A program made the translations under genes and the position numbers. From the NCBI GenBank assembly GCA_026387665.1, contig JAPLLG010000011.1, forward strand, positions 7,501 through 43,395: 35,895 bases of DNA. The letters are read 5' to 3'. This DNA is from Nitrospirota bacterium (lineage in GTDB: Bacteria > Nitrospirota > Nitrospiria > Nitrospirales > Nitrospiraceae). Positions 1 through 35,895 of this stretch are shown here, piece by piece; position 1 is the first letter of the stretch; every line of letters begins with the position of its first letter. The notes under the pieces were generated by a model, which did no database searches, was not told where the DNA came from, and saw nothing but the letters and a program-made list of their open reading frames with translations.

Positions 1-776
1 CTCTATTCAGTTGTCAAAGAACAAAAGCACTCGTCACGCGAGCCGTGCACTATACTCTGTGCACAGAAGCGTGTCAAGGGACCCTTTTACCAAATTTTGG
101 TTGGGTATTCCCTAAAACCGCATGCCCTCACCGCAACACTTGCACGCGGCTACCGAGGCAAGAAGCACAAGCACCCTGCGAACAGGTGGGAAGATATCAA
201 AGCTCCCCCCCGAGAGTCAAGCACCATTTACATCCATGACGAAATAATTGTCAAAATACATCAATCGCCTGTATCCATAGGGATTCCGGAGATAAATAAG
301 GCCGTCATATTGAGCTATCTGACCATAATATTTGCCCACCATGATCACCGGAACGACTTTCTCGCGATATTTCCGTCATTCGAATGACATTTTGAGCATT
401 TTCACATGACGTAAGACCTACTTCACTAGAGGCATAAAACTCTATGTAGGTAACTATCAATCGAGTATCGCCAAAATCTCGCCATTTTGGCGGAGAATAT
501 CACGCGACTGACGCATTGCATTTCCACTGCCATGGCCTAAAGCTAGCCCATGAAAATAGCTTTCCCGCTGATCGGTCAATCCAAAGAGCAGGCTACAGGC
601 ACAGAACATCCTGACTCCACAGGGAAATGCCCCCGATGGCCGACAACAGAACCGAAATAGCCTTCGCCCATTGCAGCGCAGCCCAGAGACAGGCCTATTG
701 AGGCCAGAAGAGAACATTGCGGTGATTCAGCTCCTGCACCATAATGGCCAGAAGCTGAATCATGATCGGAGGGTGC
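1..776. other. Intergenic region, no supported gene
   Basis: I see no convincing coding region here. The open frames are short, overlap each other on both strands and resemble no family I know. A perfect 14-bp palindrome lies at 375-388 and a weak hairpin near 417-450, but neither can be tied to a gene. The last bases (768-773, GGAGGG) are the ribosome binding site of the molybdoenzyme gene that follows. Confidence 0.6.
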
Positions 777-1793
777 ATGCCATTTTCACGGCGAACAATA
801 CTGAAAGCCACTGGACTTGGAGCGCTCACCGCGCTAACCGGCGGCTGCGACGCAGTCGGATCCGTGCTCGGCCGCATGTTTGCCATTCCATCGCGCGACA
901 CCACCTACTTCACATCCAATGCAAAATTCTACGTCGTGAACTATGCCGACAGCGCCGTGTCCATGACGCGAGACGTCGATATCGAGCAATGGAAAGTCCA
1001 CGTCAAAGGCGACGTGAAAACGCCACTAGCGCTCGGCTGGCGCGACATTTTGAACCGCGACTCGTACGATCAGGTCTCCACGCTCATGTGCATCGACACG
1101 CTCCCTGGCGGCGACAGCATGGGCAACGCCACCTGGCGCGGGATTTCGCTCAAGAAACTCCTGCAAGAGGCCGGCGCCGACGAAGAAACCGCGCGCGACG
1201 TGATCTTTCGCGGCATCGACGGTTACGACGACAGCATTCCCTTCGCGCGCGCCATGCAAGACGATGTCATGCTGGCCTTCCTGATGAACGGCGAAAAGCT
1301 GCCCAAAGAGCATGGCTTCCCCATCCGGCTGATCGTGCCGGGGCTGTACGGAATCAAAAACGTCAAATGGATTACCGAGATCGAAGTCTATCCCGGAGAC
1401 TACAAGGGCTATTGGCAGCGCAAAGGCTGGACCGACGACGGCACCATCAAGATTTTCTCACGCATCGATAGCCCGGGCCATTACCAAACGATCCGTGGGC
1501 AGGAACAGCAATTCCGTGGCATCGCCTTCGGCGGCCCCAACAGCATCAGCAAAGTGGAATTGAGCTTCGACGCAGGCCGGACGTGGAACGACTGCACGAT
1601 CGAACCGCCCATGTCGCCCTATTCATGGGTCATCTGGAACTATACGTGGAAGCCGCCGAAACGAGGCAAATTCCAAACAGTCGTCCGCGCGACGGATACG
1701 AAGGGGCAGCTACAGATTGCAGAAATTGTCCGGCCTCAACCGGCTGGAGCGAGTGGGTTGCACACGATCATCGCCGACGTAGGCCAGCCATAG
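777..1793 (+). CDS. Tat-exported molybdopterin oxidoreductase, sulfite oxidase family
   Basis: Predicted periplasmic molybdoenzyme of the sulfite oxidase/YedY superfamily, 338 residues. The N-terminus carries a twin-arginine motif (SRRTILK) and a hydrophobic stretch ending in LTGGC, which could be an imperfect lipobox. Cys105, in the MCIDT segment, is in the position of the cysteine that ligates molybdenum in this family. The segment HGFPIRLIVPGLYG and the following KWITEIEV are typical of the Mo-pterin domain. A C-terminal Ig-like dimerisation domain follows (about residues 235-320; SFDAGRTWNDCTIE, YTWKPPKRGKF). I chose the ATG at 777 because GGAGGG lies 4 nt upstream and the Tat motif then starts properly; an in-frame ATG at 762 lacks a ribosome binding site. 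No haem subunit or cytochrome partner is adjacent, so the electron acceptor is unknown. The substrate cannot be read from sequence; sulfite, sulfoxides or another oxyanion are possible. Confidence 0.88.
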   Translation: MPFSRRTILKATGLGALTALTGGCDAVGSVLGRMFAIPSRDTTYFTSNAKFYVVNYADSAVSMTRDVDIEQWKVHVKGDVKTPLALGWRDILNRDSYDQVSTLMCIDTLPGGDSMGNATWRGISLKKLLQEAGADEETARDVIFRGIDGYDDSIPFARAMQDDVMLAFLMNGEKLPKEHGFPIRLIVPGLYGIKNVKWITEIEVYPGDYKGYWQRKGWTDDGTIKIFSRIDSPGHYQTIRGQEQQFRGIAFGGPNSISKVELSFDAGRTWNDCTIEPPMSPYSWVIWNYTWKPPKRGKFQTVVRATDTKGQLQIAEIVRPQPAGASGLHTIIADVGQP

Positions 1794-1832
1794 ACGATCC
1801 TACCCGCCCTCCGTAGCCCCTCACCTGAAAAC

Positions 1833-1861
1833 TTGACGTACATACATATCGTATGTACACT
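1833..1861 (+). promoter_or_regulatory. Predicted sigma70-type promoter of brnTA
   Basis: TTGACG at 1833-1838 and TACACT at 1856-1861 are separated by exactly 17 bp, a near-consensus -35/-10 pair. Transcription would be expected to start around 1867-1869, at the GTG (1868) that matches the usual BrnT N-terminus. The in-frame ATG at 1853 lies inside the promoter spacer and so is unlikely to be the start. Confidence 0.7.
1838..1858. promoter_or_regulatory. Perfect inverted repeat, probable BrnA/BrnTA operator
   Basis: GTACATAC (1838-1845) and GTATGTAC (1851-1858) form a perfect 8-bp inverted repeat with a 5-bp spacer. It occupies the gap between the -35 and -10 boxes of the brnTA promoter and touches the -10. 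BrnA antitoxins have a ribbon-helix-helix-type fold and repress their own operon, so this is the natural autoregulatory site. The assignment rests on position and symmetry only. Confidence 0.65.
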
Positions 1862-1867
1862 TTCATC

Positions 1868-2161
1868 GTGAGATTCGAATGGGACGAGGCCAAACGAAAA
1901 GCGAACATAGCCAAGCACGGCATCGACTTCTCAGACGTGCCGGAAATGTTTACCAGCCTGATGCTAGTGGGGCCCGACACTCGAAAAGACTACGGCGAAA
2001 GCAGGAAGGTCGGCTTCGGATTCATTCGCGGGCGGCTCATGGCAGTCGTCTTCACCGAACGTGATCCCTCGACGATCCGAATTATTTCAGCACGAAAGGC
2101 GAACACACGTGAAGAAACCTACTACCACGAAGCGATCGCGGACGAATTGGGGAAAAATTGA
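1868..2161 (+). CDS. brnT: BrnT-type ribonuclease toxin
   Basis: 97-residue protein of the BrnT (DUF497) toxin family, RelE-like ribonucleases that inhibit translation. The N-terminus VRFEWDEAKRKANIAKHGIDF is the family hallmark, and the C-terminal half carries the usual strand-rich segment GRLMAVVFTERDPSTIRIISARKA followed by REETYYHEA. I prefer the GTG at 1868 over the in-frame ATG at 1853. The latter would add five residues not typical of the family and lies within the promoter spacer. No Shine-Dalgarno sequence precedes 1868, and the predicted transcription start coincides with it, so the message may be leaderless. It overlaps brnA by 53 bp, the usual toxin-first order of this system. It is intact, with no frameshift. 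Confidence 0.9.
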   Translation: MRFEWDEAKRKANIAKHGIDFSDVPEMFTSLMLVGPDTRKDYGESRKVGFGFIRGRLMAVVFTERDPSTIRIISARKANTREETYYHEAIADELGKN

Positions 2162-2381
2162 CGCCTTGAGGGACAAGGACATCGATTTCTCCGATATCCC
2201 GGAACAAGACAAGGCCTTTTTCAAGCGTGCGGCCTTAAAGCTTCCTGAAGCTAAGACCGCCGTCACCATTCGATTGGATCGTCAAGTCTTGGATTGGTTC
2301 AAGGCAAAGGGACCAGGCTATCAGACGCGGATCAATGCTCTCCTCAGAGCCTACATGGAAGCGCACAAAGAAATAAGGTGA
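2109..2381 (+). CDS. brnA: BrnA-type antitoxin
   Basis: 90-residue antitoxin of the BrnA family, which neutralises BrnT by direct binding and represses the operon. The N-terminal half (NWGKIDALRDKDIDFSDIPE) is the toxin-binding segment seen in BrnA proteins. The C-terminal VTIRLDRQVLDWFKAKGPGY followed by QTRINALLRAYM is a ribbon-helix-helix DNA-binding domain. I place the start at GTG 2109 because VKKPTTTKRS is a sensible N-terminus; upstream codons of the same frame only shadow brnT. The 53-bp overlap with brnT implies coupled translation. The likely DNA target is the inverted repeat at 1838-1858. Confidence 0.9.
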   Translation: MKKPTTTKRSRTNWGKIDALRDKDIDFSDIPEQDKAFFKRAALKLPEAKTAVTIRLDRQVLDWFKAKGPGYQTRINALLRAYMEAHKEIR

Positions 2382-2387
2382 GGGTGT

Positions 2388-2467
2388 AGCGGGTGTGCTT
2401 CGTGCTCGCGGAACGCACGGCCCCAGAAGGCCCTCGTTCGACGCGCGCAGTGAACCACACCCGCGCT
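2388..2467. repeat. Hairpin-core element H-A
   Basis: Core 2403-2449 starts TGCTCGCG and ends ACGCGCGCA. The inner stem is GAACG paired with CGTTC, capped by GGCC-loop-GGCC. The core is flanked by copy-specific complementary arms: AGCGGGTGTG on the left, and CACACCCGC followed by GCT on the right. The element starts 7 nt after the brnA stop and ends 48 nt before the end of the convergent PIN-like gene. The same core recurs at 17510-17709, 26464-26655 and 33467-33559 with different arms. Confidence 0.75.
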
Positions 2468-2514
2468 GGAGTCGGCTGGAGCGAATAGGGGTCACACCAT
2501 TGCTAACCGCGAAG

Positions 2515-3078
2515 TCACTCAGCTGAATCTTTCCCTGCCCAATCTGGAAGAGGCTTCCCTGCTCGTTCACAATACCGTCGTGCTCGCTCATCCCGCTTCT
2601 TGATCAAGCCTCGTACCAGTCGCACAGCCTCCTCATCGTTCAGAATCTCAGCTCCAAGTCTCTTGAGTTCCTTGCGGTTGCCCAGCATTCCTCCCGGTTG
2701 CCGCCTCGAATCTCCGTCGTTCGTAATCAAGATCGCTTCATACTTTATCGCGTTAAAAACAACCGCAACGTCATTCCGTTCATTCTCTGATTGCGCTCCA
2801 GCTGGGAATAGAATCACTTCTATCTCTTGAAGACGTTTCTTTTCGTTCGGAGTACTGGCAAGAGTCTCGGTGAAAATATACCCATACGCCTTGGACTTTC
2901 TATTCTGATCACCCCCCGCGGCCGCTTCTGATTGAGCCACTTCCGACATCGCTAGGGTAATAACGTCATCTTTGTGCCATTTTTCTAGCTTGTTCATATT
3001 TGCAAGACATGAACGCGCGTTTACACGATTGGTGTCTATATGAAAGGTCCGACAGATATGGCGCTCAGGCTGGCTCAT
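2515..3078 (-). CDS. PIN-like domain protein
   Basis: 187-residue protein resembling the PIN fold, whose members are mostly metal-dependent ribonucleases. What I see: an N-terminal strand with FHIDTNRVNAR (Asp plus Asn as in PIN active sites), an acidic middle (SENERNDVAVVFNA), and a later strand YEAILITNDGD with the typical Thr-Asn-Asp. The C-terminal tail (RGLIKKRDERARRYCERAGK) is basic. The family match is by motif, not full-length similarity. It follows the 79-residue gene at 3092-3331 by 13 nt on the same strand, so the two are probably one operon. A toxin-like role is possible, but the upstream partner does not look like a known VapB-type antitoxin, so I do not call it VapC. The end is followed by repeat H-A. 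Confidence 0.65.
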   Translation of the reverse strand: MSQPERHICRTFHIDTNRVNARSCLANMNKLEKWHKDDVITLAMSEVAQSEAAAGGDQNRKSKAYGYIFTETLASTPNEKKRLQEIEVILFPAGAQSENERNDVAVVFNAIKYEAILITNDGDSRRQPGGMLGNRKELKRLGAEILNDEEAVRLVRGLIKKRDERARRYCERAGKPLPDWAGKDSAE

Positions 3079-3091
3079 TGACTAATGAAAG

Positions 3092-3331
3092 CTATAGGTC
3101 AGCGACTGTGCAGTTCTCGGCCTTGCCGGCAATGACCTGCTGTCCAAAGATAAAGCAATGCTTAATAGCCTCATCTCTTGACTTGAATCGATCGGAAGCA
3201 CTGAACGGCCTTGTAACGACCTGATCGTTGCAATGCTTGAGAATGACAAGATTGACAGTCCACTCTCCGGAGTCCGCCAGTTGATGAGGTATGGCCCTAA
3301 TCTCATAACCCTTGTAAATTACTCCATTCAT
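3092..3331 (-). CDS. Small conserved hypothetical protein
   Basis: 79-residue cytoplasmic protein. The N-terminus MNGVIYKGYEIRAIPHQLAD followed by GEWTVNLVIL resembles a small family of short bacterial proteins built from one beta-meander and a C-terminal helix (KSRDEAIKHCFIFGQQVI). I recognise the style but not a function. The ATG at 3331 is preceded by AGAGG about 11 nt upstream. It is the first gene of a two-gene unit with the PIN-like protein, separated by 13 nt, and could be its regulator or partner, though nothing in the sequence proves this. Confidence 0.65.
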   Translation of the reverse strand: MNGVIYKGYEIRAIPHQLADSGEWTVNLVILKHCNDQVVTRPFSASDRFKSRDEAIKHCFIFGQQVIAGKAENCTVADL

Positions 3332-3518
3332 CTTATGACTTACCTCTCATTCAGTCCTTCAAGGCAGAGGCATGGGGCAGGCTTGTGTAGTCACCTATTG
3401 AGCCTGGACAGTAGGCTCCTCTACCATATGCTTCGCTCCATGCCACCGCAAGCTGGGGTGCCAGACTGCCTCGTGAAATCACTGAATACATTCTGAAACG
3501 CGAACTGGCGGAGCACTC

Positions 3519-4667
3519 CTACCAAAGCCGCTGAACAGCAGTTTCAAGTTTAGGCAGGCAAGGCTCCAGCTCTGGCGATGAGGCCCTGGTCACGACAAAG
3601 GCTGCCGGCACATGCTCCCAATGCCGCAGATCCGGCTGTAGCGCGCCTTCCAGCACCGTCGGCGCAGTGCGCATCAAGGCCACTCCCCCGACCACCGAGA
3701 GCTGGCAGAGCGCTCCCTTGCCCTTCGCCGCCACATCGAGCGCGCAGCCTCCAACCATGACGCCGGCTCCTGCAGCCAAGGGGACCAGGCTGTAGGTCAG
3801 ACCGAACGGCAATCGAACCCATGCCTGCGCGTTTAAAAGCGGATGGTATCCATGGCTATGGCGCATTGCGATCTTGTCGAACCAACTTCCCGTGGACAGC
3901 CTCACGCCGGTGTCGGACTGGCAGGCGGGAAGGAACTCCCTGCTCGACTTCACGGAAAAATACCCGCTCGTAGATCCAAAGAATTGCAGATCCCATGTAA
4001 GTTCAGGAAATCGGCGGATGCCATAGACGTGCCAGGGCTCGCTGATCGCCTGCCCCTCATCGATTCGATCCACCTGCCGCGCGGCAAATAGCCGGACCGC
4101 ATCCTGCTGCCCCTTCCACATCAGGCCCAGGTCTCTCAGCCTGAGCCAATCCACGCGCGACTCGTTCACCTCCCCCACTCGCTCCCATAACACGGCGGAC
4201 AGCAGCAGATTGACCGGGTCTTCGCCGTAATTATAGAGCGACGTAAAGAGCTCATGATCCAACTGCCGGAGCTCCACCTTCGCCTCCTCCGGCTTCTGCA
4301 CGTTCGCATAGCTCGCAGCCAGCAAGAGACTGAGATAGCCTCGCTCATAACTTTCCAACACATAATCGATGAAGGAGCCCTCCGGCACGAAAACGTTCCC
4401 TGCCTCCTTCATGAAGGAGAAGGTCTTGTGCCGGAATTCCGACCGGGCCCTCTCTCCATGCACGATTACAGTTTCATAGCACCGCCCAGCAAAGGCATCG
4501 GCCAGCCGGTTGAGGGTATCGATCCTGTCCGAAAGATTGAGTCCCCCTTCGATCACCGAACAGGGCTGCCCCTGCATCGTCTGCCCGCCTCTCGCCTGAC
4601 AGCCGGCAAGACCGGCCACGAGACCCATGACGATACCGATCACATGGTAAGAGACGCTTCGAATCAT
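3519..4667 (-). CDS. Outer-membrane or periplasmic lipoprotein, TPR-like
   Basis: 382-residue predicted lipoprotein. The signal peptide is followed by a clear lipobox (LAGC, cysteine near residue 23). The body is helical: SFIDYVLESYERGYLSLLLA followed by ASYANVQKPEEAKVELRQLD resembles the helical-repeat part of the COG3014-type lipoproteins. The C-terminal third contains small-residue-rich hydrophobic stretches (LVPLAAGAGVMVGGCALDVA) that may be membrane-associated. I place the start at ATG 4667, where AAGG and GGGGTG lie just upstream; a TTG one codon earlier is less likely. It stands alone on the minus strand, and repeat P1a separates it from the RluE gene upstream. Function is not known to me. 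Confidence 0.72.
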   Translation of the reverse strand: MIRSVSYHVIGIVMGLVAGLAGCQARGGQTMQGQPCSVIEGGLNLSDRIDTLNRLADAFAGRCYETVIVHGERARSEFRHKTFSFMKEAGNVFVPEGSFIDYVLESYERGYLSLLLAASYANVQKPEEAKVELRQLDHELFTSLYNYGEDPVNLLLSAVLWERVGEVNESRVDWLRLRDLGLMWKGQQDAVRLFAARQVDRIDEGQAISEPWHVYGIRRFPELTWDLQFFGSTSGYFSVKSSREFLPACQSDTGVRLSTGSWFDKIAMRHSHGYHPLLNAQAWVRLPFGLTYSLVPLAAGAGVMVGGCALDVAAKGKGALCQLSVVGGVALMRTAPTVLEGALQPDLRHWEHVPAAFVVTRASSPELEPCLPKLETAVQRLW

Positions 4668-4722
4668 CAACCTTCACCCCTCCGACAGATCAGAACGCCG
4701 CCGCTCCTCACCCTAAAATACG

Positions 4723-4844
4723 CAGGATGCTCAAAAAGGCTGCCCAGCAAGGCCGCAGCGAGCGAAGAGGCGAGGCGTACGCTTCGGTACGTTGAGCCTC
4801 TGAGCGACGCGAGAACGCCGCTGGCAGCCTTTTTCAGCATCCTG
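4723..4844 (+). repeat. P1 palindromic element, copy a
   Basis: 122-bp element with terminal inverted repeat CAGGATGCTCAAAAAGGCTG / CAGCCTTTTTCAGCATCCTG. It has an internal hairpin CGTAC-GCTTCG-GTACG and partly complementary arms between. It ends 7 nt from the stop codon of the minus-strand RluE gene. On either strand the outer stem contains a run of T after a GC-rich segment, so it may serve as a terminator. Confidence 0.85.
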
Positions 4845-4851
4845 CTAAGAC

Positions 4852-5442
4852 TTATCGTCCGGATGCAGCCACATAAATCTGCTGAACCTCACTGCTCGTC
4901 ACATCCCGCCACTGGCCTGACGGAAGATCACCTAACAGGACCGGCCCGATCGCCACCCGCACAAGTCGCAGAGTGGGATGCCCGACTGCGGCGGTCATGC
5001 GGCGAACCTGCCGGTTCAGCCCCTCGCGTAGCGTGATCTCCACCCAGGCAGTCGGCACATTTTTGCGGAAACGAATAGGCACGGGACGATCAGACAACTG
5101 CGGATCGGCCGGCAACAGCTGCACGTCAGCAGTCCTAGTTTTTTTGCCGTTCAGCAACACACCCTGTCGCAACTGCTCCAACGCCTCCTCGCTTGGAATG
5201 CGTTCCACCTGCGCGAGATACACTTTCGGCAACTTATGTTGCGGGTCCGTGATGTGATGGGCCAACGTCCCGTCTGACGTCAGAAGCAGGAGCCCTTCAC
5301 TATCCAAATCGAGACGTCCGGCTGCATAGACGCCGGGAATCGTCACATAGTCAGCCAGGGTCGGCCGCCCATCCGGATCGGTAAAACAGGGCAGGACCCC
5401 GTAGGGTTTATTGAACGCGATCGTGCGAAGTGGTTGCGTCAC
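4852..5442 (-). CDS. rluE: 23S rRNA pseudouridine synthase, RluE type
   Basis: 196-residue pseudouridine synthase without an S4 domain, matching the short RluE branch of the RsuA/RluB family. RluE converts U2457 of 23S rRNA to pseudouridine in E. coli. Visible motifs are the N-terminal TIAFNKPYGVLPCF, the catalytic Asp45 in AAGRLDLDSEGLLLL, PKVYLAQVE, and REGLNRQVRRMTAAVGHP. I place the start at GTG 5442 because the family begins just before FNKPYGV. A longer frame upstream would run into the divergent protease region with non-homologous residues. No strong ribosome binding site is visible. It is divergent from the protease gene at 5551, with a short shared upstream region. Confidence 0.85.
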   Translation of the reverse strand: MTQPLRTIAFNKPYGVLPCFTDPDGRPTLADYVTIPGVYAAGRLDLDSEGLLLLTSDGTLAHHITDPQHKLPKVYLAQVERIPSEEALEQLRQGVLLNGKKTRTADVQLLPADPQLSDRPVPIRFRKNVPTAWVEITLREGLNRQVRRMTAAVGHPTLRLVRVAIGPVLLGDLPSGQWRDVTSSEVQQIYVAASGR

Positions 5443-5550
5443 AGTGAAACTACTATAGCCAACCAACCCCGGCAGTACAACGCAACCGCGGCTTGCACTA
5501 GAACGAAAGATATGATTCCATCCGGCATTCTCATCACGAAAGGCCTTTTC

Positions 5551-6582
5551 ATGAACCACCTCACCCAACCAGCGACCCATGCGACACATCGACGGATGAC
5601 CATCCTTACCCTATGCCTATTGCTCGTCATGCCATTCTCAATCGCATGGGCCGAGCCGAATCATCATGACTCCCTCGACCGTGCCAAACGCGCCACCGTC
5701 GGCATCATAGAAGACACCCCAGACCCTCGCACGCCCGAGAAGCCAGGCAAGATCCAAATTCGCGGCACCGGCTTTCACCTGCGCGATGGCTACCTTGTCA
5801 CGGCCAGACATGCCGTCGAAAAACACAGCCCCTCGGGGCACGTCATCCCGAAGCAAATCCTCGTCCTCACCACCGACCTCCATGAACTCCCAGCGCAACT
5901 GGTCGGCGACAGCGCCTATCTCGATGTCGTGGTCTATCGTGTCGTGGAGAAATATCGCGCGCTCCTCCCAGCCGCAACCCCCTTTGCCCCAGGCGACGTC
6001 GAGCAGGGCACCGAAGTGTTTACCGTAGGCTACCCCTTGGGCTGGGGTCCCACGATGGCCTTTGGCCATATTGGGAACGCCAATACCTTTCTCCAAACGG
6101 TCGATACGCGCCTCCTGCAAGCGGACCTCGCAGCCTGCAGCGGCAATTCCGGAGGCGGTCTCTTCAATCACAAGGGGGAAGTCGTCGGTGTGATGCATGC
6201 CATCATTCAAACGGACAAGGACGAGACGCAGGCCCATTGCAGCCGCATGGCCTTTGCCGTGCCAGGGCCTCTCGCGCAGCGAATCGTCAACGCCGCGCTG
6301 GAGGGGAAGCCCTTGGCCTTCTCTAAATTAGGCATTCACATGACACCGGTGAAAGACGGCACCAAGTGGCGCATCGCCGTGAAGGATGTCGCGGACCCGG
6401 CCAAAGAATCCGGCATTCAAAAGCAGGACATCTTGCTGGCGATCGAGGAGACGGAGATTCTCGATGCGGCCCACTTAAAGAATTATCTGATTGAGAGAAC
6501 GACGCCAGGCCAGCGAGTTAGCATCAAAGTACGCCGCCTCGATGCAGACCTCACGTTTCATGTCGTGTTGGGCGGGGGATGA
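5551..6582 (+). CDS. Exported trypsin-like serine protease with PDZ domain (HtrA/Deg-like)
   Basis: 343-residue protein with an N-terminal signal sequence (TILTLCLLLVMPFSIAWA, cleavage after AWA). The trypsin-fold domain has a recognisable catalytic triad: His87 in LVTARHAVE, Asp125 in SAYLDVVVY and Ser200 in CSGNSGGGLF. A single PDZ domain follows (about residues 250-340, KLGIHMTPVKDG to SIKVRRLDADLTF). This layout is the Deg/HtrA plan with one PDZ domain and suggests periplasmic protein quality control. The start at ATG 5551 has AAAGG 8 nt upstream; ATG 5596 is an alternative that would shorten the signal peptide. The gene is convergent with the ABC ATPase gene, and their stop codons are only 4 nt apart. 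Confidence 0.86.
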   Translation: MNHLTQPATHATHRRMTILTLCLLLVMPFSIAWAEPNHHDSLDRAKRATVGIIEDTPDPRTPEKPGKIQIRGTGFHLRDGYLVTARHAVEKHSPSGHVIPKQILVLTTDLHELPAQLVGDSAYLDVVVYRVVEKYRALLPAATPFAPGDVEQGTEVFTVGYPLGWGPTMAFGHIGNANTFLQTVDTRLLQADLAACSGNSGGGLFNHKGEVVGVMHAIIQTDKDETQAHCSRMAFAVPGPLAQRIVNAALEGKPLAFSKLGIHMTPVKDGTKWRIAVKDVADPAKESGIQKQDILLAIEETEILDAAHLKNYLIERTTPGQRVSIKVRRLDADLTFHVVLGGG

Positions 6583-6586
6583 ACAG

Positions 6587-7390
6587 TCAGTGTGCGGTAC
6601 TGTGGCCAGGAAGCGCTTGATACCACCCGTTCGCTTGCGCAATGGCCACGGGGCAGTCGAAAAGCCTACTCAGGTTGGCGTCGGTGAGCATAGACTGCTT
6701 CTCTCCGTCCTGAATAATCCTGCCTCCCTTCAAGAAGACCACCCGCGTGATTTCAGGCGGAATCTCATGGATATGGTGCGTGACCAGCAGCACAGTCTTC
6801 CCCTTCTTCATATGGGCCCGCACCAGATCCAGGTAGTGAAACGTGGCAGTCAGATCGAGTCCGCTGGTGGGCTCATCCAACACCAAGGCCGCCGGATCAT
6901 GCACCAAGGCGCGGCCCAGCAGGCAGCGCCGCTGTTCACCGGTCGACATCTCAGAGAATTTCCGCTCGGTCAAGAAACCGATGCCGAGTTCTTCCAGCAC
7001 GGCATGGGCGCGAGCCATCTGCGCATAGCTGAAGTCTTGGTGTTTATAGGTTCCGATGCTCGCGTAGTAGCCTGACAGCACAATCTTCAACCCGATGACA
7101 TTTTCCATGTACTGGTGCTGCAGATCGTGCGACACCATTCCCAATCGCTTCCGCACGTCCCAGACGTTCCACCGTTCTTCCCCGAACAAGCGGATATGGG
7201 TCTCATCATTCGGCAACGGATGGACTTCACCGGCCAGCAATTTCAGGAAGGTCGATTTTCCGGCGCCATTAGGACCGAGGATGGCAACATGTTCCCCCTC
7301 GTGGAGGGACAGGGAGAAGTCGGTGAACACACAGGTATCGCCGCGATAGACCGTCGCCCGTTCGATCTCAATCAGTGGGCTAGGCTTCAT
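6587..7390 (-). CDS. ABC transporter ATP-binding protein
   Basis: 267-residue single ABC ATPase. Walker A is GPNGAGKS (39-46), the signature is STGEQRR (about 149-155), Walker B is [12 protein letters not shown] (about 168-179) and the H-loop histidine is in LLVTHHIHE. It is similar in layout to ModF/YlmA-like stand-alone ATPases; no permease or binding protein is adjacent, so substrate and even transport function are open. I place the start at ATG 7390, which overlaps the aroC stop by 11 bp. A longer frame would only add arginine/proline-rich residues read from the end of aroC. It is the last gene of the minus-strand run. Confidence 0.85.
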
Positions 7391-8543
7391 CCGGATCGGG
7401 ATTGACCTTGGCGGGACCGGAAGACTTGGACGAACGAGACGATTTCTTGACCGAGGCGGAAATAGTCGGCGTGGCAACCTTCACATCGGCGTTCTGCGCG
7501 CGGTGGAGCAAGGCATGGTCCATGAGCACCAGCGCCATCATGGCTTCAGCAATCGGCGTCGCCCTGATGCCCACGCAGGGATCATGGCGGCCACTCGTCT
7601 CCACCGTCACGGGATTCCCCTGCTTGTCGATAGAACGGCGCGGGATGCGAATGCTCGACGTGGGCTTGATGGCAATCGTCACCACGAGATCCTGCCCGGT
7701 GGAAATACCCCCCAGGATACCTCCCGCATGATTGGTGAGAAATCCTTCCGGGGTCATCTCGTCCCCATGCTCAGAGCCCCGCTGGGTGACAGAGGCGAAC
7801 CCTGCGCCGATCTCCACCCCTTTGACGGCATTGATGCTCATCATGGCTGAGGCAAGGTCTGCATCCAGCTTGGCATAGACCGGAGCGCCCCACCCGACCG
7901 GCATCGACTCAGCCACCGTCGTAATCTTCGCTCCGACCGAATCGCCGGCCTTCCGCAATTCGTCCATGAAGGATTCCAGCTTCGGCACCACGTCGGCATT
8001 GGCGGAGAAAAATGGGTTCTTGCCGACCTCATCCCAGCTCGCAAAGGGTGCTTCTAGAGGCCCCAGCTGGCTCAGGTAGCCACGAATCACGATCCCGTGC
8101 TTCTCCCTGAGCCATTTCCTGGCAATCGCCGCTGCAGCCACACGTACGGCTGTTTCACGAGCAGAGGATCGTCCACCGCCACGGTGGTCGCGAATCCCAT
8201 ACTTCTGCCAATAGGTGTAGTCTGCGTGACCGGGGCGAAAGGTATCGATCAGATTACCGTAGTCTTTGCTGCGGGCATCTTCGTTCCGGATGAGCAAGGC
8301 GATGGGGGTGCCGGTCGTCTTGCCTTCGAAGACACCGGAGAGGATTTCGACTGTGTCGGATTCCTGCCGTTGCGTGACGTGGCGGGAGGTGCCGGGCTTG
8401 CGCCGGTCAAGATCTTGCTGGATATCCTCGACCGAGAGGGCCAGACCTGGCGGACAGCCATCCACGACACAGCCAATCGCAGGCCCGTGGCTTTCGCCGA
8501 ATGACGTGACGGTAAAGATGTGACCGAACGAATTGCCTGCCAT
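7380..8543 (-). CDS. aroC: Chorismate synthase
   Basis: 387-residue chorismate synthase, which converts 5-enolpyruvylshikimate-3-phosphate to chorismate with reduced FMN, the last step of the shikimate pathway. Signature segments are [18 protein letters not shown], the [15 protein letters not shown] stretch, [24 protein letters not shown] and the C-terminal [18 protein letters not shown]. The last 30 or so residues form a Ser/Lys-rich tail ([16 protein letters not shown]) that adds to the core. The start is ATG 8543 with GGGAGGAG upstream. It lies 18 nt after aspS and overlaps the ABC gene by 11 bp, suggesting one transcript. Confidence 0.97.
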
Positions 8544-8561
8544 GGGGCGGATAACTCCTCC

Positions 8562-10325
8562 CTACTCGACGAGATCGAGCTTGATGCGTAACTCCTTCAA
8601 CTGATCAGCACTGACGGAAGAGGGCGCATCGGTCAGCGGACATTGAGCCCGTTGCGTCTTGGGGAACGCGATCACGTCGCGGATCGAGTCCACCGCTCCC
8701 AACAGCATAATAAGCCGATCGAGCCCGAAGGCAATCCCGCCGTGCGGAGGGGCGCCATATTCAAGCGCATCGAGCAAGAAGCCGAACTTCGCCTGCGCCT
8801 GCGCCTTATTGATGCCGAGCAAGTCGAGAATGCGCAGCTGGATATCGCTCCGATGGTTCCGGATGCTTCCGCCGCCGATTTCGCTGCCGTTGAGCACCAT
8901 GTCATAGGCCTTCGCCCGCACTTTGAGCGGCTCAGAATCCAGGAACGGCAGATCCTCGTCCATCGGCGCGGCAAACGGATTATGCATGAAGATATACCGT
9001 TTCTCTTCCGGCGAATAATCCAGCAACGGGAACTCCGTGACCCACAGAGGCTTCCAGGCCTTGGCATCGATCAGTTTCAACTCTTCGCCCAGCGAGAGTC
9101 TGATACGGCCCAACACATCGTGAACAATGGCTGCTTTGTCGGCGCCGAAGAGGACTAAGTCGCCAGGCTTGGCGTCAGGTAGAGCCGCTGCGAATGCCTT
9201 GGCCTCCAGAAACTTAGCGATCACGGACTCCAGCTGCCCCTCGGGGGTAATCTTCAGCCAGGCCAGCCCCTTCGCGCCAAAGCTCTTGGCCATCTCACCG
9301 AGCGCATCGATCCTGCTGCGCGGCGTGGCTGCTCCGCCCTTGACGATCAGCGCCTTCACGATCCCGCCCTTAGTCGCCGCCTCCTTGAAGACCTTGAACT
9401 CGCTGGCTGCCGCAAAGGCCGTGACATCATGCAACGGCATATCGAAACGCAGATCCGGCTTATCCGATCCGTAGCGGCCCACCGCCTCGGCATAGGTCAT
9501 GCGCGGAAAGGGAGTCGGCAATTGGACGCCGCCTGCCTCACGGAACACCTTCACAATCATCTGCTCCATCAAGCCCATGACGTCCAGCCGATCGACAAAG
9601 GACATCTCGAGATCGATCTGGGTAAACTCCGGCTGCCGGTCGTTGCGCAGATCCTCGTCACGGAAACAACGGGCAATCTGGTAGTAGCGATCGACGCCGC
9701 TCACCATGAGCACCTGCTTGAAGAGCTGCGGCGACTGCGGCAATGCGTAGAATTGACCGGGGTTCACCCGGCTCGGCACCAAATAGTCCCGCGCGCCTTC
9801 CGGCGTGCTTTTGGTCAAAATCGGCGTTTCCACTTCAAGGAAACGTTCGTCGTTCAGGAAGCTCCGGACCGCCTGCATGATGTTATGCCGGAGGGTCAAG
9901 ATCCGCTGCATCTTCGGACGACGAAGGTCCAGATAGCGGTACTTCAGCCGGATTGACTCCGTGATTTCAGCATCGTCTTCAATGACAAACGGCGGCGTCT
10001 TCGACTCGTTCAAGATCTCGACGGCATCCACGAAGATTTCAATCTCACCGGTCGGCAGATTCGGATTCTTGGACTCATCAGGCCGGGCCATCACTTGCCC
10101 GGTCACCGCCACGACACATTCGCTGCGCAAGGCATGGGACGCTTGATGTACCGCGGCATTACGCTCGGCATTGAACACCACTTGTGTCAGCCCGGTTCGG
10201 TCACGCAAGTCGATGAACATGACCATGCCATGGTCGCGCCGCCGCTGGACCCAGCCGTTCAAGACGACGGTCTGCCCGACCGCAGCCTTCGTCAGCTCTC
10301 CGCACCGATGAGTTCGGACCTTCAT
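8562..10325 (-). CDS. aspS: Aspartyl-tRNA synthetase
   Basis: 587-residue bacterial-type aspartyl-tRNA synthetase (class II). The N-terminal OB-fold anticodon-binding domain includes [20 protein letters not shown]. Motif 2 is [20 protein letters not shown], a GAD insertion domain occupies roughly residues 290-400, and motif 3 is [14 protein letters not shown] near the C-terminus. Length fits the bacterial family. The start is ATG 10325, which overlaps the stop of rluB in an ATGA arrangement, so translation is probably coupled. From sequence alone I cannot tell whether the enzyme discriminates tRNA-Asp from tRNA-Asn. Confidence 0.97.
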
Positions 10326-11143
10326 ACGACCTTCGCTTTCTTGGAACGGGCCCATCCAGCCCGGCTGATCTTCTTCTTCGGCCGTGCGACTTTCTTTTCT
10401 GGCCCCTCTTCCGCCGCCAGTTTGTGCTCGGCCAACTCGCGCAGCGCATTCGCTTCACGGTCGGTCAAGTACCGAAAATCGCCCGGCGCCAAATCGCCTA
10501 ACGACAGAGGACCCATCTTAATTCTCGTCAGTTTCAGCACCGGATGACCGACCGCCTCCATCATCCGCTTCACTTGATGCTGGCGCCCTTCACGGATCGT
10601 AATCTCCAGCCAGGAATTCAGTTTGGCCTTTTTGACCTTCTTCACGACCGCCGGACTGGTCATGCCGTCTTCCAGCTGCACACCCTGCTCTAACTGGCGG
10701 ATATGATCGTCCGTCACCACCTGCTTCACCTTGATGAGATAGGTCTTCGGCACATGGTAGCGGGGATGCAGCAGGGTCTGGGCCAAGTCTCCGTGATTGG
10801 TCAGGAGCATCAGTCCTTCGCTGTCGAAGTCCAAGCGGCCGACAGGAAATACCCTGACCGATATGCCGCGGAGGTAGTCCTTCACCGTCGGCCTGCCTCC
10901 CGGATCGTTCAACGTCGACATCACGTTCTTCGGCTTGTTCAACAGCAGATAGACGTAGGGCTGGGCGGAGCTCAGGTGCTTGCCGTCCACCTTGACGTGG
11001 TCGCGAGCAGGATCGACCTTGGTGCCGAGCTCCGTCACGACTTTGCCGTTGACGGTCACGCGCCCTGAAGCAATCAACTCCTCGGCCTTCCGCCGCGAAG
11101 CCAATCCCGCTCCAGCAATAACTTTCTGTAATCTAACTTCCAT
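10322..11143 (-). CDS. rluB: 23S rRNA pseudouridine synthase, RluB family
   Basis: 273-residue pseudouridine synthase with an N-terminal S4 RNA-binding domain (residues 1-50, [20 protein letters not shown]). The catalytic domain carries Asp105 in [13 protein letters not shown], with KTYLIKVKQ and [21 protein letters not shown] basic C-terminal tail ([16 protein letters not shown]) may help RNA contact. The closest known type is RluB, which modifies U2605 of 23S rRNA in E. coli. A second, S4-less member of the same superfamily is encoded at 4852-5442. No clear ribosome binding site precedes ATG 11143; F2 repeat copy a lies directly upstream. The stop overlaps the aspS start (ATGA). Confidence 0.93.
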
Positions 11144-11157
11144 ATTATTGAGCCGTA

Positions 11158-11220
11158 AAACGTGAAAGGTGAAAGGTGAAACGATTATCGCGTCTCACCT
11201 TTTACGTTTCACGTCTCACG
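11158..11220. repeat. F2 inverted repeat, copy a
   Basis: Inverted repeat built from CGTGAAAGGTGAAA-type units on the left and TTTTACGTTTCACGTCTCAC on the right, between rluB and the guaA stop codon. Related sequences occur at 20856-20948 and 23877-23970. Confidence 0.75.
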
Positions 11221-11222
11221 CC

Positions 11223-12782
11223 TTACTCCCATTCAATTGTGGCCGGAGGCTTCGAGCTGATGTCGTAGACCACCCGATTCACGCCTTTGACTTCGTTGAT
11301 GATGCGGTTCGAGATCTTGCCCAGCACGTCATTCGGAATCTTGGCCCAGTCAGCCGTCATCCCGTCCAGGCTCGTCACGGCACGAAGCGCAATGACATGC
11401 TCATAGGTCCGTTGATCGCCCATGACGCCCACGGTCCTGATCGGCAAGAGCACGGCGAGCGACTGCCAAATTTCGCGATACAGACCAGCGGCGCGAATCT
11501 CCTGATCGAGAATGGACTCAGCCGCGCGCAAGATGGCCAGCCGCTCCTTGGTGATCGCGCCCAGCACCCGGATCGCCAGGCCAGGTCCCGGGAAGGGCTG
11601 CCGCCAGACGATCTCATCCGGCAACCCCAGTTCCTTCCCGAGCACCCGCACTTCATCCTTGAAGAGTTCGCGCAACGGCTCGATCAGCTTCAACTTCATC
11701 CGCGCCGGCAACCCGCCGACATTATGGTGTGTCTTGATCGTGGCCGACGGCCCCTTGAAACTCACGCTTTCGATGACGTCAGGGTAAAGCGTGCCTTGGA
11801 CCAGAAACTTCACGCCACCGGACTTCTTTTTGGCTTCCGCCTCGAATTGCTCGATGAACTGCTTCCCGATGATTTTCCGCTTCCGCTCCGGGTCGATCAC
11901 CCCTTTAAGCTTGGCCAGAAACAAATCGGACGCATCAATGATTCGCAAGTTCAGATGGAGCTGCTTGGCGAAGGTCTGTTTGACCTGTTCCTTCTCTCCA
12001 CTGCGAAGCAATCCGTTGTCCACGAAGATACAGGTCAGCTGATCGCCGATCGCCCGATGCGTCAACGCGGCAGCCACGGAGGAATCGACCCCCCCGCTCA
12101 AGGCGCAGATCACACGCTCCTTGCCCACCTGCTCGCGAATCTGCTGCACCGCCGTCTCCACATAGGACTGCATGGTCCAGGTCGGCTTGCAGCCACAGAT
12201 GTCATAGACGAAGTTCCGAAGGATCTGAGTCCCTTCCGGCGTATGCACCACTTCCGGATGAAACTGGAGGCAATAGATCCGCCGCTTATGGTCGTCCCGC
12301 TTCATGGCCGCAACCGGAGAGTTGGCCGTATGTGCGATGGATCGGAAGCCAGGTGGCATCCGTTCGATACGGTCTCCGTGCGACATCCAGACAACCGTCG
12401 ATCCGCCTTTGCCGATGCCCTTGAAGAGGTTGCTGTCGTCGTCGATGGTCAGCTCGGCCCGGCCATACTCCCGATGTTTGGATTTGGCGACCTCGCCGCC
12501 GGACAAATGCGTCACGAGCTGCATCCCATAACAAATGCCGAGAATGGGAATCCCCAGATCGAAAATTTCCTTGGGAACCGTGGGCGCCTTCTTTTCGTAG
12601 ACGCTGGAGGGGCCGCCGGACAACACGATCCCTTGCGGCCGATAGGCCAGAATCGTCGCCAGCGAGACCGTGCAGGGCAGAATCTGCGAATAGACCTGCG
12701 CCTCGCGAATGCGGCGCGCGATCAGTTGGGTATATTGCGACCCGAAGTCGAGGACCAGGATTCTATTGTGCCAGAGTTCCAT
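11223..12782 (-). CDS. guaA: GMP synthase (glutamine-hydrolysing)
   Basis: 519-residue GMP synthase, which aminates XMP to GMP using glutamine and ATP. The class I glutamine amidotransferase domain holds Cys84 in [10 protein letters not shown] and the His-Glu pair in [10 protein letters not shown] (about residue 178). The ATP pyrophosphatase domain has the P-loop [13 protein letters not shown], and the C-terminal dimerisation domain ends in [17 protein letters not shown], a typical terminus. Length is normal. No Shine-Dalgarno motif is evident before ATG 12782. It is separated from guaB by about 125 bp that consist largely of repeat F3a, so the two purine genes could be co-transcribed. Confidence 0.98.
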
Positions 12783-12792
12783 GCTTTGAAAA

Positions 12793-12900
12793 GAGCTTAT
12801 AGCTGATGGCTGATAGCAGTAGAAAGAAAATAGGTAAGCAATGGAGGAGATACGCGACCGGCATTCTGACTATCGGCCATAAGCCATACGCCATTCGCTC
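12793..12900. repeat. F3 inverted repeat, copy a
   Basis: Left arm with GCTTATAGCTGATGGCTGAT and right arm with GCCATAAGCCATACGCCATT, between guaB and guaA. The same arm vocabulary occurs at 23556-23680, where the interior differs. It fills most of the intergenic space. Confidence 0.7.
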
Positions 12901-12906
12901 TTGGCT

Positions 12907-14382
<1,476 letters not shown>

Positions 14383-14413
14383 TCACCAGCTCCTCAAACC
14401 CTCGTGACCGCTC

Positions 14414-17401
14414 TTACGATTTTCTTGATGTGCCCGTAACCTGCGCGTTCTCGATTTCAGCGGCGCTCTCGGCGTTTTCCTGGAGCCGCTCACTGCCCTC
14501 GTCGGCCGGCATGAACTGTTCGACCCGGGTGTTTCCGCTGTCGACGACAAACACGCTGCCCCTGACATCGACCGCAATGCCGTAGGGGAAGTTAAATTGG
14601 CCCTTGCCGTTCCCGAACCCGCCCCATTGGGTGATGAAGTTGCCTTCTTTATCAAACTTTTCGATGCGATGGTTGCCGGTATCCGACACGTATACATCGC
14701 CGGCTCCATCGACCGTAATGCCCCAGGGTGATCGCAACTGGCCGGCTTCCTGCGCAAGCGGGCTGCTGGCGTGGCCTGGCTCGGAACTGCCGCCCCACTT
14801 GGTCAACAACTGCGGCAGCACGTTGGTGCTGGTATCAAATTTCTGAATCCGGTGATTACCCATGTCGACGACATACACGAACCCATCCGTCTGGTCGACG
14901 GCGATGCCGCGCGGGAAGTAGAACTGGCCGTCTCCGTTTCCGAAGCTGCCCCAGGACATGATGAACTCCCCGTTCATGTCGAACTTCTGCACGCGGAAGT
15001 TGGCGCTATCGACCACGTAGACATACCCGCGCACCCGATCAACCGCAATGCCCCAGGGTGAATTGAACTGCCCTTCGCCGTTGCCGCGCGACCCGAACTT
15101 CATCAAATAGCCGCCGAGCTTCCCGTCGAATTTCTGAACCCGGTGGTTGTTCGTATCGACCACCCACACGTCGCCCTTGCCATCGCAGGCAATGCCCGTG
15201 GGGTTATGGAAGTTCGAATTGGCCGAACCGAAGTTCCCCCAAAGGATAATGAAATTGCCGGCATTGTCGAACTTCTGAATCCGGTTGTTCCCGTTATCGA
15301 CGACGAATAGCGATCCCTGCTGATCGACCGTCAGCCCGTACACCGGGGCCATGAACTCGCCGCCATGCAGCAAGGATGCGCCGCGGCCCGTACGGCCCCA
15401 TTCGGCCACGCAGAGATAGCCCGACGTATTGACCAGAATTGTGGTCGTGGCGGGAGTGGACACGTTTCCACCCACATCCTTGAACCACACATAGATCGCC
15501 TTCTGCCCGTCTCCCGGCGACAGAATAAACGGAATCGTCGCGCCGAACTTGGTGGCCGGCGTGACCTCGACCCAGCCCGGCGTCCCCGCCATAGGCGTCA
15601 TCGGCGCTTCCGAGGTGAAATAGGCCGCCACGCCGGTATCGACGTCGTTCGCCGAAATCGTGACGATCACTTCCGGCGTATTCGTCATGAACGCGCCATG
15701 GTTGATCACGGCATAGGGGTTCTGTGGCGCCGTAATATCGATGAGGACCGGCGTAGCCGTCACTTCACTCGACAACTCGCTTTCCACACCGTTCTCGAAC
15801 ACCGCGGAGACGGCGTAGTGATACGGAGTATCGTTTGAAAGACCGCTATGGGTATAGGGGTTCGTCACACCCTCGACCTTCGTCGCCGACTGGGTCGTGA
15901 GTTTCGGGAGCGTATTGAAATACAAATTATAGGATTGGGCGCCAGACACCTCCATCCAGCTAAGGAAAGTTTCCGTATCGCCGGCCTTAACCGCCACGCT
16001 GCGTGGTGCAGGGGTCTCGCTGGGCGCCAGACTGGAAGCCGCAGCCGTAGCTGCATCCTTCCCGCGATCGAGCTCTTCCTCCGTCGGCACATACTTGAGC
16101 ACGCGGCCGTTGCCGCTATCGACCACATAGACCGCGCCTTCTTTGTCGACGGCGATCCCGTACGGATAGTTCAACTGCCCTTCGGCCCGTCCGCGGTTTC
16201 CCCAAGCGCAGAGGAACGTCCCGTTGCCGTCGAACTTTTGAATACGATGGTTGCCGGTATCGACGACATAGACGTTGCCGAGCGCGTCGCAGGCAATGCC
16301 CCAAGGAGACTTGAATTGACCTGGGCCCGCGCCCTCGCGCCCCCACTTGGCCAGGAAGCTCCCTCGAGCATCGAACTTCTGAATGCGATTGTTGCTTTCA
16401 TCCGCCACAAAGATGTTGCCGACAAAGTCGACCGCCACGCCGCGGGGGAAGAAGAAGGCTCCGTCGAAGCTGCCATCGCGGCCCCACTTGAGCAGCGCCT
16501 GCCCGTCCGAGGTGAATTTCTGAATGCGGGAGTTGCTCGTGTCGGACACGTAGAGATTGCCCTCAGCATCCGTCGCAAGTCCCCAGGGCACATCGAATCG
16601 GCCCAGATCGGCGCCGCGCCAGGCGAAGCCGAACTTGCCCCAGGCCTGCATCACATTGCCGTCGAGATCGAATTTCTGAATGCGGTTGTTGCCGCTGTCC
16701 GCGATGTACAGCACGTTGTTCGGCCCGATGGCCAACCCACGAGGATAGTAAAAGCTGCCTTCCTGAGAGGAAGGATCACCGCCCCAACGAGCGACAAACT
16801 TCCCGGCCTTGTCGAGTTTTTGAATCGAATGGTTATCGGTATCGGCCACGTAGATGTTGCCGTCTTTGTCGAGCGTGATACCGGTGGGCGAGCTGAACTC
16901 ACCATCGTCGACGCCTTCGCACCCGATGCTCATGGCCAGCAGATAGGGCGAGGGAACCGCCATGACTTCCTTGGACTCGAGACTCTCCCCCTTCTGCGTC
17001 ACCACAGTCACCACGTAGTAGTAGCAGGTCCCGTTGGCCAGATCGTCGTGCACGAAGGGGCTCTGGACGCCTTCGACGCAGGTGCCGTTCTCTTTCGTCA
17101 CCCCGATGACGGCTTTGAAGTCATCGTCGCCGGCAATCGGGCGCGTGAGATCCGAAAACTTGATCATCACGCCCTTGGTCGTTTTGAAATAGAGATTGTA
17201 GTACATGGCCTCGGGAACGGGATCCCATGTAATGGTGACCCGGCCATTCCCAGACTTGACGGCCACGTTCGCCGGAGGCGGCGGAAGTTCTTCTTCCTGC
17301 GCAATCGAGTCGCCGGCACCCCATTCGCCCTGAATTTCTTCGATGCTCAGATGCGTTCGATCGAACCGAAACATCTCGTCGAGTAGCCATGCTTTGATCA
17401 T
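14414..17401 (-). CDS. Twin NHL-propeller protein with fibronectin-like domains
   Basis: 995-residue protein of repeats. After a short N-terminus comes a fibronectin-III-like domain (about 40-155, TITWDPVPEAMYYNLYFKTT). Six NHL repeats follow (about 155-450; unit like SPWGIACDALGNVYVVDTGN, HRIQKF), then a second Fn3-like domain (about 470-555) and an Ig/OmpL47-like segment (about 560-660). A second set of six NHL repeats runs to about 965. Each set fits one six-bladed propeller, a fold used for binding proteins or ligands. I see no signal peptide: the N-terminus MIKAWLLDEMFRFDRTH is not hydrophobic enough. GAGG lies 8 nt before ATG 17401. It follows scpB on the same strand but about 570 bp of repeats lie between. 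Partner unknown. Confidence 0.85.
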   Translation of the reverse strand: MIKAWLLDEMFRFDRTHLSIEEIQGEWGAGDSIAQEEELPPPPANVAVKSGNGRVTITWDPVPEAMYYNLYFKTTKGVMIKFSDLTRPIAGDDDFKAVIGVTKENGTCVEGVQSPFVHDDLANGTCYYYVVTVVTQKGESLESKEVMAVPSPYLLAMSIGCEGVDDGEFSSPTGITLDKDGNIYVADTDNHSIQKLDKAGKFVARWGGDPSSQEGSFYYPRGLAIGPNNVLYIADSGNNRIQKFDLDGNVMQAWGKFGFAWRGADLGRFDVPWGLATDAEGNLYVSDTSNSRIQKFTSDGQALLKWGRDGSFDGAFFFPRGVAVDFVGNIFVADESNNRIQKFDARGSFLAKWGREGAGPGQFKSPWGIACDALGNVYVVDTGNHRIQKFDGNGTFLCAWGNRGRAEGQLNYPYGIAVDKEGAVYVVDSGNGRVLKYVPTEEELDRGKDAATAAASSLAPSETPAPRSVAVKAGDTETFLSWMEVSGAQSYNLYFNTLPKLTTQSATKVEGVTNPYTHSGLSNDTPYHYAVSAVFENGVESELSSEVTATPVLIDITAPQNPYAVINHGAFMTNTPEVIVTISANDVDTGVAAYFTSEAPMTPMAGTPGWVEVTPATKFGATIPFILSPGDGQKAIYVWFKDVGGNVSTPATTTILVNTSGYLCVAEWGRTGRGASLLHGGEFMAPVYGLTVDQQGSLFVVDNGNNRIQKFDNAGNFIILWGNFGSANSNFHNPTGIACDGKGDVWVVDTNNHRVQKFDGKLGGYLMKFGSRGNGEGQFNSPWGIAVDRVRGYVYVVDSANFRVQKFDMNGEFIMSWGSFGNGDGQFYFPRGIAVDQTDGFVYVVDMGNHRIQKFDTSTNVLPQLLTKWGGSSEPGHASSPLAQEAGQLRSPWGITVDGAGDVYVSDTGNHRIEKFDKEGNFITQWGGFGNGKGQFNFPYGIAVDVRGSVFVVDSGNTRVEQFMPADEGSERLQENAESAAEIENAQVTGTSRKS

Positions 17402-17509
17402 TGGTGGTGCCTCGTGTGACAGGACCGGGTGATACCGAAGAACTTCGCCTCTTTCAACAACTTAGATTGAGAACGGGAAGTCTAACAAAGCGGCTTGAGG
17501 GGAGTCAAC

Positions 17510-17709
17510 GGGGCTCTGAGCGCCTTTTGCTGCTCGCGCAACGCGCGGCCTCAAGGGAAAGGCAGGGACAGTTTGGAAGTTCCCTTGCTCCCGGAGCGCG
17601 CACAATCGGAATGTGCTCGCTCGACGGGCGCAGTGGGAATCCCCAAACCGCCCCTGCCAAAAAGAGAGGCCCTCGTTGGACGCGCGCAATTTAAAGGGCG
17701 CTCAGGCCC
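17510..17709. repeat. Nested hairpin-core element H-B
   Basis: Two H elements, one inside the other. Outer arms are GGGCTCTGAGCGCC (from 17511) and AAAGGGCGCTCAGGCCC (17693-17709). The outer core is split at its loop: the left part is 17531-17557 and the right part about 17664-17688, with stem CAACG/CGTTG. Inside sits a complete second element with 24-nt arms (17561-17584 and 17635-17658, 19 of 24 paired) and core 17586-17632. Its stem is GAGCG/CGCTC plus CCCG/CGGG. It lies in the 570-bp gap between scpB and the NHL gene. Confidence 0.75.
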
Positions 17710-17847
17710 GGTTTCTGAAGGCTATAAGAAGATAGCAAAATGGGAGGACGGAAAAATTGCCCCTAGGCCACAGGGTACGCACAGATGCCCTGAGAACCCA
17801 GCGACTTCGAGGTCTACATATCCGGGCTAAGAGCCTGGCTTCCCTAC

Positions 17848-17972
17848 CAGGATGCTCAAACAGGCCGTCCGGCAAGGCCGCAGGCGAGTCGAAGCCGGAG
17901 GCGTACCCTCAAGGGTACGTTGAGGATTTCGATGAGCCGAGAACGAAGCTGGCGGTTTTTTTCAGCATCCTG
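17848..17972 (+). repeat. P1 palindromic element, copy b
   Basis: Terminal sequences CAGGATGCTCAAACAGGCCG and TTTTTTTCAGCATCCTG. The internal perfect hairpin is CGTACCCT-CA-AGGGTACG. It ends on the base before the TAG stop of the minus-strand scpB, so it directly follows that gene in transcription and is placed to act as its terminator. Confidence 0.85.
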
Positions 17973-18824
17973 CTAGGCCTGCTCGACCGGTTCTTGAAGC
18001 AACGTTTCGTTGGTCTCTACATCGAAGCTCAACACAGACTCGCCTTCCGCCAGGTCGCTCGTGACAGGGAGGGTCTCGGAGTCGGACGATTCAGAGGTCT
18101 GGACCGCCACCAGAGACTCCTGTTCGATCGGCAGCAGCGCCTGCTCGGACTCGCCGAGCTCTTTGAACTCGCGCAACGGCGGAAGCTGGGTCAGGTCTTG
18201 GAGCCCGAAATGTTCGAGGAAGAACTTGGTCGTTCCATACATGATCGGCCGGCCCGGCACGTCTTTCCGCCCGACGATCCGCACCAACTTGCGTTCACAT
18301 AACGTGCGGAGGACACCGGACGTTTCCACGCCACGGATCTCTTCGATCTCGGATCGCACCAGCGGTTGCTTGTAGGCAATAATGGCAAGGGATTCGAGCG
18401 CGGAACGAGACAGCTTTTGCGCTGCCTTGGCTTTATCCATCCGTTTCAGCCAGGGGCCATATTCCTGCTTCGTCACCAGCCGATACCCGCCTGCCACCTG
18501 CACGAGCTGAATGCCGCGCCCTTCCTGATCCAAGTCGTGCGCGAGAATATCCAGCGCCTGCACCACTTCGGCCCGTGAGACCGTTCCCAAGATCGACATG
18601 AGCCGCGCGACCGGCACAGGCTCTGGCGACACGAACAAGATGGCTTCAAGAATCGCTTTCAGTTCCCGCACGTCGATCGCGACAGACTGGCTGCTCATCA
18701 CCTCAGCGATAACGTCCTTCGCCGCTGCGTCTGGCTCCTGCGTCTCGCTGGCCTCGATAGTCGGCGCAGTATCGACCAACGTCATGTCGTCTACTTCCTG
18801 TTCAACGGTTGAGCTCATGCTCAT
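17973..18824 (-). CDS. scpB: Segregation and condensation protein B
   Basis: 283-residue ScpB, the winged-helix kleisin-associated subunit of the Smc-ScpAB condensin complex in chromosome segregation. Core motifs are LKAILEAILFVSPEPVPV, LSRSALESLAIIAYKQPLVR followed by SEIEEIRGV, and GRKDVPGRPIMYGTTKFFLE. Long low-complexity tails at both ends (N-terminal ASETQEPDAAAKD; C-terminal Glu/Ser-rich) exceed the core. I choose ATG 18824 because GGAGG sits 5 nt upstream; an in-frame ATG at 18836 would overlap the end of scpA. It follows scpA with a 2-nt gap, so the pair is one operon. Confidence 0.93.
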   Translation of the reverse strand: MSMSSTVEQEVDDMTLVDTAPTIEASETQEPDAAAKDVIAEVMSSQSVAIDVRELKAILEAILFVSPEPVPVARLMSILGTVSRAEVVQALDILAHDLDQEGRGIQLVQVAGGYRLVTKQEYGPWLKRMDKAKAAQKLSRSALESLAIIAYKQPLVRSEIEEIRGVETSGVLRTLCERKLVRIVGRKDVPGRPIMYGTTKFFLEHFGLQDLTQLPPLREFKELGESEQALLPIEQESLVAVQTSESSDSETLPVTSDLAEGESVLSFDVETNETLLQEPVEQA

Positions 18825-18826
18825 AC

Positions 18827-19657
18827 TTACCTCCATTCAGAATCATCCAATTCCGCCGGGTCCGGTACCAGGGAAAAGGCGCGCGAAACAAGGATCGGCC
18901 CGAAGTTTTCCGCTTGATAGATCCGGGCTGTGCGAAGCCGCATGAGTTCCAGCAACGCCAGAAACGTGACGATGATAACCAGGCGATGGCAGGACGGCTC
19001 GAACAGTTCGACGAAATTCACCGACTCCTGCCCTTCCAACATTTCCAAAATCGCGCTCATCCGCTCCCGAACCGTCAAGTTGTCCGGCAGAATATCCATG
19101 AACTTCTTGCCGGGGGTGCGATCGAGAATTCCCTGCAAGGCATCCACGAGGTCGAACAAGCTGACATTCTCCATCAACGTCTCATCCGGCTTCAGATCAA
19201 CCGGCTGGCTCTGCTCACGGCTATAGATCTCCCGCCACAAACGCTCATGCTCGTCCAGTTGATTGGCGGCCTCCTTGAACTGCTTGTACTCGAGCAAACG
19301 CCGCACTAATTCTTCGCGCGGGTCCGGCCCGTCTTCTTCATCGACTGCGGTCTCATCGACTGGAAGCAACATCTTGGATTTAATCTGAATCAGCGTCGCG
19401 GCCATGACCAGAAACTCCCCTGCGACGGCCAGGTTGAGATCTTCCATCGCTTCGATATAAGCCAGATATTGCTGAGCGATCAGATGGATGGGAATGTCGT
19501 AGATATTGATCTCGCTCTTCTTAATAAGATGGAGCAAGAGATCAAGCGGCCCTTCAAAGTTCTCGATGCGAACTTGATAGGGCAGTTCAGTTTGTTCTGT
19601 GTCGTCTGAGTGGTTATCCACAAGCGGTTTTATACCAGCTTTGGGGGAGCGGAGCAA
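18827..19657 (-). CDS. scpA: Segregation and condensation protein A
   Basis: ScpA kleisin of the Smc-ScpAB complex. Typical segments are YQVRIENFEGPLDLLLHLIK, NIYDIPIHLIAQQYLAYIE, and GEFLVMAATLIQIKSKMLLP. A conserved C-terminal winged helix (VIIVTFLALLELMRLRTARI) follows. The start is uncertain: TTG 19657 has GGAG only 2 nt upstream, while GTG 19621 (giving VDNHSDDTEQ) lacks a clear ribosome binding site. The homologous region starts only at about residue 27 of the longer form, so either is possible. It is the first gene of the scpA-scpB operon. Confidence 0.94.
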   Translation of the reverse strand: MLRSPKAGIKPLVDNHSDDTEQTELPYQVRIENFEGPLDLLLHLIKKSEINIYDIPIHLIAQQYLAYIEAMEDLNLAVAGEFLVMAATLIQIKSKMLLPVDETAVDEEDGPDPREELVRRLLEYKQFKEAANQLDEHERLWREIYSREQSQPVDLKPDETLMENVSLFDLVDALQGILDRTPGKKFMDILPDNLTVRERMSAILEMLEGQESVNFVELFEPSCHRLVIIVTFLALLELMRLRTARIYQAENFGPILVSRAFSLVPDPAELDDSEWR

Positions 19658-19700
19658 GTCTCCATCTATTAGTGGGGGGTAGGGGAAATGGCCCTACCCT

Positions 19701-20762
19701 CTACCGTGACCGGATCAGATAGGCAATCAGCATGGCGCTGAAGATGAGAAGAGAAAGGGTGATGGCATATTGGATGGTCGGATTTTCGATCCCCAGAGGC
19801 GCCTGTGCGGTCACAGATCTGGTCGCCCTGGTAAACTCCGGGCCCTTCTCAAAAAAGACCTTGGAGAAATCGTCCCGCCCCTTGAACTTGGCATCGGAGA
19901 AATCCGCTGTCGATCGGAACGTGGCCCGGCGAAAATAGGCATCCCCCTCGAACAGGGTGAAGGTAAAAAACGCCTCCCGGTCGAACGATGCCTCAGAGAA
20001 ATCCGCCAGACCCTGAAAACGGCTCCCGGAAAACCCGGTGCCCAACTTGAAATAGGTGCGCGACAGATTGGCATCCTTCTGGAACACCACCTCCAGGAAC
20101 TCCGCCAGCCCGTTGAATCCCGACTGCTGAAAGGTCACCGGCCCCTGAAAGACCGATCGGTGAAATCGCGTGTGAGGGCCAAAGGCCGTTTTCTCGGCCA
20201 ATACATCGCGCAGGAATCGCCCCTGCACAAAATAACTCTCTTTCAGGAATATCGCGCCAGACAGGGTCACGGGCTGCACAAAGACGGTCCGCGAAAGATC
20301 CACGATCTGCTCAAACGTGGTCCCGCTAAACGTGACAGGCCCCTTCACCACCAATAGCCCTTGCGCCGATTGATGTCTGATCGCCCCGCGCACCACAGAA
20401 TTCACGATCATCATGGAGCCGGGAATCACACGGGCCTCGCGCCCCTGCAGCTCCTTCATCCCATCAAGTTCCGGCGGCAATGGCCCCACAGTCAACGCAT
20501 CCAGCGACAAGTCCCCGCGCACCACCACCCCTGAGAGATCGATCCCCTTCCCCTCTTTGAACGCCTGCAAGAGCTGCGTCGCATCCACCACTCGCGCCTC
20601 CCGCTCTTGCTCCGTACAGTCGGCGCTCAGATGCAGCCTCAGAGCTGCGTCAGGCCCTGAGGCAACCGTCTCCTCCTGGCAATTCGAGGCCACAGCCCCC
20701 AACGGCAGCCAGAGAAAGGCCAGCCCCCCCACCATGATCCAGGCACAGACTCGATTTATCAT
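19701..20762 (-). CDS. Exported membrane-anchored pentapeptide-repeat-like protein
   Basis: 353-residue protein with a signal peptide (VCAWIMVGGLAFLWLPLGAV, then ASNC) and a C-terminal membrane segment (ITLSLLIFSAMLIAYLI). Between them are degenerate pentapeptide-type repeats with phenylalanine at the central position (FSGTTFEQIVDLSRTVF, FSGSRFQGLADFSEASFD, FRSTADFSDAKFKGRDDFS), implying a right-handed quadrilateral beta helix outside the cytoplasm. I place the start at ATG 20762, with AAGGG upstream; an in-frame TTG further out is unlikely. The function of such exported pentapeptide proteins is unknown to me. It does not resemble Qnr-type DNA mimics, which are cytoplasmic. Confidence 0.78.
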   Translation of the reverse strand: MINRVCAWIMVGGLAFLWLPLGAVASNCQEETVASGPDAALRLHLSADCTEQEREARVVDATQLLQAFKEGKGIDLSGVVVRGDLSLDALTVGPLPPELDGMKELQGREARVIPGSMMIVNSVVRGAIRHQSAQGLLVVKGPVTFSGTTFEQIVDLSRTVFVQPVTLSGAIFLKESYFVQGRFLRDVLAEKTAFGPHTRFHRSVFQGPVTFQQSGFNGLAEFLEVVFQKDANLSRTYFKLGTGFSGSRFQGLADFSEASFDREAFFTFTLFEGDAYFRRATFRSTADFSDAKFKGRDDFSKVFFEKGPEFTRATRSVTAQAPLGIENPTIQYAITLSLLIFSAMLIAYLIRSR

Positions 20763-20855
20763 GCGGCCCTTATACGAAATGCCACGGCCCAACGCAAGAC
20801 AAGAACCGCGAACCAGCTGGACGGCCCAACCGGATTTGCTACACTTTCACAAGCC

Positions 20856-20948
20856 GTAAGACCTGAAACGTCAAATGTGAAAGATTTCAAAAAAAAGAGC
20901 GCTCGGTAATCCTGCGTTTCACGTTTCACGTCTTACTTTTCACGTTTC
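20856..20948. repeat. F2 inverted repeat, copy b
   Basis: Left part CCTGAAACGTCAAATGTGAA and right part GCGTTTCACGTTTCACG extended by further TTTCACG units, with an internal AAGAGCGCTCGGTAATC segment. That segment is close to the interior of the copy at 23877-23970. It lies in the divergent gap between the pentapeptide gene and the Lon-type peptidase gene, so it may overlap their promoters. Confidence 0.7.
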
Positions 20949-20964
20949 TTGAGATGGAAGCCCC

Positions 20965-21612
20965 ATGATGCCACGCCAGCTTGCCGCCACCTGCACAGTG
21001 ATCCTCACCCTCCTCTGGGGAATCCCGATCGCGGTCCCGGCTGACAGGGCGATTGAACTCCCGGTCCTGGCGGCGATCAGCCAGAACCATCTCGGCGTGT
21101 TTGAGATTCTCATGATGTGGTGGGAGAAGAAGCCCGAGCCGAACCCCGTTCAGCTACAATGGCGCCTCGCGGGCGTAACGCTGGGCAACACCCACCTAGG
21201 CTCGATGGCTCAGGCCTTTGCCTATGCCATTGAACGCACGCCCTCAATCCAACATAGCGGGACCGTCTCTGTGCAAGGAGTCGCCTATCAACCGACCAGC
21301 AGCGACGGGCCCAGCGCCGGCGCCGCGATGACGGTGGGGTTCATTGCCCTATTCAAAGGAGAGCCCATTCAGCGAGGCATAGCCATGACAGGCACCTTGG
21401 AACCGGGAGGACAGATCGGCCCGGTCGGCAGTATCCCGGATAAGGTTCGCGCCGCCGCGCGGGAAGGCTACCGCACGATACTGGTTCCACGCGGACAAAT
21501 TCATGACGCGCGATGGAACCTGAACGAATTGGGGTTTCAGCTCAATGTGACGGTGAAAGAAGTCGAGACGATCGACGAGGCGTATCAACTGATGACCGGG
21601 CGGCGGATCTAA
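20965..21612 (+). CDS. Exported Lon-type (S16) serine peptidase lacking the ATPase
   Basis: 215-residue protein with an N-terminal signal peptide (LAATCTVILTLLWGIPIAVPA) followed directly by a Lon proteolytic domain. The Ser-Lys dyad is visible: Ser117 in SSDGPSAGAAMT and Lys160 in GPVGSIPDKVRAAAREG. The spacing of 43 residues equals that of E. coli Lon (Ser679/Lys722). TGTLEPGGQIGPVG is the characteristic strand before the lysine. There is no AAA+ module and no substrate-binding N-domain. The protein would therefore act outside the cytoplasm without ATP, either on unfolded or specific substrates or as a self-processing factor. It starts with two ATGs (20965, 20968), with GGAAG just upstream. 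Its stop is followed after 2 nt by repeat P1c. Confidence 0.85.
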   Translation: MMPRQLAATCTVILTLLWGIPIAVPADRAIELPVLAAISQNHLGVFEILMMWWEKKPEPNPVQLQWRLAGVTLGNTHLGSMAQAFAYAIERTPSIQHSGTVSVQGVAYQPTSSDGPSAGAAMTVGFIALFKGEPIQRGIAMTGTLEPGGQIGPVGSIPDKVRAAAREGYRTILVPRGQIHDARWNLNELGFQLNVTVKEVETIDEAYQLMTGRRI

Positions 21613-21614
21613 AT

Positions 21615-21737
21615 CAGGATGCTGAAAAAGTCTGCCAGCGTCGTTCTCGCATCGTTCAGACCCTCAACGTACCCTACGGGTATGCCTCGGATCTTCACTC
21701 GCTGCGGCCTCGCTGAACAGCCTTTTTGAGCATCTTG
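21615..21737 (-). repeat. P1 palindromic element, copy c
   Basis: Reverse-oriented P1 copy (CAGGATGCTGAAAAAGTCTG on the left, GAGCATCTTG on the right) with internal hairpin CGTACCC-TAC-GGGTATG. It fills the whole space between two convergent genes: it starts 2 nt after the stop of the Lon-type peptidase and ends on the base before the stop of the minus-strand gene. It is well placed to be a bidirectional terminator. Confidence 0.85.
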
Positions 21738-22193
21738 TCAAATCGTCGCTGCCGTGGCTCCCTGCATGATCGCGTCATACTCCGCTTGCGTCAGCCGATG
21801 CATGCCTAAGGCCAATCGCCGATTGAGCTCAGCCTGATCGGGAATCTGCAATACGTTGAGCAACAAGGCCTGGCTCACGCCGGACGAACAGGCCAGGGGG
21901 CGCACTGCGTCGATTCGCACAAAGCCAAATCGGGCTTCCGTTCTCAGCTCATCACTGAGAAACGCATCCAGGTCGGCGAAGTCCAGCACCGGCGACAGGA
22001 TCTGAAACTCGGCGCAGAGTCCGACCTTCAGCACATACACCAGGCCGCGGGACCCTGGATCGAGGTAGGTCTGGAGATTCGTGCGGATCAGCCCGGTGCA
22101 GAGCCCCCAGAGCCTATGTCCAAGTTGCAGTTCGGCGCTTTCCTCCGAGGTGCGCTCTCGCAAGGCACCAGCCACGAACAAAAAATGACTCAT
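21738..22193 (-). CDS. Hypothetical protein
   Basis: 151-residue soluble protein beginning MSHFLFVAGALRERTSEESA. I do not recognise a family. The sequence is a mix of alpha and beta segments (GLVYVLKVGLCAEFQILSPV) ending in a short helical region (LTQAEYDAIMQGATA). I chose ATG 22193 over an upstream ATG at 22253 because the added residues (cysteine-rich, no signal character) look like read-through of non-coding DNA. No clear ribosome binding site is visible. It is convergent with the Lon-type peptidase gene, with only repeat P1c between, and downstream of the histone-like gene on the same strand. Confidence 0.6.
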   Translation of the reverse strand: MSHFLFVAGALRERTSEESAELQLGHRLWGLCTGLIRTNLQTYLDPGSRGLVYVLKVGLCAEFQILSPVLDFADLDAFLSDELRTEARFGFVRIDAVRPLACSSGVSQALLLNVLQIPDQAELNRRLALGMHRLTQAEYDAIMQGATAATI

Positions 22194-22320
22194 AGGATAT
22201 TCATCGCGGGCATTCAGCAGGAAGATGGCACACAGGCAGAAGGGACGCCACAAGACCGGAATACCGTTCCCGTATCATCTCGCCGGACGACTCGGCGAGA
22301 CCTGGCATCCCATGCGGGCG

Positions 22321-22860
22321 TTAGTGCGTGTGGTAATCGTCTGCGTCGTCTAACAGGCTCTCCGGCTTTTCAAGGAAATCTGAATCTTCATCTTCCCCGT
22401 CCAGCGTGAGCTCTTCTTCCACGTCTTCATCGACTTCATCGGCCATATCCACATCTTCGGGCAGCTCATCCTCAAGGTCGGCATCCTTCGGCATCGGCGA
22501 TCCCAGCGGCCGCAACAACACGGGCTTCTGAGGCGCCTCCTCCACGAACGATGGCACAGGCTTTCTGACAGGAACGGGAGCCGCCGGTGCGGACGAAACG
22601 ACGGCAACCTTCTTCACGGCTGTTTTCTTCGCAGCGGGCTTGGGGGCCGCGACCGACCGCTTCTTGGCAGTCTTCGCCACCACTTTCTTTGCGGCTGATT
22701 TCTTGGCTGCTTTTTTGGGGGCTGATTTCTTCACAGTTTTCTTGACTGCCTTCTTTGCCGCCGGCTTCTTCACTGCCGTCTTCACGGCAGACTTCGCCTT
22801 GGCTTTGGCCTTCGCCTTTACAGGGGTCTTCTTCGCTGGTTTCTTCTTATTCTTCGCCAT
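22321..22860 (-). CDS. Histone H1-like Lys/Ala-rich protein with acidic tail
   Basis: 179-residue protein of two opposite halves. Residues 1-85 are almost only Lys, Ala, Val and Thr with repeated KKPAAKKAVKK-type units, like the C-terminal tails of eukaryotic histone H1 and bacterial H1-like DNA-binding proteins. A Pro/Val hinge follows (about 88-115). The rest is strongly acidic (EDELPEDVDMADEVDEDVEE) and ends DDYHTH. The basic half should bind DNA or RNA without specificity; the acidic tail could restrain it or bind basic proteins. The start is ATG 22860 in a clear MAKNKKKPAKK context. Low complexity makes exact homology untrustworthy, but the frame is clean and strongly biased, so I regard it as real. 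Confidence 0.8.
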   Translation of the reverse strand: MAKNKKKPAKKTPVKAKAKAKAKSAVKTAVKKPAAKKAVKKTVKKSAPKKAAKKSAAKKVVAKTAKKRSVAAPKPAAKKTAVKKVAVVSSAPAAPVPVRKPVPSFVEEAPQKPVLLRPLGSPMPKDADLEDELPEDVDMADEVDEDVEEELTLDGEDEDSDFLEKPESLLDDADDYHTH

Positions 22861-23144
22861 CGAAATGCTCCTCTCTCATCCATTGGATGTCTGACGCGGC
22901 CTCCATCTAGCATGAACCAATGGGGTCTTGCAACTAACAGCCCTTCCCGCCCTAACCAGATGAAAGAAAAGTCCCTCCCCCGCCACCCCCATGAGGTGAA
23001 TCGCACCGTTGCACCAGGGCCAGGAAGGCCCCTGATTCTCACGACTCCCACCCAGGCTTGCTCCGGACTGACCTGGTAAAATATCTGGCACAGAGGGAGC
23101 CGAATCCTTTTCGATTGGGACCGCTCTTATGGTATAGGAACCGG

Positions 23145-23537
23145 ATGCTCAGGAAGCGCTCTATGACCCCTCGTCTCCTCATCGCCCTGCTACTCACAGT
23201 GGGACTACTCCCGGCCTGGCCGACGGCAGCGACGCCTCCCTACACCGCTATCACGATTGAGAGTACCTCCCCCTACTTCGTTCCGAAATCCGTCACCATC
23301 TCGACCGGGTCTCCGATCAAGTGGGAAAACCCCACCGGATCAGAACATACCGTGACCCATATCGGCTGTGTGGAGGAGGGCGATCTCTGCGCCTTCGACT
23401 CCGGCCTCATGCTCCCCAACGGCACCTTTGCCGTCCCGGGTCTCGCTCCCGGCCGCTACCCCTACCTCTGCCGCATTCACCCCATCATGCGCGGAGTCAT
23501 CACCGTCACAGAGACGTTTGCCCCCTCGCAGCTCTAG
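23145..23537 (+). CDS. Exported type-1 copper protein (plastocyanin/cupredoxin-like)
   Basis: 130-residue cupredoxin with signal peptide (LLIALLLTVGLLPAWPTAAT). The copper ligands are all visible: His68 in SEHTV, and Cys109, His112 and Met115 in YLCRIHPIM, giving the C-x2-H-x2-M loop of plastocyanin/amicyanin-type proteins. The mature domain of about 100 residues is the family size. It probably carries electrons in the periplasm or binds copper; no adjacent redox enzyme shows its partner. Two starts are possible: ATG 23145 (AGGA upstream) and ATG 23163 (AGGAAG upstream); both keep the signal peptide. Confidence 0.88.
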   Translation: MLRKRSMTPRLLIALLLTVGLLPAWPTAATPPYTAITIESTSPYFVPKSVTISTGSPIKWENPTGSEHTVTHIGCVEEGDLCAFDSGLMLPNGTFAVPGLAPGRYPYLCRIHPIMRGVITVTETFAPSQL

Positions 23538-23555
23538 AGTTCGCCCAAAGAAAAG

Positions 23556-23680
23556 AGCGTATAGCGTATGGCTTATAGCTAGAAACCAGAGTCGGAACTA
23601 CCTAAACCAATAATCGACTCATCTTCACAACCGACAGTACTCTTTCCGAGCCATCAGCTATACGCCATTCGCTATCAGCT
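23556..23680. repeat. F3 inverted repeat, copy b
   Basis: Left arm GTATAGCGTATGGCTTATAG and right arm GCCATCAGCTATACGCCATT, complementary in the TATAGCGTATGGC part. The interior of about 75 bp is unlike that of the copy at 12793-12900. Located just after the cupredoxin gene. The next stretch (23681-23847) holds nothing I can identify. Confidence 0.7.
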
Positions 23681-23847
23681 CCCCCTCCCACGAACGACGC
23701 TTCACGATTCGTAAGGCCTTGCGAGAATCCTGGCCCCTCGTGTAGGCTGCGGCGCTCACACAGGTTGCCCAACAGGCTGCGGGAAAACTCGGTGAAAGAA
23801 AAAAGTACAGCTGAAATGTTTCGCATGCCTAGAAACTCCAATAGCCT

Positions 23848-24006
23848 CAGGATGCTCAAAAAGGCCGTCCAGCGGTTCGTGAGACGTGAATCGTCAAACG
23901 TGAAAGGTTTCGGAGAAGAAGCGCTCAGCCATCTTACGTTTCACTTTTCACGTTTTACCTTTCACGGTTTGCGAGAACGCCGCTGGCGGTCTTTTTCAGC
24001 ATCCTG
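23848..24006 (+). repeat. P1 palindromic element, copy d (interrupted)
   Basis: Starts CAGGATGCTCAAAAAGGCCG and ends GTCTTTTTCAGCATCCTG like other P1 copies, but the central hairpin is replaced by an F2 repeat (23877-23970). The methyltransferase start codon follows 7 nt after its end, leaving no room for a normal ribosome binding site. Confidence 0.82.
23877..23970. repeat. F2 inverted repeat, copy c, inside P1d
   Basis: Contains GTGAGACGTGAATCGTCAAA on the left and TTTCACTTTTCACGTTTTAC on the right around AGAAGCGCTCAGCCATC. The interior matches that of copy b. It replaces the apex of a P1 element. Confidence 0.72.
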
Positions 24007-24012
24007 CTAACC

Positions 24013-25503
24013 ATGAAACCAACTGTCGCCGCACACCAACCGCTCAGCCTCACCGGAGAGACCCTCAGTCTCCTGGCCTGGCACATCCCCGATCTCATCG
24101 CCTATCAACACCACGAAGACGAATGGTGGTTCGCCCCCCTCGATGACAACCTGCCCATCGTGCGATTGAATCGCACCGGCCTGGAGATGCTCCAAGCGAT
24201 GAACGGCCACACATCGGTTGCGGCGCTGCTGGAAAAATACGGCACGAGGGTCTGCGGACCGGACGGACAGCCAGGCCAATGGCATTTAGAACATTGGTCC
24301 CTCCCCACCTACTCCCTCTGCTACTACGGCACAGAGCCGCCGGGCGGCCACCGCCACAAGGCCAAGTGGGATCTGCTCCTCCAAGAAATCCGGGAAGGCT
24401 GGTCAGGGCAGGAAGGGTTCGAGGGGGAAGAGCACCTTGAAGACTTTCACCACCACGGACTGACCGACAGCGGCGAAGACGACGAACACTTCGACCTGAT
24501 CGAAACCACCGTCTCGCACCTCTTCCGGGAACCGAACGAAACCCTCAACGGCTTGACCTATGGCCGGCTCCTCATGAAGCAACTGCGAAAGCTGGGCTGG
24601 TTCAGCCCCAAGCCCCGCGTCATCGTGGAAGTGGGCGGAGGGCTCGGCTACCTCGCGCGTGAGTTGGGCAAGGAACTCCTGCCCTTTGAAAAACAGACCA
24701 TCCGGTACATCTCCCTCGACATCACCCAGCCCTTCCTCAAGCTGCAAGTCACCCGCGCCAAGGCCGGAGGCTGGGGCGGCATCGGCACCCGCGCCAACGG
24801 CGAATGGCTGCCCTTCAAAGACAACTCCGTCGACCTCGTCATCGACAACGAGAACATGGCCGACATGACGCCGGTAAAGCTGACCAGGAAAGAGCTCCAA
24901 GAAGGAACAGGCGACACGCCGCAACATCAGGAAGCGCTGGATTGGATCAGGCGCGTGAGACTGCCGCTGGGCCAGGACCTGCCGGAAGACGTGATCTTCA
25001 ACCTCGGCCCCTTTCGCTTCGTCGCAGAGCTCTGGCGGGTCTTGAAGCCAGGAGGCAGGGCCTTCCTCACGGAATTCGGGATCGAGGAAGGCTGGCCTGC
25101 GCCGGTCAAGCTGCCTGGCCATACGGAGTACGAAGTCCAGTACAGCCATCTCCGCCAAGCCGTGCGTTGGCTCGGCTTCCAGGAGCGCTATCTCTCCCTG
25201 CCCCAATTCCTCGCCATCAAGCCGGACACCAAGGTGCTCTGCACCGGCGCGGCCTATACCATTCAGCGGTTCTGCCAGGCCATGCACAAGCCCTTCCCCG
25301 TGCGGGCCTACACAGAGAAAGAACTGCAACAGGCCCTGGGCGACATGCTCCCCAAACTCCACGGCTGCCACTACCACGACGTAGTAGATCCCGCCTGGTT
25401 CGGCCTCATCGACTTCAAAGTCTTGTTATTGGAAAAACCAGGCGGAGCCCCGAAAGCCAGCTTCTCGGAGAACCAAGGCTATCGGTGGTATTCGCAAAAA
25501 TAG
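24013..25503 (+). CDS. PqqD-like domain fused to class I SAM-dependent methyltransferase
   Basis: 496-residue protein. The N-terminal region (about 40-75, LPIVRLNRTGLEMLQAMNGH followed by TSVAALLEKYG) resembles a PqqD-type peptide-binding domain. The C-terminal half is a Rossmann methyltransferase: SAM motif I is VIVEVGGGLGYLARELG (about 205-221), the acidic loop SLDIT is motif II, GEWLPFKDNSVDLVIDNENM holds the motif III/IV equivalents and ELWRVLKPGGRAFLTEFG is the typical post-motif. PqqD domains present peptides to modifying enzymes, so peptide or protein methylation is possible, but no precursor peptide or radical-SAM gene is adjacent. ATG 24013 lacks a ribosome binding site. A diverged copy of its 3' end lies at 26372-26453. 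Confidence 0.78.
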   Translation: MKPTVAAHQPLSLTGETLSLLAWHIPDLIAYQHHEDEWWFAPLDDNLPIVRLNRTGLEMLQAMNGHTSVAALLEKYGTRVCGPDGQPGQWHLEHWSLPTYSLCYYGTEPPGGHRHKAKWDLLLQEIREGWSGQEGFEGEEHLEDFHHHGLTDSGEDDEHFDLIETTVSHLFREPNETLNGLTYGRLLMKQLRKLGWFSPKPRVIVEVGGGLGYLARELGKELLPFEKQTIRYISLDITQPFLKLQVTRAKAGGWGGIGTRANGEWLPFKDNSVDLVIDNENMADMTPVKLTRKELQEGTGDTPQHQEALDWIRRVRLPLGQDLPEDVIFNLGPFRFVAELWRVLKPGGRAFLTEFGIEEGWPAPVKLPGHTEYEVQYSHLRQAVRWLGFQERYLSLPQFLAIKPDTKVLCTGAAYTIQRFCQAMHKPFPVRAYTEKELQQALGDMLPKLHGCHYHDVVDPAWFGLIDFKVLLLEKPGGAPKASFSENQGYRWYSQK

Positions 25504-25532
25504 GCAGGAAAGCTGTCAGCGTTCAACGATCA

Positions 25533-25550
25533 GCACAGATTCAACTGTGC
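25533..25550. terminator. Hairpin between convergent genes
   Basis: GCACAG and CTGTGC pair perfectly around the 6-nt loop ATTCAA, between the convergent methyltransferase and nucleotidyltransferase genes. There is no long T-run, so terminator function is only suggested by position. Confidence 0.4.
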
Positions 25551-25561
25551 GTCAGAAGCCC

Positions 25562-26095
25562 TTACCCGCGAAGATTCAGTTTAGCCTTCCATCCCTCGAC
25601 ATAGCTCCAGTCCACCTGGAGCTCAGCCTGGCGAGCCCGGATTTTTTCGAGATCCGCTTGATCTTGCAGGCGACCGGCCAGAGTCTTCAGTACAATCAAA
25701 TCCTCTATCGCCAGAATCGGCACATCAAGTTCGCCGAAGACAATCATCCGCCGACGAGAGAGCGCCGTCTTAAGATAATCCGAGTCCGCCAACAGAATAT
25801 CGACGACCACATCTTGGCCGCCGCGAATGCCCACCGCGCGCCAGATTGAGATTCCCTGAAACACCATGGGGGCAGAATGGATCACGGTCGAATCGAACTG
25901 GGATGCGAGCAGGGATTCGATGCCTTCACGGGTGGGCTGCTCGATGAGCATGAGCAAATCGATGTCCGTCGTGGCGCGTGGTTCAACGAGCGCACTGTAG
26001 GCCCATCCCCCGGCTAACGCATAGTGAAGGCCACGTCGATTGAACTCAGTAATGAGGGTGGAAAGCGCCTGAACTAGGAAGGACTCTGCTGCCAT
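25562..26095 (-). CDS. Nucleotidyltransferase-fold protein
   Basis: 177-residue protein of the polymerase-beta-like nucleotidyltransferase superfamily. The signature GGWAYSALVEPRATTDIDLLM contains the GG(x)nDxD active-site pattern (TDIDLLM). PILAIEDLIVLKTLAGRLQD is the helix that follows in the DUF6036/AbiEii-like subgroup. VVVDILLADSD supplies a third acidic strand. Proteins of this type include toxins that modify tRNA or proteins (MenA/AbiEii, MNT) and antibiotic nucleotidyltransferases. The start overlaps the upstream small gene by 22 bp. Together with that partner it could form a toxin-antitoxin-like pair. It lies in an accessory zone flanked by gene-end duplications. Confidence 0.8.
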   Translation of the reverse strand: MAAESFLVQALSTLITEFNRRGLHYALAGGWAYSALVEPRATTDIDLLMLIEQPTREGIESLLASQFDSTVIHSAPMVFQGISIWRAVGIRGGQDVVVDILLADSDYLKTALSRRRMIVFGELDVPILAIEDLIVLKTLAGRLQDQADLEKIRARQAELQVDWSYVEGWKAKLNLRG

Positions 26096-26271
26096 GCCTG
26101 CTCTTTCGCGCGCCGGATCTCGCGCATGACCTGTGCCATGGCATCGCCAACGAGGGTGCCTTGCTGCACCACCGATTGGCGCAAAGCCAAGCCAAGCTCG
26201 GTGAGTTCGATGGTGCGGCGCAAATTATCGGCGATCCGCGCATCTTCGACATTGTCGTCTGATCGTCGCAT
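26074..26271 (-). CDS. Small partner protein of the nucleotidyltransferase
   Basis: 65-residue helical protein beginning MRRSDDNVEDARIADNLRRT and continuing ELTELGLALRQSVVQQGTLV. It overlaps the nucleotidyltransferase start by 22 bp, implying translational coupling. Size and position are those of an antitoxin or regulator, but it is not a HEPN protein and I do not recognise a DNA-binding motif. I chose ATG 26271 because residues upstream of it (YTLLRLLLRGCC) look non-coding. Confidence 0.62.
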   Translation of the reverse strand: MRRSDDNVEDARIADNLRRTIELTELGLALRQSVVQQGTLVGDAMAQVMREIRRAKEQAWQQSPS

Positions 26272-26371
26272 TGGACAGCAGCCTCGCAACAGTAATCTGA
26301 GCAAAGTGTACAAGACTCATTCAGCCGGAGCAACCTCCGGCTGACTTTAGGTGACGTACCCTTCCCTCTCC

Positions 26372-26453
26372 ACGGTGGTCTCCCCAGCCTGGTTCGGCCT
26401 CATCGACTTCAAAGTCCTGTTATTGGGAAAACCAGGAGGAGCCCCGAAAGCAT
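26372..26453 (+). pseudogene. Diverged 3'-end fragment of the methyltransferase gene
   Basis: Bases 26387-26451 match 25393-25457 of the intact methyltransferase gene at 62 of 65 positions without gaps (offset 994). The frame encodes PAWFGLIDFKVLLLGKPGG followed by APKA. Upstream, about five more codons align with mostly synonymous differences (GTG GTC against GTA GTA, CCA against CCC). Nothing else of the gene is present. The fragment runs directly into the nested element H-C and has the same orientation as the full gene, 0.9 kb further downstream. Confidence 0.85.
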
Positions 26454-26463
26454 GGGAGAAGCA

Positions 26464-26655
26464 GGGCAACCAGACTGCCCTTTGTGCTCGCGCAACGCGC
26501 GGCCTAAGAAGGGGGAAACGGGGCAGCCTGACCGTCCTCCTGCTCGCGGAACGCGCACGATGAGGCTGTGCTCGTTCGACGCGCGCATTCGAGGATCGAC
26601 CAGGCCACCCCTTGAAGGGAGAAGGAAGCGCACAGAGGGGAATCAACCAGGCCCT
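26464..26655. repeat. Nested hairpin-core element H-C
   Basis: The outer element has arm AGGGCAACCAGACTGCCCTT on the left and a partly complementary right arm ending AATCAACCAGGCCCT. Its left core half, with CAACG, is intact; its right core half is degraded to a short AAGCGCA remnant. Inside sits a complete element with arms 26520-26540 and about 26590-26610 and core 26541-26587. Its stem is GAACG/CGTTC and its apical hairpin GCAC-loop-GTGC. It lies between the methyltransferase fragment and the DUF2971 gene. Confidence 0.72.
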
Positions 26656-26798
26656 CACCGCTTGGCCCGTCCCGCGTATCTCGCACGTCTCGCGTCAAAG
26701 AAACTATGCGCACAGTGACGGACAGTCTGGTCGTCCTGCTGAGAGAGTAGAGGGAGAGCACGGAAAGGAATCCTCCGATCGGAAGACGAGATGTACGA

Positions 26799-26818
26799 TT
26801 GCAAGACCTGACCCCTAA
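26799..26818. repeat. REP-like half-site (GACCTGACCCC motif)
   Basis: Contains TTGCAAGACCTGACCCC, a motif I associate from experience with sequences next to REP-associated Y1 transposases (RAYT). No transposase gene is present in the window. Apart from this motif the stretch 26656-26998 contains nothing I can identify. Confidence 0.35.
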
Positions 26819-26998
26819 ATACCGCATTCGATTCGGCGCTTTCACCCCAAGAGGTTAACGCACCTTGAATGTTTGCTCATGAGTTATTGCTGTGCATTAC
26901 TTGAATTGGCACGTGATGATCGCCTCCTTTCCGGGAAAGCATTGCTGGCTGGATGGAAGCCGTGAAATACTATCAATTCTCTCTCCAGCTCAAAGTAT

Positions 26999-27970
26999 CT
27001 ACTTGCCACGAAATGGGATATCTGAGACCAATACTTCTGCGTCGATGCCGTGGTTGCGCAGTAGAATTTCCACGGCTTTTTTTCGTTGCTGCTTTTCGGG
27101 GTGAGGCCCTACAATGACGCGTCGGATTGGCAAGACATTCAATTTCTGATCCTCAAAGAGGTGAATGCAGGGTACAAGCTCACCGTCGCGAAAGTAGCTG
27201 TACGCTCTACGATAAGACTTCCCGCTTTGATTCGAGGGGTCGAGGCCAAATTCTGATGAAGGTTCGCTGACTACTATTCGGACCTCCTTTTCTTCCTCAA
27301 AACCTCTGTGTTTGCAAAAAGCTGAAAGTAGCTCGATGCTCTCGAACGCAGGGTAGGATTTTTCGATATCCCCAGTTGCCCAGTAGTCATTAGCCGCCTT
27401 TCTCACGCATTCAAAATGCTCCAGGACTTGCTCATCCTGAACGCGAGAAAAATCCTCCATATGATACTGGACATCGCCCCAGGCCCACCCCTCCTCGCAA
27501 TACATTTCGCGTTCTGTATTGAGAAGCCCTGCCAGCCCTTTGGCATCAAAAACAATGGCATAGCCCCCATCTAGCCCGTATCCACGCCACTGGCTCAACA
27601 GACCATTTAGGGATATCCATTCGTCCTTGGTTGTGGAGAAAGACGTGAGGTAGTGGTCTTGTGCCGTGTCTTGCGCCTTTTTGAATCCCTCAACGATCTT
27701 TTTCAACCAATGGTCGAATAGATCTACTCCTAAATGATCTGCGGCCTGAACACGCGCGGAAAGATCTTCAGACTCCGCGACATACCTTTTGAATTCCGGC
27801 CTCAGGATCATAGGGAGTATGCGCTGGGAAAAACCGACACCTTCCTCCTTATCATTAAGGAAATGGATGTGGCTGGCCCAAAGGGCCTTGCTACTAGCTA
27901 TGCCATGTAATCCGGCTGCAGTTGTGTAGTGAACCACCTCTTCGTGGTCTGCATAAAATTTCTTGCTCAT
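26999..27970 (-). CDS. DUF2971 family protein
   Basis: 323-residue soluble protein of the DUF2971 family. Family features visible: HYTTAAGLHGIASSKALWAS followed by HIHFLNDKEE near the N-terminus, LTSFSTTKDEWISLNGLLSQ followed by WRGYGLDGGYAIVFDA in the centre, and FCKHRGFEEEKEVRIVVSEP plus VIVGPHPEKQQRKKAVEILL at the C-terminus. The biochemical function is unknown; such genes are often found in accessory regions. The start is ATG 27970; a GTG at 27982 is an alternative, and neither has a clear ribosome binding site. The gene is enclosed by the methyltransferase 3' fragment and the ppx 3' fragment, so it is probably imported. Confidence 0.85.
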   Translation of the reverse strand: MSKKFYADHEEVVHYTTAAGLHGIASSKALWASHIHFLNDKEEGVGFSQRILPMILRPEFKRYVAESEDLSARVQAADHLGVDLFDHWLKKIVEGFKKAQDTAQDHYLTSFSTTKDEWISLNGLLSQWRGYGLDGGYAIVFDAKGLAGLLNTEREMYCEEGWAWGDVQYHMEDFSRVQDEQVLEHFECVRKAANDYWATGDIEKSYPAFESIELLSAFCKHRGFEEEKEVRIVVSEPSSEFGLDPSNQSGKSYRRAYSYFRDGELVPCIHLFEDQKLNVLPIRRVIVGPHPEKQQRKKAVEILLRNHGIDAEVLVSDIPFRGK

Positions 27971-28058
27971 AGAGATATTCACTCAAGATAGGGTGCGGGG
28001 CCAAATCTTGGACTAATAATAATTGATACTGCTTGTCCCTCTCAGACCCTAGCACTCA

Positions 28059-28180
28059 TTACGTCCGCATCTCCAGATCGATCAGCACTCCTTCGCGCAG
28101 CCCTAGATCACTGACTAGCACCGACGACATCCCCAACGTCTCCATGATCGTCCGGATGATGATGGCTCCGGCTGCTAGCC
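28059..28180 (-). pseudogene. Diverged 3'-end fragment of ppx/gppA
   Basis: About 40 codons homologous to the 3' end of the intact ppx gene at 29370 (offset 1314, no gaps). It encodes LAAGAIIIRTIMETLGMSSV followed by LVSDLGLREGVLIDLEMRT and a TAA stop at 28059-28061. The open frame is maintained, and most base differences from the intact copy are synonymous or conservative (CTA GGG for CTG GGT; GAT CTG for GAT TTA). It therefore looks like the end of a second, evolved ppx allele rather than a recent duplication or random decay. It has the same orientation as the intact gene and lies downstream of it, with the deaminase gene between. Confidence 0.85.
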
Positions 28181-28191
28181 TTCTTCAAGGC

Positions 28192-28218
28192 GAATTAAGG
28201 GGGCTGACCCCTTAATTC
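28192..28218. terminator. Perfect 11-bp hairpin after the deaminase gene
   Basis: GAATTAAGGGG and CCCCTTAATTC pair perfectly around GCTGA. The hairpin is 16 nt downstream of the deaminase stop on the minus strand and could terminate its transcript. The GGGGTCAG part on the minus strand also recalls REP-type palindromes. Confidence 0.55.
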
Positions 28219-28233
28219 AGCTCACTTCTGGTG

Positions 28234-29292
28234 TCAACGCGTGGCTGCTGCCTCACGGAACATGGCATCGAGCTGGTCGATCCAGTGCCGCTTGCGCGCT
28301 TCGTCCGCGAAGCTCGCCTCGAAGCTGTTGCGCGCCAGCTGGTAGGCGTGGCGAGCGCCGAGAACCGGCAGCGCGGCAAAGAGTTCGATGAAGTTGGCAT
28401 TGATGGAACCCCCGAAGTACGCCGGGTCGTCACTGTTGATGGTGGCACACAGACCTGCGTCCAGCAGCGCCGGCAGGCTGTGCTCGGCTAGCGTGTTGAA
28501 GACCCGTAACTTTACGTTCGACAACGGACAGACGGTGAGCGGCACGCGTTCGCGCGCGAGACGCGCGACGAGCGCCGGGTCTTCGAGGCAGCGCACGCCA
28601 TGGTCGATGCGCTCAACGTGGAGCACATCCAAGGCACTGTGAATATAGGCGGGCGGCCCCTCCTCGCCCGCATGCGCTACCACATGCAGGCCCAGCTCTC
28701 GGCAGCGAGCGAACACTCGCGCGAACTTCTCCGGCGGGTGACCTCGTTCGCTGCTGTCCAGCCCCACGCCGATGAAATGCTGCCGATACGGCAGCGCCTG
28801 CTCCAGCGTGGCGAATGCCGCATCCTCGCTCAGGTGGCGCAAAAAACACAGGATCAGCGATGAACTAATACCGAAATCGGCCTGCGCACGGCGCATCGCC
28901 TGCTCCAGCCCGGCGATCACCGTTCCAAACGGCACGCCCCGGTTGGTGTGGACCTGCGGGTCGAAGAACACTTCGGCATGCACCACGTTTTCGGCCGCGG
29001 CCCGCTCTAGATACGCGAACGCGAGATCGAAGAAATCCTGCTCGGTGCGCAGCACACTGGCGCCCACGTAATAGAGGTCGAGAAAGCTCTGCAGGTCGGT
29101 GAATGCGTAAGCGCGGCGCAACGCCTCCACGCTCGGGTAGGCCAGCGTCAGGCCGTTGCGCTTCGCCAGGTGGAAGATCAGCTCCGGCTCCAGCGAGCCC
29201 TCGATGTGGATGTGCAGCTCGGCCTTGGGCATGCGCCTCAGCAGCGCAGGCAAGGCAGACCTGGGGATCGTGTCGAACGTAGCGGCATCCAT
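28234..29292 (-). CDS. Adenine deaminase (adenosine deaminase family, type 2)
   Basis: 352-residue member of the adenosine/AMP deaminase family. Metal-site motifs are present: [18 protein letters not shown] with His27 and His29, the catalytic VVAHAGEEG, the RIDHGVRC histidine and [10 protein letters not shown] with the zinc-binding aspartate. [16 protein letters not shown] and VCPLSNVKL are typical of the branch that deaminates adenine to hypoxanthine in Pseudomonas and yeast (Aah1-like), so adenine is my preferred substrate; adenosine is the alternative. It would feed purine salvage. Codon use appears richer in GCG/CGC than neighbouring genes. It sits alone between the intact ppx gene and a diverged ppx 3' fragment, which points to horizontal arrival. 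Confidence 0.9.
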
Positions 29293-29369
29293 CCAAGAGT
29301 CTCCCGGGGTTGAGGGGCAAGTCGTGCAACCGAATACTTCTCACGTCCGGCCTTTCGAAGGCTGCTCAG

Positions 29370-30317
29370 TTATCGTGTCCGGATTGCTAAATCTAAGAGC
29401 ACTCCTTCGCGCAGACCCAGATCGCTGACCAACACTTCCGACATCCCTAACGTCTCCATGATGGTCCGGATGATGATCGCGCCCGCGGCTATGACTTCTT
29501 CGCGGCCTTTTTCTAGGCCTGGCAAGCCGGCTCGGTCGGCTTTCTTGCGGTTCAAGAGCGTCTGTTCGAGTTCTTGAATCGTGCTGAGCTGCAACTGATA
29601 GTTGTGGATTCTGGCTGGCTCGTAGGTGGGAAGTTTCTGAGCCATGGCTGCCAGGCTGGTGATGGTTCCCGCTGTGCCAACGAATGTGGCGGCTTGATAG
29701 CCACCCATGCCGATGACTGCTGCCGTCGTTTCTCTTACCACCCACGCTCGCGCCTGTTGCACTTCATCGGCAGTCGGAGGGTCGTGGTGCAACATCCTCT
29801 CGCGGAGACGCACGACCCCGATATCGATCGAGCGCACAACCAGCTTCTGGCCTGGCCTGTCTAAGATAAACTCTGTGCTGCCTCCGCCGATGTCGAGAGC
29901 CAGGACGTCGGTCACGCCATCGGGCAAGCCGGAGCGAATACCCAGCAATGTCCGTCTCGCTTCTTCATCGCCTGAGATCAGCTCGACCTCGAAGCCTGCT
30001 TCGCGCTTCACGCGATCGAGAAACTCATCGCGGTTCCCTGCATCACGCACGGCGCTCGTGGCGACAGCCGAGACCCTATCGACCTGCGCCTCATCAATCA
30101 GCCCCCGCCACTCTTTCAAGCACTGGATCACCCGATCCATCGCCGCCACGCTCAACCGTTTGCTCTGATCGACACCTTCGCCCAGCCGGAGGATTCGTCG
30201 CTCAGATCGCACTTCTGTCAGCTTCCCCTCAGGCGGCAAATCGGCAATCAGCAAGCGGCAGGTGAGGGTGCCGATATCTACACCGGCGAGACGCAGCCTG
30301 CGTGACGAGTCCTTCAT
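29370..30317 (-). CDS. Ppx/GppA family phosphatase
   Basis: 315-residue exopolyphosphatase/guanosine pentaphosphate phosphatase family protein of the short form, comprising only the actin-like ASKHA core. Motifs: LAGVDIGTLTCRLLIADL (phosphate loop 1), SAVATSAVRDAGNRDEF, ISGDEEARRTLLGI, LALDIGGGSTEFIL (phosphate loop 2) and the C-terminal GAIIIRTIMETLGMSEVLVS followed by DLGLREGVLLDLA. It should hydrolyse polyphosphate or pppGpp; which one cannot be read. The HD-like C-terminal domain of E. coli Ppx is absent, as in many bacterial homologues. ATG 30317 overlaps the stop of the coiled-coil gene (ATGA), so they are co-translated. Confidence 0.92.
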   Translation of the reverse strand: MKDSSRRLRLAGVDIGTLTCRLLIADLPPEGKLTEVRSERRILRLGEGVDQSKRLSVAAMDRVIQCLKEWRGLIDEAQVDRVSAVATSAVRDAGNRDEFLDRVKREAGFEVELISGDEEARRTLLGIRSGLPDGVTDVLALDIGGGSTEFILDRPGQKLVVRSIDIGVVRLRERMLHHDPPTADEVQQARAWVVRETTAAVIGMGGYQAATFVGTAGTITSLAAMAQKLPTYEPARIHNYQLQLSTIQELEQTLLNRKKADRAGLPGLEKGREEVIAAGAIIIRTIMETLGMSEVLVSDLGLREGVLLDLAIRTR

Positions 30318-30637
30318 ACCTCGCTCCGAACCTCGATGATCTCCGACTCAAGCTTCCCTCGCGCCTCTTTCAGCTCTTGGATCTCTTTCACCAGCCGACC
30401 GATTTCCCCGTCGTAGAGGACCCGCTCAACCGGCTCGCCCCCCTCGCGAAGATTCACCGCTCGCTCGCCGACATCTCGATAAAGCTCGCCCAACTGCTGG
30501 TCGAGCTTGCGAATTTCGAGCCGGATTCGCAGCAGTTCCGTTTCTTCCAACGCGCGGTTCGCCACCTGCGCCGTGCCAAGTCGCAGCGTCGCCATCCCCG
30601 CCTTCAAATCATGCTTTAACCGCTGTAATAATCCCAT
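30314..30637 (-). CDS. Small coiled-coil protein
   Basis: 107-residue charged helical protein with heptad-like pattern throughout (ETELLRIRLEIRKLDQQLGE, DGEIGRLVKEIQELKEARGK). There is no signal peptide or membrane segment. I do not recognise a named family. It overlaps ppx by 4 bp and precedes it, suggesting a functional or regulatory link. The start is ATG 30637. Confidence 0.75.
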   Translation of the reverse strand: MGLLQRLKHDLKAGMATLRLGTAQVANRALEETELLRIRLEIRKLDQQLGELYRDVGERAVNLREGGEPVERVLYDGEIGRLVKEIQELKEARGKLESEIIEVRSEV

Positions 30638-30674
30638 GCTCTTTTACCTCTTAACTTACCTCTCTACTCCCCTC

Positions 30675-30856
30675 GGAGGGGGATGCGTGAACTAGCGTCT
30701 CCATTGCTGAAAGAGCGGGGCCCCACCGAGAGTCGACCGAAAGGGAAAGCGGAAACTGACCGAGTCTTCGAGGGAATTTCCGAAGGCTTCCCTTCGGTCG
30801 ACTCCGGAAGGGTCGCTCTGAGAAGCAGGGAGACGCTAGTCCGCGCATCCCCCTCC
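30675..30856. repeat. P2 long hairpin element
   Basis: The outer arms of 28 nt (30675-30702 and 30829-30856) are complementary at 26 of 28 positions. The next inner segments also pair (AGAGTCGACCGAA with TTCGGTCGACT), leaving an apex of about 35 nt that itself contains GGAAA/TTTCC. The whole 182 bp can fold as one hairpin. Its right end shares one base with the stop codon of recG, so it lies immediately downstream of that gene. Confidence 0.8.
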
Positions 30857-33420
30857 TAACTCACCGACCCCAAATCCAACTTTGTTTCCCACCGCCGCAA
30901 CATCGCTTCCCGCAAGGCCCGGTGCGCCGGCAACTTCAGCTGCGGATCCTGCTTCAAGAGGGCAACGGCCTCCTGCCTCGCCTGCTGAAGCAGCTCGGCA
31001 TCCCGCAGCAAATTCGCAACGCGGAACTCCGGCATGCCCCATTGCCTGAATCCGAAAAACTCGCCTGGCCCGCGAATGCGGAGATCTTCCTCGGCAATCA
31101 CAAACCCGTCGGTCGAGCGCACGAGCGCATCCAGCCGCTCTCTAGCCGCCGATGGTGCTTCGCCTGCCTCTTTAGGCTTCTTCGATCCAAACAGCACTCC
31201 GCCCGACGCGATCAACAAACAATAGGACTGGTGTGCGCTGCGCCCGACCCGGCCTCGCAATTGATGCAACTGTGCCAGCCCGAACCGCTCGGCATGTTCA
31301 ATCATCATGACCGTGGCATTGGGCACATCGACCCCGACCTCCACCACCGTCGTCGCGACGAGGACCTGGATCTCCCCCTTCTTATACGAGGCCATGACCC
31401 GTTCTTTCTCATCCGACTTCATCCTGCCGTGCAACAGCCCGACACGGAACTCGGCTAATTCGTTCGCTTGCAGCTGCTCCGCTCCTTGCATGGCAGCCTG
31501 CAAATCAGTCTTCTCCGATTCTTCGACGAGCGGATAGACCACATAGGCCTGACGGCCGCTTCGCAGTTCATCGCGGAGGATCTGATAGGCCCGCCCCTTC
31601 TGGCTGTCGCTCAAAAGAAATGTCCGCACCGGCTTTCGCCCCGGCGGCATCTGATCGATCACCGACACATCCAAATCCCCATAGACCGTCATGGCCAGGG
31701 TGCGTGGAATCGGCGTCGCGGTCAACACCAGCACATCGGGCTTATACCCCTTCTCCATGAGTGTCTTCCGTTGGAGCACGCCGAAGCGATGTTGCTCATC
31801 CACCACGACCAGGCCAAGCTTGGCGAAGGTGACGCCCTGCTGAATGACTGCATGGGTTCCGATCACAACCTGCGCGGTCCCGGAGGCCACCTGCTCCCGC
31901 ACGGCTTTACGCGCGGCGGCACGACCGCCCCCGCTCACAAGCACGACGGAAAGCCCGAGGGGTTCCAGGAACCCCTTCATCGTCCGATAATGCTGCTCGG
32001 CCAGAATCTCCGTAGGCGCCATCAAAGCCGCCTGATAACCGGACCCGCAGGCCAGGACCATCGCCTGCACCGCCACAATGGTTTTGCCGGACCCGACATC
32101 GCCCTGCACCAGGCGATTCATCGGTTTGAGCGAGGTCATGTCCGACAGGATCTCGCGATTCACCCGCTCTTGCGCTGCGGTCAACCGGAAGGGCAAGGCC
32201 CGGTCCAGCTTGCCAAGGAGCGGCGTCTTCGGATTGAACAGAACCTGCTTCACCTCTTCCTTCATGACTCGTTGCCGCGAAGCCAAGGCCAGTTGCAGGA
32301 CAAATAGTTCTTCAAAGGCCAAACGCCGATGGGCCGGCGTGAGCCCACGATCCAGCTGCCCCCCGTCAGTCCCAGCCTGAGGAAAATGCACATCCTGAAT
32401 CGCCTGTTGAATGGGCGGCAAACGATAGCGCGCGCGAAGCGAAACCGGCAACAGCTCCTGCGCCTCGACGATATGGGCGTCCAGCAGGCCTTTCATGAGC
32501 ACCCGCATCTGCCGGGAGGTCCAACCCTTGGTTTCGTGGTACATGGGCACAATCCGCCCCACATGCAACGGCGCTTCGGTTTCCGCCCCTAAGACTTCGT
32601 ACTGCGTGACCTCCATTTTCATCGCCACCCAACCCTGCGCCCCTGCGACTACGCGCCCGGTCAACATCACGCTCGTCCCGACCGTAAAGAATTGTTCCAG
32701 GAACGGCTGATTGAAGAACACAGCCTGGAGCCGCCCGGTGGCATCCTCCACCACAATATCGAGGATGGAAAGACGGCGGCTGCGGGCCTTCTTGGCCTCG
32801 CTTCGGATGATCGTGCCGCAGATCGAGGCCTGTGCTCCGGGCACCAGTTGCCCGATCGGGGTCATGACCGAGCGGTCCTCATAACGCCAGGGCAGGGTCC
32901 AGAGGGCATCCTCAACCGTCTCGATCCTGAACCGTTGGAGCAACGCGGTGCGCTTGGGGCCGACTCCCTTCGCGAAACGGATGGGCTGCTCCCACCATGG
33001 CTGAGAGGATGACTCGTTTACGATTGGCTGAGGCATCACGAGAGGCTCCGGTTCCTGCCAGGCCTTGGCAGGATGGCTGACCGCCTCGCGCAAGACACCG
33101 AGAATGACCATCGCTTCCTGCAGCCGTCGCCGCTGCTCCTCTGCCGGAAACAACTGCTGGTCTTCACGAAACAACTCACGCAGTTGGAGCAAGGCCGCTT
33201 CAATCGCCCGTGGATACACGCGATCCGACAGGGCCTGCATGACCTGTGAGGAAACAAAGTAACTGAGATTTTTGACGGTAGGCAGATGTGCAAAGGCATC
33301 GCGCGTCGCGAATTCGATCGGACGCGCGACTCGGTCCAGCCATTGCTGAAACTGTTCAGGAGGTGTGGGCTCGGAAGAGCTCCGTATCACAATGGCGGAT
33401 CGTAACACAGCCTCGTCCAC
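30856..33420 (-). CDS. recG: ATP-dependent DNA helicase RecG
   Basis: 854-residue RecG, the superfamily 2 helicase that remodels stalled replication forks and branched DNA. After an N-terminal extension of about 130 residues that many bacterial RecG proteins have, a wedge/OB domain follows (about 160-300). The helicase core has Walker A QGDVGSGKTIVAVQAM, Walker B VVDEQHRFGVLQR, motif III TATPIPRTLAMTVYGD and motifs V/VI ATTVVEVGVDVPNATVMMIE followed by HAERFGLAQLHQLRGRVGRS. It begins with GTG 33420. No clear ribosome binding site is visible, and the element P1e/H-D lies just upstream. It ends at the edge of hairpin P2. Confidence 0.97.
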   Translation of the reverse strand: MDEAVLRSAIVIRSSSEPTPPEQFQQWLDRVARPIEFATRDAFAHLPTVKNLSYFVSSQVMQALSDRVYPRAIEAALLQLRELFREDQQLFPAEEQRRRLQEAMVILGVLREAVSHPAKAWQEPEPLVMPQPIVNESSSQPWWEQPIRFAKGVGPKRTALLQRFRIETVEDALWTLPWRYEDRSVMTPIGQLVPGAQASICGTIIRSEAKKARSRRLSILDIVVEDATGRLQAVFFNQPFLEQFFTVGTSVMLTGRVVAGAQGWVAMKMEVTQYEVLGAETEAPLHVGRIVPMYHETKGWTSRQMRVLMKGLLDAHIVEAQELLPVSLRARYRLPPIQQAIQDVHFPQAGTDGGQLDRGLTPAHRRLAFEELFVLQLALASRQRVMKEEVKQVLFNPKTPLLGKLDRALPFRLTAAQERVNREILSDMTSLKPMNRLVQGDVGSGKTIVAVQAMVLACGSGYQAALMAPTEILAEQHYRTMKGFLEPLGLSVVLVSGGGRAAARKAVREQVASGTAQVVIGTHAVIQQGVTFAKLGLVVVDEQHRFGVLQRKTLMEKGYKPDVLVLTATPIPRTLAMTVYGDLDVSVIDQMPPGRKPVRTFLLSDSQKGRAYQILRDELRSGRQAYVVYPLVEESEKTDLQAAMQGAEQLQANELAEFRVGLLHGRMKSDEKERVMASYKKGEIQVLVATTVVEVGVDVPNATVMMIEHAERFGLAQLHQLRGRVGRSAHQSYCLLIASGGVLFGSKKPKEAGEAPSAARERLDALVRSTDGFVIAEEDLRIRGPGEFFGFRQWGMPEFRVANLLRDAELLQQARQEAVALLKQDPQLKLPAHRALREAMLRRWETKLDLGSVS

Positions 33421-33446
33421 GCCTCAACGAGCCGGCTACGGGAAAG

Positions 33447-33643
33447 CAGGATGCTGAAAAATGGAGGGATGGCCCGGTGAGTCCCCTGTGCTCGCGCAAC
33501 GCGCGCCCTCAGAAGGACCTCGTTGGACGCGCGCAGTGGGGGACTCATCCAGGCCATCCTAGGCTAACGTGAACGAGCAAGCGTGGAAGGGCCATCGTTG
33601 CTCACTCACTGCGGCCTTGCTAACGGCCTTTTTGAGCATCCTG
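33447..33643 (-). repeat. P1 palindromic element, copy e (interrupted)
   Basis: Begins CAGGATGCTGAAAAA and ends GGCCTTTTTGAGCATCCTG, reverse orientation relative to copies a, b and d. Part of its left half and centre are replaced by hairpin-core element H-D. It occupies the divergent gap between recG and the metallopeptidase gene. Confidence 0.8.
33467..33559. repeat. Hairpin-core element H-D, inside P1e
   Basis: Left arm GGATGGCCCGGTGAGTCCCC (33467-33486) and right arm 33538-33559 are complementary except for one mismatch and one bulge. The core 33489-33535 has stem CAACG/CGTTG. The arms do not resemble those of the other H copies, whereas the core does. Confidence 0.78.
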
Positions 33644-33766
33644 CGGAACAGTTTTTCATTATACCCAGTAGGCTTTCAATATCTTGCATGGCTTGTCGAT
33701 TTTCCGACAATCCTTTGTCTCGCTTTCCTGTGGTGCTAGATTGAATTTCATCCAAGAAGGGCCTCT

Positions 33767-35197
33767 ATGTACCGGCGCAGTATTCTGCACATTTCATATC
33801 CCGTGGCCTTCCTGCTCGGGCTGTTCATTCTCTATCACGCCTGGATCAAGCCAACCTATCTGCTTGCGCCAGCGCCGGATCAATCCACTGCCCCCACGGG
33901 AAACTCGCAGGATGCGTCCACGGATCCGCATCGTGCCGGCCCCAGGGCACCGGAACCTCAGCAAACTCGCCTGATCGATACCGGCGGAACTCCGAACACC
34001 AAACACCGGGAACGGCTGGAAGCGATTCGCCACGATATCGAAACAGGGAACGTCCGGGAAGCGGAAACCAAACTGGCCGATCTGCCGGAAGCCCTGGCAA
34101 CAGACAAGACCATACGCCCCTACCTGGCCATCCTCTGGAACAATCTGGGCATTCAACAGGAGAAAACCGGCGAAACCTCTCTCTCAATCAAATCCTTCAG
34201 ACAAGCCGCATCACTCGACGGCACGAATCCCATCGTCCAACTGAACCTGGCGCATGTCTATTGGGAACTGCGCGATCCTGCCATGACGCAGGACTTTCTG
34301 GAGAAGCTGACCCTCCTGGCTCCGAGCGAACCCTTTCCCCATCTGGCGCTGGCCAATCTCTTTCAGGAACGGAATCAGCTCGGCGAAGCGGCGCGCCACC
34401 TCGATCACGCGACAGCCCGCGCGGGCAACGACCCAGCCGTGCAATCCTATCTGCACACCGTCGCAGACAAGATCCGCCGAACAGAAAAGAGCGACACAGG
34501 GCTCGCCAGCCGCGACAGTACGCACTTCACCGTGAAATTCGACGGGGAAGCCGATCCGGAAACCTGGGCCACCGTATTGGAGATTCTTGAAGAGGCCTAT
34601 CGCGAGATCGGCCAGAAGTTCGAGCACTTTCCGTCAAAGACGATCATCGTCGTGCTGCATGCATCGTCCACCTTCCAAGGTGAAACCGGCAGTCCTCTCT
34701 GGGCTGATGGGCTCTTCGATCCCGTGCTCGGCCGCATTCAGATTCCCATGCAAGGCGCCCTCACCAACCGCGCCTGGCTCACACGGGTGCTGCGGCACGA
34801 GTTCGTCCATGCCCTCCTGCGGGACCAACAGGGCCAGGCCGGCAGCGCCGTCCCGACCTGGCTCAATGAAGGTTTAGCGATGGAATTGTCCGGGGATCGC
34901 TGGTCGGATTTCGATCAGGTCACGAAACAGGAATTTACGCCGATCCCGCTGTTGACCTTAGAGGGGTCGTGGGGGCGATTGTCGCCGGATGCCGCAATCC
35001 TGGCCTACCTGGAAGCCCACTCGGCCGTGCATTATCTGATCGACCGCTTCGGCATGCATCAGGTGCACGAGCTCCTTACACACCTCAAGGCCAGACAGAC
35101 GTTCTCTGCCGCCATGCAGTCGCAACTCTCACTGTCGTACGAGCAATTCCAGGCACGGTGGGTGGAGCAACTACAGAAACAAAAAAAGCACCGCTAA
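33767..35197 (+). CDS. Membrane-anchored TPR protein with zinc metallopeptidase (MA-type) domain
   Basis: 476-residue protein. An N-terminal membrane anchor (YPVAFLLGLFILYHAW) is followed by a polar linker and three to four tetratricopeptide-like units (about 85-235, LWNNLGIQQEKTGETSLSIK; LNLAHVYWELRDPAMTQDFL). The C-terminal gluzincin domain has HEFVH (His344, Glu345, His348) and the third ligand Glu368 in WLNEGLAME, fitting the peptidase-MA-like family. It probably acts in the periplasm on unknown substrates. The start is ATG 33767 with AAGGG upstream. It is divergent from recG and convergent with the last gene of the window. Confidence 0.87.
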   Translation: MYRRSILHISYPVAFLLGLFILYHAWIKPTYLLAPAPDQSTAPTGNSQDASTDPHRAGPRAPEPQQTRLIDTGGTPNTKHRERLEAIRHDIETGNVREAETKLADLPEALATDKTIRPYLAILWNNLGIQQEKTGETSLSIKSFRQAASLDGTNPIVQLNLAHVYWELRDPAMTQDFLEKLTLLAPSEPFPHLALANLFQERNQLGEAARHLDHATARAGNDPAVQSYLHTVADKIRRTEKSDTGLASRDSTHFTVKFDGEADPETWATVLEILEEAYREIGQKFEHFPSKTIIVVLHASSTFQGETGSPLWADGLFDPVLGRIQIPMQGALTNRAWLTRVLRHEFVHALLRDQQGQAGSAVPTWLNEGLAMELSGDRWSDFDQVTKQEFTPIPLLTLEGSWGRLSPDAAILAYLEAHSAVHYLIDRFGMHQVHELLTHLKARQTFSAAMQSQLSLSYEQFQARWVEQLQKQKKHR

Positions 35198-35229
35198 CTC
35201 ACCGCAGATCAAACCTCTCAGTACCTCTC

Positions 35230-35895
35230 TCAGATCGCTTCTCGTTTCGTTTCCTCTGGCCCGGCGCTACGCCAGGTTGGAATATTCTCGGCTGCCTCAT
35301 CCTGCCAGGAAGTCACATCGACCTCCTCCACGGCCGGCTCGATCGTGTCTTCCCACAAGAGCTGCCGCTCCTGATCATTGAACATCTGGACGCGAAACTC
35401 GATCTGCCTGGATGGAGCCGCTGGCTCCTCTGTTTGGCCAATGGCCGCTCTGCTGATTCGTTCTGCCTTGGCCAGCCGACCGGCTCCGGAGAACTGATCG
35501 GTCCACACAAGCTGTCCGGTGGCCGGATCGACGGCACGGAGTGCAAACTGTGGCTCTCCCTCTACGACGCTTCGGCTACGGGTCCTGGTCACCAGCGCCT
35601 GAGGCGTCAGCTGGGCCACAACCCGGTGAGTGGTACTAGACTCTTGATTGCTGGCACTGAGATTCAGAAAACCTTCCCAGAGAAACTTACCCGTCGCCGC
35701 GTCATAGACGCGGAGCTTGAACGAAGACAGTCCGTCAGTCCCAGGGCCAGCCCCGCCGGCAAAGACCCGCTCACTCGGTTGACGCTCCCCTGCCGCTGCG
35801 TCCTCTCGCACGTTCAACTCATAGGTTTCCTCGGACAGGATCGCGCCGTTCTCGGCATCATAGGTTTTCACGGTAATTGAGGACGTCTCCGCATT
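35230..35895 (-). CDS. Hypothetical protein, N-terminus beyond the window
   Basis: At least 221 residues; the frame stays open through the right edge, so the true start is not in the window. The visible part has two similar blocks: SFKLRVYDAATGKFLWEGFL and QFALRAVDPATGQLVWTDQF. A further block begins QIEFRVQMFNDQERQLLWED, and the partial block ITVKTYDAENGAILSEETYE lies at the edge. These look like beta-hairpin units in which a strand, a turn with Asp and a strand with Trp alternate, somewhat like PQQ/YWTD-type blades. I do not recognise the protein. It is convergent with the metallopeptidase gene, with 32 nt between the stops. Confidence 0.7.
   Translation of the reverse strand, partial: NAETSSITVKTYDAENGAILSEETYELNVREDAAAGERQPSERVFAGGAGPGTDGLSSFKLRVYDAATGKFLWEGFLNLSASNQESSTTHRVVAQLTPQALVTRTRSRSVVEGEPQFALRAVDPATGQLVWTDQFSGAGRLAKAERISRAAIGQTEEPAAPSRQIEFRVQMFNDQERQLLWEDTIEPAVEEVDVTSWQDEAAENIPTWRSAGPEETKREAI

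Follow-up and report, generated by a model that had tools for sequence, protein, structure and literature searches.

The interval between two conserved, convergent genes of Nitrospira and its relatives, a methyltransferase-like gene (MT) and an exopolyphosphatase-like gene (ppx), appears from sequence comparison to gain and lose genes in an integron-like manner, with no integrase found there. We consider it reasonably probable that insertions have been stacked one upon another in this interval as a hotspot, with additive (Campbell-type) homologous recombination at copies of the gene ends as the route by which the insertions would have entered.

The window, by which we mean the whole stretch of 35,895 nucleotides that was analyzed, belongs to a genome of 2.64 Mb (G000 in our numbering of genomes). 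Its junction comprises the following features, for which MT positions are counted back from the last base of its stop codon.

24013–25503, plus strand: MT, SAM-dependent methyltransferase-like gene, 496 aa, intact; the segment found copied is its 3' end (Pfam Methyltransf_11, E = 1.2e-8)
25562–26095, minus strand: gene 1 of the NT cassette, encoding a 177-aa nucleotidyltransferase-like protein (cluster C3, 10 cassettes)
26074–26313, minus strand: gene 2 of the NT cassette, 79 aa, putative partner of the 177-aa gene (cluster C0, 17 cassettes)
26364–26383, plus strand: short sequence preceding the MT copy, tentatively shared with G022 and G002, where different cassettes end in it (alignment, by eye)
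26384–26451, plus strand: MT 3'-end copy, 94% identical over 68 nt to 25390–25457 (MT -114 to -47)
about 26464–26628, no strand assigned: H-C, a dispersed repeat that directly follows the MT copy (sequence matches)
26999–27982, minus strand: DUF2971 gene (Pfam)
28059–28191, minus strand: ppx 3'-end copy (profile match 28064–28191, ppx -143 to -15, E = 4.5e-30)
28191–28219, no strand assigned: near-palindrome GAATTAAGGGGGCTGACCCCTTAATTC, bordering the deaminase insertion on its inner side; G025 and G030b have a similar sequence
28234–29292, minus strand: adenosine deaminase gene, the outer ppx-side insertion (NCBIfam NF006850 above cut-off; Pfam); also in G025 and G030b
29370–30317, minus strand: ppx, exopolyphosphatase-like, 315 aa, intact, the second host gene (Pfam Ppx-GppA, E = 2.1e-68)

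The preliminary description of this stretch had an intact MT and an intact ppx pointing toward each other, with a diverged 3' end of each gene between them, and all four elements were confirmed at the positions given above. The ppx copy spans approximately 125 nt at 81% identity (ungapped, 28063–28177 against 29377–29491) and retains its own stop codon at 28059–28061. Pfam upheld the DUF2971, adenosine deaminase, and Ppx/GppA identities that had been proposed, while the "nucleotidyltransferase pair" stood in part: a homologue of the 177-aa protein weakly resembles DUF6036/DUF2204 nucleotidyltransferases, below the curated cut-off, but neither the 177-aa nor the 79-aa protein has a significant family match of its own, the latter having none at all in protein-family searches, and the pair matched no known toxin or antitoxin family. 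In G031, a pair member is 87% identical to the 177-aa protein in amino acid sequence. The H-C repeat has dozens of further matches across the G000 genome. In view of the likeness of 26364–26383 to other cassette ends, the NT cassette may have taken the place of another one that earlier carried the MT copy at 26384–26451. When 27 long ORFs of the window were scanned by their 3', middle, and 5' pieces, no local copies were found other than those of the MT and ppx 3' ends. An inverted repeat at 30675–30856, with 43-nt arms that are 79% complementary and 96 nt between them, sits between a 107-aa gene and recG.

MT was matched in 30 of 32 genomes of the genus, in 157 of 175 genomes of the family, and in 20 of its 22 genera, and about 80 MT-ppx junction loci of the family were retrieved, many of them from metagenome assemblies. 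With both genes on a single contig, the interval ranges from nearly empty (85 nt in G053, 110 nt in G148) to more than 9 kb, and its cargo differs greatly between genomes. Whole-gene profiles of MT (1491 nt) and ppx, run at full sensitivity on 280 kb of interval, returned 73 MT matches, all on the MT strand, of which 72 are extra pieces reaching the 3' end; the sole other match, in G091 (-348 to -251), stems from an intact gene that a gap interrupts. Gene-end copies of this kind are rarer on the ppx side, with 12 matches, every one of them a 3' end on the ppx strand; the one in G002 is a probable contig split. No body or 5' piece of either gene was found in these 280 kb. Some MT pieces are longer than most, reaching -226, -327, or -410. 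The longest stack holds five MT copies (G152), and three occur in one interval in G119, G120, and G160. Among named genome records, MT pieces were found in 30 of 79 loci (including L199 and L241, in which MT is cut by the contig start), a set in which many genomes are among those already surveyed and which is not an independent sample.

Three observations concern individual assemblies. In G002 (C2:303214–303330, L052) and at L082, a ppx piece is 100% identical to a ppx that a contig end truncates, with runs of N coming next; the piece in G002 is probably a scaffolding split rather than a relic. The metagenome assembly of N. lenta, G030, has two approximately 94% identical junctions on separate contigs (L041 and L042), with and without the deaminase layer, which probably represent two strains in one assembly. 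In G001 (L060) and G029 (L061), both of 1.7–1.8 Mb, MT directly adjoins recG and the 107-aa gene that otherwise follows ppx, and no match to a ppx of the junction type was found in either genome.

The copies delimit a modular arrangement in which MT is followed by a cassette, an MT 3' end, a further cassette, and a further MT 3' end. Each cassette, mostly of two small toxin-antitoxin-like genes, is followed by a copy of the last 60–150 bases of the host gene. We grouped cassettes by their encoded proteins, as grouping by DNA similarity merged nearly all of them via shared repeats, and the types comprise the NT pair of the window, HigBA, RelE/Gp49-like plus HTH, MNT plus HepT-like HEPN, VapBC, a second PIN pair, and some larger ones. 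The domains detected are of toxin-antitoxin type (HigB, HTH, Gp49, PIN, HepT-like, and nucleotidyltransferase), with the phd family below cut-off. At the left edge, type-specific sequence begins immediately behind the stop codon, whether that of MT or that of a copy, and at the right edge each type joins the next copy at its own position, about -70 for NT and MNT/HEPN, -90 for C20, -120 for RelE, and -131 for Hig. This type specificity of the right joints is significant (mean deviation of 4.9 nt versus 21.0 nt when permuted, n = 56, p ≤ 5e-5, with types assigned by hand and copies related by descent, such that copy counts do not equal independent events). Genomes differ by whole cassettes, with the order NT-RelE-Hig in G119 and G120, NT-Hig in G156, and RelE-Hig in G093.

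The copies also bear marks of exchange. One exact right junction, at which MT position -47 is followed by H-C, stands on copies with four different left joints, in G000, in G024, twice in G011, and in G022p. Because four left joints share one right junction on copies that are missing the last 47 nt, exchange would have occurred upstream of -47, unless the same deletion recurred. On the NT side of G156, a hybrid copy starts like the NT copies of G119 and G120 and continues like the copies that precede Hig cassettes. Mismatches between copies and host MT number 124, 105, and 302 at the first, second, and third codon positions, respectively, giving a third-position share of 57%, compared with 71% among intact MTs and 33% expected under free decay. 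Given this excess at third positions, the copies appear to derive for the most part from genes that were functional in other lineages, where much of their divergence would have arisen. A reading of the copies as plain relics of the host's own gene was set aside, their similarity being just slightly higher to the host MT (0.838) than to other MTs of the genus (0.810), as was a fixed crossover site, because the joints vary by cassette type and copies without the last 47 nt have still exchanged.

Mosaic copies and shuffled joints, which would fit homologous recombination, were seen at the junction in the comparison of genomes, and the sharing of the -47 junction, the G156 hybrid, and the codon-position pattern together favor homologous recombination at gene-end copies. 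A cassette would be born when a rare, illegitimate first joint links foreign DNA to a short stretch from the 3' end of the host gene. A circle or fragment carrying the MT 3' end and the cassette could then undergo a RecA-type homologous crossover at an MT 3' end, as an insertion-duplication, which would leave MT intact with the incoming end, the cassette inside, and the old 3' end pushed inward. Crossovers between copies would remove or reorder cassettes, and toxin-antitoxin addiction may help to retain them. ComEC was found in 10 of 10 genomes, which fits DNA uptake, yet it is present in most bacteria. A counterpoint to the proposal is that the shared homology is short, at 60–150 nt, and 75–98% identical.

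The sharp left edge raises the alternative that a recombinase acting in trans recognizes the MT 3' end (at a site within its last ~30 nt) and mobilizes any cassette with a copy of it, much as an integron integrase does with attC, which we regard as unlikely. Cassettes do begin exactly at the stop codon, and codons 484–495 of MT (about 25462–25497 in the window; GGCTATCGGTGGTATTCGCAG) show the strongest synonymous-codon constraint of the gene; both features would also suit a site recognized by a protein. However, the constraint is ambiguous in this respect, since that in the last ~12 codons is present in genomes with and without detected copies. A candidate enzyme of about 720 aa, PF10136, named "site-specific recombinase", is encoded in 6 of 24 genomes (G028, G085, G086, which we take to be N. 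moscoviensis, G122, G123, and G154), in all six directly downstream of MT, but the other 18 are without it, including the array-bearing, single-contig G147, and it is absent from most arrays. Other than PF10136 in some, no recombinase was found among the scanned cassette proteins, and none lies inside the junction among the matches listed for single-contig genomes, serine recombinases being outside both searches. The integron integrase (TIGR02249) exceeded its cut-off in just 1 of 21 genomes, and the remaining matches are weaker tyrosine recombinases, those listed for single-contig genomes lying away from the junction. That one genome, G152, which has the longest array of MT copies, encodes a clear integron integrase (464 bits) at C9:1591–2526, on a contig other than that of the array. 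Recognition of the terminal bases is further at odds with the exchange of left joints in copies that are missing the last 47 nt, with the hybrid copy of G156, which switches upstream of about -52 (one case), and with the recurrence of the signature, described below, at the bioB, WD40, and Crp/Fnr genes without any shared sequence.

If, instead, each cassette had come into a lineage just once, by homology-facilitated illegitimate recombination during DNA uptake, the copies would be inert scars. The presence of such copies at genes that are unrelated, with cargo likewise unrelated, and the independent behavior of MT and ppx are in keeping with such entries, but scars leave unexplained why different species and genera have type-specific joints in common, combined with different right-hand continuations, and we judge this account to be quite improbable. 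That the copies are decayed full-length tandem duplicates of MT or ppx, or artefacts of assembly, either of which the preliminary description had named as grounds for abandoning its reading, seems scarcely credible: the occasional longer pieces, the G002 ppx piece, and the many metagenome assemblies could be cited for it, but the 280 kb of interval hold zero 5' or body pieces, and copies of MT or ppx are present in the single-contig genomes G123, G147, and G084. Homologous recombination at gene-end copies is the reading that we prefer.

Applied to the window, additive insertion would make the NT cassette on the MT side and the deaminase gene on the ppx side the outer insertions, and the block between them an older junction. 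The relatives bear out the layered structure that had been proposed, in that a layer native to one genome recurs as a relic elsewhere. The inner ppx piece of G026, together with its 3' flank, matches the intact ppx end and flank of the window (also G025), and in both G005x and G022 the inner MT piece runs into the flank that follows the intact MT in G011. The deaminase layer is common to the window, G025, and G030b, and its joint to the inner ppx piece is identical in the window and G025; the outer ppx of deaminase carriers ends in GVLLDLAIRTR, and the inner piece of the window in GVLIDLEMRT. The inner block is therefore most simply read as an older local junction that would have been left between later insertions. 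The preliminary description had taken it for a single methyltransferase/ppx junction of a related genome, inserted as a unit, and had proposed a search for relatives in which it is native. Pieces of it are indeed native elsewhere, a relative of the DUF2971 protein (58% amino acid identity) being encoded directly downstream of the intact ppx in G010, but this DUF2971-ppx half is all that was found, and no genome has the whole block. Furthermore, MT copies occur without ppx copies and ppx copies without MT copies, and the stacking of up to five MT copies on one side shows that layers build up independently on the two sides. Given the native and relic layers among relatives, a foreign junction brought in en bloc is not needed. 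An ordering of outer copies as younger than inner ones was not adopted, the trend by eye being weak.

The same signature is found at other genes, for which the preliminary description had proposed to look. In stretches totalling 1.2 Mb that were sampled from G147 and G000 (882 ORFs), bioB of G000 (C7:159318–161110, L151–L152) is followed by a Phd/YefM-like antitoxin gene, whose Pfam match is just below cut-off, and then by 102 nt that repeat the 3' end of bioB at 90% identity. Behind a WD40-repeat gene of G147 (C1:3078463–3080575, L136) lie an antisense HEPN/MNT pair and a 3'-end copy (79% over 150 nt), and behind a Crp/Fnr-type regulator gene of the same genome (C1:327222–334858, L180) lie 6.8 kb of cargo, consisting of metabolic genes (radical SAM and oxidoreductase-like), and a 3'-end copy (91% over 79 nt). 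Middle-of-gene and 5' controls in this sample gave some hits too, mainly in one tandem-repeat region.

Some integrative elements restore the 3' end of their target protein gene. The likeness to these that had been pointed out for the window holds, as does the absence of an integrase from the junction, where none was seen: the host gene is intact with the incoming 3' end, and the old, displaced end lies beyond the insert. Unlike such elements, the inserts at the MT junction have joints that vary by cassette type and stand several in series. In common with integron arrays and integrase-less attC clusters, they are small cassettes, often toxin-antitoxin, that are separated by repeats and gained or lost whole, and each of these modular cassettes has a recombination-site-like repeat. 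That repeat, however, is a coding gene-end copy, 70–98% identical to the MT end, which would set it apart from attC; assignment to integrons was rejected for want of the integrase, which is missing in 20 of the 21 genomes and is off the array contig in the other. By definition, minimal mobile elements, known from Neisseria, are different whole-gene cassettes that occupy the space between two conserved genes strain by strain and are incorporated by homologous recombination (PMC3082526). MT and ppx likewise enclose different whole-gene cargo in different genomes, but, set against that definition, MT-ppx cassettes stack rather than replace one another, and each has a copy of the 3' end of the flanking gene. 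Homology-facilitated illegitimate recombination, which combines one homologous and one illegitimate joint (PMC3240628), would account for the joints with which each cassette first arose, but alone leaves the reuse of joints and the shuffling of whole cassettes unexplained. The MT-junction arrays work like an integron array and like a minimal mobile element, yet they fall short of the former in the integrase and exceed the latter in their stacked gene-end copies. In searches of open-licence papers, we found no earlier description of such arrays.

Taken at its broadest, and here we are doubtful, the system could be an integron-like one without an integron, in which the 3' end of a housekeeping gene serves as docking site, toxin-antitoxin-like cassettes carry copies of it, RecA or a recombinase in trans (perhaps PF10136) moves them, and bioB and other genes are used alike. 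The arrays offer a concrete route by which genes could accumulate at a chromosomal hotspot without an on-site integrase, each copied 3' end becoming the next landing pad. They also provide a simple search that can be applied to any genome, namely for copies of the 3' end of the upstream gene behind accessory genes. Such a route could account for variable islands that have no integrase, and for how toxin-antitoxin pairs have spread among genera.
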